A stretch of DNA of 64,000 bases, taken from assembly GCF_011694815.1 (NCBI RefSeq), contig NZ_CP050177.1:2531001-2595000 (forward strand), read 5' to 3'. This DNA is from Streptomyces liangshanensis. GTDB taxonomy: Bacteria > Actinomycetota > Actinomycetes > Streptomycetales > Streptomycetaceae. The notes beneath the pieces are model-generated. The model made no database searches, was not told the DNA's origin, and saw only the letters and a program-made list of their open reading frames with translations. Below are positions 1-64,000 of this stretch, piece by piece; within the stretch, counting starts at the first letter, position 1, and each line of letters begins with the position of its first letter. The translations under genes were made by a program, and so were the position numbers.

Positions 1-485
1 CGCAGCAGGGCTGGAAGGAGCAGGCGCGCCGGGCGAAGGACGAGTCCCGCCGGGCCCGCGAGGACGCGCAGCAGGCGCGTCGCCAGGCCAAGGAGGCGCA
101 GGAGACGGCCCGCCAGGAGATGCAGCGCATCGCGAAGCAGGTCCAGGACCAGGTGCAGGGGCACTTCGCGCGGGGGGACTGGCCCACGGGGTTGCGGGAG
201 GGGCTGTCCGAACTGACGGGGCAGCTGCGAGGGGTGTACGCGGGATCCGCGCCGAAGGCCCCCGCACAGGAGGAGACGCCCGACGGCTGGCCGAAGGATG
301 CCACGGGCTCGGGCGACCCGGCACGCGACCTGGACCGCCTGCTGGACCGCTTCCGCGACGACATCCGCGACGCGGCGCGCGACAACGGGGTGACCGAGGC
401 CCAACTCGGCGAGGCAAGGCGCCACTTGTCCACGGCGGCAGCCCACATCACCGCCCTCCTACGCGTAACCGACCCCCCACGCTGA
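1..485 (+). CDS. PadR-type regulator, C-terminal part (cut by left edge)
   Basis: Only the last 160 codons are in the window; the frame is open from base 3. What is visible is a long charged helix rich in Arg, Ala, Glu, Gln and Lys with heptad-like spacing (probable coiled coil), then an FARGDWPTG segment, a Pro-rich linker and a short acidic/basic helix at the end. Such a tail is typical of the large Streptomyces PadR-family repressors, whose winged-helix domain would lie upstream of the window. The family call rests on recall of that tail, because the DNA-binding domain itself cannot be seen. Two copies of an intergenic repeat follow the stop. Confidence 0.6.
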   Translation, partial: QQGWKEQARRAKDESRRAREDAQQARRQAKEAQETARQEMQRIAKQVQDQVQGHFARGDWPTGLREGLSELTGQLRGVYAGSAPKAPAQEETPDGWPKDATGSGDPARDLDRLLDRFRDDIRDAARDNGVTEAQLGEARRHLSTAAAHITALLRVTDPPR

Positions 486-506
486 CCACACCGCGACCAA
501 AAGACG

Positions 507-616
507 TCCTCAACCGCCGACCCAACCCAGCCCGTCCGGCGCTTGAGGACATCTTTGACCCGCACCGGACTCCAGGCGGACGCCGACCCCCAGCCCGTCC
601 GGCGCTTGAGGACATC
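507..616. repeat. Two copies of a Streptomyces intergenic repeat
   Basis: A 26-bp sequence with the core GTCCGGCGCTTGAGGAC occurs identically at 528-553 and 591-616. An inverted partial copy (GTCCTCAA) lies at 507-514, so the first unit can fold into a stem-loop. I recall this core as a common dispersed intergenic element of Streptomyces. It lies between the ends of two convergent genes, so it could serve as a bidirectional transcription end. Confidence 0.65.
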
Positions 617-640
617 CGTGGGCCGCGGCCCGAGGGGCGC

Positions 641-1609
641 CTACGCGGTCGGGGTGAGCACGATCTTCCCGAACTGAGCACCCGACTCCAGCTTCGCGAA
701 CCCCTCCCGCGCCCGCTCCAGCGGCAACACCTCGTCGATCACCGGCCGTACCCCCGTCACCGCGCAGAACGAGAGCAGATCCTCCAACTCGTCCTTGGAC
801 CCCATCGTCGAGCCGACGACCTTCAGCTCCAGGAAGAAGATCCGGGTCAGCTCCGCGTGCGCCGGCGCGTCACCACTCGTCGCCCCCGAGATCACCAACG
901 TGCCCCCGGGGCGAAGGCACTTGACCGAGTGCGACCAGGTCGCCGCGCCGACGGTCTCGATGACGGCGTCGACCCGCCGGGGCAGCCGGGCGCCCGGCTC
1001 GAAGACGTCCGCCGCGCCCAGTTCGAGAGCCCGCGCCCGCTTCTTCTCGTCCCGGCTGGTGGCGTAGACGCGCAGTCCCGCCGCGCTGCCGAGGGCGATC
1101 GCGGCCGTGGCGACCCCACCGCCCGCGCCCTGCACGAGGACCGAATCCCCGGGCCGGACACCGGCGTTGGTGAAGAGCATGCGGTACGCGGTGAGCCAGG
1201 CGGTCGGCAGGCAGGCGGCCTGCTCGAAGGTCAGCTCGGGCGGCTTGGGCAGGACGTTCCACGTGGGTACGGTGACCTGCTCGGCGAAGGTCCCCTGGTA
1301 GCGCTCGGTCAGGATCGAGGGCCTCTCGCGCGGTCCGACACCGTGGCCGGTCGCGCCGATCACCGAGTGGACGACCACCTCGTTGCCGTCCTCGTCGACC
1401 CCGGCGGCGTCGCAGCCGAGGATCATCGGCAGCCGGTCGGCGGGCAGGCCCACCCCGCGCAGCGACCAGAGGTCGTGGTGGTTGAGGGAGGCGGCCCGCA
1501 CGGTCACGGTGGTCCACCCGGCCCGTGCCCCGGGCGCGGGCCGCTCACCGAGCTCCAGGCCGTTGAGCGGGTGGTCACGGTCGATGCGGGCTGCGTAGGC
1601 GGCGAACAT
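641..1609 (-). CDS. Zinc-type MDR alcohol dehydrogenase/quinone reductase family protein
   Basis: A medium-chain dehydrogenase/reductase of 322 residues. It has an N-terminal GroES-like domain, then a Rossmann fold with the GAGGGVATAAI nucleotide-binding loop, and a C-terminal VIDEVLPLERAREGFAKLE segment typical of the family. The C-x-G-C-x-x-C structural zinc site of true alcohol dehydrogenases is not evident, so a quinone-reductase-like enzyme is possible. The ATG at 1609 was chosen over in-frame starts further up because TATCGT lies 7 nt before it (leaderless pattern) and there is no Shine-Dalgarno sequence. Substrate unknown. Confidence 0.8.
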   Translation of the reverse strand: MFAAYAARIDRDHPLNGLELGERPAPGARAGWTTVTVRAASLNHHDLWSLRGVGLPADRLPMILGCDAAGVDEDGNEVVVHSVIGATGHGVGPRERPSILTERYQGTFAEQVTVPTWNVLPKPPELTFEQAACLPTAWLTAYRMLFTNAGVRPGDSVLVQGAGGGVATAAIALGSAAGLRVYATSRDEKKRARALELGAADVFEPGARLPRRVDAVIETVGAATWSHSVKCLRPGGTLVISGATSGDAPAHAELTRIFFLELKVVGSTMGSKDELEDLLSFCAVTGVRPVIDEVLPLERAREGFAKLESGAQFGKIVLTPTA

Positions 1610-1807
1610 GCCCCCGACGATAGGACGCCACCCGCCCGCGACGGAACCGGAACAACGTGTGACACGGCCCGCGTTGCGAACGAGCCCCGGGTGCGCCCAG
1701 GACGCGGATACGGCCGGGACAGGGGTACGCCCGGCGACCGCCCACCTCCCCGGGAGCGGCCCCCGTCGTACCCTCGGCGCCACCCGGCGCTCAGCCCCGC
1801 GCCACGC

Positions 1808-3058
1808 TCAGCGCCGCGCCACCCCCTCGGCGCGGGCCGCCGCCGCCACCGCCGCCGTGACCGCCGGGGCCACCCGGGGGTCGAAGGGGGACGGGATGAC
1901 GTAGTCCGCCGCCAGGTCGTCCCCCACGACGTCCGCCAGCGCGTTCGCCGCCGCGAGCTTCATGCCCTCGGTGATCCGCGACGCCCGCACCTGGAGCGCT
2001 CCCGCGAAGATCCCGGGGAAGGCGAGGACGTTGTTGATCTGGTTGGGGTAGTCGCTGCGCCCGGTGGCCACGACCGCCGCGTACTGGTGCGCGATGTCGG
2101 GGTGCACCTCGGGGTTCGGGTTGGCCATCGCGAAGACGAACGCCCCCGGCGCCATCGAAGCGATCGCGGGCTCCGGGACCGTACCGCCCGACACCCCGAT
2201 GAACACGTCCGCACCGGACAGCGCGGCGTCCAGCGCACCGGAGTGGCCCGCGCGGTTGGTGATCTCGGCCAGCTCCCGCTTGACGTCCGTCAGGTCGTCG
2301 CGGTCGGTGCTGACGATGCCCTTCCGGTCGGCCACCGCGACATCGCCGATCCCGGCGGCGAGCAGGAACTTGGCGATCGCCACCCCCGCCGCCCCCGCCC
2401 CGGAGATGACGGCCCGCAGCTCGCCGAGGGTGCGCCCGGTGAGCTTCGCCGCGTTGTTCAGGGCGGCGAGGGTGACGACGGCCGTGCCGTGCTGGTCGTC
2501 GTGGAAGACCGGGATGTCCAGCCGCTCCTGGAGTCTGCGTTCGATCTCGAAGCAGCGGGGCGCCGAGATGTCCTCCAGGTTGACCCCGCCGAAGGACGGC
2601 GCGAGCCGCACCACGGTCTCGACGATCTCGTCGGTGTCGGTGGTGGCCAGCGCGAGCGGCACGGCGTCGACCCCGCCGAACTGCTTGAACAGGATGGCCT
2701 TGCCCTCCATCACCGGAAGCGACGCCTCCGGGCCGATGTCACCGAGTCCCAGCACCGCCGTCCCGTCCGTCACGACGGCGACGACCTGCGACTTCCAGGT
2801 GTAGTCGTGGACGAGCTCCGGGTTCTCCGCGATCGCGCTGCACACCTTCGCCACCCCGGGGGTGTACGCCAGGGACAGGTCGTCCTTGTCGCGCACCGGC
2901 ACCGTCGACCGGATGGACATCTTGCCGCCGCGGTGCAGCGCGAAGGCCGGATCGAAGGGCTCGTCGGGCCTGCTCGCCGTACCCCCGGGCCCACCCCCGG
3001 GTCCCGCCACCGTGTCCGTGCCGTCAGCGCTGCGAGGATTGACGATCTCCGCTGCCAT
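1808..3058 (-). CDS. NAD(P)-dependent malic enzyme
   Basis: Oxidative decarboxylation of malate to pyruvate with reduction of NAD(P), in the cytosol. The 416-residue protein has the malic N-domain (YTPGVAKVC, FGGVNLEDI, FHDDQHGTA) and then a Rossmann domain with GAGAAGVAIAKFL. An AAGGGGT ribosome-binding site sits 7 nt before the ATG. The S. coelicolor gene at this place (SCO5261, from memory) encodes the NADP-dependent enzyme, which supplies NADPH for lipid and polyketide synthesis; cofactor choice here is inferred from that position, not from sequence. Confidence 0.9.
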   Translation of the reverse strand: MAAEIVNPRSADGTDTVAGPGGGPGGTASRPDEPFDPAFALHRGGKMSIRSTVPVRDKDDLSLAYTPGVAKVCSAIAENPELVHDYTWKSQVVAVVTDGTAVLGLGDIGPEASLPVMEGKAILFKQFGGVDAVPLALATTDTDEIVETVVRLAPSFGGVNLEDISAPRCFEIERRLQERLDIPVFHDDQHGTAVVTLAALNNAAKLTGRTLGELRAVISGAGAAGVAIAKFLLAAGIGDVAVADRKGIVSTDRDDLTDVKRELAEITNRAGHSGALDAALSGADVFIGVSGGTVPEPAIASMAPGAFVFAMANPNPEVHPDIAHQYAAVVATGRSDYPNQINNVLAFPGIFAGALQVRASRITEGMKLAAANALADVVGDDLAADYVIPSPFDPRVAPAVTAAVAAAARAEGVARR

Positions 3059-3601
3059 GTCTGTGACCCCTTAGGTCTGCATCAGTTGAGGGTGTCCACT
3101 CCTGGTCGAGGAGGGGTGGGTGACCACCGCGCACGCGCCCCGGCCCGTCGTTTCGGCCCGCTCGGCCAGGGGGTGGTACGTACGCGCGGGCGCGCCGCAC
3201 ACGCGCCCAGGGCCCCGGATGCGGGGCGTAAACGTCCTTCATACCGGACGGACAACGCCGTCTGCGACTCCACACCGACGCGGTGACATGCCTCATAACC
3301 GAAGATCTGGGCACATTCGGCAGACCGCGCGAATCACGCGCACAAGCCAGCACGAACAGGAGAATTTCCGGTCGGAAAGAGACAACCCGGCGAAAGGTCC
3401 CGCCGTGGTGGGCGGGGCGGACGGGGTGGGGGTGGGTCCCGTTACCCGATTTTGACATGACTGGTCCCCTGAACGGGTCAGTCCGAATGGCAAGATGCCT
3501 CTCATCACACACCGTTGCGAAAATCGAAGGTGTGTGCCAGCCGGATTGACCCGCCTTCGTGGCGGTTCATCACCCGCCCGACCCGCCGGAGGATTCACAT
3601 C
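3059..3601. other. Intergenic region between divergent malic enzyme and ABC-importer genes
   Basis: 543 bp without a credible gene. It must hold the promoters of both divergent units. Visible are a TTGACA hexamer at 3452-3457 without a convincing -10 at normal spacing, and an imperfect inverted repeat (3459-3468 against 3475-3483) that could be an operator. Nothing else stands out. Confidence 0.5.
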
Positions 3602-4558
3602 ATGACCGCTAGCACCACACGTCGTACGACCGCCGCGAAGTCCCGGATCGCCGCGGCCGGCGCGATCGCGGTAGCGGGCGCCATGCTGCTGACCGCCTGT
3701 GGCGACCAGACCGACAGCGGCAAGAAGGACACCGCCGCGTCCGCCGACGCGAACAAGGCACCGCTCTTCGACCAGCTGCCCAAGGCGATCCAGGACAAGG
3801 GTGTCGTCAAGATCGGCTCCGACATCGCGTACGCGCCGGTGGAGTTCAAGGACAAGTCGGGCAACACGGCCGGCATCGACCCCGACCTCGCCGACGCGCT
3901 GGGCAAGCAGCTCGGGGTGAAGTTCGAGTTCGAGAACGGCACCTTCGACACCCTGGTCACCGGCCTGCGCGCGAAGCGCTACGACATCGCCATGTCCGCG
4001 ATGACGGACACCAAGGACCGCCAGAACGGCGTCGAGGACGGCAAGAAGGTCGGCGAAGGTGTCGACTTCGTCGACTACTACACCGCCGGTGTCTCGATCT
4101 ACACCCCCAAGGGCAAGACCCAGGGCATCAAGACCTGGGACGACCTCTGCGGCAAGAAGATCGTCGTGCAGCGCGCCACCGTCTCCGAGGACCTCGCCAA
4201 GGGCCAGGCGAAGAAGTGTCCGGCCGGCAAGAAGCTCGCCATCGAGTCCTTCGACAACGACCAGCAGGCCCAGGTACGGCTGCGCTCCGGCGGCGCCGAC
4301 GCCGGCTCCTCGGACTCCCCGATCGCCGCGTACGCCGTGAAGACGTCCGGCGGCGGCAACGACTTCGAGCTGGTCGGCGAGACCGTCGAGTCCGCCCCGT
4401 ACGGCATCGCCGTCGCGAAGGACAACAAGCAGCTCTCCTCCGCGCTCCAGGCCGCGATGAACGCGATCATCAAGAACGGCGAGTACGCCAAGGTCCTCGC
4501 GAAGTGGGGCGCCGAGTCCGGCGCCGTCACCGAGGCGAAGCTCAACGGCGGCTCCTGA
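3602..4558 (+). CDS. Polar amino acid (glutamate-type) ABC transporter substrate-binding lipoprotein
   Basis: Extracellular solute-binding protein of family 3, which would capture a polar amino acid and pass it to the permease encoded next. The 318-residue precursor starts with a twin-Arg-rich signal peptide and a lipobox LLTAC with the lipidated Cys at residue 33. The mature part shows VVKIGSDIAYAPVEF, GIDPDLADALG and GLRAKRYDIAMSAMTDT, typical of this family. GGAGG 9 nt before the ATG at 3602 fixes the start; the frame is open 87 bases further upstream but lacks a good site there. First gene of a three-gene operon; a hairpin separates it from the permease gene. Confidence 0.9.
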   Translation: MTASTTRRTTAAKSRIAAAGAIAVAGAMLLTACGDQTDSGKKDTAASADANKAPLFDQLPKAIQDKGVVKIGSDIAYAPVEFKDKSGNTAGIDPDLADALGKQLGVKFEFENGTFDTLVTGLRAKRYDIAMSAMTDTKDRQNGVEDGKKVGEGVDFVDYYTAGVSIYTPKGKTQGIKTWDDLCGKKIVVQRATVSEDLAKGQAKKCPAGKKLAIESFDNDQQAQVRLRSGGADAGSSDSPIAAYAVKTSGGGNDFELVGETVESAPYGIAVAKDNKQLSSALQAAMNAIIKNGEYAKVLAKWGAESGAVTEAKLNGGS

Positions 4559-4580
4559 CCGGACGTTCCCGACCGTCCCC

Positions 4581-4609
4581 GCCGGGGCGTTCCACACGAA
4601 CGCCCCGGC
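4581..4609 (+). terminator. Attenuating hairpin after binding-protein gene
   Basis: Perfect 12-bp arms (4581-4592 and 4598-4609, GCCGGGGCGTTC and its complement) with a 5-nt loop, located between the binding-protein stop and the permease start. A third half-copy lies at about 4622-4635. It has no T-run. Likely role: 3'-end stabilisation or partial termination, giving more binding protein than permease. Confidence 0.6.
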
Positions 4610-4689
4610 GAACGTTCCGAGCGAACGCCCCGGCCGGACACCCTGACCGGGCGTCCCGACCGGGCATCCGGCGCTGAGAGGCAACACCT

Positions 4690-5625
4690 GTGACTGCTGA
4701 CATCGAAAAGACGGGGCCCGTCGACACGCCCCCCGCCGGGCCCGAGGCCATCAAGGCGATCCCGGTCCGGCACTACGGCCGGTACGTGTCCGCCGTGATC
4801 GCCGTCGCCCTGCTCGTCTCCCTCATCTACGCCTTCTCGCAGGGCAAGGTGAACTGGGGCGCCATCCCCGACTACTTCTTCGACAGCCGGATCCTGTCCG
4901 GGGTCGGCAACACCCTGCTCCTCACCGTCCTCGCGATGGTGATGGGAGTGGTCGGCGGCGTGATCCTCGCGGTCATGCGCCTGTCGAAGAACCCGGTGAC
5001 GTCGTCCATCGCGTGGTTCTACATCTGGTTCTTCCGGGGTACGCCCGTCTACGTACAGCTCCTGGTCTGGTTCAACCTCGGACTGGTCTTCGAGTACATC
5101 AACCTCGGCCCCGTCTACAAGGACTACTGGTCCTCGTTCATGACGCCGTTCCTGACGGCGCTGCTGGGACTCGGCCTCAACGAGGCCGCGTACATGGCCG
5201 AGATCTGCCGGGCCGGACTGCTCTCGGTCGACGAGGGCCAGACCGAGGCGTCGCACGCGCTGGGCATGAGCCACGGCAAGACGCTGCGCCGGGTGATCAT
5301 CCCGCAGGCGATGCGGGTGATAGTGCCGCCCACCGGCAACGAGGTCATCAACATGCTGAAGACGACCTCGCTCGTCTCGGCGGTGCAGTACACCGAGCTG
5401 CTGAGGAACGCGCAGGACATCGGGACCACCTCGGGCGCGGCGGCGGAGATGCTCTTCCTCGCGGCGGCCTGGTACCTGATCCTCACGACGGTCTTCAGCG
5501 TCGGGCAGTTCTACCTGGAGCGGTACTACGCGCGTGGTTCGAGCCGCTCGCTGCCGCTGACACCGTTCCAGAAGGTCAAGAGGAATCTGGCCGGATTCAG
5601 CACTCGTTCGGGAGCCGCCGCATGA
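4690..5625 (+). CDS. Amino acid ABC transporter permease
   Basis: Inner-membrane subunit of the polar amino acid importer (HisM/GlnP type), 311 residues. An N-terminal hydrophobic helix ([17 protein letters not shown]) is followed by the five-helix permease core with [11 protein letters not shown] and the EAA loop (residues about 185-210, [22 protein letters not shown]) that docks on the ATPase. GTG start with a GAGAGG site upstream. Its stop overlaps the ATG of the ATPase gene by four bases (ATGA), so the two are translationally coupled. Confidence 0.92.
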
Positions 5626-6383
5626 CCGCCATGGTGAGGGCGGAGGGCGTCCACAAGTCCTTCGGCGCCGCGCACATCCTCAAGGGGATCGACCTGGAGG
5701 TCGCCCCGCGTGAGGTGTTCTGCCTGATCGGCCCGTCCGGTTCCGGCAAGTCGACGTTCCTGCGGTGCATCAACCACCTGGAGCAGATCAACGCCGGGCG
5801 GCTGTACGTCGACGGGGAGCTGGTCGGCTACCGCCAGAAGGGCGACAAGCTGTACGAGCTGAAGGACAGCGAGGTCGCCAGGAAGCGCCGCGACATCGGC
5901 ATGGTCTTCCAGCGTTTCAACCTCTTCCCGCACATGACGGCGATCGAGAACGTCATGGAGGCGCCGGTCCAGGTGCGCGGCGAGGCGAAGGCCGTGGCCC
6001 GCGCGCGGGCCGAGCGGCTGCTCGACCGGGTGGGCCTGGCCGACAAGGCGGCCAGCTACCCGTCGCAGCTGTCCGGCGGCCAGCAGCAGCGGGTGGCCAT
6101 CGCGCGGGCGCTGGCGATGGAGCCGAAGCTGATGCTCTTCGACGAGCCGACGTCGGCGCTCGACCCGGAGCTGGTGGGTGACGTCCTGGACGTCATGCGC
6201 GGGCTGGCGGAGGAGGGCATGACCATGATCGTGGTCACGCACGAGATGGGCTTCGCGCGGGAGGTCGGGGACGCGCTGGTGTTCATGGACGACGGTGTGG
6301 TGGTCGAGTCGGGGCACCCGCGGGACGTACTGACGAACCCGCGGCACGAGCGGACGAAGTCGTTCCTGTCGAAGGTGCTGTAG
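5622..6383 (+). CDS. Amino acid ABC transporter ATP-binding protein
   Basis: Energises the importer encoded by the two genes upstream. The 253-residue protein has every ABC motif: Walker [11 protein letters not shown]-loop in [10 protein letters not shown], signature LSGGQQQR, Walker B LMLFDEP and the switch His in VVTHEMG. It is of the GlnQ/HisP size, with a short insertion ([20 protein letters not shown], residues about 62-82) usual in actinobacterial homologues. The start overlaps the permease stop. The frame is open far upstream, but that part is antisense-like shadow of the permease. Confidence 0.93.
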
Positions 6384-6478
6384 GAGCGGGGAGGGGCGGT
6401 ACGGAGATGCCCGCCCCGCCCGCCCCCCGCCGCCCGCCGGTGCCCCGCCGCCCGGCCTCCGCCTGCTCGCCCGCTGCC

Positions 6479-7234
6479 TTACCGCAGGGCGAGGACCAGG
6501 GCGTCGGAGGGCGAGGACCAGACCGTGCGCGCCTCCGCGAAGCCCGCCTCGCGGAGCGTGCGCGCGTGCCAGGCGGCGGTGGGGGTGTCGCCGTCCGCGT
6601 GCTCGCCGTAGATCCGGAACCGCTCGGCGGTCGGTCCGGCGAGCGCCGGATCGCCGGCGGCCAGCTTCCACCAGTCCGCCCAGTCCAGCGCGCCCCCGTC
6701 CCTGGCGCGTTCCATGGCCGCGTGCCGGTGGGCGCGCTCGGCCGCGTTGATCCGGGGGGTGTCGTCGGCCGGCATGTGGTCGGCGTTCAGGAAGACCCCG
6801 CCCTCCCTGACGACCCCGGCGAGCTGCCCGTACAGCGCGGCCAGCGGCTCGCTGTGGAGCCAGTGCAGGGCGGTGGCGGTGAGGACGGCGTCGTACGGTC
6901 CCGCCGGGAGCAGCTCCGGCCAGTCCGGGTCCTTGAGGTCGGCGGTCACGAAGGTGACCCGGTCGTCCCCGGCGAAGGAGCCCCGGGCGATCGTGAGCAG
7001 CGCCGGGTCGAGGTCGACGCCCGTGCTCGTGGCGCCGGGGAACCTCCGGAACAGCCGGTCGGTGATACTGCCCGTACCGCACGCGAGGTCCAGCACCCTC
7101 GGTTCGGGGCCGACGAGGGCCTCGACCATGTCCAGCATGACCCGGAAGCGCTCCTCGCGGTCGGGCATGTACCACTCCTGCTGGCGGTCCCAGCTCCGCT
7201 GCCAGGCCGGCCAGTCGGTCTCGACAAGCGCCAT
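6479..7234 (-). CDS. Class I SAM-dependent methyltransferase
   Basis: Predicted small-molecule methyltransferase of 251 residues. Motif I is VLDLACGTGSITDRLF, followed by an acidic loop ending strand 2 (STGVDLDP), VTADLKDPDW and the hydrophobic strand YDAVLTATALHWL. GGGGAG four bases before the ATG at 7234 selects this start over an in-frame ATG at 7246. Substrate unknown. It is transcribed divergently from the CGNR regulator gene, and the shared upstream region has three copies of a 9-bp repeat. Confidence 0.85.
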   Translation of the reverse strand: MALVETDWPAWQRSWDRQQEWYMPDREERFRVMLDMVEALVGPEPRVLDLACGTGSITDRLFRRFPGATSTGVDLDPALLTIARGSFAGDDRVTFVTADLKDPDWPELLPAGPYDAVLTATALHWLHSEPLAALYGQLAGVVREGGVFLNADHMPADDTPRINAAERAHRHAAMERARDGGALDWADWWKLAAGDPALAGPTAERFRIYGEHADGDTPTAAWHARTLREAGFAEARTVWSSPSDALVLALR

Positions 7235-7289
7235 GTGACTCCCCATCCACTCGATCGCGGGAACGCCGCGAGGATCCGCGATCACCCGT

Positions 7290-7326
7290 ATACCCTGACG
7301 AATACCCCGAAGCCGTAATACCCTGA
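7290..7326. promoter_or_regulatory. Three 9-bp direct repeats between divergent genes (candidate operator)
   Basis: ATACCCTGA at 7290-7298, ATACCCCGA at 7302-7310 and ATACCCTGA at 7318-7326, i.e. starts 12 and 16 bp apart. They lie between a methyltransferase gene and a CGNR-type putative regulator gene. Candidate binding site for that regulator; inference only. Confidence 0.4.
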
Positions 7327-7392
7327 ATACACTACGGCCCATTACTTCTTCTTCCGACGAACCAACTTAGACCGCAGCCGTAAGGACTACAA

Positions 7393-8022
7393 GTGGAACT
7401 GGCCTCTTACTCGGACTACGCCGTACGCCTGGTCAACACCGAGGAGCCGGCCCGTGGCACGGACACGCTGACCTCGGTGGACGACATCCGTGCCCTCTTC
7501 GGCGCGAGCACCCAGCTGGCCCGCAGGGCCACGGAGGCGGACCTCACGCGTTTCCGGGCGGTACGGGCACGGCTGCGCGCCGTCTTCACGGCGGCCGACG
7601 AGGGCGAGGGCAGCCGGGCGGTCGACCTGCTGAACTCGCTCCTGCTGGAGTTCCCGGTCAGCCCGCAGGTGTCGGGGCACGACTTCCTGGACGAGGAGGG
7701 GCGTCCGCGCTGGCACATGCACCTGGCCGAGCACCCGTCGAACGCGACGGCGGGGTACGCGGCGACGGCGGCCATGGGGCTGGCCTTCCACCTCACCGGG
7801 TTCGGGGTGGACCGGCTGGGACTGTGCCAGGCCGCGCCGTGCCGTAACGCCTACCTGGACACCTCGACCAACCGCTCCCGCCGCTACTGCTCGGACCGCT
7901 GCGCGACCCGGGCCAACGTCGCCGCCTACCGGGCGCGCAAGCGCCTGGAGACCGAGCGGTCGGCGAGCACCGGCCGCAGCGCGGAGACCAGCCACGAGAC
8001 CGTGCCCAGCACGGACCGCTGA
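7393..8022 (+). CDS. CGNR zinc-finger / ABATE-domain putative transcriptional regulator
   Basis: 209 residues. The N-terminal 120 residues match the ABATE (stress-induced regulator) fold pattern starting with DYAVRLVNTEEP. The C-terminal zinc finger reads CQAAPCRNAYLD...SRRYCSDRCATRANVAAYRARKR: four Cys plus the CR-N/CGNR-type segment and a basic helix that should contact DNA. GTG start with AAGGAC upstream. Targets unknown. The end of the gene overlaps the convergent sodX gene by 97 bp, so their 3' mRNA ends are complementary. Confidence 0.85.
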   Translation: MELASYSDYAVRLVNTEEPARGTDTLTSVDDIRALFGASTQLARRATEADLTRFRAVRARLRAVFTAADEGEGSRAVDLLNSLLLEFPVSPQVSGHDFLDEEGRPRWHMHLAEHPSNATAGYAATAAMGLAFHLTGFGVDRLGLCQAAPCRNAYLDTSTNRSRRYCSDRCATRANVAAYRARKRLETERSASTGRSAETSHETVPSTDR

Positions 8023-8345
8023 CCGGCGGCGAGGGGCCGGTACCTGGCCCGCACCCGCCCCAGCAGCAGTTCCTCGGGTACGGCGCCGAACACCCGGCTG
8101 TCCCCCTCGGCCCCCGGGTTGTCGCCGAGCACCCACCAGCCGTCGTCGCGCCGCTCCACCAGCCGCTTCACGATGAGGAGGTCCTGCTGGAGCGGGTGCT
8201 TGAGGACAGCCACGTCACCGGCCTTGACGGGGGCGCGGTAGTGGACGAGGAGCTGGTCGCCGTGCTTGAGCGTCGGGTACATGGACGGCCCCGTCACTTC
8301 CGCGATCCCCAACGGCGCTCTCGGCTCACGCTCGTGCTCCGCCAT
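7926..8345 (-). CDS. sodX: Nickel-type superoxide dismutase maturation protease
   Basis: S26-type signal-peptidase-like protease that removes the short leader of pro-SodN so that the new N-terminus can bind nickel. The 139-residue protein has the nucleophile in GPSMYP (Ser21), the general-base Lys in LLIVKRL (Lys60) and the WVLGDNPGAEGDSR box of the family. A GGGAGGG site 6-7 nt before the ATG at 8345 sets the start. It is divergent from sodN, the usual arrangement in Streptomyces. The C-terminal region overlaps the convergent CGNR gene. Confidence 0.92.
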   Translation of the reverse strand: MAEHEREPRAPLGIAEVTGPSMYPTLKHGDQLLVHYRAPVKAGDVAVLKHPLQQDLLIVKRLVERRDDGWWVLGDNPGAEGDSRVFGAVPEELLLGRVRARYRPLAAGQRSVLGTVSWLVSALRPVLADRSVSRRLRAR

Positions 8346-8441
8346 CCGACACCCTCCCGGTCCCGCCGTCCGTTCCGCCGCCTGTCCCATTTTGACCCCG
8401 GACTTTTGTCCTAAGCCCATGGGGGCACTCGCGAAATCACG

Positions 8442-8472
8442 CTTCTCACGGAGTAATGTCCCACCTGAGAAG
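8442..8472 (+). promoter_or_regulatory. Inverted repeat in the sodN leader
   Basis: CTTCTCA (8442-8448) and TGAGAAG (8466-8472) are perfect 7-bp arms 17 bp apart, just upstream of the sodN ribosome-binding site. It could be an RNA hairpin or protein site controlling sodN. In S. coelicolor the 5' end of sodN mRNA is targeted by an sRNA processed from sodF; whether this element takes part is unknown. Confidence 0.4.
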
Positions 8473-8496
8473 ACGATCACGAGGAAGGACAGCTCC

Positions 8497-8892
8497 ATGC
8501 TCTCCCGCCTGTTTGCCCCCAAGGTGAAGGTCAGCGCCCACTGCGACCTCCCCTGCGGCGTGTACGACCCCGCCCAGGCCCGCATCGAAGCCGAGTCGGT
8601 CAAGGCCGTCCAGGAAAAGATGGCCGGCAACGACGACGCCCACTTCCAGGCCCGCGCGACGGTCATCAAGGAGCAGCGCGCCGAGCTCGCCAAGCACCAC
8701 GTGTCGGTGCTCTGGAGCGACTACTTCAAGCCGCCGCACTTCGAGAAGTACCCCGAGCTCCACCAGCTGGTCAACGACGCCCTGAAGGCCCTCTCGGCCG
8801 CCAAGGCCTCCACGGACCCGGCGACGGGCCAGAAGGCCCTGGACTACATCGCCCAGATCGACAAGATCTTCTGGGAGACCAAGAAGGCCTGA
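8497..8892 (+). CDS. sodN: Superoxide dismutase [Ni] precursor
   Basis: Dismutates superoxide in the cytosol as a hexamer with nickel in an N-terminal hook. The 131-residue precursor begins with a 14-residue leader (MLSRLFAPKVKVSA). It is followed directly by the nickel hook HCDLPCGVYDPAQAR: His1, Cys2 and Cys6 of the mature enzyme are residues 15, 16 and 20. The remainder is the four-helix bundle ending DYIAQIDKIFWETKKA. GAGGAAGG precedes the ATG. The maturation protease gene sodX is divergent next door. Nickel-dependent control through Nur is known for the system in S. coelicolor. Confidence 0.97.
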   Translation: MLSRLFAPKVKVSAHCDLPCGVYDPAQARIEAESVKAVQEKMAGNDDAHFQARATVIKEQRAELAKHHVSVLWSDYFKPPHFEKYPELHQLVNDALKALSAAKASTDPATGQKALDYIAQIDKIFWETKKA

Positions 8893-8915
8893 CCCCACCC
8901 ATGGTCACGCCGAAG

Positions 8916-8973
8916 AACCGCACCCGGCCCGCGGACCGCCGAAAACGGCGCTCCCAGCGGACCGGGTGCGGTT
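8916..8973 (+). terminator. Terminator after sodN
   Basis: Arms at 8916-8931 and 8958-8973 pair over 16 bp with one mismatch (AACCGCACCCGG and its complement at the ends). They are followed by the T-rich TGTCTTGTCT. Confidence 0.75.
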
Positions 8974-9046
8974 GTCTTGTCTCCACCCGGGCGCAGGCGC
9001 GCGGGTGCGCTGCGCGGGGCCCGTGCGTTGCGGGTGGGGTGGTGGG

Positions 9047-9745
9047 TCAGCCGGGGTGCCCGGTGATGGCCCGAAGGTGGTCGTGGAGGTAGGGGGCGTC
9101 GAGACGCGTGTCGGCGGCGCGGTCGCGTACGTCGGTGAGAAGCCAGCCCAGCAGCTCGGGGGTGGCGTCGTACTCGTCGTAGAAGCCCATGTGCAGGTCG
9201 GTGATCTCGGACTCGAACAGGACGTCGTCGACGAAGTCCGCCAAGTGCGCGTCGGCGGCGGGGGTGTTGGTCGCGGTCCATGTGTCCAGCCAGGGGCGCA
9301 GGCTGTGGGTGGTCACGGTGATGAGGCCGAGGGTGTTCCTGACGGGCACGGGGCTGGGGTAGGTGTGCAGCGTGTCCTGCCACCAGGCGGACCGGACGTC
9401 CCGTAGGGCCTCGCTCAAGGGCGGGTCCCAGTCCGTCCAGCCCGCCTGGAGCAGGTGGGAGGCGATGAGCTTCGCGTCGACGTGGAGCTTGCCGGTGACG
9501 AGGGGGCGGACGATGCGCGGGACGAGGCGGCGGTAGAGACGCGGGAAGTCGTCCCAGTGGGAGGGCACCTCTCCGGCGACCGCGGCGATCAGGTCGTCGG
9601 CTATGAGGTCCAGCGGACCGGAGAGTTCCGCGAGGTCCTGCTCGGCGTAGCAGAACGTGCATCCTGTGACGCGGAAGGGAGCTTCCGGGGCGAACGCGTG
9701 GTCCAGGGCATCGAGAGCTGCCATGAGCTGCTCGGAGCGAGACAT
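9047..9745 (-). CDS. Hypothetical protein
   Basis: I do not recognise this 232-residue protein. It is acidic and helix-rich, with no signal peptide or membrane segment. Near the N-terminus it has a C-T-F-C motif (VTGCTFCYAEQDLAELSG) that might bind metal as a pair. Trp-rich stretches follow (AGWTDWDPP, SAWWQDTLHTYP, LRPWLDTWTATN). It stands alone between sodN and the lysyl-oxidase-like gene, with no operon partner. GGCAGG upstream of the ATG is a plausible ribosome site. Confidence 0.75.
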   Translation of the reverse strand: MSRSEQLMAALDALDHAFAPEAPFRVTGCTFCYAEQDLAELSGPLDLIADDLIAAVAGEVPSHWDDFPRLYRRLVPRIVRPLVTGKLHVDAKLIASHLLQAGWTDWDPPLSEALRDVRSAWWQDTLHTYPSPVPVRNTLGLITVTTHSLRPWLDTWTATNTPAADAHLADFVDDVLFESEITDLHMGFYDEYDATPELLGWLLTDVRDRAADTRLDAPYLHDHLRAITGHPG

Positions 9746-9875
9746 GAAGACCTGCCGGGGGACTCCGTCCGGGCGACCGGCGAGGATCGCAGGCTATCAG
9801 GAGGGGGCCGAGCAGGGGCTGACGTCCTGCACCGGTCCGGGCGGGACGCTGCTCGCGCTCGACGCGCGCGACCGG

Positions 9876-9910
9876 CGGAAGGCCGCACCCGGGGTGGGGG
9901 CGGCCTTCCG
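9876..9910 (-). terminator. Terminator of the lysyl-oxidase-like gene
   Basis: Perfect 11-bp arms (9876-9886, CGGAAGGCCGC, and 9900-9910) just past the stop of the minus-strand gene. Confidence 0.65.
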
Positions 9911-9927
9911 TTGGGGGTTGGGGAGGG

Positions 9928-11658
9928 TCAGGGGGCTGTGATCAGGTCGATCGGGGGGACCGTTACCTTGCGGGCTCCTGTGGTGCCGGTCAGGATCACC
10001 TTGCGCAGCGCCACGTTGTTCTTCAGGTTCGTCTCGCGCAGGCGGTGTTCGGGGTTGGCGATGACCTCGATGTAGTACGTGCCGTTCTTCAGGTCGGTGA
10101 CGTCGAAGGACTGGCCGGGGCGGTACTGGGTGTACGTGTCACCGGAGCCCACGTCGAGGACCTCGCGTACCGAGATCGAGTTCTGCTGGCCGCAGGCGGT
10201 CGACAGGTCGGTGTTGTTGGGGTGCCAGTTGGCGTTCTTCACCGTGTAGTCGATGGCGTCCGTGTTGGCGAGGCAGAAGGCCTCCTTGCCGCTGCGTACG
10301 ATCTCGGACTTGTCGGCGCTCAGCAGGCGGTAGCTGGCGAAGTCGGTGAAGTGCCAGTGCTCGTGGCCGACGCGGGGGTCCCACTCCATCGTGCCGGTGG
10401 GGGTGTAGCCGACCTGCTTGCCCTTGGCGTCGTAGAAGTACTGGTACGCGTCCATCAACTCCTTGCCCGGGCTGCGGAATCCGTCCACGACCAGGGGCGC
10501 GGGGCCGGCGTTCCAGACGTTGGCGCTGAACACCATGTAGTCCTTGCCGGGTACGTCACCGTCCTCCCCGTCCGAGATGCCGATGTCCCAGGCCGGCAGC
10601 GAGCGGAGGTCGGGCTTCGGTACGTCGGGCACCTTCGCCGCGCCGGTCGGGCGCTTCGTGTTGGGCTTGAGGGCGGGCGCGATGCGCGAGCCGTCGGTGT
10701 GGCCGGGGCCGTCGCCCAGGTGCTTGAGGGCGCGCGGGCCGATCGCGTGGGGGCGGGCGGGCGGGGTGGGGGCGTCGGCTCCGCGGCCGTTGCTGTAGAC
10801 GTGGCCCGTGCCGGGCGTGGGGGCGGAGCCGGGGGCGGTGCCCATGCCGGCCATGTCGTGGCCGGCGCCCATGTTGCTCATGTCGTGCGCGGAGTGGGCG
10901 GAATGGGCGGCGGTCCCGGCGCGCTTCGCCGACCTCGCCGCCGCGCCCTCGCCGTCCTCCGAGATCGTCCGTACCGTCACCTTGATCGTCTGCGGCTTGT
11001 TCGCGATGCCCAGCAGGTCGCGGTACTTCTTCGCGACCGCCACCGTCGCCGTGTATCCGCCGGCCGGCAGGTCGACCGGCTCGGAGTAGTAGCCGTTGCT
11101 GGTGTTGGACGCCCAGCCCTTCTCCACGCCCCACACCGAACCGAGCGTGAACGGGTTCGTCGGGCAGCTCTCCGGATACTTCGAGGTGGCCGGGGCGTCG
11201 GGGCGGATGCGGCCGGACGCGTTGTTCGGGCAGAAGGTGTCGCTGGTCTTCAGGACCTGCTTGCCCGCCGCGTTCTTGACGGTCACCTCGACGAAGCCCT
11301 GCAGACCCGAGAAGTCCTTGACCAGCCCCGCGGGCAGCCGCTTCGTCCGGGTCTTACCGCCGTCCCGGATGATCTGGTCGGCGACCACGGGGGTCTTGTA
11401 CGACGCGCGCGTCACCTTGAACTCGAGGGGGGCGCCGTCGACGGTGACGTACGCGCCGAGGTCCAGGTAGACGCCCGGTTCGCCTTCCCACCGGTCGAGG
11501 GTCACGGTGGTGGAGGCGGCGATCAGGCTGATCCTGGGGCCTGCGGGCGCCGTCGCTCCGGCGACGGGCGCGGCGCCTGCCACGCCCGCCACGACGGCGA
11601 GGGCGGCGGAGGCGGCCAGCGCCGGCCGACCGAAACGATTTCGGTGATCTCTGGTCAT
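9928..11658 (-). CDS. Secreted lysyl-oxidase-family protein
   Basis: 576-residue precursor with a Sec-type signal peptide (MTRDHRNRFGRPALAAS plus an Ala/Val-rich core, cleavage near AGA-TAP). The C-terminal 200 residues match copper amine oxidases of the lysyl oxidase family. GHEHWHFTDFASYRL gives the HxHWH copper ligands, and the Lys in SGKEAFCLAN sits where animal enzymes have the lysine of the lysine-tyrosylquinone cofactor. N-terminal half: beta-rich domain of unknown role, then a His/Met-rich segment (HSAHDMSNMGAGHDMAGM) that may bind copper. Predicted to oxidise lysine or peptidyl-lysine outside the cell. GAGGAAC precedes the ATG at 11658; the open frame further upstream is not used. 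Confidence 0.85.
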   Translation of the reverse strand: MTRDHRNRFGRPALAASAALAVVAGVAGAAPVAGATAPAGPRISLIAASTTVTLDRWEGEPGVYLDLGAYVTVDGAPLEFKVTRASYKTPVVADQIIRDGGKTRTKRLPAGLVKDFSGLQGFVEVTVKNAAGKQVLKTSDTFCPNNASGRIRPDAPATSKYPESCPTNPFTLGSVWGVEKGWASNTSNGYYSEPVDLPAGGYTATVAVAKKYRDLLGIANKPQTIKVTVRTISEDGEGAAARSAKRAGTAAHSAHSAHDMSNMGAGHDMAGMGTAPGSAPTPGTGHVYSNGRGADAPTPPARPHAIGPRALKHLGDGPGHTDGSRIAPALKPNTKRPTGAAKVPDVPKPDLRSLPAWDIGISDGEDGDVPGKDYMVFSANVWNAGPAPLVVDGFRSPGKELMDAYQYFYDAKGKQVGYTPTGTMEWDPRVGHEHWHFTDFASYRLLSADKSEIVRSGKEAFCLANTDAIDYTVKNANWHPNNTDLSTACGQQNSISVREVLDVGSGDTYTQYRPGQSFDVTDLKNGTYYIEVIANPEHRLRETNLKNNVALRKVILTGTTGARKVTVPPIDLITAP

Positions 11659-11969
11659 CGGTTCCTCGTCTGCGAGTGCCACAGTGGCATCGGACCTGTG
11701 AACAACCTGTGAGAGCGAGGCCACGTCACCTCGGGTTGCCTGGCCCCCTCGAAAGTCACCCATCGTTGGCCGGAAGCGATTCTTTCGGCGCGGATCAAGC
11801 CATAGTTGGGCGGATCGGGGCAGATCAGTGGTGCGGGTGTGGTAATCGCAGGCGGGGGCGGGGGCGCGCGTACGAAGGCGCGGGTACGAGGGCAGGCGCG
11901 GGTACGAAGGCGGGCGCGGGCGCGCGTACGGAGGCCGGGGGTACGGGTACGGGGGACGTCGGCCGCCCC
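11659..11969. other. Intergenic region with degenerate GC-rich repeats
   Basis: 311 bp between two minus-strand genes. The left part should hold the promoter of the lysyl-oxidase-like gene. From about 11860 to 11960 the sequence is low-complexity, with imperfect copies of a GGCGCGGGTACGA-type unit. No gene or clear hairpin. Confidence 0.5.
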
Positions 11970-12368
11970 TCAGGGCACCTCCGCCACCGCCGTGATCTCC
12001 ACCAACTGCCCCTCGTACCCCAGACACGCCACGCCGAGCAGCGTCGACGTGTGCGGGCCCAGGTCGAGCCCGCTCGTACGGACGGAGTCCCAGACGAGAG
12101 AGAGATCCGCCCGGTCCGACGCGACCACGTACACGGTGGTGGCGACGACGTCGCCCAGTCCGCAGCCGAGCGCCTCCAGGGCCGTCGTCAGGTTCGCGAG
12201 CACCTGGCCGGTCTGGGCGGTGAGGTCGCCGGGGCCGACCAGTTCGCCGTCCTGGTCGAGCGGTACGGCCCCGGCCAGGAAGGCCAGGCGCCGGCCCGTC
12301 TCCACCACGGCCGCGTGCGCGTAGTCCGGTGGGGGGAACAGGCCCGGCACGGTCACGCGTCGCGACAC
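11970..12368 (-). CDS. RidA/YjgF-family protein
   Basis: 132-residue member of the YjgF/YER057c/UK114 family, normally trimeric imine/enamine deaminases. It has the usual core: FLAGAVPLDQDGELVGPGDLTAQTGQVLANLTTALEALG and the ending LVEITAVAEV. The Arg that binds the substrate carboxylate in RidA (VARLP in typical members) is replaced by Cys (GVACLG), so this is probably not a classical RidA. The GTG at 12368 has GAGGAG 8 nt upstream; another in-frame GTG at 12374 sits too close to it. Confidence 0.85.
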   Translation of the reverse strand: MSRRVTVPGLFPPPDYAHAAVVETGRRLAFLAGAVPLDQDGELVGPGDLTAQTGQVLANLTTALEALGCGLGDVVATTVYVVASDRADLSLVWDSVRTSGLDLGPHTSTLLGVACLGYEGQLVEITAVAEVP

Positions 12369-12469
12369 GTTCACATCTCCTCAGTTCGACAACCGACAAC
12401 TGACAAACCGACAACCCGACACACCAACAGACCGCCCCACCGGAACGGCGACAGGCACCGGGCCGTGGT

Positions 12470-13462
12470 CTAAGCCGCCGGCGCGTGGAGCCAGGGGCTC
12501 TTGTGGTGGGTCAGCCACTGGCGGTACCCCACCGCGCGCAGTGCCGCCTCCCGGTAGGCCGCCTCCAGGTCCGCGTACACCTCGTCCACCAAGGACCTTA
12601 TGCCCGCCGGGCGTTCGCCGCCCGCCGGCGCGGTCCCGGGGCGCGAGAACAACTGGAGGCGTACGGCCAGCGGGTCGTCCCGCAGCGGGCGGATCGCCAT
12701 GTCGTCCCGCGGGCCCGACGTGGGCTGGCAGGGGGCGACCGCCTCGCCGACCGCGATCAGCGTGGCCGCCGTGAGGTAATCGCCGTGCAGGACGGCGGGG
12801 TTGATGCCCGCCGCGACCAGGACCCGGCGCAAGCCGTCCCATTCGCCGTCCACCGTGGGGTCGACCACCCAGCGGTCCCCCGCCAGGTCGGCCAGTGCCA
12901 CCACCGGGCTCGCGGCGGCCGGGTGGTCGCGGGCCATGGAGACGAACTGAGGCTCCCGCTCGACCAGTACGCGCCGCTCCAGACCCTCCGGGACCGACAG
13001 CGGGCAGCCCTCCACCTCGTGCACGAACGCCACGTCCAGCCGCCCCGCCGCGACCATCCGCAGCAACACCGCCGCGGAGACGTCCATGTGGAGCGAGATG
13101 TCCGTACCGGGCAGCCGCCCCCTCAGCCGCCGCAGCCAGCCGCCGAGCGCCCGGCTCGCCGTCGAGCCGATCCGCAGCCGGGGGCCGCCCGCCAGGTCCG
13201 CGGCGGCCCGCGTCTCGGCGACGAGCGTCGCCATCCCGTCGACCAGGGGCCGGGCGCGGCTCAGCACCGAGTGGCCCAGCGGAGTGGGCCGACAGCCCGT
13301 GCGTTCGCGGGCGAACAGCTCCGCGCCGAGCGCGTTCTCGATCCGCCGCAACTGGGTCGTGAGCGACGGCTGGCTCATCCCCAGCTGCCGGGCGGCCTTG
13401 CGCAGACTGCCCGCTTCGGCGATGGCACACAGGGCGCGCAGATGCCTGACCTCCAGCTCCAT
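12470..13462 (-). CDS. LysR-family regulator, probable activator of the adjacent snapalysin gene
   Basis: 330 residues: N-terminal winged helix (MELEVRHLRALCAIAEAGSLRKAARQLGMSQPSLTTQLRRIE) and a periplasmic-binding-like effector domain. It is divergent from the snapalysin gene, the same arrangement as the known snpR/snpA pair of Streptomyces, in which the LysR protein activates the protease gene. The ATG at 13462 was chosen because the helix-turn-helix begins there and TACTCT lies 6 nt upstream (leaderless pattern). Effector unknown. Confidence 0.88.
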   Translation of the reverse strand: MELEVRHLRALCAIAEAGSLRKAARQLGMSQPSLTTQLRRIENALGAELFARERTGCRPTPLGHSVLSRARPLVDGMATLVAETRAAADLAGGPRLRIGSTASRALGGWLRRLRGRLPGTDISLHMDVSAAVLLRMVAAGRLDVAFVHEVEGCPLSVPEGLERRVLVEREPQFVSMARDHPAAASPVVALADLAGDRWVVDPTVDGEWDGLRRVLVAAGINPAVLHGDYLTAATLIAVGEAVAPCQPTSGPRDDMAIRPLRDDPLAVRLQLFSRPGTAPAGGERPAGIRSLVDEVYADLEAAYREAALRAVGYRQWLTHHKSPWLHAPAA

Positions 13463-13547
13463 TCCCGAAGAGTAGAGCGGGCTCCTGAGCCGCACCAGAC
13501 ACCCAAATCGCAGTAATCCGGAGCGCATTCGAAGAAAGCCAACCAGG

Positions 13548-13577
13548 GATATGCGCTGGTGCTATCGCCGATTGACA
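13548..13577 (+). promoter_or_regulatory. LysR-type box and -35 of the snapalysin promoter
   Basis: GATA-N11-TATC at 13548-13566 is a symmetric site of the T-N11-A class bound by LysR regulators. It ends 5 bp before TTGACA (13572-13577), the geometry of an activated promoter. I could not pick a convincing -10. Confidence 0.55.
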
Positions 13578-13652
13578 TCATCCGTCAGGAGGCGGACTCC
13601 CCGAGACTCTGCGGTACCGAACCCGTTCACCGGACGACTAGGAGCCCCCCAC

Positions 13653-14327
13653 ATGCGTCACGTCAGACACCCCAAGTCCGCTCTCTCCGCGATCGCCGGC
13701 CTCGGCCTGGCCCTCGCGACCGCGCTGGGCGCGGCACCCGCCTCCGCCGCGCCCGCCGACGCCGCCCCCACCGGCGTCCCGTCCGCGTCCTCGTACGCCG
13801 CGTACGAGGGCTCGAAGGCCGAGGCCGCCAACAACAAGGCCTTCTTCGACGCGGTCCTCAAGTCGGTCGCCGAGAAGCGCGCGGCGAACCCGGGCGCCGC
13901 CGTGGTGACCGTCGTCTACAACGCGTCGGCCGCGCCCCGCTTCCGCAGCCAGATAGCCAGCAGCGCGTCGATCTGGAACAGCGCCGTCAGCAACGTGAAG
14001 CTCCAGTCGGGCACCAACGCCGACTTCACGTACCGCGAGGGCAACGACCCGCGTGGCTCGTTCGCCAGCACCAACGGCCACGGAAGCGGCTACATCTTCC
14101 TCGACTACGCCCAGAACCAGCAGTACAACTCGACCCGCGTCACCGCGCACGAGACCGGGCACGTGCTCGGCCTCCCGGACCACTACAGCGGCCCGTGCAG
14201 CGAGCTGATGTCCGGCGGCGGGCCCGGCACGTCCTGCCAGAACGCCCAGCCGAACTCGGCCGAGCGCGCACGGGTGAACCAGCTGTGGGTGAACGGCCTC
14301 GCGGCCGCCGTGGCCAAGCTGTCCTGA
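13653..14327 (+). CDS. snpA: Snapalysin (small secreted zinc metalloprotease)
   Basis: 224-residue precursor with signal peptide ([16 protein letters not shown], hydrophobic Ala/Leu core, cleavage after ASA), a propeptide and the M7 protease domain. The zinc site is [11 protein letters not shown], the HExxHxxGxxD motif in which Asp is the third ligand. Cys pairs in [10 protein letters not shown] and PGTSCQNA likely form the disulfide. AGGAG 8 nt before the ATG at 13653. Degrades extracellular protein such as milk casein in known homologues. Confidence 0.94.
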
Positions 14328-14328
14328 A

Positions 14329-14360
14329 CCCCGGCACCCCGGCACCCCGGCACCCCGGCA
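14329..14360. repeat. Four tandem copies of an 8-bp unit
   Basis: CCCCGGCA repeated exactly four times immediately after the snapalysin stop codon; likely slippage-prone microsatellite. Confidence 0.85.
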
Positions 14361-14474
14361 CCACCGCTGACCGCCACCCCCCACCACCGCACGACACGCG
14401 CATGACAGCGCGGCTCCACAGGGGCGTCCCGAAGTGCACCACGGGGCGCCCCTTCCCCTTGGTAACGTCGTGCG

Positions 14475-15134
14475 GTGGATTTCAGTACGCATACCGGCGG
14501 GACGGACAGCGGCGGAACGCACCTCGTCCTGGCCGTCGAGGGCGACTTCACGACGCGGCTGACGGTACGGGCCGACCGGCCGGAACCCGCCGCCCGGCTG
14601 GCCGCCTGGGCCGGGGCCCAGGGGCTCGCCCTCACCCACGGGGTACGGGACCGGGGCCGCACGCCCTCCCGCCCGGTACTGACCCTGCGGGGTACGGGGA
14701 GCCTGGACGCCCAGCGGCGCGCGGCCGACCTGTGGGCGGGCCGGCTCGCGGAGACCGGGTTCCCGGTGATACGGACGACGATCGCGGCGGCCCCCTGGAA
14801 CGCGGGGGTGCCGGGCACCGACGCCGAGGCCGCCGCGCTCCCCGCGCACTGCCACTTCGCCCACCGGGTCACGCTGCGGCTGCGGATCCCGTACGACGCC
14901 CACCGGCTCGCCGCCGTCGCGGAGCGGCACGCCGCCCGGGTCTCGCGCACCGCCCGGCGGGTGCTGTCCGGCGGGGTCCAGGAGCGGTACGTGACCCAGC
15001 GCGCCTTCGCGGTGGGCCGCCCGTCGGCCCGCGCCCGGCTGGACGTGCTGCTCGACGCGCTGGCCGGGGCCGGCTTCCGCGCGGCCGACGTCGAGGAGGA
15101 GTTCGTCCTCCTCGACGACCTCCCGAGCGCGTAA
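14475..15134 (+). CDS. Hypothetical protein
   Basis: 219 residues, unknown function. Soluble, Arg/Ala-rich, no motif I recognise. The middle part (RLTVRADRPEPAARLAAWAGAQGLALTHGV, then FPVIRTTIAAAPWN) suggests alternating strands and helices. GTG at 14475 with TAACGT 6 nt upstream fits a leaderless start. No obvious operon partner. Codon usage is that of a real gene (strong third-position G/C). Confidence 0.7.
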   Translation: MDFSTHTGGTDSGGTHLVLAVEGDFTTRLTVRADRPEPAARLAAWAGAQGLALTHGVRDRGRTPSRPVLTLRGTGSLDAQRRAADLWAGRLAETGFPVIRTTIAAAPWNAGVPGTDAEAAALPAHCHFAHRVTLRLRIPYDAHRLAAVAERHAARVSRTARRVLSGGVQERYVTQRAFAVGRPSARARLDVLLDALAGAGFRAADVEEEFVLLDDLPSA

Positions 15135-15196
15135 GTCCCGGGCGCCTAGGGCCCGGGCACGTAACGCCGGAACGCGTCACGCCAGGGGCGCGTGGG

Positions 15197-15637
15197 TCAG
15201 GCTCCGACCAGCGGCCTGCCGCCCAGCTCCGTGTCCGTCGGCAGCTGCCGGCGGATGCGGCCGAGCGCCTCCTCGAACCCGCCCCCGGCGATGCCCGATT
15301 CGTACGCCGCCCCGCCGCACCGCAGCGTCAGGCTCAGCTCCGCGCGCCCGAGCGGGTCACCGGACGCCCGCTCGCCCAGCGCCAGCAGGCAGTTGAGCGT
15401 GGCCTGCTGCACGGCGCCGTCCGCGCTGACCGGCATCGGCATGTCCCACTCCATGACGCAGGAGGACAGCACCTCGCCCGCGCCGACGGGCTCCAGCGTG
15501 GCGAACTCCGTGCCCTCGTACTCAACTCCCCTGATGGTGGTGCGTACTTGCTGTCCGCCCGAGAGGATCGTGATCGCTTCCGCGCCCAGGCGGTCCCGGT
15601 ACCAACCTGCCCATGAATCCGTCGACTCCGCTGTCAT
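15197..15637 (-). CDS. Conserved hypothetical protein (possibly DUF6304)
   Basis: 146 residues, soluble, with a conserved central stretch (EWDMPMPVSADGAVQQATLNCLLALGE) that I recall from a Streptomyces family annotated DUF6304; role unknown. TACAGT lies 7 nt before the ATG at 15637, so the transcript is probably leaderless. It sits downstream of the prenyl synthase gene in the same direction, 62 bp apart, but may have its own promoter. Confidence 0.7.
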   Translation of the reverse strand: MTAESTDSWAGWYRDRLGAEAITILSGGQQVRTTIRGVEYEGTEFATLEPVGAGEVLSSCVMEWDMPMPVSADGAVQQATLNCLLALGERASGDPLGRAELSLTLRCGGAAYESGIAGGGFEEALGRIRRQLPTDTELGGRPLVGA

Positions 15638-15699
15638 GGCGCGGACTGTAGCGGTAAGGGATCTTCCCGCGCAGCGTGGGTCACCGCTCCCGCCGCCCC

Positions 15700-16740
15700 T
15701 CAGCGCGTCCGGCGTGTCACGAACTCCGCCAGCGCCAGCAGATCGCCCGCCGCGGTGAGGTCGGGCACCGCCCGCGACAGCTGCTGTACGGCCCTGGCCA
15801 TCCGGTCGGCCGCCTGGACCTGCGCCCAGTCGCGCCCGCCGGCCCGCTCCACCGCGTCCGCCGCCCGGCGGATCGCGGCGCCGTCCATCGGCGACCGGTA
15901 CAGCTCGGCCAGCTCCTCCGCCGCCGGGGTCCCGGAGGCGAGCGCCGCGACCACCGGCAGGGACTTCTTGTGCGCGGCGAGGTCCGCGCCGGCCGGCTTG
16001 CCCGTGGTGTCGGGGTCCCCCCAGATCCCGATCAGGTCGTCGATCAGCTGGAACGCGAGGCCCGCCTCCCGCCCGAAGGCGTCCATCGCGGCGATCTCCT
16101 CGTCGTCCGCGCCCGCGTAGAGCGCCCCCAAAGCGCACGAACTGCCCAGCAGCGCGCCGGTCTTGGCCATCGCCATGGCCACGCACTCGTCCAACGAGAC
16201 CTCGTCGGGCGCCCGCTGCTCGAACGCGCAGTCCGCCTGCTGCCCCGCGCACAGCTCGATGACGCACGCGGCGAGCCGGGCCGAGGCCGCGCCCGACGCC
16301 GGATGCGGGTCCTCGGCCAGCAGCCGCAGGGCGAGGGCCATCATCGCGTCGCCCGCGATGATGGCGGCCGGGGTGCCGAAGACCGTCCAGGCGGTGGCAC
16401 GGTGCCGCCGGGTGGGGTCCTCGTCGATGACGTCGTCGTGCAGCAGCGTGAAGTTGTGGGCCAGTTCGACGGCGACGGCCGCCCGGACGGCGTGCAGCGG
16501 TTCCCCGCCGAGCGCCCGGGCCGAGGCGAGCACGAGGGCGGGCCTGATGGCCTTGCCCGCCCGCCCCGAGGCCGGGGTGCCGTCGGCGTGCTCCCAGCCG
16601 AAGTGGTACATCGCGACACGGCGTATGGAGTCCGGCAACGACTCGACCGTGGAACGCAGTTCGGGTTGGACGGTGGTGCGGGTGCGGTCCAGGAGGGCTA
16701 CCGCCTCGTGGCCCTCGGTGGCGGCATCCGTGCTGGTCAT
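15700..16740 (-). CDS. Polyprenyl diphosphate synthase, probable encapsulin cargo
   Basis: Trans-isoprenyl diphosphate synthase of 346 residues, which condenses isopentenyl diphosphate with an allylic diphosphate. Both aspartate-rich motifs are intact: DDVIDED at residues 102-108 and DDLIGIWGD at 234-242, with GKAIRP at 63-68. The position two residues before the first motif (LLHDD) lacks a bulky aromatic, so a C20 or longer product is possible. It lies 157 bp downstream of a family 2B encapsulin shell gene in the same direction, a pairing known from genome surveys in which the synthase is the enclosed cargo. Alternative in-frame GTG starts upstream would add about 4-9 residues. Confidence 0.88.
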   Translation of the reverse strand: MTSTDAATEGHEAVALLDRTRTTVQPELRSTVESLPDSIRRVAMYHFGWEHADGTPASGRAGKAIRPALVLASARALGGEPLHAVRAAVAVELAHNFTLLHDDVIDEDPTRRHRATAWTVFGTPAAIIAGDAMMALALRLLAEDPHPASGAASARLAACVIELCAGQQADCAFEQRAPDEVSLDECVAMAMAKTGALLGSSCALGALYAGADDEEIAAMDAFGREAGLAFQLIDDLIGIWGDPDTTGKPAGADLAAHKKSLPVVAALASGTPAAEELAELYRSPMDGAAIRRAADAVERAGGRDWAQVQAADRMARAVQQLSRAVPDLTAAGDLLALAEFVTRRTR

Positions 16741-16897
16741 GCTCGTGGTCACTTCCTCTGTCACTGTGTCGGACCAGGGGTGCGGGTGCCGGGAGGGGAC
16801 CGGGGGAGGGTGGTCCGTGTGCCGGGCTCGTACGCGCCCGGCGCACGGACCGCCCCTCCCCCGGGCCGGCGCGGGGCCGGCCCCTCCGGCCGGCGGA

Positions 16898-18304
16898 TCA
16901 GTTCCGGCGGCCCACTTCCACGTTCTCCAGCACGCCCACCGCGTCCGGCACCAGGATCGCCGCCGAGTAGTACGCGGTGACCAGGTAGGAGATGATCGCC
17001 TGCTCGTCGATGCCCATGAAGCGGACGGACAGGCTCGGCTCGATCTCGTCCGGGATGCCGCTCTGCTGGAGCCCGATGACTCCCTGCTCGGCCTCGCCCG
17101 TACGCATGCAGAGGATCGACGTCGTCCGCGCGTCCGAGATCGGGATCTTGTTGGACGGGAAGATCGGCACCCCCCGCCACGCCGGCACGTGGTGCCCCCC
17201 GATCTCCACGGTGTCCGGGTAGATCCCGCGCCTGTTGCACTCACGCCCGAAGGCCGCGATGGCCCGCGGATGCGCCAGGAAGAGCTTCGAGCCGCGGCGG
17301 CGCGAGAGCAGCTCGTCCATGTCGTCGGGGCTCGGCCCGCCGTCGTGGGGCTGGAGCCGCTGGCCGTAGTCGGCGTTGTGCAGCAGCCCGAACTCGCGGT
17401 TGTTGATCAGCTCGAACTCCTGGCGCTCGCGCAGCGCCTCGACCGTCAGCCGCAACTGCTGCTCGGTCTGGTTCATCGGCTGGTTGTACAGGTCCGCGAC
17501 CCGGCTGTGCACCTTCAGCACGGTCTGGGCCACGCTCAGTTCGTACTCCCGCGGCGCCCCCTCGTAGTCCACGAACGTGTGCGGGACGAAGGCCTCCCCG
17601 ACGTGTCCCGCGGACAGGTCGATCTCGGCCTCGCCGTACTTGTTGGTCCGCTGGTGCGGCACGCTCGCCAGCGCGTCCAGGTGCTCGCGCAGCGACGTGG
17701 CCCGCTCGGCCAGGTTCAGGACGTCCGCCCTGGTCAGAACCAGCACCGTGCAGGCCGTGACCGCACGCACGCTGTAGTCCCAGGTGGCCTCCCCGTCCAC
17801 CAGGGCCGCTTCGCCGAAGTACGCCCCGTCCGCGAGCGTGTCCAGCACCGCGTCGTCCCCGTAGGGCCCCTCGCCGAACTTCTCCGCCCGGCCGTGGGCC
17901 AGCAGGTAGACCCGGTCCGTCGCGTCCCCGGACGCCACCAGCACCTGCCCCGCTGCGAACTCCCGCTGCTCGCAGCGCGCCGCCAGCTCGGCGAGCGCCG
18001 CCTCGTCCTCGTACCCCCGCAGCGCGGGCAGTTCGCCCAGCTCCGCGGGGATGACCTCGACCCGGTCCCCGGTCTGCACGAACGTCACACGCCCGTCCCC
18101 GACCGCGTAAGTGAGCCGACGGTTCACCCGGTAGGTGCCGCCCTGAACCTGCACCCACGGAAGCATCCGCAGCAGCCACCGCGAGGTGATCTCCTGCATC
18201 TGCGGTACCGACTTGGTGGTGGTCGCCAAGTTGCGCGCCGCCGACGTTCCCAGACTCTGCTGGGGCGGCGCCTGCGACTCGCGGACCTCGTCACCAACCG
18301 ACAT
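16898..18304 (-). CDS. Family 2B encapsulin shell protein with cyclic-nucleotide-binding-like domain
   Basis: 468-residue HK97-fold protein expected to self-assemble into a protein nanocompartment. N-terminal arm and first shell segment (residues 1-90, including [22 protein letters not shown]), an inserted Crp-like domain at about 90-205 ([39 protein letters not shown]), then the shell core ([73 protein letters not shown]). The Arg that grips the cyclic phosphate in Crp is not seen: the motif reads [15 protein letters not shown] 5 nt before the ATG. First gene of a unit with the prenyl synthase. Confidence 0.9.
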
Positions 18305-18624
18305 GAAGACTCCCCTTCGTTCATGTGCTGTCCTGCACCCAGAGACTTTCAGCACGGAGAGTCGGCGCGCCATTACACAAATGAGTGGGACTGGATCACC
18401 GGGAACGGGGCACAACACGCCGAAAGTCATCCGACCGGCCCATCGGAAGCCCGTCAGAGGCCCGTCGGCATCACCCGCACCACCACCGTTCGACCCTGTG
18501 TCCGGATCCGCTCGCACACCGTACGAACGCCGTACGACCGTTGTACGAACGGCTGTTGGTGACGCGGCCCTGGGGGTAGGAGCGCGGTACGGGATCTTCC
18601 GCTTACCGTCCGAAGGAGCCGGCC
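18305..18624. other. Intergenic region between encapsulin and amidase genes
   Basis: 320 bp between divergent genes, so both promoters are here. The only clear structure is the triple GTACGA repeat (18521-18551). No additional gene is supported. Confidence 0.5.
18521..18551. promoter_or_regulatory. Three helically phased GTACGA repeats (candidate operator)
   Basis: GTACGAACG at 18521, GTACGACCG at 18532 and GTACGAACG at 18543, exactly 11 bp apart. They end about 75 bp upstream of the amidase start codon. One-turn phasing suggests cooperative binding of a regulator on one DNA face. Confidence 0.45.
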
Positions 18625-19215
18625 ATGTCCTCACCCATGTCCGCGAGCACGTTTCTCGACGTGTTGAAGAGCGAAGGGCTCACCGTCGTCCAGGTCGGCG
18701 ACTGGCGCACCCACAACCGCAACCACAAGGGCCCCTGGGGCCCGGTCCACGGCGTGATGATCCACCACACGGTCACCAAGGGCACCGCGGCCACCGTCCG
18801 CATCTGCCGGGACGGCTACGCGGCCCTGCCGGGCCCGCTGTGCCACGGTGTCATCGCCAAGGACGGCCGGGTCCACCTGGTCGGCTACGGGCGGGCCAAC
18901 CACGCGGGGAGCGGGGACGACGACGTCCTGCGCGCCGTGATCGCCGAGAAGGCCCTCCCGGCGGACAACGAGGCGAACACCGACGGGAACCGCTACTTCT
19001 ACGGCTTCGAGTGCGAGAACCTCGGCGACGGCAAGGACCCCTGGCCCGCCGTCCAACTGGAGGCCATCGAGAAGGCCGCCGCCGCGATCTGCCGCTACCA
19101 CGGCTGGGGCGCGCCGTCCGTCATCGGCCACCTGGAGTGGCAGCCGGGCAAGATCGACCCGCGCGGGTTCACGATGGCGTCGATGCGGGCCCGGATCCGC
19201 GACCGGCTGGCGTGA
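18625..19215 (+). CDS. N-acetylmuramoyl-L-alanine amidase (PGRP type)
   Basis: 196-residue amidase_2/peptidoglycan-recognition domain that would cut the muramyl-alanine bond. Zinc ligands are in GVMIHHTVT, and the second His and its neighbour in [16 protein letters not shown]. The conserved NHAGSG and [10 protein letters not shown] segments are present. There is no signal peptide, so it acts inside the cell, is exported by other means, or is phage-like in origin. GAAGGAG six bases before the ATG at 18625; a second ATG four codons on is less well placed. Confidence 0.88.
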
Positions 19216-19285
19216 GGACGGGCCGGCCGCGGAGGCTCCACCGCCCTGCAGCGGACCCGCGCGCCCGCGCCGCGACAATGGGCCC

Positions 19286-20203
19286 GTGACGCCACCCGGA
19301 GCACCCGACCTCGCCGCCCTGCGGCCCCGGCTCCCCTCCCCGCTGACCCCGGTCGAGGACGAGCGCTTCGCCCGCCACGGCGTACGGCTGCTCCTCAAGC
19401 GCGACGACCTGATCCACCCCGAGCTGCCGGGCAACAAGTGGCGCAAGCTCGCGCCGAACCTCCGCGCAGCCGCCGACGCGGGCCGCCCCGCCCTGCTCAC
19501 CTTCGGCGGCGCCTACTCCAACCACCTGCGCGCCACGGCCGCGGCCGGCCGCCTGCTGGGCCTCGCCACCGTCGGCGTCGTCCGGGGCCACGAGCTGGCG
19601 GACCGGCCGCTCAACCCCTCCCTCACCCGCTGCGCGGCCGACGGGATGCGCCTGGTCTTCACCGACCGCGCGACCTACCGCCGCAAGACCGACCCGGCCG
19701 TCCTCGGCGCGCTGCTCGCGGAGGCGGGACTGCGCCCCGAGGACGTCCACGTCGTCCCCGAGGGCGGCAGCAACGCCCTCGCCGCGCGCGGCTGCGCCGC
19801 CCTCGGGGAGGAGCTGCGCGGCGCGGCCGACGTCGTCGCCGTCGCGTGCGGGACGGGCGGCACCCTCGCGGGCCTCGCGGCCGGGCTCGCCCCCGGGCAG
19901 CGCGCGATCGGCTTCCCGGTGGTCGGCGGGGACTTCCTGGAGGCGGCGGTACGGGAGCTCCAACGCGCCGCGTTCGGCGGCCCCGCGGGCGACTGGCGGC
20001 TCGACGGCCGCTTCACGTCCGGCGGGTACGCCCGTACCACCCCCGCCCTCGACGCGTTCGCCGGGGACTTCGGGGAGCGGCACGGCCTGCCGGTCGAGCG
20101 GCTGTACGTCGCGAAGATGCTGTACGGCCTGACGGCCCTCACCGGGGAGGGCGCGTTCCCGGAGGGCACGACGGTCGCCGCGGTGATCACGGGCGGTCCC
20201 TAA
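19286..20203 (+). CDS. ACC deaminase / D-cysteine desulfhydrase family PLP enzyme
   Basis: 305-residue fold-type II PLP enzyme. The PLP lysine lies in PELPGNKWRKL, and the phosphate-binding loop is ACGTGGTLAGLAAG. FGGAYSNHLRATAAAG is the conserved substrate/cofactor segment. Reaction cannot be fixed from sequence: 1-aminocyclopropane-1-carboxylate deamination or D-cysteine desulfuration are the family choices, the latter more common in homologues of this size. GTG start with GACAAT 6 nt upstream and no Shine-Dalgarno sequence (leaderless pattern). Confidence 0.85.
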   Translation: MTPPGAPDLAALRPRLPSPLTPVEDERFARHGVRLLLKRDDLIHPELPGNKWRKLAPNLRAAADAGRPALLTFGGAYSNHLRATAAAGRLLGLATVGVVRGHELADRPLNPSLTRCAADGMRLVFTDRATYRRKTDPAVLGALLAEAGLRPEDVHVVPEGGSNALAARGCAALGEELRGAADVVAVACGTGGTLAGLAAGLAPGQRAIGFPVVGGDFLEAAVRELQRAAFGGPAGDWRLDGRFTSGGYARTTPALDAFAGDFGERHGLPVERLYVAKMLYGLTALTGEGAFPEGTTVAAVITGGP

Positions 20204-20239
20204 GGCGATCGCGGGCCCCCTGGGAAGGCCGGTCCAGCC

Positions 20240-21838
20240 CTACGGCGTGTCCTCCCGGTACGCCGACGCCTCCTCCAGGTCCAGGCGCCGCAGCAGCGTC
20301 CGCATCATCTCGTCGTCGATGCTCCGGCGGTCCCGCAGCTCCACGAACACCGCGCGCTCCGCCTCCAGGATCTCCCCCGACAGCCGCCGGTACGTGTCGT
20401 CCGCCGACTCCCCCGTCACCTCGTTGACCGTGCCCAGCCGCTCCCAGACGGCGTTGCGGCGGCGTTCCAGGACGGCGCGCAGCCGCGCGGCCAGCGGCTG
20501 CGGCAGCGCGTTCTTCCGGTCGGCCAGCAGCTCGTCCAGCCGCTGTTCCGCCGCCCTGGAGGCCTCGCTCTGCGCCTGCGCCTCGGCCAACGTCTCGGCC
20601 CGCACGTCGCGCCCGGGGATCCGCAGCAGGCGGATCAGCGGGGGCAGGGTGAGCCCCTGCACGACCAGCGTCCCGATGACGGTGGTGAACGTCAGGAAGA
20701 GGACCAGGTTGCGCCCCGGGAAGGGCCGGTCGTCGTGCATCGTCAGCGGGATGGAGAAGGCGATCGCCAGCGAGACCACCCCGCGCATCCCGGCCCACCC
20801 GACGATCAGCGGCGACCGCCAGTCGGTGTCGGGCTCGCGCTCCTTGATCCTGGGGAACAGCTTGCGCGGCAGGAAGGTCGCCGGATAGACCCAGATGTAG
20901 CGGACCACCACCACCGTGACGAAGACGCCGACGGCGTACAGGAGCGCCTCCCCGACGCCGTACTCGCCCAGGCCCTTGAGGACGAAGGGCAGTTGCAGCC
21001 CGATGAGCGCGAAGACCGACGACTCCAGGACGAACGCGACCATCTTCCAGACCGCGGCCTCCTGGAGCCGGGTGGCGAAGTCGACCTGCCAGGAGCGGTG
21101 GCCCAGGTAGAGGGCGACGACCACGACGGCCAGCACCCCCGACGCGCCGACCTGTTCGGCCGCCGCGTAGGCGACGAACGGGATGAGCAGGGAGAGGGTG
21201 TTCTGGAGCAGCGCTTCCCTCAGGTGGGTGCGGAGCCAGTGCAGCGGCACCATCAGCACCAGCCCGATGCCGACGCCTCCCAAGGAGGCGAGCGCGAACT
21301 CGGCGAGCCCGCCGCCCCAGCTCGCGCCCTCGCCGACGGCCGCCGCGAGGGCCACCTTGAAGGCGGTGATCGCGGTCGCGTCGTTGACCAGCGACTCTCC
21401 TTGGAGGATGGTCGTTATCCGGCTGGGCAGGCCCAGTTTGCGGGCGATGGCGGTGGCCGCGACGGCGTCCGGCGGCGCGACGACGGCGCCGAGCACCAGG
21501 GCGGTGGTCAGCGGCAGGTCGGGCACGAGCAGGTAGGCGAGGTAGCCGACGACAACCGTCGCGAAGAGGACGTACCCCACCGAGAGCAGCGCGACGGGTC
21601 TGATGTTGGCGCGCAGGTCGAGGTACGAACTGTCCACGGCGGCGGTGTAGAGGAGCGGCGGCAGCAGCAGGGGCAGGACGATGTGCGGATCCAGCGTGTA
21701 GTCCGGCACGCCCGGGATGTACGCGGCGATCAGCCCCGCGGTCACCAGCAGCAGCGGAGCGGGCACGGGTGTCCTGCGGGCCGCGCCGGCGATCGCCGCG
21801 CTCCCCGCCACCAGTGCGACCAGCGGCAATACGTCCAT
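20240..21838 (-). CDS. Na+/H+ antiporter (CPA1 family)
   Basis: 532-residue membrane protein. About 12 transmembrane helices in the first 390 residues include the ion-site segments LGAVVAPPDAVAATAIARKLG and LQGESLVNDATAITAFKVAL. A roughly 140-residue charged, helical cytoplasmic tail follows (TLAEAQAQSEASRAAEQRLDELLADR). Exchanges Na+ (or K+) for protons for pH and salt homeostasis. GAGGA seven bases before the ATG at 21838; the GTG one codon earlier is possible. It is divergent from a UBP-type zinc-finger gene with only 35 bp between them. Confidence 0.92.
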   Translation of the reverse strand: MDVLPLVALVAGSAAIAGAARRTPVPAPLLLVTAGLIAAYIPGVPDYTLDPHIVLPLLLPPLLYTAAVDSSYLDLRANIRPVALLSVGYVLFATVVVGYLAYLLVPDLPLTTALVLGAVVAPPDAVAATAIARKLGLPSRITTILQGESLVNDATAITAFKVALAAAVGEGASWGGGLAEFALASLGGVGIGLVLMVPLHWLRTHLREALLQNTLSLLIPFVAYAAAEQVGASGVLAVVVVALYLGHRSWQVDFATRLQEAAVWKMVAFVLESSVFALIGLQLPFVLKGLGEYGVGEALLYAVGVFVTVVVVRYIWVYPATFLPRKLFPRIKEREPDTDWRSPLIVGWAGMRGVVSLAIAFSIPLTMHDDRPFPGRNLVLFLTFTTVIGTLVVQGLTLPPLIRLLRIPGRDVRAETLAEAQAQSEASRAAEQRLDELLADRKNALPQPLAARLRAVLERRRNAVWERLGTVNEVTGESADDTYRRLSGEILEAERAVFVELRDRRSIDDEMMRTLLRRLDLEEASAYREDTP

Positions 21839-21873
21839 CACAGAGTCCTCACAAGCGTCGTAACCTGGCCATC

Positions 21874-22134
21874 ATGAGCGAGTGTCTCCATGCCGCGGAA
21901 CTGCCGCGCCCCGAGCCCGAACCGCAGAGCGACACCTGTCTGGAGTGCCTCGCGGTCGGGAGTCATCCCGTCCAGCTACGGCTCTGCCTGGTCTGCGGGC
22001 AGGTGGGGTGCTGCGACTCCTCGCCGTACCAACACGCCACACAGCATTTCAAGAACACCGATCACGAGGTCATGAGGAGTATCGAACCCGGGGAGAGCTG
22101 GCGGTGGTGTTACGTGGACGGTTCGATCGTCTGA
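21874..22134 (+). CDS. UBP-type zinc-finger protein
   Basis: 86 residues forming a single UBP (ubiquitin-protease-type) zinc finger: CLHAAEL, CLECLAVG, CLVCGQVGCCDSSPYQHATQHF and TDHEVMRSI supply the Cys/His ligands, and WRWCYVDG closes the fold. In eukaryotes this domain binds the ubiquitin C-terminus; in actinobacteria it is often paired with Na+/H+ antiporters, as here, and its partner is unknown. TAACCT 7 nt before the ATG suggests a leaderless mRNA, with overlapping divergent promoters. Confidence 0.88.
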   Translation: MSECLHAAELPRPEPEPQSDTCLECLAVGSHPVQLRLCLVCGQVGCCDSSPYQHATQHFKNTDHEVMRSIEPGESWRWCYVDGSIV

Positions 22135-22213
22135 CGCTTGGGTACGTCAACCCTCCGCCGGTTTCTTGTATTTGGGCGCCGCGCACCTCCACCGACTTTC
22201 CGTGCTCATAGGG

Positions 22214-22226
22214 TTACCATGAGTGA
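22214..22226. promoter_or_regulatory. BldD box upstream of ushX-sigH
   Basis: TTACCATGAGTGA matches the BldD consensus TNAC-N5-GTNA exactly. BldD is known to repress a sigH promoter in S. coelicolor, so this is the expected site. Confidence 0.65.
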
Positions 22227-22293
22227 CACCCGTCGGACGGGGGTGCGGCGACAGGGCACTATGGATCGCGATAGCGTCGCCAGTCCAGACCGG

Positions 22294-22314
22294 CTACGTA
22301 CCGACTACGTACCG
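22294..22314. repeat. Tandem 10-bp repeat at 11-bp spacing upstream of ushX
   Basis: CTACGTACCG at 22294-22303 and again at 22305-22314, separated by one base. One-turn phasing suggests a second regulator site between the BldD box and ushX. Confidence 0.45.
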
Positions 22315-22376
22315 CGAGGCTTCGGGACGTCCCTTGTCCGGAGCCCTGAAGAGCTTGTGCCACCTTGGAGGTGAGG

Positions 22377-22790
22377 GTGTCCCAGATCGCAGGCGAGCCC
22401 GGGACCCAGGACTTCGTGGAAGTCCGGCTGCCCGCTGCGGGTGCCTACCTGTCCGTGCTGCGTACGGCCACGGCCGGCCTCGCGGCGCGCTTGGACTTCA
22501 CCCTCGACGAGATCGAGGACCTCCGCATCGCGGTGGACGAGGCCTGCGCGATCCTGCTCCAGCAGGCCGTGCCCGGCTCCGTCCTCAGCTGCGTCTTCCG
22601 GCTGGTCGAGGATTCCCTGGAGGTGACCGTCTCGGCGCCGACCACCGACGGGCGCGCACCGGAACGGGACACCTTCGCGTGGACGGTGCTCTCCGCACTG
22701 GCCGGAAAGGTCGACTCGACGGTCGCGGAGGACCGTACGGTCTCCATCAGCCTGTACAAACAGCGCGGCGCGGGACCCGGGCCGGCGTGA
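22377..22790 (+). CDS. ushX: RsbW-like anti-sigma factor of SigH
   Basis: 137-residue GHKL-type ATPase/anti-sigma protein that would hold SigH inactive. The N-box region is FTLDEIEDLRIAVDEACAILL, followed by SVLSCVFRLVEDSLEVTVSAPTTD and the C-terminal helix DTFAWTVLSALAG. GTG start with GGAGG 5 nt upstream. Its stop overlaps the GTG of sigH by four bases (GTGA), so regulator and sigma factor are coupled. In S. coelicolor the equivalent gene is called ushX or prsH. The usual glycine-rich ATP lid is weak, as in its relatives. Confidence 0.88.
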   Translation: MSQIAGEPGTQDFVEVRLPAAGAYLSVLRTATAGLAARLDFTLDEIEDLRIAVDEACAILLQQAVPGSVLSCVFRLVEDSLEVTVSAPTTDGRAPERDTFAWTVLSALAGKVDSTVAEDRTVSISLYKQRGAGPGPA

Positions 22791-23806
22791 CGAACGGGGA
22801 AGGGCCGGTGCGTGACGAGGGGCGCATCCCACGGGAGGCGCGGCCGGAAGGATCCCGGCCGGCGGGACCGCGAGGAGGGCACGGGGCTCCGGTGGAGCCC
22901 CTGCTCGCCCCCGCGGGCATCCCGGAGCAGCAGGCCCGTCCCCACCCGGAGGACGGGCTTGACGGCCAGAAGGCCGCGGCGGAGCAGGCGCAGGCAGAGC
23001 GGGCGGCCACTATGAGCGAGCAACAGCACACCGAGCACAAGCAGCACGATCCACACGACCGCAGCGGTGCGCGGCTGATGTTCGTCACGCTGCGGGAGCT
23101 GCCGGACGGGTCGCCGGAGAAGGCGGACCTGCGGAACCAGCTGGTGCGGATGCACCTGCCGCTGGTGGAGCACCTGGCGCGGCGGTTCCGCAATCGCGGG
23201 GAGCCGCTGGACGACCTGACGCAGGTCGCGACGATCGGCCTGATCAAGTCGGTGGACCGGTTCGACCCGGAGCGCGGCGTCGAGTTCTCGACGTACGCGA
23301 CGCCGACGGTCGTCGGGGAGATCAAGCGGCACTTCCGCGACAAGGGCTGGGCGGTGCGGGTGCCGCGCCGGCTCCAGGAGCTGCGGCTGTCGCTGACGAC
23401 GGCGACGGCGGAGCTGTCGCAGCAGCACGGGCGGTCGCCCACGGTCCACGAGTTGGCCGAGCGGCTGGGCATCTCGGAGGAAGAGGTCCTGGAGGGGCTG
23501 GAGTCGGCGAACGCGTACTCGACGCTGTCGCTGGACGTCCCGGACACGGACGACGAGTCGCCGGCGGTGGCGGACACGCTGGGCTCGGAGGACGAGGCGC
23601 TGGAGGGCGTCGAGTACCGGGAGTCGCTCAAGCCCCTGTTGGAGGATCTACCGCCGCGGGAGAAGCGGATTCTGCTGCTCCGGTTCTTCGGCAACATGAC
23701 GCAGTCCCAGATCGCGCAGGAGGTCGGCATCTCGCAGATGCACGTCTCCCGCCTCCTGGCCCGGACGCTGGCGCAGCTGCGCGAGCGCCTGCTGGTCGAG
23801 GAGTAG
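22787..23806 (+). CDS. sigH: Stress/development sigma factor of the SigB/SigF family
   Basis: RNA polymerase sigma factor active in osmotic stress and in aerial development. Region 2 (LRNQLVRMHLPLVEHLARRFRNRGEPLDDLTQVATIGLIKSVDRFDPERG), region 3 (RRLQELRLSLTTATAELSQ, HELAERLGISEEEVLE) and region 4 (LPPREKRILLLRFFGNMTQSQIAQEVGISQMHVSRLL) are complete. An unusual Pro/Gln-rich N-terminal extension of about 75 residues precedes an internal ATG at 23012. GTGs at 22787 and 22808 are the upstream starts. SigH in S. coelicolor is made as several size forms, so more than one start may be used. Confidence 0.9.
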   Translation: MTNGEGPVRDEGRIPREARPEGSRPAGPRGGHGAPVEPLLAPAGIPEQQARPHPEDGLDGQKAAAEQAQAERAATMSEQQHTEHKQHDPHDRSGARLMFVTLRELPDGSPEKADLRNQLVRMHLPLVEHLARRFRNRGEPLDDLTQVATIGLIKSVDRFDPERGVEFSTYATPTVVGEIKRHFRDKGWAVRVPRRLQELRLSLTTATAELSQQHGRSPTVHELAERLGISEEEVLEGLESANAYSTLSLDVPDTDDESPAVADTLGSEDEALEGVEYRESLKPLLEDLPPREKRILLLRFFGNMTQSQIAQEVGISQMHVSRLLARTLAQLRERLLVEE

Positions 23807-23905
23807 GACAAGCACGAACAGGAAGCGGTACGGCTCCGAGGCGCCTCCCACCCGCCCTCCGGGGCCGGGTGGGCGCGTCGCCCGCCGGCCGGCGGGGCCG
23901 GGCGC

Positions 23906-24361
23906 TCAGTCGTCGGCCGGAGTGCGCGCGCCGGGGGCGATGCCCAGCGCCGCCGTCGTCGTGGGGTGGAGCAGCAGGACCAGGCCCGCCACGGCCACGA
24001 CCGCGAGCGCGATGCCGAACGGGATGCGGGCGCCGGACGACTGGAGCAGCGTCCACGCGACCGGCAGCGCCATGATCTGAATGATCATCGCGGGGCCCCG
24101 GCTCCAGGACCGCCGCAGCAGCAGGCCCCGGACCGCGAGCAGCGGGAGCAGGCCGAGGACGATCACGGTCAGGCCGCCCGCCTCCGCCTCCCGGGGGCTG
24201 TCGGGGCGCCCCAGCAGGCCCATGACCAGCAGGTACCCGCCGGCGCCGAGGAGCGCGAGGGCTTCGAGCCCGCAGAGCGCCGCCAGTGCGACCAGGCGCG
24301 GGGGCCGCGGGGCGGTCAAGGGGGCGGACGCGGGGCCGGTCTTCTCACTGCTGCTGCTCAC
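23906..24361 (-). CDS. Small integral membrane protein, unknown function
   Basis: 151 residues with four predicted transmembrane helices (LVALAALCGLEALALLGAGG, LTVIVLGLLPLLAVRGLLL, AMIIQIMALPVAWTLLQ, IALAVVAVAGLVLLL) between a short polar N-terminus and the tail GARTPADD. No family I can name. GTG at 24361 with TACGCT 6 nt upstream (leaderless pattern). It is divergent from the lipid kinase gene and convergent with sigH. Confidence 0.78.
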   Translation of the reverse strand: MSSSSEKTGPASAPLTAPRPPRLVALAALCGLEALALLGAGGYLLVMGLLGRPDSPREAEAGGLTVIVLGLLPLLAVRGLLLRRSWSRGPAMIIQIMALPVAWTLLQSSGARIPFGIALAVVAVAGLVLLLHPTTTAALGIAPGARTPADD

Positions 24362-24446
24362 CCCAGCAGCGTAGCCGCCGCCCCTTCCCCCGCCGCCCGC
24401 CGTCCCGAGGCGACCCGGCCGCCCCCCGGCCGGTAATCTGCTGACC

Positions 24447-25415
24447 ATGCGCGCACTCCTCGTGGTCAATCCGGCAGCAACCACCACCAGTGCCCGCACC
24501 CGTGACGTACTGATCCACGCGCTCGCCAGCAAGATGAAGCTGGAGGCCGTGACGACCGAGTACCGCGGGCACGCCCGGGACCTGGGCCGGCGGGCCGCCG
24601 AGTCGGACGACATAGAACTGGTGGTCGCCCTCGGCGGCGACGGCACGGTCAACGAGGTCGTGAACGGGCTGCTCCACCACGGCCCCGACCCGGACCGGCT
24701 GCCGCGTCTCGCGGTCGTTCCCGGCGGCTCGACCAATGTGTTCGCCCGCGCGCTCGGACTCCCCAATGACGCGGTCGAGGCGACCGGCGCGATTCTCGAC
24801 GCGCTCGCCCGGCAGAGCGAACGTACGGTCGGTCTGGGACTGGCGGCCGGGACTCCGGGCACGGAGGACGAATCGGTTCCGTCACGATGGTTCACTTTCT
24901 GTGCCGGATTCGGATTCGACGCGGGAGTCGTCGGAAGGGTCGAACAACAGAGGGAGCGCGGGAAAAGATCCACGCACGCGCTCTATGTGCGCCAGGTGGT
25001 ACGGCAATTGCTCGACGAACCCCACCGCCGGCACGGGACGATCACCCTGGACCGCCCCGGCGAGGACCCCGTGACGGACCTCGTCCTGTCCATAGTCTGC
25101 AACACGGCCCCCTACTCCTACCTGGGCAATCGTCCGCTGTACGCGTCCCCCGGCGCCTCGTTCGACACGGCGCTGGACGTGCTCGGGCTGAACAGTCTGG
25201 GCCCCTCGGCGGTGGCGCGGTACGCGACCCAATTGCTCACTTCGTCCCCCGAAAAAGGGCCTCACGGGCGCCATGCCGTGGCACTCCACGACCTGACCGA
25301 CTTCACCTTGCATTCCAAGGCGCGCCTGCCCTTCCAGATGGACGGCGACCACCTCGGACTGCGCACCAGTGTGACGTTCACAGGCGTTCGCCGTGCACTG
25401 CGTGTGATTGTGTGA
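24447..25415 (+). CDS. Diacylglycerol/sphingosine-kinase family lipid kinase
   Basis: 322-residue DagK/YegS-type kinase that phosphorylates a lipid alcohol at the membrane. Motifs: VVNPAATT near the start, ALGGDGTVNEVVNGLL (nucleotide-binding GGDGT) and PGGSTNVFARALGLP, with FCAGFGFDAGVVGRVE further on. Substrate unproven. TAATCT 7 nt before the ATG and no Shine-Dalgarno site indicate a leaderless mRNA. Confidence 0.9.
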   Translation: MRALLVVNPAATTTSARTRDVLIHALASKMKLEAVTTEYRGHARDLGRRAAESDDIELVVALGGDGTVNEVVNGLLHHGPDPDRLPRLAVVPGGSTNVFARALGLPNDAVEATGAILDALARQSERTVGLGLAAGTPGTEDESVPSRWFTFCAGFGFDAGVVGRVEQQRERGKRSTHALYVRQVVRQLLDEPHRRHGTITLDRPGEDPVTDLVLSIVCNTAPYSYLGNRPLYASPGASFDTALDVLGLNSLGPSAVARYATQLLTSSPEKGPHGRHAVALHDLTDFTLHSKARLPFQMDGDHLGLRTSVTFTGVRRALRVIV

Positions 25416-25730
25416 GTGAAGGGACCCAAAGTCCTTCCACTCGAACGTTTAGGCTGGCATCCACCCCATGGAAGTACGGCTGTGACGGAGTCGTCACCGA
25501 GGAATCAAAAAAAACTTTCCAGAAGGGGTTGTATCCGCCGCCGAGGTTTGCGAATCTCTACATGGCGATCGGGACGGCCCGCAACACCGGCCTCCCTGAG
25601 AACCAGAACCCCTCCTCATTCAAGGACCACACCAGCTCGTCTGGCGGTCGGCCCTTCCCTTGTCGGGGGATTCGTGAAAGCGTTCACATTCACAAGCAAC
25701 ATGTTCGTCACACCAAGAGAGGTAGCAGCC
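25416..25730 (+). other. wblE upstream region
   Basis: 315 bp before wblE with no gene. It has an A8 tract at about 25507-25514, striking in this GC-rich DNA, and a Rex-like operator close to the start codon. A GGAAT at 25501 is 22 bp from the nearest GTT, too far for a SigR promoter. Confidence 0.5.
25672..25689. promoter_or_regulatory. Candidate Rex operator in front of wblE
   Basis: The 18-bp TCGTGAAAGCGTTCACAT matches the Rex consensus TTGTGAACGCGTTCACAA at 15 of 18 positions, and a further half-site TTCACAAG follows at about 25689-25696. It lies about 40-60 bp before the start codon, a repressor position. Confidence 0.5.
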
Positions 25731-25988
25731 ATGGACTGGCGTCACAACGCCGTTTGCCGCGAGGAAGACCCCGAGCTCTTCTTCCCCATCGGCAACACCG
25801 GTCCTGCGCTGCTGCAGATCGAGGAAGCCAAGGCCGTCTGCCGTCGCTGCCCCGTCATGGAGCAGTGCCTGCAGTGGGCGCTCGAGTCCGGCCAGGACTC
25901 GGGTGTCTGGGGTGGCCTCAGCGAGGACGAGCGCCGCGCAATGAAGCGCCGCGCCGCTCGCAACCGGGCGCGTAACGCGACCGCCTGA
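25731..25988 (+). CDS. wblE: WhiB-like iron-sulfur regulator WblE
   Basis: 85-residue WhiB-family protein that binds a [4Fe-4S] cluster and the main sigma factor. The four cluster Cys are at 9, 37, 40 and 46 (VCREED, VCRRCPVMEQC); GVWGGLSEDERRAMKRRAARNRAR is the conserved turn and basic C-terminal DNA contact. GAGAGG about 9 nt before the ATG. It is the orthologue of mycobacterial WhiB1, and it faces a PdtaS-like kinase gene as whiB1 does in M. tuberculosis. Confidence 0.94.
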   Translation: MDWRHNAVCREEDPELFFPIGNTGPALLQIEEAKAVCRRCPVMEQCLQWALESGQDSGVWGGLSEDERRAMKRRAARNRARNATA

Positions 25989-26102
25989 AGCACCCCGCAA
26001 CGAGCCCCGGCCAGGCGGAGCGCACAGAGAGTGCGCACGGCCCCGCCCCCGAAACGCAGCGCGCAGTACCCCCCGATGCGCATCGCAATGTGAGCTTCGA
26101 AC

Positions 26103-26136
26103 CGAGCCCCGGACCGTCACCACGGTCCGGGGCTCG
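26103..26136. terminator. Bidirectional terminator between wblE and kinase gene
   Basis: Perfect 15-bp arms (26103-26117, CGAGCCCCGGACCGT, and 26122-26136) with a 4-nt loop between convergent genes. Confidence 0.8.
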
Positions 26137-26181
26137 ATGCTTGTCGGGGTCGAACCGAGCCGAACGGCCCCATCCCCGCGG

Positions 26182-27687
26182 CTACTTCTGCGGTTCCACC
26201 GGTATGTCGAGGACCACCCGGGTGCCGCCCCCGGGGTTGGGCACCATGTCGAAGGCGCCGCCCAACTCCCCCTCGACCAGGGTCCGTACGATCTGGAGCC
26301 CCAGATTCCCGGTCCGCTGCGGGTCGAACCCCTCGGGCAGTCCGACCCCGTTGTCCTGAACGGTGATCAGCAACCGGGCGTCGGAGCGCACCCCTTCGCC
26401 GCGCTTCGCGGCGGGCGGTTCGCCGCTGCGGACGGCGGAGACCTCGACCCGGCCGGCCTCGCCCGGCGCGAAGGCGTGTTCCAGCGCGTTCTGGAGGATC
26501 TCGGCGAGGACCATCGAGAGCGGGGTGGCGACCTCGGCGTCCAGGATCCCGAAGCGTCCGGTCCGCCGGCAGGCGACCACCCCGGGGGAGATCTCCGCCA
26601 CCATCGCGAGGACCCGGTCGGCGATCTCGTCGAACTCCACCCGCTCGTCCAGATTGTGGGACAGCGTCTCATGCACGATGGCGATCGAACCGACGCGCCG
26701 TACGGCCTCGTTGAGGGCCTCCCGCCCCTGCGGTGAGTCCATCCTCCTGGCCTGGAGCCTGAGGAGCGCGGCGACCGTCTGGAGGTTGTTCTTGACCCGG
26801 TGGTGGATCTCCCTGATCGTGGCGTCCTTGGTGATCAACTCGCGCTCGCGGCGGCGCAGTTCCGTCACGTCACGACACAGGACCAGCGAACCGATCCGGA
26901 CGCCCTTGGGCTTGAGCGGGATGGCGCGCAGCTGGATGACCCCGCCGCTGCCCTCGACCTCGGTCTCCCGGGGGGCGTACCCGCTGGCCAGTTTGACCAT
27001 GGCCTCGTCCACCGGGCCGCGGGCGGGGGCCAGTTCGTCGGTCGTCCGTCCGAGGTGATGTCCCACCAGGTCGGACGCCAGTCCCAACCGGTGATACGCG
27101 GAGAGGGCGTTGGGGCTCGCGTACTGGACGACGCCGTCGGCGTCGAGGCGGATGAGTCCGTCGCCGACGCGCGGCGAGGCGTCCATGTCGACCTGCTGCC
27201 CGGGGAACGGGAAGGAGCCGGCCGCGATCATCTGGGCGAGGTCGGACGCGGACTGGAGGTAGGTCAGCTCCAGCCGGCTGGGCGTGCGGACCGTGAGCAG
27301 GTTGGTGTTGCGGGCGATGACGCCGAGGACGCGGCCGTCCCGGCGTACGGGGATGGACTCGACCCGTACGGGGACCTCCTCCCGCCACTCCGGGTCGCCC
27401 TCCCGGACGATCCGCCCCTCGTCCAGCGCGGCGTCCAGCAGGGGTCTGCGGCCCCGGGGGACGAGGTGGCCGACCATGTCGTCCTGGTAGGAGGTGGGGC
27501 CGGTGTTGGGGCGCATCTGCGCCACGGAGACGTACCGCGTGCCGTCGCTGGTGGGGACCCAGAGCACGAGGTCCGCGAAGGACAGGTCGGAGAGCAGTTG
27601 CCACTCCGAGACCAGCAGGTGCAGCCACTCGAGGTCGGATTCACTCAGGGCGGTGTGCTGGCGGACGAGGTCGTTCATGGAGGGCAC
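26182..27687 (-). CDS. PdtaS-like sensor histidine kinase
   Basis: 501-residue cytosolic kinase: GAF_PdtaS-type N-terminal domain (to about 150; SEWQLLSDLSFADLVLWVPT), a PAS domain (about 180-290; LIRLDADGVVQYASPNALSAYHRL), HisKA_2 with the phospho-His in REIHHRVKNNLQTVAALLRLQ, and HATPase (LQNALEHAF, DNGVGLPEG). Relatives signal to ANTAR antiterminators rather than DNA-binding regulators. The GTG at 27687 has TACGCT 7 nt upstream; the ATG three codons later has no ribosome site. A DasR-like site lies about 100 bp upstream. Confidence 0.9.
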   Translation of the reverse strand: MPSMNDLVRQHTALSESDLEWLHLLVSEWQLLSDLSFADLVLWVPTSDGTRYVSVAQMRPNTGPTSYQDDMVGHLVPRGRRPLLDAALDEGRIVREGDPEWREEVPVRVESIPVRRDGRVLGVIARNTNLLTVRTPSRLELTYLQSASDLAQMIAAGSFPFPGQQVDMDASPRVGDGLIRLDADGVVQYASPNALSAYHRLGLASDLVGHHLGRTTDELAPARGPVDEAMVKLASGYAPRETEVEGSGGVIQLRAIPLKPKGVRIGSLVLCRDVTELRRRERELITKDATIREIHHRVKNNLQTVAALLRLQARRMDSPQGREALNEAVRRVGSIAIVHETLSHNLDERVEFDEIADRVLAMVAEISPGVVACRRTGRFGILDAEVATPLSMVLAEILQNALEHAFAPGEAGRVEVSAVRSGEPPAAKRGEGVRSDARLLITVQDNGVGLPEGFDPQRTGNLGLQIVRTLVEGELGGAFDMVPNPGGGTRVVLDIPVEPQK

Positions 27688-27786
27688 ACAGGCGAGCGTA
27701 CCCGCGGCGGGAACCGGGACGAACCGCGAGCGGCGCCGGGCGCTCAAGGGCCGGAAATCGCCTGCCCGAATGCATGGACAGGGCGG

Positions 27787-27802
27787 AATGGTCTAGTCCA
27801 CA
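27787..27802. promoter_or_regulatory. DasR-responsive element (dre) upstream of the kinase gene
   Basis: AATGGTCTAGTCCACA matches the dre consensus ACTGGTCTAGACCACT at 13 of 16 positions. It is 100 bp upstream of the kinase start codon and 350 bp from nagB. Confidence 0.6.
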
Positions 27803-28040
27803 ATGATTCGGTAAAGAGCTTCCGCGCTCCCCGCACAGGAGCGCGGAACGAGGTACCCGGCGCTCTCTGCCCTGACTGCGCCGAGACCTCTCCCACGGCC
27901 GCGCGGGACCGCACACCTGCCGGCCGAGTAACTCCGGGCTGCGGTGCCGGACGGGTTGAGGGTCCCGTCGCGGCGCCGCGGCCCGCGGGTGTTTCCGGGC
28001 CCGGGCCGCGCCCGGGAGGCCCCGCCCCGCCGCCCACGGC

Positions 28041-28094
28041 CCCCTTGAGCCGCGCGACCGCTTGGGGCGCGTGACCCCCTTGAGCCGCGCGACC
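28041..28094. repeat. 19-bp direct repeat upstream of nagB
   Basis: CCCCTTGAGCCGCGCGACC at 28041-28059 and 28076-28094, starts 35 bp apart, ending 10 bp before the nagB DasR site. Function unknown. Confidence 0.6.
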
Positions 28095-28104
28095 CCTCTG
28101 CTAG

Positions 28105-28120
28105 ATTGGTCTATACCACA
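28105..28120 (+). promoter_or_regulatory. DasR-responsive element (dre) of nagB
   Basis: ATTGGTCTATACCACA matches the dre consensus at 13 of 16 positions and lies 33 bp before the nagB start codon. DasR repression of nagB, relieved by glucosamine-6-phosphate, is established in S. coelicolor. Confidence 0.85.
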
Positions 28121-28152
28121 AAAAGTCCCATCCTCAGATCGGCAGGCCCAGC

Positions 28153-28935
28153 GTGGAAGTTGTCATCGTCCAGGACGCCACGGCAGGCGGCGAACTCATC
28201 GCGGAGACCATCGCCGCGCTGCTGCGCCGCAAGCGCGACGCCCTCCTCGGTGTGGCCACGGGATCGACCCCGCTGCCCATCTACCAGGCGCTGACGGGCC
28301 TGGTGAAGTCCGGCGCGGTGGACGCCTCGGGCGCCAGGATCGCGCAGCTCGACGAGTACGTGGGGCTGCCGCAGGGCCACCCCGAGTCGTACCGCTCGGT
28401 GGTCCTGCGCGAGGTCGTGGCCCCGCTGGGCCTCTCCGAGGAGTCCTTCCTCGGCCCGGACGGCACGGCCGAGGACGTCGCGGCGGCCTGTGAGGCGTAC
28501 GACCGCGCGCTCGCCGAGGCCGGCGGGGTGGACCTCCAGCTGCTCGGCATCGGCACGGACGGGCACATAGGCTTCAACGAGCCGTGCTCCTCGCTCGCCT
28601 CGCGCACCCGCATCAAGACGCTGACCCGGCAGACCCGCGAGGACAACGCGCGCTTCTTCGACAGCATCGACGACGTCCCGCACCACGTGATCACCCAGGG
28701 CATCGGGACGATCCTCGAAGCGCGCCACCTGATCCTGCTCGCCACCGGCGAGGGCAAGGCGGAGGCCGTGGCCCAGACGGTCGAGGGGCCGGTCGCCGCC
28801 CTCGTACCGGCCTCGGCGCTGCAACTGCACCCGCACGCCACCGTGGTCGTGGACGAGGCGGCCGCGTCCAAGCTCAAGCTCGCGGACTACTTCCGCGACA
28901 CCTACGCCGCCAAGCCGGACTGGCAGGGTCTGTAG
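28153..28935 (+). CDS. nagB: Glucosamine-6-phosphate deaminase
   Basis: Converts glucosamine-6-phosphate to fructose-6-phosphate and ammonia, linking chitin breakdown to glycolysis. 260 residues with all NagB signatures: VATGSTPLPIYQAL, QLDEYVGLPQGHPESYRSV and LGIGTDGHIGFNEP. GTG start at 28153 immediately after the DasR site region. The substrate is also the DasR inducer, so the enzyme removes its own induction signal. Convergent with dasD, sharing a terminator. Confidence 0.96.
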   Translation: MEVVIVQDATAGGELIAETIAALLRRKRDALLGVATGSTPLPIYQALTGLVKSGAVDASGARIAQLDEYVGLPQGHPESYRSVVLREVVAPLGLSEESFLGPDGTAEDVAAACEAYDRALAEAGGVDLQLLGIGTDGHIGFNEPCSSLASRTRIKTLTRQTREDNARFFDSIDDVPHHVITQGIGTILEARHLILLATGEGKAEAVAQTVEGPVAALVPASALQLHPHATVVVDEAAASKLKLADYFRDTYAAKPDWQGL

Positions 28936-28976
28936 GCCCCCGGCCCCCGGCGCGAGGGCGCCGCAGCGGGTACGAA

Positions 28977-29019
28977 GACGAGTGCCGGACCGCCCGCGAG
29001 GGGTGGTCCGGCACTCGTC
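28977..29019. terminator. Bidirectional terminator between nagB and dasD
   Basis: Perfect 15-bp arms (28977-28991, GACGAGTGCCGGACC, and 29005-29019), followed by ATTTCC. Confidence 0.8.
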
Positions 29020-29065
29020 ATTTCCGTCCCGGCCAGGACAACGGCACCGGCCGGGACTCAGCTCC

Positions 29066-30637
29066 TCAGGCGCGGCCCGCGATGACCTCGGCCGCCGCCG
29101 TGCCGCACACCCGCGCCGCGCCGTGCGTCGCGATGTGCAGCGCTCCCCTGGGCTCCGCCTCGTTCACGCCCATCTCGACGACGACCGTGCTGGGCCGTTC
29201 GGCGAGGATCGCGTCCAGGGCGTCCGCCATCCACGCGTGCCGGTGCAGGTCCCGTACGACGGCGACGATCACCCGGTCACCGGCGGCGGCGAGCACCTTG
29301 CCGGTGAGCGCCGCGGTGTCCGTACCGTCGATCCCGGCGCTGTTGTACGCGCCCGTCTCGGTGCCGGGCAGCAGGCGCTCCAGCTCCGGGGCGACGCCCC
29401 ACGGGGTCTGGTTCCCGACGGCGATGTTCGCGACGGGGGTGAAGGCGGCGACGTACGGCGCCTCGTCGAGGGGCTTGCCGGGGCCGGTGACCCGCAGCGC
29501 GCGCCGCGCGGCGACCAGGCCGACCGGGGCGTCGCCGGTGGCTCCGGGGGCGCTCAGGGTCACGCTTGTGGTGCCGGGCGCGGTCCCCTCCTGTGGCTCC
29601 GCGCCCGGCTCCGCAGCCCCCCGCGCCCGGAGCGTCCAGTCGGCGAGGGCGCGCACGCGCGCGGCCGCGTCGGCCAGTCGCTCCTCGGGCAGTTCGCCGT
29701 CCCGTACCGCCGCGACCAGCGCGTCGCGCAGCCGCAGTACGGTTCCCTCGTCCGACGGGCCGCCGCCGACGCAGATCGCGTCGGCGCCCGCCGCGATCGC
29801 GAGGGCGGAGCCGCGCTCGATCCCGTACGTGGCGACGATGGCTTCCATGTCCATGCCGTCGGTGACGATGAGTCCCTCGAAGCCCAGCTCCTCACGGAGC
29901 AGGCCGAGCAGGATCTGCGGGCTCAGCGTCGCCGGGCGGTTGGGGTCGAGCGCGGGAAGCAGGATATGCGCGCTCATGACCGCTTTGGAACCCGCCGCGA
30001 CGGCCGCGCGGAAAGGCAGCAGGTCACGTGCGTGCAGTGTGTCCAAGTCCACGTCGATGCGGGGCATCGCGTGGTGCGAGTCCACCGCGGTGTCGCCGTG
30101 GCCGGGGAAGTGCTTGGCGCAGGCGGCGACGCCGGCGCTCTGGAGACCGTCCACGTAGGCGGCGGTGTGCCGGGCCACCAGGTCGGGATCGGCGCCGAAG
30201 GACCGTACCCCGATGACCGGATTGTTCCGGTTCGAGTTGACGTCGGCCGAGGGCGCCCAGTTGAAGTTCACGCCGCAGGCGGCGAGGCGGCGGCCCAGTT
30301 CCCTGGCGACGGCCCGGGTGAGGTCGAGGTCGTCGACCGTGCCGAGCGCGTAGTTGCCGGGGAACGACGAGCCGTGCCTGACCTCCAGGCGGGTGACGTC
30401 ACCGCCCTCCTCGTCGATGGCGACGAGGAGGTCGTCGCGCTCGGCCCGCAGGCGGGTGGTGAGCGCGGAGATCTGCTCGGGGGTGCGGATGTTGCGGCCG
30501 AACAGGGCGACCGAGGACAGCCCTTCGCCGATCCGGCGCAGGACCCAGTCCGGCGGGGTGTCCCCGGCGAAGCCGGGCTGGAGGACGGCGAGCGCGTCGC
30601 GGGTGAGGGTGTCCGTACCGCTCAGGAGTGTGGTCAT
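29066..30637 (-). CDS. dasD: Beta-N-acetylglucosaminidase (glycoside hydrolase family 3)
   Basis: 523-residue GH3 enzyme that would split N,N'-diacetylchitobiose brought in by DasABC into N-acetylglucosamine. Signatures: VAIDEEGGDVTRL, KHFPGHGDTAVDSHH (His/Asp catalytic dyad of bacterial GH3 N-acetylglucosaminidases) and the nucleophile in IVTDGMDMEAI. A C-terminal domain of about 200 residues follows. No signal peptide, so cytosolic. It starts 9 bp after the dasC stop and is the last gene of the dasABCD unit. The symbol follows the gene I recall at this position in S. coelicolor. Confidence 0.9.
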   Translation of the reverse strand: MTTLLSGTDTLTRDALAVLQPGFAGDTPPDWVLRRIGEGLSSVALFGRNIRTPEQISALTTRLRAERDDLLVAIDEEGGDVTRLEVRHGSSFPGNYALGTVDDLDLTRAVARELGRRLAACGVNFNWAPSADVNSNRNNPVIGVRSFGADPDLVARHTAAYVDGLQSAGVAACAKHFPGHGDTAVDSHHAMPRIDVDLDTLHARDLLPFRAAVAAGSKAVMSAHILLPALDPNRPATLSPQILLGLLREELGFEGLIVTDGMDMEAIVATYGIERGSALAIAAGADAICVGGGPSDEGTVLRLRDALVAAVRDGELPEERLADAAARVRALADWTLRARGAAEPGAEPQEGTAPGTTSVTLSAPGATGDAPVGLVAARRALRVTGPGKPLDEAPYVAAFTPVANIAVGNQTPWGVAPELERLLPGTETGAYNSAGIDGTDTAALTGKVLAAAGDRVIVAVVRDLHRHAWMADALDAILAERPSTVVVEMGVNEAEPRGALHIATHGAARVCGTAAAEVIAGRA

Positions 30638-30645
30638 GGGTGGTG

Positions 30646-31536
30646 TTATCCCTTCACCGCGCCGGCCGTCAGACCGCCGACGGCGCGGCGCTGGAGGAAG
30701 GCGAAGACGAGGAGCACGGGGAGGGCGAAGAGCGTGGACGCGGCCATGGTCGCGCCCCAGTCGCTGCCGAAGGCGGTCTGGAACTGGGTCAGCCAGAGCG
30801 GCAGGGTCTGCGACTCCTTCTCCTTGTTCAGGATCAGGACCATCGCGAACTCGTTCCAGGCGGTGATGAAGCCGAAGAGCGAGGTCGACATCAGGCCGGG
30901 GGCCAGCAGCGGGAAGATGACCTTCATGAACGCCTGGCCGCGGTTGCAGCCGTCGATCAGGGCGGCCTCCTCCAGCTCCACCGGGACGGCGGCGATGAAG
31001 CCGCGCAGGGTCCAGATGGTGAAGGGCAGGACCATGACGAAGTAGATCGCCGTCAGGGTGCCGAGGCTGTTGAGGTAGTCGCCGTCACGGGCGATCATGT
31101 AGACCACGATGACCATGACTTCCCACGGTGCCATCTGGGCCATCATGATGCCGAGCACCAGGCCCTTGCGCCCGCGGAATTTCATCCGGGCGATGGCGAA
31201 GGCGGCCGCCAGGGCGACGACGAGGGAGATCAGCACCGCGCCGATCGTGACGATCAGGCTGTTCGTGACGTACGTCCAGAACAGGTCGACGCCGGTCGCC
31301 TTCGTGTAGTTGTCGAAGGTCGGGGTGAAGAGGAAGACCGGGTCCTTGGTCAGGATCTCGCTCTGCGGCTTCAGCGAGGACGCGAACATCCAGTAGACCG
31401 GGAAGATCAGGACCAGGGCGATGAGGAGCGCGCCGCCGTTCTTGGCGATCGCGCCGGCCCGCAGGGGCTTCTTGTTGCGGACCGCGGGGGCCTCGGGGGC
31501 CGCGTCGGCGGGCGCCTTCGTGAGGGTGGTGCTCAC
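30646..31536 (-). CDS. dasC: Chitobiose ABC transporter permease DasC
   Basis: Second membrane subunit of the N,N'-diacetylchitobiose importer (MalG type), 296 residues, six transmembrane helices. The EAA loop is EEAALIDGCNRGQAFMKVIFPLLAPG, which binds the ATPase. The GTG overlaps the dasB stop (GTGA). The true gene starts at 31536 although the frame is open to 32277. No ATPase is encoded here; in S. coelicolor the shared ATPase MsiK, encoded elsewhere, drives this transporter. Confidence 0.95.
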   Translation of the reverse strand: MSTTLTKAPADAAPEAPAVRNKKPLRAGAIAKNGGALLIALVLIFPVYWMFASSLKPQSEILTKDPVFLFTPTFDNYTKATGVDLFWTYVTNSLIVTIGAVLISLVVALAAAFAIARMKFRGRKGLVLGIMMAQMAPWEVMVIVVYMIARDGDYLNSLGTLTAIYFVMVLPFTIWTLRGFIAAVPVELEEAALIDGCNRGQAFMKVIFPLLAPGLMSTSLFGFITAWNEFAMVLILNKEKESQTLPLWLTQFQTAFGSDWGATMAASTLFALPVLLVFAFLQRRAVGGLTAGAVKG

Positions 31537-32555
31537 TGCTCCTCCTCCTGCTTCAGGATCAGGCGGAAGTAGAAGGACATGATGGCGATCAGCATCACGA
31601 TGGTCAGTACGGAGATCGCGGCGGCGAGACCGTACCGGAACAGGCCCTGGCCGGTGATGTACGCGTACACGGGGAGGGTCTCGGACGCGTGGTCCGGGCC
31701 GCCCATGTTCATCGCGTACACCTGGGCGAAGGCCTTGAACACCCAGATGATCTCCAGGAACGTGGTGATCATGAAGAAGGGCTTGAGGTTCGGGAAGACC
31801 ACGGACCAGAAGGTGCGCCAGCCGTTGGCGCCGTCCATCTTCGCGGCCTCGTAGAGCTCGCTGCCGATGGTGGTGAGACCCGCGTACATGTTCAGCGCGA
31901 CGAAGGGGATCGAGCCCCACACGATCAGCAGCGTGACGATGACGAGGGTGGAGAAGCCGGTCTCGAACCAGTTGTGCTGTTCGTAGCCGGAGAATCCGAG
32001 GCTCCGCAGGACCCAGTTCGCGACACCGAACTGCTCGTCGAACAGCCACCGGAAGACGGTCACGGAGGCGACGATGGGCATGGCCCAGGCGAGCATGAGG
32101 GCGAGCGAGAGGACCAGGCGCATCTTGGTGCCGAGGCGGTTGAGCAGCACGCCGATCAGCGATCCGATGACCATGATCAGGAGGACGTTGGCGACCGTGA
32201 AGACGAGGCTCCGGAGGACGACGGTCCAGAAGTCCGGGTCCTTGAGCAGCTCCGTGTAGTTGTCGAAGCCGACCCATTCGGGTACCCGGGTGATCAGTTC
32301 CTTCCGGTTGACCTGCTGGAAGGAGAGGATCACGTTCTTGACGAGCGGATAGAGGAGCAGCACCGCCATCGAGATCACCGCGGGGGCGATCAGCAGGTAC
32401 GGCACCAGCCCGCCGAGCCGGGAGCGTCTACCGCGTGGAGGGGTGTGGATTTCCTGGGATCCGGTGGGGGGAGGCGGAGTCGTCGACTCCCCTGCCGCCC
32501 TTCCGGGCGCGTCCTCGGGGGCGGTGGACACCGCTCCCTGGGAGTGCACGGTCAT
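31533..32555 (-). CDS. dasB: Chitobiose ABC transporter permease DasB
   Basis: First membrane subunit (MalF type), 340 residues. A Pro/Thr-rich cytosolic N-terminus of about 45 residues is followed by six transmembrane helices starting at LVPYLLIAPAVISMAVLLLY and the EAA loop [33 protein letters not shown] 6 nt before the ATG. It lies 132 bp after dasA, with an attenuating hairpin in the gap, and overlaps dasC by four bases. Confidence 0.95.
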   Translation of the reverse strand: MTVHSQGAVSTAPEDAPGRAAGESTTPPPPTGSQEIHTPPRGRRSRLGGLVPYLLIAPAVISMAVLLLYPLVKNVILSFQQVNRKELITRVPEWVGFDNYTELLKDPDFWTVVLRSLVFTVANVLLIMVIGSLIGVLLNRLGTKMRLVLSLALMLAWAMPIVASVTVFRWLFDEQFGVANWVLRSLGFSGYEQHNWFETGFSTLVIVTLLIVWGSIPFVALNMYAGLTTIGSELYEAAKMDGANGWRTFWSVVFPNLKPFFMITTFLEIIWVFKAFAQVYAMNMGGPDHASETLPVYAYITGQGLFRYGLAAAISVLTIVMLIAIMSFYFRLILKQEEEQ

Positions 32556-32634
32556 GGTCTTTCCTCGCGGTTCTGGGGCTCCCGCGCCCGCCGGGGCGCG
32601 ACCCGCGGACGACGGGCCGCTTGCACGAACGAAA

Positions 32635-32679
32635 ACCCGGTGGCGCGGCCGGTGCAGAACACCGCCCGCACCACCGGGT
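32635..32679 (-). terminator. Attenuating hairpin between dasA and dasB
   Basis: ACCCGGTGG (32635-32643) and CCACCGGGT (32671-32679) pair perfectly just after the dasA stop. On the transcribed strand the stem is followed by TTTTCGTTCG. Such partial terminators keep binding-protein mRNA in excess over permease mRNA. Confidence 0.65.
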
Positions 32680-32687
32680 CGTGACGA

Positions 32688-33971
32688 CTACTGCTGGTTG
32701 AGGCGCTCGTCGATGACCTTGTCGGCCGCTTCGCCGGCCTTCTTCGGGTCTTCGCCGTTCAGGACCTTGGTCATGTAGTCCTTGATCGGGTTGGGCGCGG
32801 TCTCGACGTTCGCCCAGCCCGGGGTGACCGGGGTGATCTTGCCGACGGGCGCCGACTTGGCCATGGCCTCGGCGAACGAGCCCGCGGGCGGCGCGAACTG
32901 CGACGCGTCGTTGTTCGGCAGCAGGGCGCCGCCGGTGACCTTCGCGTACTCGGCCATCTGGGCCTTGCCTGCGGCGAGGGCCAGCCACTCCTTGGCGAGG
33001 TCCTTGTTCGGGGAGCGCTCGGCCACCGCGAGGTTGGAGCCGCCGAAGAACACGGAGCCCGGCTTGTCAGCGGTCTTGCCCGGGATCGGGAAGTAGCCGA
33101 AGTCGGCGGTCTTGCCGGCCTTCTTCATCGCGTCGATCGCGCCGCCGGCCTCCCAGCCGAGACCGATCCAGGACGCGACGCCACCCTTGGGCACGACGTC
33201 GGTGGACTGCTGAGGCGTGGCCTCGTCCTTGTCCTTCGGGGCGGTGGAGAAGGACTGGAGTTCCTTGTAGAAGTTGATGGCGGCCGTGGCCTCGGGGGAG
33301 GCCAGGTTGCCCTTCCACTTGTCGCCGTCCTTGACCGCGAGGTCGCTGCCCTCGTCCCAGACGAAGCCGGAGTACACGTACCAGCTCTGGCCGGGCAGGT
33401 AGATCGGCTGGACCTTCTTGTCCGACGCCTGGATCTTCTTCAGGCCGGCGATCCACTCGTCACGCGTGGTGGGCGGGGTCACCCCGGCCTTCTTGAAGAC
33501 GGCCTTGTCGTAGACGACGACGCGGCTGGCGGCGTACCAAGGGGCGGAGTACAGCTTTCCGTCCAGCTCGGTGGAGGCCAGCATGCCCTTGTTCCAGCCG
33601 TCGTAGCCGAGCGCCGCCTTGTCACCGGTGAGGTCCGCGAGACCGCCGGTGACCGCGTAGCCCGCGGTCTGGGTGTTGCCGAGTTCGAGGACGTCCGGCG
33701 GGGTGTCCTCGGAGAGGGCGGTGGTGACCTTCTCCTGGATGCCGTTCCACTGCTGGATCTCGACCTTGACCTTGACGCCCTTGTGGGCCTTCTCGAACTC
33801 CTGGTTGACGCCCTTGATCCAGGCTGGGGGAGCGGAGCCGTCCATGACCCAGACGGTCAGGTTCTTGGTGCCGCCGGCCTTTGTGTCGCTACCTTTGTCG
33901 TCCGAACCACATGCGGCGATGCTGACCATCATGCCCGCGACACCTATCGCCGCGACGAGCTTGCGCTTCAC
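32688..33971 (-). CDS. dasA: Chitobiose-binding lipoprotein DasA
   Basis: Extracellular binding protein for N,N'-diacetylchitobiose, 427-residue precursor of SBP family 1. The signal peptide ends in SIAAC with the lipidated Cys at residue 21. The mature part shows NLTVWVMDGSAPPAWIKGVNQEFEKAHKG, VPKGGVASWIGLGWEAG and FFGGSNLAVAERSPNKDLAKEWL. GAGGAGG 6 nt before the GTG at 33971; residues further up the open frame are not part of the protein. Divergent from dasR with two DasR sites between. Confidence 0.95.
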   Translation of the reverse strand: MKRKLVAAIGVAGMMVSIAACGSDDKGSDTKAGGTKNLTVWVMDGSAPPAWIKGVNQEFEKAHKGVKVKVEIQQWNGIQEKVTTALSEDTPPDVLELGNTQTAGYAVTGGLADLTGDKAALGYDGWNKGMLASTELDGKLYSAPWYAASRVVVYDKAVFKKAGVTPPTTRDEWIAGLKKIQASDKKVQPIYLPGQSWYVYSGFVWDEGSDLAVKDGDKWKGNLASPEATAAINFYKELQSFSTAPKDKDEATPQQSTDVVPKGGVASWIGLGWEAGGAIDAMKKAGKTADFGYFPIPGKTADKPGSVFFGGSNLAVAERSPNKDLAKEWLALAAGKAQMAEYAKVTGGALLPNNDASQFAPPAGSFAEAMAKSAPVGKITPVTPGWANVETAPNPIKDYMTKVLNGEDPKKAGEAADKVIDERLNQQ

Positions 33972-34058
33972 GCCACCCTCCTCAGGGATGCCTGCAACTG
34001 CTGCCCACCGCGAAGCCATACGACTAGTAGTGACTGTGGGGTCGGGGGCTTGGCCTTG

Positions 34059-34074
34059 AATGGTTTAGACCAGT
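34059..34074. promoter_or_regulatory. DasR-responsive element (dre) of dasA, proximal
   Basis: AATGGTTTAGACCAGT, 13 of 16 matches to ACTGGTCTAGACCACT, 88 bp upstream of the dasA start codon. Confidence 0.85.
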
Positions 34075-34082
34075 ACCGGGAG

Positions 34083-34098
34083 CTTGGCCTAGACCTTT
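34083..34098. promoter_or_regulatory. DasR-responsive element (dre) of dasA, distal
   Basis: CTTGGCCTAGACCTTT, 11 of 16 matches, 24 bp from the proximal site (centre to centre). A double site between dasA and dasR fits known regulation of dasA. Confidence 0.65.
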
Positions 34099-34156
34099 GG
34101 GGGTGTCAAGGGTGTATAAGAAGGACAGTCGCGTCCGTTATCGGACCGACACCTGA

Positions 34157-35017
<861 letters not shown>

Positions 35018-35115
35018 CCGGCCGGGGGGTTCCCTCGGCCCTGGCCGTCCCCTAGATTTCCTGCGCGTTGCAAAGGCGATCAGTGGAACGGCGAGCAGTG
35101 AGGGGACGAGCGCGC

Positions 35116-35409
35116 ATGTCAGAAGCACCTCCAGAAGCACCGTCAGGACCCGGGGGGAGCCCCCCTCCCCCCGTGGTCACCCCGGTCCGCGTGGTCATCG
35201 CGCTCTGTCTGGTCGCGCCCTTCGTGGCGCTGCTGTGGGTGGGTTCGTACGCGAAGACCGACCCGGCGTTCATCGGCATCCCGTTCTTCTACTGGTACCA
35301 GATGCTGTGGGTCGTCGTGTCGGCCGTACTGACCATGGTCGCCCACCAGTTGTGGCAGCGTGACCAGCGCGCCCGTACGGGATCCGGGAAGGGCGGTGGC
35401 TCGCGATGA
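35116..35409 (+). CDS. DUF3311 small membrane protein
   Basis: 97 residues, Pro-rich N-terminus and two transmembrane helices (VVIALCLVAPFVALLWVG; YWYQMLWVVVSAVLTMVAHQLW). The family typically precedes sodium:solute symporter genes and is probably a small partner subunit. Its stop overlaps the symporter ATG by four bases, so the two are made together. Confidence 0.88.
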   Translation: MSEAPPEAPSGPGGSPPPPVVTPVRVVIALCLVAPFVALLWVGSYAKTDPAFIGIPFFYWYQMLWVVVSAVLTMVAHQLWQRDQRARTGSGKGGGSR

Positions 35410-37049
35410 ACGACGGTGTGAACGGCGTCGCCCTCGGCGTCTTCATCTTCTTCTTCCTGGCCGTCACGGTCATGGGGTTCCTCGCGGCGCGCTGGCGCCG
35501 GGCCGAGAACGAGCAGAGCCTCGACGAATGGGGCCTGGGCGGGCGGTCGTTCGGCACGTGGGTCACCTGGTTCCTGCTCGGCGGTGACCTCTACACGGCG
35601 TACACCTTCGTGGCCGTGCCCGCGGCGATCTACGCGGCGGGCGCGGCGGGCTTCTTCGCCGTGCCGTACACGATCCTCGTCTACCCGCTCATCTTCACCT
35701 TCCTGCCGCGGCTGTGGTCGGTGTCGCACAAGCACGGGTACGTGACCACCTCGGACTTCGTCCGGGGCCGGTTCGGCTCCAAGGGGCTCTCGCTGGCGGT
35801 CGCCGTCACCGGGATCCTCGCGACCATGCCGTACATCGCGCTGCAACTGGTCGGCATCCAGGCCGTGTTGGACGTGATGGGCGTCGGCGGCGGCAAGGAC
35901 ACCAACTGGTTCGTGAAGGACCTGCCGCTGCTGATCGCGTTCGCGGTGCTCGCCGCGTACACGTACTCGTCGGGGCTGCGGGCACCCGCGCTGATCGCGT
36001 TCGTGAAGGACACCCTGATCTATCTGGTGATCATCGTGGCCATCATCTACATCCCGATCAAACTCGGCGGCTTCGACGACATCTTCGCGAAGGCGGGCGA
36101 CGCGTTCGCGCAGAAGAACCCGGCGACCGGGGCGCCACGCGGCGCGCTCGCGCCGGGCGAGGCCCAGCAGTGGGGGTACGCGACCCTCGCGCTCGGCTCG
36201 GCGCTCGCGCTCTTCATGTATCCGCACTCGGTCACGGCGACGCTCTCCAGCCGCAGCCGCGAGGTGATCCGGCGCAACACCACGATCCTGCCGCTGTATT
36301 CGCTGATGCTGGGCTTGCTGGCGCTGCTCGGCTTCATGGCGATCGCCGCCGGGGTGAAGGTCGACAACGGGCAGCTGGCGATCCCCCAGCTCTTCGAGAA
36401 CATGTTCCCCGACTGGTTCGCGGGCGTGGCCTTCGCGGCGATCGGCATCGGCGCGCTGGTGCCGGCCGCGATCATGTCGATCGCGGCGGCGAACCTGTTC
36501 ACCCGCAACATCTACAAGGACTTCATCAGGCCGGACGCGACCCCGGCGCAGGAGACGAAGGTCTCCAAGCTGGTGTCGCTGCTGGTGAAGGTGGGGGCGC
36601 TGGCCTTCGTCCTGACCATGGACAAGACCGTCGCGATCAACTTCCAGCTGCTGGGCGGGATCTGGATCCTCCAGACGATGCCGGCGCTGGTCGGCGGGCT
36701 CTTCACCCGCTGGTTCCACCGGTGGGCGCTGCTCACCGGCTGGGCGGTGGGCATGCTGTACGGCACGATCGCCGCGTACGGCGTCGCGAGCCCGACGCAG
36801 GCGCACTTCGGCGGTTCGTCGAAGGAGATCCCCGGGATCGGCGAGATCGGCTACATCGGCCTGACGGCCTTCGTGCTGAACCTCGTGGTGAGCGTGGTCC
36901 TGACGTTCGTCATGAAGGCGCTCAAGGCCCCGGAGGGCATCGACGAGACGACCCCGTCGGACTACACGGCGGACATCGGCGACCCGGGCGTCAAGAAGGA
37001 CCTCCCCCTGGCCCCGACCACCCCGTCGGACCCGGACCCGGTGCGCTGA
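35406..37049 (+). CDS. mctP: Monocarboxylate uptake permease, sodium:solute symporter family
   Basis: 547-residue SSS-family transporter with about 13 membrane helices, predicted to take up lactate, pyruvate, propionate or other monocarboxylates. Early landmarks: SLDEWGLGGRSFGTWVTWFLLGGDLYTAYTFVAVP, then YVTTSDFVRGRFGSK and IPALFENMFP-like segment IPQLFENMFPDWFAGVAFAAIGIGALVPAAIMSIAAANLFTRN split over the core. C-terminal 45 residues polar. Coupled to the DUF3311 gene. Substrate inferred from family name only. Confidence 0.9.
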   Translation: MNDGVNGVALGVFIFFFLAVTVMGFLAARWRRAENEQSLDEWGLGGRSFGTWVTWFLLGGDLYTAYTFVAVPAAIYAAGAAGFFAVPYTILVYPLIFTFLPRLWSVSHKHGYVTTSDFVRGRFGSKGLSLAVAVTGILATMPYIALQLVGIQAVLDVMGVGGGKDTNWFVKDLPLLIAFAVLAAYTYSSGLRAPALIAFVKDTLIYLVIIVAIIYIPIKLGGFDDIFAKAGDAFAQKNPATGAPRGALAPGEAQQWGYATLALGSALALFMYPHSVTATLSSRSREVIRRNTTILPLYSLMLGLLALLGFMAIAAGVKVDNGQLAIPQLFENMFPDWFAGVAFAAIGIGALVPAAIMSIAAANLFTRNIYKDFIRPDATPAQETKVSKLVSLLVKVGALAFVLTMDKTVAINFQLLGGIWILQTMPALVGGLFTRWFHRWALLTGWAVGMLYGTIAAYGVASPTQAHFGGSSKEIPGIGEIGYIGLTAFVLNLVVSVVLTFVMKALKAPEGIDETTPSDYTADIGDPGVKKDLPLAPTTPSDPDPVR

Positions 37050-37088
37050 GGGTGCGCTGACGGGCGCCGAGGGGCGCCGACGTACGGC

Positions 37089-37127
37089 GGAAGGCGGGCC
37101 GCCCGGACTCCGGGCGGCCCGCCTTCC
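37089..37127 (+). terminator. Terminator after mctP
   Basis: Perfect 18-bp arms (37089-37106 and 37110-37127) with a 3-nt loop. Confidence 0.85.
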
Positions 37128-37160
37128 CGCTTCCGACACACGGGGGCGAAACGGGGCGCG

Positions 37161-37208
37161 ACACTACATCTAGGGGGTGCCTCATCGTGCGCCCCCCAGA
37201 TGTATGCT
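37161..37208 (+). promoter_or_regulatory. Pair of NrdR boxes
   Basis: ACACTACATCTAGGGG (37161-37176) and an inverted partner with core CAGATGTATG (37197-37206). The core centres are 33 bp apart, three helical turns, as expected for the NrdR repressor of ribonucleotide reductase genes. The pair precedes the riboswitch. Confidence 0.7.
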
Positions 37209-37343
37209 CGACCTCGTTGTCGACGCAGGGGAATCCGGTGTGAATCCGGAACTGTCCCGCAACGGTCTGCTGTGGTGTGCTTTGTCATACCCGTGAGTCC
37301 GAATACCTGCCGGCAACGCATCCGGCTCGACCGAACCGGATGC
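37207..37343 (+). ncRNA. Cobalamin (B12) riboswitch
   Basis: All conserved blocks are present in order: AGGGGAATCCGGTGTGAATC, CCGGAACTGTCCCGCAACGG, GAGTCCGAATACCTGCCGGC. A perfect 8-bp hairpin (37318-37325 with 37336-37343, GCATCCGG) follows and should be the expression platform. It lies upstream of nrdA; in S. coelicolor coenzyme B12 represses nrdABS through such a riboswitch. Confidence 0.95.
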
Positions 37344-37470
37344 CAGGACGTCCGGGCCTCGAGGCTGGGCCGGAGACGCCGTGGTTCGTGCTGCCCGCAG
37401 ACGGGTCGTACGGCCCCCGCGCCCCCGCTTCCCCGCCGACGGCCCAGAGCCGAGCGAGGGAGAGCACCAC

Positions 37471-39903
37471 GTGACCATCGCGCCAGCCGATCCGGCTTCA
37501 GGCATCTCCGAGGTCTCCGCGCAGGAGACCGACGGACCCGGGACCGCGTTGCTGCGGCTCCTCACCGACCTGACCGCCGATCTGCCCGACACCGACCCCG
37601 GACGCGTCGCCGGCGCCGCGCTGCGTGGCCGCAACGCCCGGTCGGACGAGGCCGAGCTGCGCGAGCTCGCCACCGAGGCGGCCGCGGGGCTCATCTCCGA
37701 GGACCCGGCCTACTCCCGGCTGGCCGCCCGGCTGCTCACCCGTACCATCGCCGAAGAGGCCGCGAGCCAGGGCGCCGTGGCGTTCTCCGCGTCCGTCGCC
37801 GTGGGGCACCGCGAGGGCCTCATCGCCGACCGCACGGCCGAGTTCGTCGCGCTGCACGCCGACTTCCTGGACGCGCTGATCGACCAGGACGCCGACGACC
37901 GCTTCGGCTACTTCGGGCTCCGTACCCTCTTCAGCCGGTACCTGCTCCGCCACCCGATCACCCGCAAGGTCGTCGAGACCCCCCAGCACTTCATGCTGCG
38001 CGTCGGCGCCGGTCTGGCCGAGGACAACAGCGTCCGCGCGCTGGACGAGGTCGCCTCCCTCTACCGCCTGATGAGCCGCCTGGACTACCTCCCGTCCTCG
38101 CCGACGCTCTTCAACTCCGGTACGCGCCACCCGCAGATGTCCTCCTGCTACCTGCTCGACTCCCCGCTGGACGAGCTGGACTCGATCTACGACCGCTACC
38201 ACCAGGTGGCGCGCCTGTCGAAGCACGCGGGCGGCATCGGCCTCTCGTACTCCCGCATCCGCTCGCGCGGTTCGCTGATCCGCGGCACCAACGGGCACTC
38301 GAACGGCATCGTCCCGTTCCTGCGGACCCTCGACTCCTCGGTCGCGGCGGTCAACCAGGGCGGCCGGCGCAAGGGCGCGGCCTGCGTCTACCTGGAGACC
38401 TGGCACGCGGACCTGGAGGAGTTCCTGGAGCTGCGGGACAACACCGGTGAGGAAGCGCGCCGTACGCACAACCTGAACCTCGCCCACTGGATCCCGGACG
38501 AGTTCATGCGCCGCGTCGACGCGGACGGCGAGTGGTCGCTGTTCTCCCCCGCCGACGTCCCGGAGTTCGTGGACCTGTGGGGCGACGAGTTCGACGCCGC
38601 GTACCGCAAGGCGGAGGCCGCGGGCCTGGCGCGGAAGACCATCCCGGCCCGTGAGCTGTACGGCCGCATGATGCGCACGCTCGCCCAGACCGGCAACGGC
38701 TGGATGACCTTCAAGGACGCGTCGAACCGTACGGCCAACCAGACCGCCCTGCCCGGCAAGGTCGTCCACTCCTCCAACCTCTGCACGGAGATCCTGGAGG
38801 TCACGGACGACGGCGAGACCGCCGTCTGCAACCTCGGCTCGGTCAACCTCGGCGCCTTCGTGCTCGATTCGGGCGAGATCGACTGGGAGCGGCTGGACGA
38901 GACCGTCCGTACCGCCGTCACCTTCCTCGACCGGGTCGTGGACATCAACTTCTACCCGACCGAGCAGGCCGGCCGCTCCAACGCCAAGTGGCGCCCGGTG
39001 GGCCTGGGCGCGATGGGCCTCCAGGACGTCTTCTTCAAGAAGCGCCTGCCCTTCGACTCCGCCGAGGCCGCCGCGCTCTCCACGAAGATCGCCGAGCGGA
39101 TCATGCTCGCCGCGTACGAGGCGTCCTGCGCGCTCGCCGAGCGCAGCGGCCCGCTCCCGGCGTGGTCGGAGACCCGTACCGCCGCCGGGGTCCTGCACCC
39201 CGACCACTACGACGTCGAGCTGAACTGGCCGGAGCGCTGGGACGCGCTGCGCGCCCGCGTCGCGAAGAGCGGCATGCGCAACTCCCTGCTCCTCGCGATC
39301 GCGCCGACCGCGACCATCGCGTCGATCGCGGGCGTGTACGAGTGCATCGAGCCGCAGGTCTCCAACCTCTTCAAGCGCGAGACGCTGTCGGGCGAGTTCC
39401 TCCAGGTCAACTCGTACCTGGTGCAGGAGCTCAAGAACCTGGGCGTCTGGGACGCGCAGACCCGTGAGGCGCTGCGCGAGTCCAGCGGCTCGGTGGCCGG
39501 CTTCACCTGGATCCCGGCGGAGGTGCGCGAGCTGTACCGCACCGCGTGGGAGATCCCGCAGCGCGGCCTGATCGACATGGCGGCGGCCCGTACGCCGTTC
39601 CTCGACCAGAGCCAGTCGCTGAACCTGTTCCTGGAGACGCCGACCATCGGGAAGCTCAGCTCGATGTACGCGTACGCCTGGAAGAAGGGCCTCAAGACCA
39701 CGTACTACCTGCGCTCGCGCCCCGCGACGCGCATCGCCCGCGCGGCGGGCGGCGCCCAGGCCGCGGCCGCCGCGCCGGCCGCCACCATCCCGCTCCAGCA
39801 GGCGTCTTCTTCGCCGGCTCAGTCCGGCAACCCGATGGTCCCGGACGCGGACGCGATCGCCTGCTCCCTGGAGAACCCCGAGTCCTGCGAGGCCTGCCAG
39901 TAA
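37471..39903 (+). CDS. nrdA: Class Ia-type ribonucleotide reductase, large subunit
   Basis: Reduces ribonucleoside diphosphates to deoxy forms with NrdB. 810 residues. The active-site triad is N436, C438, E440 in SSNLCTEI; the redox pair is C226 (MSSCYLLDSP) and C453 (AVCNLGSVNL). The C-terminal ESCEACQ carries the CxxC that takes electrons from thioredoxin. No clear ATP-cone motif (VxKRDG) at the N-terminus. GTG at 37471 with GAGGGAGAG upstream. Controlled by NrdR boxes and the B12 riboswitch, so that it backs up the B12-dependent class II enzyme encoded elsewhere in Streptomyces. Confidence 0.96.
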   Translation: MTIAPADPASGISEVSAQETDGPGTALLRLLTDLTADLPDTDPGRVAGAALRGRNARSDEAELRELATEAAAGLISEDPAYSRLAARLLTRTIAEEAASQGAVAFSASVAVGHREGLIADRTAEFVALHADFLDALIDQDADDRFGYFGLRTLFSRYLLRHPITRKVVETPQHFMLRVGAGLAEDNSVRALDEVASLYRLMSRLDYLPSSPTLFNSGTRHPQMSSCYLLDSPLDELDSIYDRYHQVARLSKHAGGIGLSYSRIRSRGSLIRGTNGHSNGIVPFLRTLDSSVAAVNQGGRRKGAACVYLETWHADLEEFLELRDNTGEEARRTHNLNLAHWIPDEFMRRVDADGEWSLFSPADVPEFVDLWGDEFDAAYRKAEAAGLARKTIPARELYGRMMRTLAQTGNGWMTFKDASNRTANQTALPGKVVHSSNLCTEILEVTDDGETAVCNLGSVNLGAFVLDSGEIDWERLDETVRTAVTFLDRVVDINFYPTEQAGRSNAKWRPVGLGAMGLQDVFFKKRLPFDSAEAAALSTKIAERIMLAAYEASCALAERSGPLPAWSETRTAAGVLHPDHYDVELNWPERWDALRARVAKSGMRNSLLLAIAPTATIASIAGVYECIEPQVSNLFKRETLSGEFLQVNSYLVQELKNLGVWDAQTREALRESSGSVAGFTWIPAEVRELYRTAWEIPQRGLIDMAAARTPFLDQSQSLNLFLETPTIGKLSSMYAYAWKKGLKTTYYLRSRPATRIARAAGGAQAAAAAPAATIPLQQASSSPAQSGNPMVPDADAIACSLENPESCEACQ

Positions 39904-40916
39904 TGAGTTCCACCGAGAAGAACCTGCTCGACCCGGGCTTCGAACTGACCCTGCGCCCCATGCGCTACCCGGACTTCTACGAGCGCTACCGCGACGCGAT
40001 CAAGAACACCTGGTCGGTGGAGGAGGTCGACCTCCACTCGGACGTCGCCGACCTCGCCAAGCTCTCCCCCGGCGAGCAGCACATGATCGGCCGGCTGGTC
40101 GCGTTCTTCGCGACGGGCGACTCGATCGTCTCCAACAACCTGGTGCTGACGCTCTACAAGCACATCAACTCCCCCGAGGCGCGGCTGTACCTGTCCCGCC
40201 AGCTCTTCGAGGAGGCCGTGCACGTCCAGTTCTACCTGACGCTGCTCGACACCTACCTGCCCGATCCGGACGACCGGGCGGCCGCGTTCGACGCGGTGGA
40301 GGAGATCCCGTCGATCCGCGAGAAGGCGCAGTTCTGCTTCCGCTGGATGGACTCGGTGGAGAAGATCGACCGGCTGGAGACGAAGGCGGACCGCCGGCGC
40401 TTCCTGCTCAACCTGATCTGCTTCGCGGCGTGCATCGAGGGGCTGTTCTTCTACGGGGCCTTCGCGTACGTGTACTGGTTCCGCTCGCGCGGTCTGCTGC
40501 ACGGCCTGGCCACCGGCACCAACTGGGTGTTCCGTGACGAGACGATGCACATGAACTTCGCGTTCGAGGTCGTCGACACCGTCCGCAAGGAGGAGCCCGA
40601 CCTCTTCGACGACGCGCTCCAGCAGCAGGTCACGGACATGCTGAAGGAGGCCGTCGAGGCGGAGTTGCAGTTCGGCCGCGACCTGTGCGGCGACGGTCTG
40701 CCGGGCATGAACACGGAGTCGATGCGCGAGTACCTGGAGTGCGTCGCGGACCAGCGCCTCCAGCGCCTGGGCTTCCCTCCGGTGTACGGCTCGCAGAACC
40801 CGTTCTCCTTCATGGAGCTCCAGGGCGTCCAGGAGCTGACCAACTTCTTCGAGCGCCGCCCGTCGGCGTACCAGGTGGCGGTGGAGGGGTCGGTCGCGTT
40901 CGACGACGACTTCTAG
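39903..40916 (+). CDS. nrdB: Class Ia-type ribonucleotide reductase, small (radical) subunit
   Basis: 337-residue ferritin-like R2 protein that makes the tyrosyl radical. Ligands and radical site are intact: D73 (GDSIV), E104, H107 and Y111 (EEAVHVQFY), the Glu in CIEGLFFYG and the Glu/His of RDETMHMNF. The ATG overlaps the nrdA stop (TAATG). A strong terminator follows, so the unit as seen here is nrdAB. Confidence 0.96.
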   Translation: MSSTEKNLLDPGFELTLRPMRYPDFYERYRDAIKNTWSVEEVDLHSDVADLAKLSPGEQHMIGRLVAFFATGDSIVSNNLVLTLYKHINSPEARLYLSRQLFEEAVHVQFYLTLLDTYLPDPDDRAAAFDAVEEIPSIREKAQFCFRWMDSVEKIDRLETKADRRRFLLNLICFAACIEGLFFYGAFAYVYWFRSRGLLHGLATGTNWVFRDETMHMNFAFEVVDTVRKEEPDLFDDALQQQVTDMLKEAVEAELQFGRDLCGDGLPGMNTESMREYLECVADQRLQRLGFPPVYGSQNPFSFMELQGVQELTNFFERRPSAYQVAVEGSVAFDDDF

Positions 40917-40940
40917 GCGACCGCTGTACGAACGACCGGG

Positions 40941-40978
40941 GCGCGCCCCGCCTCCGCCGCGGCGGGGGCGGGGCGCGC
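40941..40978. terminator. Terminator after nrdB
   Basis: GCGCGCCCCGCC (40941-40952) pairs with GGCGGGGCGCGC (40967-40978); lies between convergent genes. Confidence 0.8.
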
Positions 40979-40985
40979 TTCCGCG

Positions 40986-41519
40986 TCATCCGTCGAAGAG
41001 TCCGAAGAGGTGGACAAAGCCGTACACCCACACGGCCGAGACGACGAGGACGACCAGCAGGCACCCGCCCCCGAGGAGCAGCTTCCCCAGGAGGCCGAAC
41101 GGCCGCGCGTCCCCGTGGGGGTCGTCCCTTCCCTCCGTCGGTACGGAGTCCCAGTCGACGGGCCGCCCGAACGCGGCCGAGCAGGCGGTCCGCACGGCGG
41201 CCAACTGCGCGACGGCGAAGGCGGAGGCCGCGAGCGCCTCGGGCCCCTGCCAGGCCAGCGCCCGCATGAGCCGCTCGGGGTCGGCGTACCGCGCCTCGAA
41301 CGCGGCGGTCTCGCCGGCGTCCCTGTCCTCGTCCAGGTACGCCCACCGCCCGGCCTCGGCGCGGTCGCCGTAGAGCCGGTAGACGTCGGCGAGCCGGCGC
41401 CGGAGCGTCAGGTCGTACGGGTACGAGGAGACGAGGCCGCGCAACCGCTGCCGCGCCAGGGGTATCCGCCCGGCGACCAGATCCGCCTCGACCCGCGCCA
41501 GGGTGTCTGTGGGTGCCAT
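40986..41519 (-). CDS. DUF6584-family protein
   Basis: 177 residues. The N-terminal half is helical and TPR-like (TLARVEADLVAGRIPLARQRLRGLVSSYPYDLTLRRRLADVYRLYGD), and a single transmembrane helix stands near the C-terminus (GGGCLLVVLVVSAVWVYGFV). Unknown role; family name recalled from Streptomyces annotation. Convergent with nrdB. Confidence 0.75.
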   Translation of the reverse strand: MAPTDTLARVEADLVAGRIPLARQRLRGLVSSYPYDLTLRRRLADVYRLYGDRAEAGRWAYLDEDRDAGETAAFEARYADPERLMRALAWQGPEALAASAFAVAQLAAVRTACSAAFGRPVDWDSVPTEGRDDPHGDARPFGLLGKLLLGGGCLLVVLVVSAVWVYGFVHLFGLFDG

Positions 41520-41701
41520 GCCCCCATGGTCGGCGCCCCGCCGGAGGCACGCGACGCGTTTTCCCGGAGGGTAGGGGGCCCCACTCCACGTCCCAGCCCG
41601 CGGAACGCCGCGCGCACCGCGCCTCGGCGCGTCGGGGCCGAGCGGTCGATGCCCGCGAACTGCCGCCGTCAGGTGGCGTGGCGCCCTATAAGGTCCCCGG
41701 C

Positions 41702-42166
41702 ATGGGTGTTGTGCTCGGCACGCGGTTGGTCGCTCTCGTGGGTGCCGTGGTGACCGTTGCCGCGGGGCTCGGGGTCAGGGGCTGGGCCGGGGGTGACTTC
41801 GCCAAGTACGCGGGCGACGCGTTGTACACCGTGCTGGTCCACGCGCTCGTCGTGTGTGTCGTCCCCCGGGTGCGGCCACGCGTCGCCGCCGTCGGGGCGT
41901 TCGCGTTCAGTTGCGGTGTCGAGCTGCTTCAGCTCACCCCGGTACCGGCCGGGCTCGCCGCGCGCAGCGGGCTGGCCCGGCTGGTGCTGGGGTCGACGTT
42001 CAACGCGCCTGACCTGCTGTGGTACGCGGTCGGGGCCGGCGCGGCAGCGGTCGTGCACTCGGCGCTCGCGCGCTCGGCGGCGCGGGTCCGTCGGCCCGTG
42101 CGGCCCCTGGATCCCCCCTCCGGACTGTCGCGTCGCGCAACTGGCGGTCGATCGACAGGTCCTTGA
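41702..42166 (+). CDS. DUF2809 small membrane protein
   Basis: 154 residues with four predicted transmembrane helices (LVALVGAVVTVAAGLGVRGW, YTVLVHALVVCVVPRV, VGAFAFSCGVELLQLTP, DLLWYAVGAGAAAVVHSAL) and a basic tail. VELLQL and STFNAPDLLWYAVG are the family's recognisable parts. Function unknown. TATAAG 9 nt before the ATG suggests a leaderless or nearly leaderless mRNA. The last 167 bp run antisense to a small minus-strand gene. Confidence 0.82.
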   Translation: MGVVLGTRLVALVGAVVTVAAGLGVRGWAGGDFAKYAGDALYTVLVHALVVCVVPRVRPRVAAVGAFAFSCGVELLQLTPVPAGLAARSGLARLVLGSTFNAPDLLWYAVGAGAAAVVHSALARSAARVRRPVRPLDPPSGLSRRATGGRSTGP

Positions 42167-42242
42167 GGAGCCAGAGCAGGGGCGGGACGGCCAGGAGGGC
42201 GAACAGGAGCGTAAGGGCGAGAAACGCCAGGAAGGTGTCCAT
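42000..42242 (-). CDS. Possible small membrane protein
   Basis: 80 residues: one transmembrane helix at the very start (MDTFLAFLALTLLFALLAVPPLLWLL), then KDLSIDRQLRDATVRRGDP and a low-complexity Pro/Arg/Ala tail. The start resembles small Streptomyces membrane proteins, but 167 bp overlap antisense with the DUF2809 gene and the tail looks random, so the real end or existence of the gene is uncertain. Confidence 0.4.
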   Translation of the reverse strand: MDTFLAFLALTLLFALLAVPPLLWLLKDLSIDRQLRDATVRRGDPGAARADGPAPPSARAPSARPLPRRPRPRTTAGQAR

Positions 42243-42323
42243 GTCCCCACTGTCGGCGATGCGGTCGACGAAAAGCAGTGGCAGGACTGTCAGCGAACCT
42301 CGAATTACTGCCACACTGGCGGC

Positions 42324-43328
42324 ATGCTGAAAAACGTCGCCGCCGTCCTGCTCGACGGAGTCCACCCGTTCGAACTCGGCGTCGTCTGCGAGGTGTTCGG
42401 ACTCGACCGCAGCGACGACGGGCTCCCCGTCTACGACTTCGCCGTCGTCTCCGGCGAGGGACCGGTGCTCCGCACGCACGCCGGATTCACCCTCGGCTCG
42501 CTCGCCGGGCTCGAACGGCTGGAGGAGGCCGACCTCATCGCCGTACCCGCGGGGGACGCCTACGTGGAGCGCGAGTTCCCCGAGGAGCTGCTGGCCGCGC
42601 TGCGGCGCGCCGTCGACCGGGGCGCCCGCGTCCTCAGCGTCTGCACCGGCGGCTACCTGCTGGGCGCCGCGGGCCTCCTGGACGACCGCCGCTGCACCGT
42701 GCACTGGCGGCACGCCACCGACCTCGCCGCCCGCTTCCCCCGGGCACGGGTCGAGCCCGCCGTGCTGTACGTCGAGGACGGCCCGGTGATCACGTCCGCC
42801 GGTACGGCCGCCGGCATCGACGCGTGCCTGTATCTCGTACGCCAGGAACACGGCCCGGAGATCGCCAACGCGCTGGCCCGCCGCATGGTCGTCCCGCCCC
42901 ACCGCGACGGCGGCCAGGCGCAGTTCATCGAGCGGCCGCTGCCCGTGGCCTGCGACACCGTCGGGGACGTGCTGTCCTGGATGGAACGCCACCTGGACCG
43001 CGAGATGACCGTGGAACAGCTCGCCGAGCGCGCCCACATGTCGCCGCGTACGTTCGCCCGCCGCTTCCAGCAGGAGACGGGGACCACCCCGTACCGCTGG
43101 CTCCTGCGCCAACGGGTGCTGCTGGCACAGGAGTTGCTGGAGGGGACGGACGAGACGGTGGACCGGGTCGCGGGACGGGCCGGGTTCGGGAACGCGGCGG
43201 GGCTGCGCCACCACTTCCTGCGGACGCTCGGGACGACCCCGAACGCGTACCGGCGCACGTTCCAGGGACCGGGACCGCTGTCGGCCTCACCGGCCCGCGA
43301 ACCTCAGGCGTTCGGGACCGTCTCGTAG
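42324..43328 (+). CDS. GlxA-family (DJ-1/PfpI plus AraC) transcriptional regulator, possible NrdS
   Basis: 334 residues: N-terminal DJ-1/PfpI-like domain ([56 protein letters not shown]) and C-terminal double AraC helix-turn-helix ([67 protein letters not shown]). In S. coelicolor an AraC-like gene, nrdS, is the third gene of nrdABS. This may be its counterpart, but three other genes and a terminator separate it from nrdB. The last 25 bp overlap the convergent def gene. Confidence 0.85.
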
Positions 43329-43960
43329 CGCGCCGTGCCCTCTTCCATCTGCTTGAGCGCGTCCTTGCGGTCCCGCTTCGACAGCCGGTCGATGTACAGG
43401 TATCCGTACAGGTGGTCCGTCTCGTGCTGGAGGCAGCGCGCGAAGTAGCCGGTCCCCCGCACCTTGACCGGATTGCCCTGGGCGTCCTGGCCGCGCACCA
43501 CCGCGTAGTCGGGGCGGGGCAGGGCCGCGTACGCCGTCGGGACCGACAGGCAGCCCTCGTTGGAGTCGTCCAGGTGACGCTTCTCCGGCGGCAGCTCCTC
43601 CAGCACCGGGTTGCAGATCGCCCCGACGTGGCGCTTGCCGTCGTCGTCCGGGCAGTCGTACACGAAGACCTTGAGGTCCACGCCGATCTGGTTGGCGGCG
43701 AGGCCCACGCCCTCCGCCGTGTGCTGGCTGGCGAACATGTCGTCGATCAGCGCGGCGAGGGAGTCGTCGAACTCCGTGACGTCCCGGCACTCCTTGTGGA
43801 GCACCGGATTCCCGACGACGGTGATCGGGCGGGACGTGCCGCGCTCGCGGTGTGCCAGCTCACGCTCCGCGGCGCCCGCCGTGTCGTCGGCGAACCCGTC
43901 CGCCGTCCCCGCCACGAGGGTCCCACTGTCGATCCGCTGGTCCGTCTCCTGCTGCGCCAT
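43304..43960 (-). CDS. def: Peptide deformylase
   Basis: Removes the formyl group from new proteins; needs a metal. 218 residues, with an acidic N-terminal extension of about 40. The three signature motifs are complete: [17 protein letters not shown] (Cys ligand) and QHETDHLYG (two His ligands and catalytic Glu). Streptomyces have several def genes; this long form ends [16 protein letters not shown]. No strong ribosome site is visible at the ATG (43960). Confidence 0.94.
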
Positions 43961-44137
43961 GTCCGCAGTACGCCTTCCTCGGTTCCCGATGCTGCCCGCA
44001 CGATCGGCACGATGTGCCCGTACAGCCTAAGGGCAGTGCCCAGCGGCGTTCAGCAGTCGGCCGGATCCGGCCGAACCCCGCCCGGCAGGGCACGAGCACC
44101 TACGGCGGGGCGACGCATGGCCGCCCCGGCGTACCCC

Positions 44138-45244
44138 TCAGCAGACCTCTTCCAGATCCCGCCACTCCCGGGTGTCCGGACTGTCCGCGACCCACCCGTC
44201 CAGCAGCCCCCGCACCAGCCCCTGCGGCGCCGCGATCCCGCACTCCCGCTCCGGCACCCACAGCTCGCCGGCCGTACGGTGCCCCAGCGGGCCCGGGTGC
44301 CCCGGCTCGCTGTGGTCGTGCGGGTCCAGGTGCTCGCCGTCGCCCTCGGCGCTCGGCATCCGGCTCTCCGAGCAGGCCCGGCACAGCAGCCGTACGGACG
44401 ACGACCAGTCCTCGGCGGCGAATCCCGCGTCGGCCGCGAGGCGCTCCAGGGCGTCCCTGTCCTCCTCGGTGGCCGCCTCCAGCAGCACCACCCAGGTCGG
44501 TACGGGCGACGGCGCCCACAGCTCGATCTCGTCGAAGACGGGGTACGCGCGGGTGGTGCCGTCGGGCCCGGCGGCCGTCGTGCGCTCCCCGTGCGGTACG
44601 CCGTCGTGGAGCACGACCTCGCCCCACCGGCGTCCCGACGACGGCAGCGGGATGGAGAGCAGCTCGATCCTGGCCGGGTCGAGCCTGCGGCCCCAGACGA
44701 CCTCGGCCTCGCCCTCCGGGGAGAGCCGGACGGCGGCGCTGCCCAGCTCCATGCCCTCGGGCTCGCCGTTGGCCTCGACGCTGTGCGGATTGCCCGGCAC
44801 CTTCAGCCCGTACGCCTGCCAGGCGCGGCGGGCCAGCGGCCAGTCCTGGAGGGCGGTGGCGGCGATGCCGACGTTCCACCAGTCCGGGGCGCCGGTCTCC
44901 TTGTCGAGCAGCGCGACGGCCCGCAGCCCGGCGGCGCGCGCCTGCTCCCAGTCGTGGCGGAACTTGTGCAGCAGCGCCAGGTTGAACCACGACTCCGAGA
45001 GCCAGGGCTCCAGGTCCGCCGCACGGGTGAGCAGCGCGCCCGCGTCCTCGTACCGGCCGTCACCGATCAGCGTGAACGCGCGGTCGGTGGCCTGCCGCCA
45101 CGAGGCGGAGGGCCGATGCCGTACCTTCCCGAAGATCCTCACGATTCCCGCCTGCCGGTCGCTCGGGTCTGTGCCCCCGGACACCCTCTTCTTGCTCTTC
45201 TTCGCATCCAACCATGCCCGGTCCCACGCCCGCTCATTACCCAT
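44138..45244 (-). CDS. Tetratricopeptide-repeat protein of unknown function
   Basis: 368 residues. Three TPR-like units at about 50-150 (DRAFTLIGDGRYEDAGALLTRAADLEPWLSESWFNLALLHKFRHDWEQARAAGLRAVALLD), then a beta-rich domain (VVWGRRLDPARIELLSIPLPSSGRRWGEVVLHDG) and a C-terminal part with LLCRACSES, HDHSEPGHPG and ERECGI that could bind metal. Soluble. Four bases from the HD-domain gene upstream, so probably in the same transcript. Confidence 0.8.
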   Translation of the reverse strand: MGNERAWDRAWLDAKKSKKRVSGGTDPSDRQAGIVRIFGKVRHRPSASWRQATDRAFTLIGDGRYEDAGALLTRAADLEPWLSESWFNLALLHKFRHDWEQARAAGLRAVALLDKETGAPDWWNVGIAATALQDWPLARRAWQAYGLKVPGNPHSVEANGEPEGMELGSAAVRLSPEGEAEVVWGRRLDPARIELLSIPLPSSGRRWGEVVLHDGVPHGERTTAAGPDGTTRAYPVFDEIELWAPSPVPTWVVLLEAATEEDRDALERLAADAGFAAEDWSSSVRLLCRACSESRMPSAEGDGEHLDPHDHSEPGHPGPLGHRTAGELWVPERECGIAAPQGLVRGLLDGWVADSPDTREWRDLEEVC

Positions 45245-45247
45245 GGG

Positions 45248-46579
45248 TTACCCGGCCCTGCCCGGGACGGGAGCCCTGCCGGGGGCCGGGGCGCCGCGGG
45301 ACAGCACGCGTGCCAGGGATTCCACGACCTCGGGCTGGTAGTCGTGCCCCGTCCCGAGCCGCAGCCGCTCCAGTGCGCTGAGAGGTCCACTCGCAGTGGC
45401 ACATTCCCCGGTCAGGTCGTCGTACGCATTGACGGCGCGGACGATCCTGGCGGAGAGGGGTTGTTCGCGGTACGGATCGGCCTGGCGCTCCACGACGAGG
45501 GCGACGGCGGCGGGCACTCCGGTCTGGCGCACGACCGCCCCGCCGAGCAGGGCGATACGGCGCTGTTCGTCGGCCGGGAGGAAGGCGGTGGCGCCCTCGG
45601 GGACGGGGTCGACGAGGGAGAGCTGCCCGATGTCGTGCATGAGGGCCGCGTATTCGAGCACGGTCAGCTCCGGTCCTGACAGGCCCAGCTCACGGCCGAC
45701 GGCGCGGCTCAGCTCGGCGACCCTGCGGGCGTGGCCGTGCGGGGTGTAGCCGGCGATCTCGGTGGCGCGGGCGAGGGAGGCGATGGTCTGGCGGTACGTG
45801 GTCCGCACTGCGGCGTACCGCCGGTAGGAGAGCTGCGTCAGCAGCAGCGGTACGCAGAACACCGGCAGCGCCCACAGGCCCGCGACGGCGGCCCCGAGGG
45901 AGATGACGGCGCCCGTGGCGCAGACGGCGGAGCCGATGTGCAGGAGGGCCCGCAGCTCGTCGCGGAGGAGGGGGCCGAAGGGGTGGCGGGTGCGGGCGCG
46001 GACCAGGACGGCGGCGAGGACGGCGTCGCAGAGGGCGGTGAGGACGAGGAGCAGCAGGAGCGTGACCGCGTAGAAGGGGCCCTTGCCGAAGCGTTCCGCC
46101 AGACCGTCGGCGCCGCCCGCCTTGTAGCCGGCGTTGTAGAGGGGCTGGAAGCAGACGGCGGCGAAGGTGACGGTGAGGACGCGGCGGACCAGGTGGTCGA
46201 GCGCGGGGCCGCGGCCCTTGGCGATGTGCGGTACGGATCCGGCGAGGGTGGCCGCGACGACGACGGCGAGGGTCTGGAGGACGCCGTGGGTGGTGCGCTG
46301 CCCGGCGTTCTCGCCGAGGAGGGCGTACGCGAGCGCGCCGGCGGCGCCGAGGGGCGCGGGCTCGCGTTCGCCGGGGAGCGCGCCCCAGCGGGCCAGCTCG
46401 CCGACGACGACGAGCAGGCCGAAGGCGAGGGCGATACGGGGCTCGGCGAGCCCGCGCCAGAGGGTCGCGGCGAGCGCGGCGGCGGTGAGGAGGGCGGCGG
46501 CGGCGTACACCGCGACGACGGCGGACGGGGGCCACGCCACGGCCGCGACCGGCCGCCCGGGAAGCACCCCGGCCCTCAC
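45248..46579 (-). CDS. Membrane protein with degenerate HD-GYP-type domain
   Basis: 443 residues. About seven to eight transmembrane helices in the first 260, then an HD domain: ATEIAGYTPHGHARRVAELSRAVGRELGLS and ALMHDIGQLSLVDPV. The HDIG metal pair is kept, but the HHHExxDGxGYP segment that marks active HD-GYP enzymes is replaced by VVERQADPYREQPLSARI. GTG at 46579 overlaps the stop of the upstream HD-GYP gene (GTGA). Probably a regulatory or sensory partner of that protein. Confidence 0.82.
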   Translation of the reverse strand: MRAGVLPGRPVAAVAWPPSAVVAVYAAAALLTAAALAATLWRGLAEPRIALAFGLLVVVGELARWGALPGEREPAPLGAAGALAYALLGENAGQRTTHGVLQTLAVVVAATLAGSVPHIAKGRGPALDHLVRRVLTVTFAAVCFQPLYNAGYKAGGADGLAERFGKGPFYAVTLLLLLVLTALCDAVLAAVLVRARTRHPFGPLLRDELRALLHIGSAVCATGAVISLGAAVAGLWALPVFCVPLLLTQLSYRRYAAVRTTYRQTIASLARATEIAGYTPHGHARRVAELSRAVGRELGLSGPELTVLEYAALMHDIGQLSLVDPVPEGATAFLPADEQRRIALLGGAVVRQTGVPAAVALVVERQADPYREQPLSARIVRAVNAYDDLTGECATASGPLSALERLRLGTGHDYQPEVVESLARVLSRGAPAPGRAPVPGRAG

Positions 46580-48078
46580 GCCCGCCCCCTGCGGGGCGCA
46601 CGCCGGGGCGCGGGGGGCCGGGGCACGGCCGGAAGACCGCGCCGGGCGGCCCCGGGCTCGGGGGCCGGGGCGGGGCCCGGGGCGGGCGCCTGCCGGACCG
46701 GCGCCGGAACGGGAAGCCCCTCGCCGACCGGCGCGGCCGCCCCCGTGCGGCCACCGGACGGCGGTCCGTTCTTCTCGTCCGCCGTGACCGCCGTCTGCCA
46801 GCCGTGCCGGGCCAGGGCGCGGACCAGGGCGTCCACCATGTCCGGGTCGAACTGCGAGCCCGCGCAGCGTTCCAGCTCGGCGACCGCCGTGCCCACCGGC
46901 CTCGCCCTGCTGTACGAGCGCGTCGACGTCATCGCGTCGAACGCGTCCGCCACCGCGACCACCCGCGCGAACTCGGGGATCTGCGCGCCGGCCAGCCCGT
47001 ACGGGTATCCGCTGCCGTCCAGGCGCTCGTGGTGGTGCAGGATCGCCTCCCGCGCCTCCCCCAGGAAGCCGATGCCGCGCACCATCTCGTGCCCGTACTC
47101 GGGGTGCAGCTCGATCACCCGCCGCTCGTCGGGCGTCAGCGGCCCGTCCTTGCGCAGCACCCGCGTCGGTACGCCGAGCTTCCCCACGTCGTGCAGGATC
47201 CCGGCGAACCGGAGCACCTCCACCCGGTCCCGGTCCATGCCCAGCTCCTGGGCGATCAACACCGAGGCGCGGCCCACCCGTTCGCTGTGCCCGCGCGTGT
47301 ACTTGTCCTTGATGTCGACGGCCTGCACGAGCGCCCTGATGGTGGCCTGGTGGGCGGCGGACTCGCGGTGGTACTGCGCGAAGACCCAGCAGGAGATGTA
47401 CATCGGCAGCAGCACGAAGAGCGCGGAGAGCGGCCCGTACGGGCTGCGCCACAGCACCGCCATCATCAGCCCGGCGAGGCCGTGCGCCCCGTGCGGGGCC
47501 AGGGAGCGGACGAACAGCCCGCGCCACGCGGTCCGCAGCGGCAGCCGCTCGGCCGCCGCCAGCACCCCGCCGTCGAGCGTGGCGAGAACCAGGCAGAAGG
47601 CGAGCGTCGCCGCCCCGGCGGGGAGCAGCACATAGGGAAAGTCCGGGGTCTTGAGCCCGTACCCGCCACCGCCGAGGGCGACGGGACCGCCGAACAGGAT
47701 CTGCGCCCGCGCCGCCGCCCAGGTCGCCAGGGAGAGCTGCGCGGCCCGCCAGATCCGGCGCGCGCCCCGGGGCCGCTGCTCGACGCGCCCCAGCAGCGCG
47801 CCGGGCACGGCGACCAGCGCGGCGGCGGCGGGCGGCAGCAGGAGGGCGGAGGCGAGGAGGACGGGGAAGAACGATCCGGCGGCGATCGGCACCGAGCCGT
47901 GCAGCGACCGCCCGAGGACCCGGCAGCGGGCGGGCATCTCGCAGAGGGCGTACAACGCGGCGAGCAGCGCCACGGCCCGCCACGGGGTGCCGGCGCGGAA
48001 CGCGGGAAGGAGGCAGAAGGCGGCGCAGAGCGCGGCGCCCAGAATGTACGCGCGCGCCGCACCCGGTATGGCCCTCAC
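46576..48078 (-). CDS. Membrane HD-GYP phosphodiesterase (cyclic di-GMP turnover)
   Basis: 500 residues: N-terminal membrane domain of about seven helices (MASE-like, residues 10-235), then a complete HD-GYP domain: VDIKDKYTRGHSERVGR, ILHDVGKLGVP (296-303) and HHHERLDGSGYP (348-359), then a Pro/Ala-rich tail of about 75 residues. Such enzymes hydrolyse c-di-GMP, which in Streptomyces controls BldD and hence development. GTG start at 48078. Translationally coupled to the degenerate homologue. Confidence 0.9.
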   Translation of the reverse strand: MRAIPGAARAYILGAALCAAFCLLPAFRAGTPWRAVALLAALYALCEMPARCRVLGRSLHGSVPIAAGSFFPVLLASALLLPPAAAALVAVPGALLGRVEQRPRGARRIWRAAQLSLATWAAARAQILFGGPVALGGGGYGLKTPDFPYVLLPAGAATLAFCLVLATLDGGVLAAAERLPLRTAWRGLFVRSLAPHGAHGLAGLMMAVLWRSPYGPLSALFVLLPMYISCWVFAQYHRESAAHQATIRALVQAVDIKDKYTRGHSERVGRASVLIAQELGMDRDRVEVLRFAGILHDVGKLGVPTRVLRKDGPLTPDERRVIELHPEYGHEMVRGIGFLGEAREAILHHHERLDGSGYPYGLAGAQIPEFARVVAVADAFDAMTSTRSYSRARPVGTAVAELERCAGSQFDPDMVDALVRALARHGWQTAVTADEKNGPPSGGRTGAAAPVGEGLPVPAPVRQAPAPGPAPAPEPGAARRGLPAVPRPPAPRRAPRRGRA

Positions 48079-48230
48079 GGGTTCTCGCCCTTCCTCGGCT
48101 CCTCGATCCGGCCCGGAAGGGCCCGAAACAGAGGGTCAGGCTAGCGAGTTGGGGGCGCGGCGGAGGCCGTACGAGGACGATTAGCACCTTTGAGTGACAT
48201 GGCCGGTCCCGCGGTGGTACGGGCACGGCC

Positions 48231-48264
48231 GAGGGCGCACCGCGCGGATGCGCGATGCGCCCTC
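48231..48264 (-). terminator. Terminator of the sigR-rsrA operon
   Basis: GAGGGCGCA (48231-48239) pairs with TGCGCCCTC (48256-48264), with weaker outer pairing from about 48223 to 48275. About 70-110 bp past the rsrA stop. Confidence 0.6.
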
Positions 48265-48336
48265 GTACCCCGTGCGAAGGGGGGCTTCCCGGGCAGCGCT
48301 CGGGCCCGGGTGGTGCTCAGGGCCCTGAGCGGTACG

Positions 48337-48657
48337 TCAGTCCTGAGCCGCTCGCGGCACGTCCGCGCCCGCCGCGGACACTTCCCGCTCCGGCCCGAGC
48401 TGTCCCGACCGGATCAGATCGATCCGGCCCATGACCTTGGCCCGCAGGTCGGACGGTACGTCGTCCTGGCCGCAGCACCGCTTGACGAGCTTCTTCACGG
48501 CCTGCTCCAGACCGTACTTCTCCAGGCACGGGGAGCACTCCTCGAAGTGCACCTCGAACTTGGTGCAGTCGTTGTCCGGCATCTCGTTGTCGAGGAACTC
48601 GTACAAATGATCGAGTACCTCGGAGCAATCCGTCTCATGCGGCTCTCCGCAGCTCAT
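48337..48657 (-). CDS. rsrA: Redox-sensing zinc anti-sigma factor RsrA
   Basis: Binds SigR when reduced and releases it when thiols oxidise. 106 residues with every functional residue at the known place: C3, H7, C11, H37, C41, C44 and the pair C61/C62 ([27 protein letters not shown]). Disulfide formation involving C11 and C44 with zinc loss is the established switch. The ATG overlaps the sigR stop (ATGA). Confidence 0.97.
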
Positions 48658-49313
48658 GAGCCCGAACCTTTCCGATCGTCCGACGACTCCCCGGCACCGG
48701 CCGGGACGAGCCCGCGCTCGCGGGCGTAGTCCTCCAGCATGCCGCGCAGCTGGCGGCGGCCCCGGTGCAGTCGCGACATGACCGTACCGATGGGTGTCCC
48801 CATGATGTCCGCGATCTCCTTGTACGCAAAGCCCTCTACATCGGCGAGATACACCGCGATGCGGAACTCCTCGGGGATCGCCTGCAACGCCGACTTCACG
48901 TCCGAGTCCGGAAGGTGGTCGAGCGCCTGCGCCTCCGCGGACCGCAGACCCGTCGACATGTGCGACTCGGCGCGCGCGAGCTGCCAGTCCTCGATCTCCT
49001 CGGCGGCACTGCGCTGAGGCTCGCGCTGCTTCTTGCGGTACGAGTTGATGAAGGTATTGGTGAGGATGCGGTACATCCAGGCCTTGAGGTTGGTCCCCTC
49101 GCGGAACTGGTGGAAGGAGCCGTACGCCTTCGCGTACGTCTCCTGCACCAGGTCCTCGGCGTCCGCCGGGTTGCGCGTCATGCGCAGCGCGGCCGAGTAC
49201 ATCTGGTCGAGGAAGCCCAGCGCGTCCCGCTCGAAACGGGCGTTGCGCTCGGCCGTGGTCTCTTCGATGCCGCCGTCGTCGGTCCCTGCGTCGGTCCCAG
49301 TGACCGGACCCAC
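48654..49313 (-). CDS. sigR: ECF sigma factor SigR (thiol-oxidative stress)
   Basis: 219-residue ECF sigma factor. Region 2: [45 protein letters not shown]; region 4: [48 protein letters not shown]. Directs thioredoxin and mycothiol genes from GGAAT-N18-GTT promoters. The short form starts at the GTG (49313, GPVTGTDAG) just after GGAGGAG. The frame continues to an ATG at 49499, giving a 62-residue extension. Confidence 0.95.
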
Positions 49314-49499
49314 CTCCTCCAACGCTGTGGCGGGCCCGTAAGCGGACCCACTCGAATCGGAGAATAGTCGACCTTGTGACAACGAGGGCCGGTGGTCCGC
49401 TCCGCCGGCCGCCCGGACCGGAGCGTTCTTGGACGCGGAAAGCACCGTCCACTCCAGATCACCGGCGTCTGAGCGGCTCGGGCAGATGGTCGAACCCAT
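49314..49499 (-). other. In-frame N-terminal extension for a longer SigR isoform
   Basis: From the ATG at 49499, which has GGAGAGGGAG about 8 nt upstream, 62 codons run in frame into sigR without a stop. S. coelicolor makes an unstable longer form (SigR', about 55 extra residues) from the stress-induced promoter p2. The same layout is present here. Confidence 0.8.
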
Positions 49500-49543
49500 A
49501 CGACGGACTCCCTCTCCATGCTCTGTGTTCCGTTGACCTCTAG

Positions 49544-49569
49544 AACAGTGCGCCCCGGTCCCACATTCC
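49544..49569 (-). promoter_or_regulatory. SigR-dependent promoter of sigR (p2)
   Basis: On the minus strand GGAAT (49569-49565), exactly 18 bp, then GTT (49546-49544), a perfect SigR promoter. Transcription would begin about 35-40 bp before the ATG at 49499, so the induced mRNA includes the extended start. Confidence 0.88.
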
Positions 49570-49586
49570 CGGCCACGACCCGGTCC

Positions 49587-50282
49587 TCAGGCGAATTCCG
49601 CGGCCCATCGGGCGACGCCGCCGGTGATGATCGCGAGGGCCTGTTCCTGCGGTACGGCGGCGGTCCTCGCCACGGCGAAACCGTGGTCGGCGCCCGGCAC
49701 CTCGCACAGCTCGTACGCGCCGCCACCGCTCGTGGCCGCCGCGTCCCCGCCGTGCGGGTCGGGGAACTCGGCGGGCTTCCCGAACGGGTCGTTGCCGCCC
49801 TGGACGACCAGCGTGGGCACCCCCGAGCCCAGCAGTTCCGCGGCCCGGGACTTCTCCGGCCTCCCCGGCGGGTGCAGGGGGAAGCTCAGGGCCAGTACGG
49901 CGTGCGCCCCCAGCTCCGCCGCCGTCCGGCAGGCCACCCGCGCTCCGGCGCTGCGCCCGCCCGCGACCACCGGCGGCCCCGCCCCGGCCAGCGCGGGCCA
50001 CACCGCGCGCCAGGCCGTGTCCAGGGTCTTCGGGGCCGGCGCGAGCTTCTTGCCGGCCACCCGCCAGGGCTGTTCCACCAGTGCGACGGTGAAGCCGAGC
50101 GGCGGCAGCGCGTCGGCGAGCGCCCGGAGGTCACGGGCCTCGATGCCGCCGCCAGCGCCGTGGCCGAGGGCGAGGATCAGCCGGGGGTCCTCCGCCGCGT
50201 ACCAGGTGATGCGGGCGTCGCCGCCCGGGGTGCCGACGGTCTGGATCCGCGTCCCACGCGTGTCAGGTGTCACAGCGCACAT
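49587..50282 (-). CDS. Alpha/beta-hydrolase family protein
   Basis: 231-residue hydrolase. Conserved [11 protein letters not shown] near the N-terminus, nucleophile elbow [22 protein letters not shown] (acid region) and the catalytic His in PGADHGFAV. No signal peptide, so cytosolic. Substrate unknown. ATG at 50282 or GTG at 50273. It ends just upstream of the sigR p2 promoter. Confidence 0.87.
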
Positions 50283-50364
50283 CCTGCCGCCCCGGCGCCC
50301 GCGCCCGTGCCCCCCACGCCCTCGGACCCGCGTGCCCGGGACCCGCGCGCGGGACCCCCACCCC

Positions 50365-51180
50365 TCAGAACAGCGTGCTCTCCTCCGGCGCCGCCAGCTC
50401 CTCCAGCAGCTCCGGGCCGTTGTTGCGCACGTTGCTGACCGCCGTCGCCACCGGGTACGCCCGCATCAGCCCCGGCGCCGGCGGCGCGAGCAGCTCGCGC
50501 AGGTCGTCGGGGTCCGTACGGGCCGGGTCCAGCCACGCGTCCCAGCGGTCCGGCGTCAGCATCAGCGGCATACGGGGGTGGATGTCGGCCAGCGACCCGG
50601 GCCCCTCGGCGGGCGCCACGGCCAGCGGCGTCCTCTCGGCCTCCGTGGTGATCACCGAGCACGTCACCCACCAGGCGCCCGGGTGGTCGTCGGGCAGCGT
50701 CCGGTCGCGCCAGAACTCGTACAGGCCCGCCAGCGCCATGACGGAACCGTCGGCCGGCGTGACGAAGTACGGCTGCTTGCGGGGGCGCTTCTTCTTCCCC
50801 TGCTCCTCCAGCTGCCGTTCGTCGACACCCGTCACCCACTCGTAATACCCGTCGGCCGGCAGGATGCAGCGCCGGGCGAGGAAGGGCCGGCGGAAGGACG
50901 GCTTCTCGTGCACGGTCTCGGCCCGCGCGTTGATCATCCGGGCCGCGCCCTCGGGGGTCTTGGACCACGACGGCACGAGCCCCCACCTGAGCTTGCGCAG
51001 CTGGCGAACCGGATCGGGCTCTTCCGCGTCCTTCACAGGACGTTCCAGAACCGCGTAGACCTCTTTTGTCGGAGCCACGTTCCAGTCGGGCGCGAGGGTC
51101 TCCTCGGGCTCCCACTTCTCCACCCCGAAGAGCCCCTTGAGTTCCTCGGGCCGCCGGCTCGCCGCATACCGTCCGCACAT
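50365..51180 (-). CDS. SOS response-associated peptidase (SRAP/HMCES family)
   Basis: Cross-links to abasic sites in single-stranded DNA to protect them. 271 residues, with the catalytic Cys right after the start Met (MCGRYA), Asn in DWNVAPT, Glu in YYEW and His in [16 protein letters not shown] and INARAETV complete the family pattern. The Cys2 rule fixes the ATG at 51180. CAGTCT 7 nt upstream suggests a leaderless mRNA. Divergent from the membrane protease gene, 49 bp apart. Confidence 0.93.
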
Positions 51181-51229
51181 AAGTGCCAGACTGCCACGAC
51201 GCCGTCCCAGTTGAGGAGCCGACCGAGAA

Positions 51230-51952
51230 ATGGCCAGCATCGACGTCACGTCCATATCCGACCTGTGGGACCGCGTGTTCGGCAGCCAGCCGGCGCCGGC
51301 GCGCTGGCTGGTGGTCGTGACCGGGATCGTCGCCCTCGCCGCCGTGGTGCCCCACCCGGTCTGGCGGGTGTCGCGCAACACCATCACCATCGCCCACGAG
51401 GGCGGCCACGGCCTGATCGCGCTGGTCACCGGACGACGCCTGAACGGGATCCGGCTGCACTCGGACACCTCGGGCCTGACCGTGAGCCGCGGCAAACCCG
51501 CCGGGATCGGCATGATCCTCACGGCCGCCGCCGGCTACACCGCTCCCCCGCTGCTCGGGCTCGGCGGCGCCTGGCTGCTCTCCGCGCACCACATCACGCT
51601 GCTGCTCTGGCTCGCGACGGGCCTGCTGATCGCGATGCTGGTGATGATCCGGAACGCGTACGGGGCGCTCACCGTGATCCTGACCGGCGCGGCCTTCCTG
51701 CTGGTCTCCTGGCTGACCGAACCGGCGGTCCAGGCGGCATTCGCGTACACCGCTGTGTGGTTCCTGCTGCTCGGGGGCGTCCGGCCGGCCTTCGAGCTCC
51801 AGTCGAAGCGGCGGCAGGGCGGGGCGGGCGACTCGGACGCGGACCAGCTGGCGCGGCTGACGAACGTACCGCCCCTGCTGTGGCTGTTCCTCTTCCACGC
51901 CGTCTCGCTCTGCTCACTCATCGGCGGCGGCCGCTGGATGCTGGGTCTCTGA
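51230..51952 (+). CDS. M50-like membrane metalloprotease
   Basis: 240 residues, about six transmembrane helices. The zinc motif HEGGH lies in [22 protein letters not shown] at the end of helix 2, and [24 protein letters not shown] follows. Typical of the short M50B family of unknown substrate. GAGGAG 11 nt before the ATG. No PDZ domain. Confidence 0.87.
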
Positions 51953-52053
51953 CCCCCCTCGTCCGCCGCCCGTCCACCGGACCTCGGTTACGTCCAGGTT
52001 TCCGCGCTTTTTGTCAGGATCCGAGCCGCCGCGAACCCACTAAAGTAAGGGCC

Positions 52054-53439
52054 ATGACCGAAAGCTCCGTGCAGCCCGCCCTCTGGCCCGCCCCCTCCGC
52101 GCGCGGGGCCGTCGAAGCGACGGTCACCGTGCCCGGATCCAAATCGGTCACGAACCGCGGGCTGATCCTCGCCTCGCTGGCCGCGGAGCCCGGGTGGCTG
52201 CGCCGCCCGCTGCGCTCCCGTGACTCCCTGCTGATGGCCGACGCCCTGCGCGCCATGGGCGTGGGGATCGAGGAGACCGTGTCGTCCAGCTCCGCCGCCG
52301 CGGGCCGGGACGGCTTCACGGGCGAGGCGTGGCGGGTCATCCCCGCCGGTCTGTACGGCCCCGCCACCGTCGACGTCGGCAACGCCGGCACGGTGATGCG
52401 CTTCCTCCCGCCGGTCGCGGCCCTCGCCGACGGCCCGGTGCACTTCGACGGGGACCCCCGGTCGTACGAGCGCCCCCTCGGCGCGGTCATCGAGGCGCTG
52501 CGGGTCCTGGGCGCCCGGATCGACGACGAGGGCCGGGGCGCGCTCCCGCTGACCGTGCAGGGCGGCGGGGCACTGGACGGGGGCTCGGTGGAGATCGACG
52601 CCTCCTCGTCGTCGCAGTTCGTCTCGGCGCTGCTGCTGTCCGGCGCGCGGTTCAACCAGGGCGTGGAGGTACGGCACGTGGGGTCGTCCCTGCCGTCGAT
52701 GCCGCACATCCGGATGACGGTCGACATGCTGCGCGCGGTCGGCGCCCAGGTCGACGAGCCGGAGACGGGCGGCGAGCCGAACGTGTGGCGGGTCTCCCCC
52801 AGCGCGCTGCTCGGCCGGGACCTGACCGTCGAGCCGGACCTCTCCAACGCCCAGCCCTTCCTGGCCGCCGCGCTGGTGACCGGCGGCCGGGTCACGATCC
52901 CGGACTGGCCGGAGCACACGACGCAGCCCGGGGACGCGCTGCGCGAGATCTTCACGGCGATGGGCGGCTCCTGCGAGTGGGCCGTGACCAACGAGGGCAG
53001 CTCCCTCACGCTGACCGGCTCGGGCCGGATCCACGGCATCGACGTCGACCTGAGCGAGGTCGGTGAGCTGACGCCGGGCATCGCGGCCGTCGCCGCCCTC
53101 GCGGACTCGCCGTCCACCCTGCGCGGGGTCGCGCACCTGCGGCTGCACGAGACGGACCGGCTGGCGGCGCTGACCAAGGAGATCAACGAGCTGGGCGGTG
53201 ACGTGACGGAGACCGCCGACGGGCTGCACATCCGGCCCCGCCCGCTGCACGGCGGCGTCTTCCACACGTACGACGACCACCGCATGGCGACGGCCGGGTC
53301 GATCATCGGCCTGGTGGTCGGCGGCGTCGAGATCGAGAACGTGGGGACGACGGCGAAGACGCTGCCGGACTTCCCGCAGATGTGGACCGACATGCTCGCG
53401 GGAGCGAGCCCCGGCCCGGGTGCGGGCGCGGGAGCCTGA
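52054..53439 (+). CDS. aroA: 3-phosphoshikimate 1-carboxyvinyltransferase (EPSP synthase)
   Basis: Sixth step of the shikimate pathway: shikimate-3-phosphate plus phosphoenolpyruvate to EPSP. 461 residues, with [35 protein letters not shown] and [13 protein letters not shown], all diagnostic. A Ser/Ala-rich insert ([12 protein letters not shown], about residues 72-84) is an addition. TAAAGT ends 7 nt before the ATG at 52054, suggesting a leaderless mRNA. rsgA follows 4 bp after the stop. Confidence 0.96.
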
Positions 53440-53443
53440 CGCG

Positions 53444-54454
53444 ATGCGCCGCTACGGCAAGAACCCCGACGAGGACGACATCCGGACCCGCCCGAACCCG
53501 AAGGGCAACCGGCCGCGTACGAACATCAGGCCCAAGCACGAGGACGCCTCGGAGGGCATGGTCCTGACCGTGGACCGCGGCCGGCTCACCTGCCTCGTCG
53601 AGGACCGGGTCGTGCTGGCGATGACCGCCCGCGAGCTGGGCCGCAAGGCCGCGGTGGTGGGCGACCGGGTCGACATCGTCGGTGACCTGTCGGGCAAGAA
53701 GGACACGCTGGCGCGGATCGTACGGATCGGGAAGCGCACCTCGGTCCTGCGGCGCACGGCGGACGACGACGACCCGTACGAGCGGGTGGTCGTCGCCAAC
53801 GCCGACCAGCTCGCGATCGTCACGGCCCTCGCCGACCCCGAGCCGCGCCCCCGGCTGATCGACCGCTGCCTGGTCGCGGCGTTCGACGCGGGGCTCGAAC
53901 CGCTGCTGGTGCTGACCAAGTCCGACCTGGCGTCCGCGGACGAGCTGCTGGAGACGTACCAGGACCTCGGCATCCACTATGTCGTCACGCGGCGCGACGA
54001 GTTGGAGAGCGGGTTCGCGGCGGACCGGGTGCGGGAGTACCTGGAGGGCAAGGCGACCGCGTTCGTCGGCCACTCCGGCGTCGGCAAGACCACGCTGGTC
54101 AACGCACTCGTCCCGGAGGACAGGCACCGGAGCACGGGCCTCGTCAACGCGGTGACGGGACGCGGCCGGCACACCACCACGTCGGCGCTCGCCCTGCCGC
54201 TGGCGAAGGCGGACGGCTGGGTCATCGACACCCCGGGCATCCGGTCCTTCGGGCTCCACCACGTCGACCCGTCGCGCGTGATCCTGGCGTTCCCCGACCT
54301 GGTGCCGGGGACGGAGGGCTGCCCGCGCGCGTGCAGCCACGACGAACCGGACTGCGCGCTGGACGCGTGGGTCGCGGAGGGGCACGCGAGTCCGGCCCGG
54401 CTGTACTCGCTGCGGCGGCTCCTCGCCACGCGCGAGCGGCGCGAAGGCGACTGA
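53444..54454 (+). CDS. rsgA: Ribosome small-subunit biogenesis GTPase RsgA
   Basis: Circularly permuted GTPase that helps 30S maturation. 336 residues: OB fold (MVLTVDRGRLTCLVEDR), then G4 TKSD, G1 FVGHSGVGKTTLVNAL, G2/G3 GRGRHTTT and DTPGIRSFGL in the permuted order, and a zinc knuckle CPRACSHDEPDC at the end. GGGAG 9 nt before the ATG. Likely co-transcribed with aroA. Confidence 0.95.
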   Translation: MRRYGKNPDEDDIRTRPNPKGNRPRTNIRPKHEDASEGMVLTVDRGRLTCLVEDRVVLAMTARELGRKAAVVGDRVDIVGDLSGKKDTLARIVRIGKRTSVLRRTADDDDPYERVVVANADQLAIVTALADPEPRPRLIDRCLVAAFDAGLEPLLVLTKSDLASADELLETYQDLGIHYVVTRRDELESGFAADRVREYLEGKATAFVGHSGVGKTTLVNALVPEDRHRSTGLVNAVTGRGRHTTTSALALPLAKADGWVIDTPGIRSFGLHHVDPSRVILAFPDLVPGTEGCPRACSHDEPDCALDAWVAEGHASPARLYSLRRLLATRERREGD

Positions 54455-54547
54455 CACAACGCGTTTGCGCGCCCCCGGCGTTGGTAAGTGAGTGCATAAT
54501 CGCACCGAGCGACACCGAGCAGTCACCGACGCGGGAGGCCCCAGAAG

Positions 54548-54871
54548 ATGGCGTGGCTGCTGGTTGTGGTCGCCGGAATCCTGGAGACGGGTTTCGCGGT
54601 CTGTCTCAAGCTCTCGCACGGATTCACCCGGCTCTGGCCGACCATCGCCTTCGCGTGCTTCGCCCTCGGGAGCTTCGGTCTGCTGACGCTCTCGCTGAAG
54701 AAGCTCGACGTCGGCCCCGCGTACGCGGTGTGGACGGGCATCGGCGCGGCGGGCACCGCGATCTACGGAATGATCTTCCTCGGGGACATCGTCTCGGTCC
54801 TCAAACTGGTCTCGATCTCGCTCGTGATCATCGGCGTCATCGGCCTCCAGCTCTCGGGCTCGGCGCACTGA
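54548..54871 (+). CDS. SMR-family efflux protein, SugE/Gdx-like
   Basis: 107 residues, four transmembrane helices, with the proton/substrate Glu in AGILETGFAVCLK. KLSHGFTRLWP and VGPAYAVWTGIGAAG are closer to SugE/Gdx guanidinium exporters than to EmrE multidrug pumps. Works as an antiparallel dimer. No guanidine riboswitch could be made out upstream. GGGAGG about 9 nt before the ATG. Confidence 0.9.
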   Translation: MAWLLVVVAGILETGFAVCLKLSHGFTRLWPTIAFACFALGSFGLLTLSLKKLDVGPAYAVWTGIGAAGTAIYGMIFLGDIVSVLKLVSISLVIIGVIGLQLSGSAH

Positions 54872-54893
54872 CGGCAGGCCCCGGGGCGCGTCG

Positions 54894-55493
54894 TCACACC
54901 GCCGCCTCCGTGACGGCGCTGCGGACCAGCTGCCCCACCGGTTGCGCGCCGGGCGCGACGAGGTGGGAGAGCGCGAGGCGTACGGCCAGTTCGCACCGGC
55001 GCAGATTGTGATCCGTACGCCCCCCGTCCAGCGTGCTCGCCGACCGGTCCCGTACCAGCGCCACCAACTCGGCCGGTACGGGCGGGCCGGTGCCGGCCCC
55101 GCGCGGCGCGGGGACGGCGGCGGACGCCCCAGGGGTACGTGACGGGCGCGGCGTCGGCAGCCACTCCCCCCAGCAGCCGGTGAGCAGCGCCCGCAGCAGG
55201 GGCCGGTCCGCCGCCCTGGCGACGGTCCACTCGGCGACGGCGGCCAGCCGGTCGGCCGGCTCGGCCCGGGTGTCCGCCTCGGCCAACTGCCCTTCCACGC
55301 CGCGCAGATAGAGGTCGGCCTCGCGTCGCACCAAGGCGCGGGCGAGCCCGTCCTTGCCGCTGAACTCGTTGTAGAGGGTCTGCCGGGACACCCCGGCGGC
55401 GGACGCCACCTCGACCATCCTGACGGCCTGCCAGGGCACCTCGGCGAGCGCCGACTGCGCGGCGTCGAGCAGGGCTTCACGTGCGGTAGGCAT
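54894..55493 (-). CDS. TetR-family transcriptional regulator
   Basis: 199 residues. N-terminal helix-turn-helix: REALLDAAQSALAEVPWQAVRMVEVASAAGVSRQTLYNEFSGKDGLARALVRR. The ligand-binding part is typical of the family with a Pro/Ala-rich loop (TPRPSRTPGASAAVPAPRG). GGAGG 5 nt before the ATG. Convergent with the SMR gene, 22 bp apart, so it could regulate the transporter, but no operator was identified. Confidence 0.88.
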   Translation of the reverse strand: MPTAREALLDAAQSALAEVPWQAVRMVEVASAAGVSRQTLYNEFSGKDGLARALVRREADLYLRGVEGQLAEADTRAEPADRLAAVAEWTVARAADRPLLRALLTGCWGEWLPTPRPSRTPGASAAVPAPRGAGTGPPVPAELVALVRDRSASTLDGGRTDHNLRRCELAVRLALSHLVAPGAQPVGQLVRSAVTEAAV

Positions 55494-55652
55494 CGTTGCC
55501 TCCGGGGGCGTCGGGTGTGCGCACAGAGTCCTCGGGCGTGCGCACAGAGTTGACGCGCCGTAGCGCACTGTCAAGGGGCGCGGCACCACGGCCCTTCCCC
55601 GCCGCCCGCTCCCCGTAGCCCGGCCCCGTGACCGGTCGATACTGTGACGCCC

Positions 55653-56453
55653 ATGCCCGACTACCACGATGATCTGCGTCTCGCCCACGTCCTCGCGGAC
55701 GCCGCCGACGCCGCGACGATGGACCGGTTCAAGGCGCTCGACCTCAAGGTCGAGACCAAACCGGACATGACACCGGTGAGCGAGGCCGACAAGGCCGCGG
55801 AGGAGCTGATCCGTGGGCACCTCCAGCGGGCCAGGCCGCGGGACGCGATCCTGGGCGAGGAGTTCGGCGTCGAGGGCACGGGGCCGCGCCGCTGGGTGAT
55901 CGACCCCATCGACGGCACCAAGAACTACGTGCGCGGGGTGCCCGTGTGGGCGACGCTGATCTCCCTCATGGTGGCCACCGAGGGCGGGTACGAACCGGTC
56001 GTCGGCGTGGTGTCCGCGCCCGCGCTCGGCCGGCGCTGGTGGGCGGCGAAGGGCGGCGGGGCCTACACGGGCCGCAGCCTCTCCTCGGCGACCCGGCTGC
56101 GCGTCTCGGACGTCGGACACGTGGGCGACGCGTCGTTCGCGTACTCCTCGATCACCGGCTGGGAGGAGCAGGGGCGCCTCGACGGCTTCCTCGACCTGTC
56201 CCGGGCCGTGTGGCGCACGCGCGCGTACGGCGACTTCTGGCCGTACATGATGGTCGCCGAGGGCTCGGTGGACATGTGCGCGGAGCCGGAACTGTCCCTG
56301 TGGGACATGGCGGCGGTGGCGGTCGTGGTCCAGGAGGCGGGCGGCGACTTCACCGGCCTCGACGGCCGGCCGGGCCCGCACAGCGGCAACGCGGCGGCCT
56401 CGAACGGCATCCTCCACGAGGAGCTGCTCGGCTACCTGAACCAGCGCTACTGA
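55653..56453 (+). CDS. hisN: Histidinol-phosphatase, inositol-monophosphatase type
   Basis: Removes phosphate from histidinol phosphate in histidine synthesis. 266 residues of the IMPase fold: metal ligands in GEEFG and WVIDPIDGTKNYVRG, and the C-terminal PELSLWDMAAVAVVVQEAGG. The S. coelicolor gene at this place (SCO5208) is the demonstrated HisN. GATACT 9 nt before the ATG and no ribosome site; a GTG three codons earlier is the alternative start. Confidence 0.93.
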   Translation: MPDYHDDLRLAHVLADAADAATMDRFKALDLKVETKPDMTPVSEADKAAEELIRGHLQRARPRDAILGEEFGVEGTGPRRWVIDPIDGTKNYVRGVPVWATLISLMVATEGGYEPVVGVVSAPALGRRWWAAKGGGAYTGRSLSSATRLRVSDVGHVGDASFAYSSITGWEEQGRLDGFLDLSRAVWRTRAYGDFWPYMMVAEGSVDMCAEPELSLWDMAAVAVVVQEAGGDFTGLDGRPGPHSGNAAASNGILHEELLGYLNQRY

Positions 56454-56591
56454 CACCGACGCCCCTTCGACGGCGTCACGGAGCGTGAGGCGGGCCCGGG
56501 CGGCGCCTTGTGTGATCTTTTGGAGCCCCCACCGCACTCCTACGCCCCTCTTGTCGACCCGGCGCATCGGTGCGACTCTGGGAGTCCCCCC

Positions 56592-56607
56592 GCTTGTGAA
56601 CTTGTGA
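56592..56607. promoter_or_regulatory. Tandem CTTGTGAA repeat upstream of the CBS gene
   Basis: CTTGTGAA at 56592-56599 directly followed by CTTGTGAA at 56600-56607. The unit contains TTGTGAA, the Rex half-site, but the two copies are direct, not inverted. Confidence 0.35.
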
Positions 56608-56701
56608 ATCGCTTCTCGTTACGTTCCGTACGCACCGCGCACGTGCCGTGCGCGCACCTCGTACCCGCCGCGACGATTCACCCAGGAGGTGGCTCCATCC
56701 C

Positions 56702-57103
56702 ATGCTCGTCCGTGACGCCATGAGCTCGGTGGTCCTCACCATCGGCCCCACCCACACCCTCCGCCAGGCCGCCCGCCTGATGGCGGCCCGCCGCGTCGGC
56801 GCCGCCGTCGTGCTCGACACCGACCACTGCGGGATCGGGATCCTCACCGAACGGGACATCCTGGTCTCGCTCGGCGCGGAGCAGGACCCCGACACCGAGA
56901 CCGCGGGCACGCACACCACCGGCGACGTCGTCTTCGCCGCCCCTTCGTGGACCCTCGAAGAGGCCGCGGAGGCCATGACGAACGGCGGCTTCCGCCACCT
57001 GATCGTGCTCGACGGGCACGAGCCGGTCGGCGTCGTCTCCGTACGCGACATCATCCGCTGCTGGGCCCCGGTCAGGACCCGGGCCGCGGCCATGGCGGGG
57101 TGA
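56702..57103 (+). CDS. Two-CBS-domain protein
   Basis: 133 residues made of two CBS motifs (residues 3-60 and 70-125): DAMSSVVLTIGPTHTLRQAARLMAARRVGAAVVLD, then ILTERDIL, and VVFAAPSWTLEEAAEAMTNGGFRHLIVLDGHEPVGVVSVRDI. Such stand-alone CBS pairs sense adenine nucleotides and related ligands. AGGAGGTGG about 11 nt before the ATG, the strongest ribosome site in the area. Convergent with catA. Confidence 0.9.
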   Translation: MLVRDAMSSVVLTIGPTHTLRQAARLMAARRVGAAVVLDTDHCGIGILTERDILVSLGAEQDPDTETAGTHTTGDVVFAAPSWTLEEAAEAMTNGGFRHLIVLDGHEPVGVVSVRDIIRCWAPVRTRAAAMAG

Positions 57104-57130
57104 CGCGGGGCGGCCCCCGGAACGGCGAAA

Positions 57131-57158
57131 GGGGCCGGGTCCCGAAGGACCCGGCCCC
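57131..57158. terminator. Bidirectional terminator between CBS gene and catA
   Basis: GGGGCCGGGTCC (57131-57142) and its complement (57147-57158) with a 4-nt loop. Confidence 0.8.
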
Positions 57159-57182
57159 TGCCGTCTCGGCGAGGTCCGGCTG

Positions 57183-58634
57183 TCAGCCGCGCAGGGCCTG
57201 GACCGCGGAGTCCAGCCGCTTGCCGAAGTCGCCGTCCGCCTGGCGGAAGTTGTTCACCGCGCGCTCGACGATGTCGTCACGCGACACCTTCGAGATGAAT
57301 CCGGCGAGGTTGTCGATCAGGCGGCCCTTCTCGTCCTCGGAGAGGAGCCGGTACAGGTTGCCCGCCTGGACGAAGTCGTTGTCCTCGGCGTGCACGGGCG
57401 CCTCGGTGTTGCCGGTGACACCGGAGACCGGGGTCGCCTGCCACAGCGGGCGGTCCGTCTGGAAGGGGCCGCCGAAGCTGTTGGGCTCGTAGTTCTTGGT
57501 GCCCTTGTGACGGCCGTCGTACAGGAAGCCGTCCCGGCTGTTCGTGCGCGCCTCGGTGGCGTGCGGACGGTTCACCGGCAGGTGGTCGGCGTTGATGCCG
57601 ACGCGGTAGCGGTGGGCGTCGCCGTACGCGAACAGACGGCCCTGGAGCATCTTGTCCGGGGAGGGACCGATGCCCGGCACGAAGTGCGCCGGCGAGAAGA
57701 TGGACTGCTCGACCTCGGCGAAGATGTTCTCCGGGTTGCGGTTGAGCTCCAGCTTGCCGATCTCGATCGGCGGGTAGTCCGCGTGCGGCCACACCTTGGT
57801 GAGGTCGAACGGGTTGAAGCGGTACGAGGCCGCGTCGGCCGCCGGCATGATCTGGACCTGCACCGTCCAGGACGGGAAGTCGCCGCGCTCGATGGACTCG
57901 CGCAGGTCACGCTGGTGGCTGTCCGGGTCCATGCCCGAGACCTGGACGGCCTCTTCGGTGGTGAGGTTCTTGATCCCCTGGTCCGTCTTGAAGTGGTACT
58001 TGACCCAGAAGACCTCGCCGGCCTCGTTGTTCCACTGGAACGTGTGCGAGCCGTACCCGTTCATGTGACGCAGCGTCGCCGGGATGCCGCGGTCGCTGAA
58101 CAGCCACGTCACCTGGTGGGTGGACTCGGGCGACAGACCCCAGAAGTCCCAGACGTTGTCCGCCTCCTGCGAGCCCGTGTACGGGTCGCGCTTCTGGGTG
58201 TGGATGAAGTCGGGGAACTTGATGGCGTCCTTGATGAAGAACACCGGGGTGTTGTTGCCGACGAGGTCGTAGTTGCCCTCTTCGGTGTAGAACTTCAGCG
58301 CGAAGCCGCGGGGGTCACGCACCGCGTCGGCCGAGCCGAGGTTGCCCGCGACGGTGGAGAAGCGCAGGAACGTCTCGGTCTGCTTGCCGACCTCGGAGAG
58401 GAACTTCGCCCGGGTCCACTGCGAGACGTCACGGGTGAGCGTGAAGGTGCCGTACGCGCCGGCGCCGCGGGCGTGCACGATGCGCTCCGGGATGCGCTCG
58501 CGGTTGAAGTGCGCGAGCTTCTCCAGCAGCGCCTGGTCCTGGACCAGGACGGGGCCACCGGCTCCAGCGGTCTCACTGTTCTGGTTGTCCGCCAGCGGAG
58601 CCCCGGACTCCGTCGTCAGTGGTCCCTGCGTCAC
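57183..58634 (-). CDS. catA: Monofunctional haem catalase
   Basis: Breaks down hydrogen peroxide. 483 residues, clade-3 small-subunit type: distal His in [15 protein letters not shown], Asn in [14 protein letters not shown], and proximal Tyr in [14 protein letters not shown]. The GTG at 58634 has GGAGG 5 nt upstream and begins MTQGPLTTE as in S. coelicolor CatA; the ATG six codons earlier lacks a site. Divergent from the peroxide sensor catR, which represses it in S. coelicolor. Confidence 0.95.
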
Positions 58635-58775
58635 GTGCGCCTCCAGCGTCATTACTGCGTTCTGTCCCTTGGCGTTTGCCGATCTCGATCCTACGATGGA
58701 CTCTGTCTAAGTCAAGTAAACATCCAAAGTCACACTCGTTCGGGACCTGAGTCCCTTCACTGTTAGGCTGGGCCC
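58635..58775. promoter_or_regulatory. catA-catR divergent promoter region
   Basis: 141 bp. AT-richer stretch at 58690-58735 (around GTCTAAGTCAAGTAAAC) is the probable CatR-binding zone. TAGGCT at 58763-58768 lies 7 nt before the catR ATG, so catR mRNA is probably leaderless. GGGAC/GTCCC arms at 58741-58754. Confidence 0.5.
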
Positions 58776-59192
58776 ATGAGTGACCTGTTGGAACGACTTC
58801 GCGAGCGCGGCTGGCGTATGACCGCACAGCGGCGTGTCGTGGCCGAGGTCCTCGACGGCGACCACGTGCACCTGACAGCCGACGAGGTGCACGCGCGTGC
58901 CGTCGCCAGGCTCCCGGAGATCTCCCGCGCGACCGTCTACAACACCCTGGGTGAGATGGTCACGCTGGGCGAGGTCATCGAGGTGTCCACGGACCGCCGC
59001 GCCAAGCGGTACGACCCCAACGCGCACCACCCGCACCACCACCTGGTCTGCGCGCGGTGCGGCGCGATCAAGGACGTGCACCCGACGGGTGACCCGCTGG
59101 CCTCCCTCCCGGACGCCGAGCGCTTCGGGTTCTCGATCTCGGACGTCGAGGTGACGTACCGCGGTACGTGCCCGAACTGCGCGGCGGCGTAG
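58776..59192 (+). CDS. catR: Fur-family peroxide sensor CatR (PerR-like)
   Basis: 138-residue Fur-family repressor. N-terminal winged helix (LRERGWRMTAQRRVVAEVLDGDHVHLTADEVHARAV, ISRATVYNTLGEMVTLG), regulatory metal site residues in HHPHHHLVCARCGAI and structural zinc Cys pairs CxxC (CARC, CPNC). Metal-catalysed oxidation inactivates it and frees catA. Divergent from catA, as in S. coelicolor. Ends before a strong terminator. Confidence 0.94.
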   Translation: MSDLLERLRERGWRMTAQRRVVAEVLDGDHVHLTADEVHARAVARLPEISRATVYNTLGEMVTLGEVIEVSTDRRAKRYDPNAHHPHHHLVCARCGAIKDVHPTGDPLASLPDAERFGFSISDVEVTYRGTCPNCAAA

Positions 59193-59214
59193 GGAAGTAG
59201 CGGACAGGACGATC

Positions 59215-59253
59215 GAGGAAGGGCCCGGCTCCTGGGGAGCCGGGCCCTTCCTC
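59215..59253 (+). terminator. Terminator after catR
   Basis: Perfect 18-bp arms (59215-59232 and 59236-59253) with a 3-nt loop. Confidence 0.9.
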
Positions 59254-59279
59254 ATATGTCTGGTCCACGTCCGGACAGA

Positions 59280-59317
59280 CGTGAGGCCCGGATCCCTTGC
59301 GGGACCCGGGCCTCACG
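59280..59317 (-). terminator. Terminator of tRNA-fMet copy 1
   Basis: CGTGAGGCCCGG (59280-59291) pairs with CCGGGCCTCACG (59306-59317), directly past the tRNA 3' end on the minus strand. Confidence 0.8.
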
Positions 59318-59323
59318 TTTCAG

Positions 59324-59397
59324 TAGCGGGGACAGGATTTGAACCTGCGACCTCTGGGTTATGAGCCCAGCGAGCTACCGAGCTGCTCCACCCCGCG
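59324..59397 (-). tRNA. Initiator tRNA-fMet (CAU), copy 1
   Basis: 74 nt without encoded CCA. Anticodon CAU in CTCATAA. The three G:C pairs of the anticodon stem (GGG/CCC), the unpaired first base (C1 with U72) and the T-loop GGTTCAAATCC are initiator features. Identical to the copy at 61649-61722. Confidence 0.97.
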
Positions 59398-59454
59398 CTG
59401 TTGAACTGAACATTACGTCAAGGCGTCGACCAGCGCAAATGACCTTCGCCGGGC

Positions 59455-61422
59455 TCACGCCGTCAGCTCCTGGTGGAGCGCCTCGCGCAGCCGCGCGGCC
59501 CGCTCCGCCACCTCCGAGGGCCCCAGCTCGACGGCGCGCGCGCACCAGCGCTGGCCCTCGGTCAGCTCGCCCCGGCGGGCCGCGAGCAGCGCGAGGCGCA
59601 GCGCGGCCCGGCCGTGCCCGGCCTGCGCGGCGCGGGTCCACCACAGGGCCGCCTCCCGCTCGCCGCCCTCACGCGCCAGCAGGAGACCGAGGTTGAACGC
59701 GCCGTTCCGGCTGCCCGCCTCGGCGGCCTCGCGGTACCAGCGGGCGGCGTCGGCCATGTCCCCGCGGCCCGCCGCGAGCATGCCGACGCGCACCTGCGCC
59801 CGGCGGTGCCCCTGCTCGGCGGCGCGCTCGTACCAGGACTCGCACTCGCTCTTCTCCGGGTACGTCTCCCCGAGCGCGGGCGGTCCCGGCGGCGGCCTGC
59901 GCGCGTCGAGCACCGTGGCCAGCCGGAAGGCCGCCTCGGCGCTGCCGCCGCCCGCCGCGCAGCGCAGGTGGCGCTCGGCGGACTGCTCGTCGCCGTCCCG
60001 CAGGTAGGCGATGCCCACCTGGAGGGCCGCCTCCGTGTGTCCGGCCGCGGCCGCGCGCTCGTACCACCGCAGGGCCGTACGGTCCTCGTCGCGCCCGGCG
60101 TGCAGGATGCCCAGGTTGAACGCGGCGTCCACGCTGCCCGCCTCGGCGGCCTTGGAGAACCAGGGCTCGGCGCCGGTCGCGTCGTCGGCCTGGAGCAGCA
60201 GCACGGCGAGCGCGTTGGCGGCCTCGCGGTGGCCCGCGTAGGCGGCGCGGCGGTACCACTGCTCGGCCTGGACGGTACGGTCCTGGGCGGCGCACAGCAG
60301 GCCGAGGTTGTACGCCCCGTTGACGTCGCCCGCGTCCATGGCGGCCCGGTACCACCGCTCGGCGGTCTGCGGCTCGCCCCGGGCGGCGTGCAGCGCGCCG
60401 AGGGCGTTGGCGGCGTTGCCGTCACCGTCCTGGGCGGCGCGCAGCCACCAGACGGCCGCACTCTCCTCGTCACCGGCGTCGCGCAGCAGGAACCCCAGCG
60501 CGCAGGCGGCCCTGGCCTCGCCGTCCTTGGCGGCGGTCAGGTACCAGCGGCCGGCCTCCTTGAGCTCGCCGCGCTTCTCCAGGATCGCGCCGAGGTGCAG
60601 GGCGGCGCGGCGGTGGCCGCGCGCGGCGGCCTGCTGGTACCACTGCGCGGCCTCGCTGATCAGCGTGGGCCCGTCGGCCCCCGCCCGGCGCCCGGCCCGG
60701 TCCGCGCGCGGCGGGGGCGCGGCGGCGCCCCGGGGGACCGGCCGGCCCGTACCGGTGTCGTACTGGGCCCTGTTGCCGCTGTAGACGACGTCCGCGCCGG
60801 AGCGCGCGCTCTCCTTGGCCCGGCGCTCCAGCGCGCGTGCCAGCCGGTACGAGGCCTCGCGGTGGCCCTGTTCGGCGGCGGCGCGCAGCCAGCGCTCGGC
60901 GCCGACGTCGCTGCGGTGCTCCAGCAGGTCGGCGAGCGCGTAGGCGCCGAGGGCGTGGCCCTGCTCGGCGGACTGGCGCAGCCAGTACTCGGCGGCGGGC
61001 TCGTCGCCGCGCTCGCGGTAGTGGCGGCCGAGGGCGTGGGCAGCGGCGGCCGATCCAGCGACGGCGGCGATCCGCCACCAGCCTGCGGCCTCCTCGACGT
61101 AGCCGCGCTGGTGGAGCAGGACACCCAGGTTGTTGGCGGCGGCGCGCTCGCCCTCGGCGGTCGCGGCGCGCAAGTAGGGCTCGGCGGCGTCGAGGTCGCC
61201 GCGGCGCAGCAGCAGGGCGCCGAGCACGCTCATCGACGCGGTGTCGCCCTTCTCGGCGGCGCGGCGGTGACGCGCCTCCGCCTCGGCGTCGGACGCCTCC
61301 CTCATGTCGGCGGGGGGCGTACCGCCCGTCGCACTCGGGGAGGTGTCCGCGGCGTTGGCGGCACCGGCTTCGTCCTGCTGCACAAACCGCCCTGTCTCCA
61401 ACAGAGTTGCCCTATCCCCCAT
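59455..61422 (-). CDS. Sel1/TPR-repeat protein
   Basis: 655 residues, almost entirely Sel1-like repeats of about 36 residues with the pattern A-x-x-W-x-x-x-A-A-x-x-G-x-x-x-A-A-x-x-L-G, at least 14 of them. A short unstructured N-terminus and one Pro/Arg-rich break (PVPRGAAAPPPRADRAGR, about residue 245) interrupt them. Likely a scaffold for protein contacts; partners unknown. ATG at 61422 (MGDRATLLETGRF) preferred over the in-frame ATG at 61431. No ribosome site at either. Lies between two identical initiator tRNA genes. Confidence 0.88.
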   Translation of the reverse strand: MGDRATLLETGRFVQQDEAGAANAADTSPSATGGTPPADMREASDAEAEARHRRAAEKGDTASMSVLGALLLRRGDLDAAEPYLRAATAEGERAAANNLGVLLHQRGYVEEAAGWWRIAAVAGSAAAAHALGRHYRERGDEPAAEYWLRQSAEQGHALGAYALADLLEHRSDVGAERWLRAAAEQGHREASYRLARALERRAKESARSGADVVYSGNRAQYDTGTGRPVPRGAAAPPPRADRAGRRAGADGPTLISEAAQWYQQAAARGHRRAALHLGAILEKRGELKEAGRWYLTAAKDGEARAACALGFLLRDAGDEESAAVWWLRAAQDGDGNAANALGALHAARGEPQTAERWYRAAMDAGDVNGAYNLGLLCAAQDRTVQAEQWYRRAAYAGHREAANALAVLLLQADDATGAEPWFSKAAEAGSVDAAFNLGILHAGRDEDRTALRWYERAAAAGHTEAALQVGIAYLRDGDEQSAERHLRCAAGGGSAEAAFRLATVLDARRPPPGPPALGETYPEKSECESWYERAAEQGHRRAQVRVGMLAAGRGDMADAARWYREAAEAGSRNGAFNLGLLLAREGGEREAALWWTRAAQAGHGRAALRLALLAARRGELTEGQRWCARAVELGPSEVAERAARLREALHQELTA

Positions 61423-61453
61423 AAATACCATCGTCGCACCACCTGTCCACCCA

Positions 61454-61492
61454 CGTACAGCTGGTATGTCCCCCCGCGTACAGCTGGTATAT
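61454..61492. promoter_or_regulatory. Two 16-bp direct repeats upstream of the Sel1 gene (candidate operator)
   Basis: CGTACAGCTGGTATGT (61454-61469) and CGTACAGCTGGTATAT (61477-61492), starts 23 bp apart, 32 bp upstream of the start codon of the Sel1 gene. Fifteen of 16 bases agree. Spacing is about two helical turns. Confidence 0.55.
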
Positions 61493-61605
61493 CGCGGCCG
61501 GAGAGGTCGTCGTTGCGTTTTGTCGACTTGCCCACAGAGAGACAAGTCAAACCCGAAGGGGGACCAACGCGGCCGACCTGAGACACAGGGGGCGGCGGCA
61601 CACGT

Positions 61606-61640
61606 CAAGGGCCCGGATCCTAGAAGGATCCGGGCCCTTG
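61606..61640 (-). terminator. Terminator of tRNA-fMet copy 2
   Basis: Perfect 15-bp arms (61606-61620, CAAGGGCCCGGATCC, and 61626-61640) directly past the tRNA 3' end. Confidence 0.85.
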
Positions 61641-61648
61641 ACTTCGCG

Positions 61649-61722
61649 TAGCGGGGACAGGATTTGAACCTGCGACCTCTGGGTTATGAGCCCAGCGAGC
61701 TACCGAGCTGCTCCACCCCGCG
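61649..61722 (-). tRNA. Initiator tRNA-fMet (CAU), copy 2
   Basis: Base-for-base copy of the gene at 59324-59397, with the same initiator features and no encoded CCA. The flanks differ, and each copy has its own terminator. Confidence 0.97.
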
Positions 61723-61776
61723 TCGTTGTGTCCCAACCGTACCACGACGCGGGGGTGACGCTTTCTCAGTCACTCA

Positions 61777-61797
61777 AGCCCTCAGTCACTCAGGGCT
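61777..61797 (-). terminator. Weak hairpin after the UPF0182 gene
   Basis: AGCCCT (61777-61782) and AGGGCT (61792-61797), 9 bp past the stop of the minus-strand gene; CTCAGTCACTCA is repeated beside it. Confidence 0.4.
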
Positions 61798-61805
61798 CAT
61801 GGGAC

Positions 61806-64000
61806 TCACGTCCCGGTTGACGGTTTCTCGGTGGCCGATCCGGAGGGCTTGGCGTCCGGCTTCGCCGGGGTCGAGCCCGAGGGCTTGTCCCCCGGCTTCT
61901 CCGAGGTGCCGGCCGCGGCGTCCGCCTCGGCCGCCCGCCTGAGCGCCGCCTGGAGCTCGTCCTGGGCCTTGCCGTACGCCGTCCAGTCCTGCTTGGCGAG
62001 CGCCTCCTGACCCGCGTCGTACGCCTTCTGGGCGTCGGCGATGGCCTGCTTGAGCGCCGTACTGCCGGTGGCCGGCGGCTTGGTGGTGTCCCCCGGTGGC
62101 GGCGGGGTGGTCGACGGCGGCTCGGTGCCCTCCGCGCCGAACACCGCGTTGAGCGCCTTGGTCAGGCTGTCCTCGAAGACCGGCTTCCCTCCTCCGTAGG
62201 AGGCGGCCACCTTCTTGAGCAGCGGGTAGTTGGCGCTGCCACCGCGCGCGTACACCGGCTCGATGTAGAGGAACCCTCCGCCGAGCGGCACCGTCAGCAG
62301 GTTGCCGTACTCGATGTCCGAGTCGGTGCCTCTCAGGTTCCGCACGAACTCGGCGACCTTGTCGACGCCGTTCAGCTCGCTCTGCACCTGTTGCGGCCCC
62401 TGGACGTTGGAGGTCACTCTCAGGACTCTGATCTTGCCGAAGTCCGGACTGGTCGCGTCCGCGTCCACCGCCATGAACGCCCCCAGGTTGGGGCGCCCGT
62501 TGGGCGTGAAGGTCGTCGTCAGGGAGAACCGCTGGTCCGTCTGGCCCGGCATCTTGAGGCTCAGGTAGTACGGCGGGACCGCGTTGCTGTCCTTGTTGGT
62601 CGGGTCGTCCGGCACCTGCCACGCGTCACTGCCGCTGTAGAACTGCGAGGCGTTGGTGACGTGGTAGCGGGTGAGCAGTTCGCGCTGCACCTTGAACATG
62701 TCCTGCGGGTAGCGCAGGTGGGCCAGCAGGTCCGGGCTGATGTCCGCCTTGGGCTTCACCGTGCCGGGGAAGGCCTTCATCCAGGTCTTGAGGACCGGGT
62801 CCTCGGTGTCCCACTGGTAGAGCGTGACGGTGCCGTCGTACGCGTCGACGGTGGCCTTGACCGAGTTCCGGATGTAGTTGACCTGGTTCTGCTGGGCGAC
62901 GACCGCGCGCTGGTTGTCGGTCAGCGAGTCCTCGGTCGTGTCCCCCAGCGTCGTACGGGACGCGTACGGGTAGCCGTTGGTCGTGGTGTACGCGTCGACG
63001 ATCCACTGGATCCGGCCCTTGACCACGGCCGGGTAGGCGTCGCCGTCGATGGTCAGCCAGGGGGCGACGGCCTCGACGCGCTCCTTGGGGGTGCGGTTGT
63101 AGAGGATCCGCGATCCCTCGCCGATGGCGCCGGAGTAGATCATCTGCGGCTCGTTGAACGCCACGGCGTAGGCGGCGCGGTTCACCGGGTTCGAGAGGTC
63201 GACGCCGCTCTTGCCGGCGTAGCTCGTCGTCTTCTCGCCGTTCTTCTCGTAGTCGAGTTCCTTCTGAGGACCCCCGACGATCGAGTACTGCTCGGTCTTC
63301 TCCCCGTAGTAGATCCGCTGCTCGTACGTGGGGAGCGCGCCGGTCGTCGGCAGGCCCGACTCGGTGAAGTCGGGGGCGCCGATGGTCTTCCCGCCCCCGC
63401 TGGAGACCACCGGGGTGGTGCCCTTGGCGGCGATCGCGCCGTACCCGTGGGTGTACGTGAAGTGGTCGTTGATCCAGTTGCTCTTGGGGATGCCGTTGAT
63501 GTTCAGCTCACGCAGGCCGATGACCGTGTCCTGCGGCTTGCCGTCCGGGCCGGTGTAGCGGTCCACGTCCAGCGTCGCCGGGAACTGGTAGTACTTGCGC
63601 TCCTGCTGGATCTGCTGGAAGGCCGGGGAGACCACGTTCGGGTCGACCAGCCGGTAACTGGCGGCGCTGTCGGCCGCCTTGCGCTGGTCGGCGAGCTTCG
63701 CCGAGTCGCCCTGCCCCGAGTAGTTCTGCACGTCGGCGTCCGCGATGCCGTACGCGGTGCGCGTGGCGTCGATGTTCTTCTTGATGTACGGCGCTTCCTT
63801 GGCCTGCTCGTTCGGCTCGACCTGGAACTTCTGCACGATCGCCGGGTAGAGGCCGCCGATGAGGATCGCGGACAGCACCAGCAGACCGAAGCCGATCACC
63901 GGCAGCTGCCAGGTGCGGCGCCAGATGGTCGAGAAGAACAGCAGCGCGCAGATCACGGCGATGCAGAACAGGATCGTCTTCGCGGGCAGGTACGCGTTGG
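61806..64000 (-). CDS. UPF0182-family large membrane protein (N-terminus beyond right edge)
   Basis: The window holds the last 730 codons; the frame runs open to base 64000. The visible part starts in the last two membrane helices ([42 protein letters not shown]), then a large extracellular domain of about 540 residues with [17 protein letters not shown] ([14 protein letters not shown]) and [28 protein letters not shown], typical of UPF0182. The tail (about 110 residues) is Pro/Lys/Thr-rich with a helical stretch. Function unknown; widespread in actinobacteria. Confidence 0.92.

Follow-up and report, generated by a model that had tools for sequence, protein, structure and literature searches.

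What does the shell encoded at this locus enclose, and which terpenoid does it help to make? In the window (the whole stretch of 64,000 nucleotides of Streptomyces liangshanensis DNA analysed here), a gene for a Family 2B encapsulin shell is followed by one for a polyprenyl diphosphate synthase, with 157 bases between the two genes, see Table 1. Both are found at 15700–18304, where a preliminary description of this DNA had placed them. We suggest that the locus is a genuine Family 2B polyprenyl-transferase operon in which the synthase is most likely a shell-associated putative cargo feeding terpenoid synthesis, a reading to which we give a probability of roughly 55%. The synthase, associated with the shell as its cargo, would produce a prenyl diphosphate that then enters terpenoid synthesis. 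The locus is an already described, common and curated kind of nanocompartment operon. What is added here is a testable proposal on which terpene cyclase a shell of this known type serves.

Table 1. Positions of the shell gene, the synthase gene and their parts, and of the neighbouring gene, in the window.
Feature	Position	Strand	Basis
Family 2B encapsulin shell protein, 468 aa	16898..18304	-	NF041163, PF19307/PF00027 and 9bhu match; ATG at 18304, last stop base 16898
Shell N-arm, residues 17-37	18194..18256	-	resembles the motif put forward for loading geosmin synthases
CRP-like insertion domain, residues 114-201	17702..17965	-	PF00027, 66.7 bits; Trp at the position of the CRP phosphate-binding Arg
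Shell domain, SrpI-like, HK97 type, residues 216-466	16907..17659	-	PF19307, 457.2 bits
Polyprenyl diphosphate synthase, 346 aa, putative cargo	15700..16740	-	NF041169; AlphaFold model; ATG at 16740
First Asp-rich motif, DDVID	16423..16437	-	sequence; three Asp invariant in 19/19 aligned
Second Asp-rich motif, DDLIG, not DDxxD	16027..16041	-	D, D and G invariant in 19/19 aligned
DUF6304 protein, 146 aa	15197..15637	-	PF19822, 130.8 bits; 62 bases past the synthase stop

The identity of the shell is clear. In the NCBIfam scan the protein scores 773.6 bits against encap_f2b (NF041163), which has a cut-off of 400. From the N to the C terminus it consists of an N-arm, a CRP-like domain and the SrpI-like shell domain. 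Since the span of PF00027 (cNMP-binding) lies between the N-arm and the PF19307 region in the Pfam scan, the CRP-like domain is an insertion within the shell protein. The closest solved chain is 9bhu (E 6e-199, residues 10-465), titled as the Family 2B encapsulin shell of Streptomyces griseus. The preliminary description had proposed an HK97-type shell of Family 2B with an inserted Crp-like domain, and had made this depend on an alignment to HK97/encapsulin family 2B profiles; both the architecture and the alignment are borne out by these matches. The structure prediction of the monomer, which it had also proposed, did yield a model, but at a pLDDT of 55.8 the model is unusable as evidence for the fold, so the identity of the shell rests on sequence. 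A profile search finds NF041163 over its cut-off in at least 118 of the 121 genomes of the window's genus, and the genome of S. liangshanensis holds one 2B shell over this cut-off. By analogy with the solved relatives 9bhu, 9bix and 9bje, the protein most likely self-assembles into a T=1 icosahedral particle, in which the CRP-like domains would sit on the outside, over the two-fold pores.

The CRP-like domain deserves a separate look. From the alignment register, we take one shell position to correspond to the phosphate-binding Arg of E. coli CRP. At this position Trp is found in 20 of the 22 aligned shells (this one included) and Arg in none, and in this shell the Arg-Ser of the CRP phosphate-binding cassette is replaced by Trp-Asp. 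According to the accessible text of PMC12407261, a 2B insertion domain does not bind cyclic nucleotides and is so placed that it could control the flux across the two-fold pore. This statement and the Trp together make a role as a pore lid likelier than control by cAMP; domains without the residues that hold the cyclic phosphate would then cover the pore or bind another ligand instead of sensing cAMP. Substrate entry had been called largely unexplored, but it is less open than this, as a 2B shell of S. lydicus is reported to have two-fold pores measuring 14 by 60 angstroms, over part of which the CRP-like domains lie. The domain also invites the reading that the shell gene encodes a cyclic-nucleotide-controlled transcription regulator. 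CRP-type models match residues 101-210 in the NCBIfam scan, and two 2B shells carry the PDB name Crp/Fnr family transcriptional regulator. However, the Pfam and NCBIfam scans of the shell contain no helix-turn-helix match, solved encapsulin shells match the protein over nearly its whole length, and the CRP Arg is missing in all 22 shells. A regulator, to which we attach next to no probability, is rejected on these three grounds.

The partner gene encodes a recognizable member of the cargo family. The synthase scores 497.1 bits in the NCBIfam scan, over the cut-off of 450, against NF041169, a model named family 2 encapsulin nanocompartment cargo protein polyprenyl transferase, and 194.9 bits against PF00348 in the Pfam scan; in both scans the query carried a single additional codon ahead of the ATG. 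The earlier claim of an intact synthase with both Asp-rich motifs stands for the family match and for DDVID, but the second motif departs from the expected DDxxD. Yet both Asp and the Gly of DDLIG are invariant among the aligned relatives, so the synthase is probably intact. A shell-free paralogue in the same genome reads DDLLG here, i.e., the Gly is common to both enzymes, and judged by these sequences DDLIG is normal as the second motif of this synthase family. The genome holds three prenyl synthases in all; the shell-free paralogue reaches 411.6 bits to NF041169, below the cut-off.

The AlphaFold model of the synthase has a pLDDT of 91.6. Its best match in the PDB is 3nf2, a polyprenyl synthetase of S. 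coelicolor (TM 0.90, 44% identity), followed by archaeal GGPP synthases. By eye, however, 3nf2 looks nearer to the shell-free paralogue than to the synthase of the window. After the cargo family itself, the best sequence model is the GGPP synthase IdsB, with 360.2 bits, below its cut-off of 475. A single Phe stands five residues before DDVID, and we take it as a product-length rule that a Phe at this distance ahead of the first Asp motif gives C15-C20. From this rule and from IdsB as the next-best model, the enzyme, a trans-prenyl diphosphate synthase, is predicted to make a C15-C20 product.

Whether the synthase is cargo can be approached through its pairing with the shell and through its N-terminus. 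The profile search finds NF041169 over the cut-off in at least 91 of the 121 genomes of the genus, and 89 of the 91 synthase matches have a listed shell match 50–471 bp upstream on the same strand, where the gaps run between profile matches and not gene ends, and part of the listed shell matches was used. The two exceptions are a synthase at a contig end (G112) and one without a listed shell nearby (G076). As for the N-terminus, the accessible text of PMC8346489 (Andreas and Giessen 2021) ascribes to the polyprenyl transferase cargo a disordered N-terminal domain of 50–100 residues, and states that no targeting motif was found. Such a loading domain is absent from the synthase of the window, as only residues 1–9 of the AlphaFold model are disordered (below pLDDT 50). 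The aligned relatives have a similar short start wherever their start is covered (19 sequences). The usual loading argument is therefore inapplicable, and it is only from the conserved pairing that we infer encapsulation of the synthase.

The short start may not be general in the genus. The synthase clade of this window begins MTSTDAATEGHEA, in other members of the genus the start could lie some 40 residues upstream, and the shell-free paralogue could start about 20 residues further upstream than the synthase, with a possible longer N-terminal extension. When 63 synthase frames (duplicates and paralogues included) were scanned for a targeting motif with a profile of the shell N-arm, the six best windows all lay inside the enzyme and none at its start. 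Both this and the short, ordered N-terminus would fit a synthase that is merely a co-expressed cytosolic partner, with a shell that encloses something else or stays empty until another cargo is made; the statement in the accessible text of PMC8346489 that such synthases have no motif points the same way. However, the adjacency is kept in nearly all synthase-bearing genomes of the genus and also in other genera, and the possible upstream starts of some relatives speak against a purely cytosolic enzyme as well. We consider the cytosolic partner unlikely and retain the synthase as putative cargo.

Among solved systems, the S. griseus shell 9bhu is alike over the range given above, N-arm and CRP-like domain included. 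This shell is presumably the compartment of 2-methylisoborneol synthase (EshA), and we take its cargo to be the terpene cyclase encoded beside it, whereas the neighbour here is a prenyl synthase. The two-component 2B shell of S. lydicus (9bix, 9bje) is related over residues 15-465; however, according to the accessible text of PMC12407261 that system has two shell proteins and is a putative xylulose-kinase system, while there is one shell here. That prenyl transferases are a cargo class of Family 2B, as the preliminary description noted, agrees with the curated NCBI families NF041163 and NF041169 and with the accessible parts of two papers. PMC8346489 counts 900 such operons, of which 888 are actinobacterial, as well as 165 systems with both a terpene cyclase and a polyprenyl transferase, and PMC8049743 names the polyprenyl diphosphate synthase gene as the most frequent neighbour of 2b shells. 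The locus shares with the systems of PMC8346489 the same adjacent shell and partner families and the mostly actinobacterial occurrence, but differs from the 50–100 disordered residues described there in its short, nearly all ordered N-terminus. Past the synthase, the DUF6304 gene is likely on the same transcript and may be a member of the operon; a DUF6304 match occurs in 11 of 30 synthase loci, its own included, in sequences with only about 1.5 kb of flank.

Which terpene cyclase could then use the prenyl diphosphate? The genome has two PF19086 terpene-cyclase genes, and the genome-wide PF19086 search places none in or near the window. Thus, the earlier statement that no terpene cyclase lies next to the operon is upheld for PF19086 cyclases. 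That the product has to leave the shell, as was further claimed, does not follow of necessity, though. One of the two cyclases, a two-domain geosmin synthase at 4114299–4116662, unlinked and 1.57 Mb from the shell, carries a proposed loading motif twice, and relatives hold clusters of shells, synthase and geosmin synthase, described below. The accessible text of PMC8346489 gives for shell-associated geosmin synthases the consensus GPTGLGTSAAR in linker and tail, proposed as a targeting sequence. The S. liangshanensis enzyme has one LGTAA copy at each of these places, as PVGLGTAAS in its linker and as SGLGTAATR close to the C-terminus, but both have drifted from this consensus. In the other PF19086 cyclase of the genome, the loading motif is absent.

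From this, it can tentatively be speculated that the common 2B shell linked to a synthase in Streptomyces serves as a geosmin compartment, for which a cyclase encoded elsewhere is recruited by N-arm-mimicking peptides that occupy the docking sites of the N-arms. The geosmin synthase would be the main or a second cargo, loaded in trans via LGT[SA]A peptides in linker and tail that copy the shell N-arm. These peptides would bind in the grooves that disordered N-arms leave unoccupied, and the neighbouring synthase would supply prenyl diphosphate, inside or outside the shell. Loading in trans is compatible with our main reading and does not exclude the synthase as cargo. According to its accessible text, the survey of PMC8346489 looked for Family 2 cargo no further than 20 reading frames away from a shell, a limit by which distant cargo would be missed. 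Linked systems of terpene cyclase and synthase are already known and part of that survey; the unlinked geosmin synthase is the case that is new here.

The linked arrangement is found in several genomes. G188, G451 and G302 each have a one-strand cluster of two shells together with the synthase and geosmin synthase, and G214 has a similar cluster whose contig ends within a shell. About 45 bp separate the synthase match from the geosmin synthase match in G451 and G302, and about 1.4 kb in G188 and G214. The intervening stretch of G188 encodes IspH (4-hydroxy-3-methylbut-2-enyl diphosphate reductase), the last enzyme of IPP/DMAPP synthesis; this locus (L167, G188:C4:33000-45000) thus carries a pair of 2B shells along with prenyl synthase, IspH and geosmin synthase, all encoded on one strand. 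A different order is seen at L170 (G443:C44:22500-33000), where a shell, a geosmin-synthase-like cyclase, a second shell and a synthase stand in a row. The cyclase is at 43% to the S. liangshanensis geosmin synthase, and another geosmin-synthase match lies on contig C99 of the same genome. A second PF19086 cyclase is located about 25–36 kb from the synthase-linked shell in G095:C9, G312:C31, G436:C2, G276:C1, G246:C1, G236:C4 and G087:C1. The preprint PMC12224551 reports, in its accessible text, encapsulins as consistently present in all myxobacterial geosmin clusters examined there.

Co-occurrence was followed in a sample of 394 genomes of the class, and a geosmin synthase is matched with E at most 1e-60 in 92 of them. 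Among the matches listed, a 2B-type shell at E 1e-70 is present in all 92, compared with 23 of the 302 others, and for 14 of these 23 the E-value is no better than 1e-100 to 1e-112, a range that a partial or 2A-like shell might give. Fisher tests at the level of genomes and of genera give very small p-values, which are inflated by linkage and shared descent. The shell matches are only partial in three of the 92 genomes: in G214 and G404 there are contig ends or two contigs, and the shell of G138 reaches the cut-off only when its neighbours in the frame are added. At that last locus (L184, G138:C12), the geosmin synthase lies beside a shell in a 365-aa frame with a 2B match mainly in the C-terminal half (362 bits, or 421 once the neighbours are included), which may be without a CRP-like domain. 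In 38 of the 92 genomes a geosmin synthase and a shell are no more than 10 kb apart; in 54 the geosmin synthase is unlinked, in some of them through contig ends, which can make linked genes look unlinked. The NF041169 search covered 88 of the 92 (it left out G174, G373, G429 and G452, none of them among the 19 genomes used next). The linkage classes count these four as lacking the synthase and were based on synthase matches over the cut-off and two below it near a shell; by eye, no other listed synthase match is within 4 kb of a shell.

The loading motif was evaluated in 19 genomes in which every shell is synthase-linked and the geosmin synthase is elsewhere. GT[SAG][AS] is present in 18 of these 19 geosmin synthases and in one of 29 other terpene cyclases, where geosmin synthases are about twice the control length and the frame was picked by length only for four of the 29 controls. 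The 18 comprise 11 with the full LGT[SAG][AS], five with only a PGTSAAD-like form in the linker and two (G476, G266) that are not clean copies. The geosmin synthase of G276 reads PGASAAD. Over the whole set, linker anchors could be located in 77 of the 92 geosmin synthases, and the motif core occurs in 57 of these 77 linkers (shuffle mean 3.9, maximum 10) and in 55 of the 92 tails (shuffle mean 2.3, maximum 9). A relaxed pattern is found in the tail or in residues 300–500 of 88 out of 90, a count without shuffle control. In 25 of the 90, it is missing from the last 60 residues, and 20 of the 25 belong to the genus of the window. Two of the 25 (G203, G412) have the pattern further in by eye and one (G476) has a variant. 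Going by these tails, it looks as if loading were being lost in this genus, which speaks against the reading.

A first regular expression had scored eight shell-linked geosmin synthases as motif-free; on inspection, seven have GPTGLGTAT or GPTGLGST towards the C-terminus and the eighth (G452) is a fragment. Exact pattern searches in DNA were uninformative, with no GLGT-type places against one in the reversed control, and five of LGT type (one being the shell itself) against ten.

The comparison with the shell N-arm provides a possible reason for the motif. S17, L18, A22, A23 and R24 are invariant in the N-arms of the 22 aligned shells, and of 69 distinct N-arm strings, 52 contain LGTxAAR and 65 a relaxed form of it. 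The motif proposed for loading geosmin synthases resembles the shell N-arm: linkers such as LGTSAARVLESIVVTAPQ (G397) match it over about 18 residues. Scored with a profile built from 36 distinct N-arms, 20 of the 92 geosmin synthases exceed every one of 460 shuffled proteins; beyond LGTSAAR, too, the profile columns beat permutations (37 distinct windows, z 5.6, kinship uncorrected). The linker of S. liangshanensis, LGTAASAYLKTLTAG, scores -7.9, above the shuffled 99th percentile (-9.4) and below the shuffled maximum (-2.3).

Taken on their own merits, the one-strand clusters, the IspH gene between synthase and geosmin synthase, the presence of 2B-type shells wherever a geosmin synthase is matched, the motif in unlinked geosmin synthases and its rarity in other cyclases, the N-arm profile, and the single 2B shell over cut-off in a genome whose geosmin synthase has motif copies at the two consensus places all argue for loading in trans. 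However, these copies are drifted and their best window stays below the shuffled maximum, tails of the genus often lack the pattern, some motif hits of the test set are linker-only or unclean forms, and the co-occurrence is partly linkage and shared descent. Furthermore, geosmin synthase needs FPP, while the synthase looks more like a GGPP synthase. We therefore regard loading of geosmin synthase in trans as possible but somewhat doubtful, and hold the wider proposal of a geosmin compartment no more firmly than as a tentative one; the synthase as shell-associated cargo remains the reading that we prefer.

A literature search found no paper on loading of geosmin synthase in trans or on N-arm mimicry, and no published experiment on a synthase-type 2B shell or test of its cargo; as most subscription papers were outside its reach, these blanks are weak evidence of novelty. 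Should loading in trans prove true, an odorant widespread in Streptomyces would have its site of synthesis in a shell of viral origin whose parts are encoded far apart on the chromosome, and N-arm mimicry, if true, would give a simple and testable loading rule for Family 2B.

Elsewhere in the window, a gene for snapalysin, an M7 metalloprotease, lies at 13551–14327 on the plus strand, with a divergent LysR-type regulator at 13528–12470. Two tRNA-Met (CAT) genes on the minus strand, at 59323–59397 and 61648–61722, are about 2.3 kb apart.
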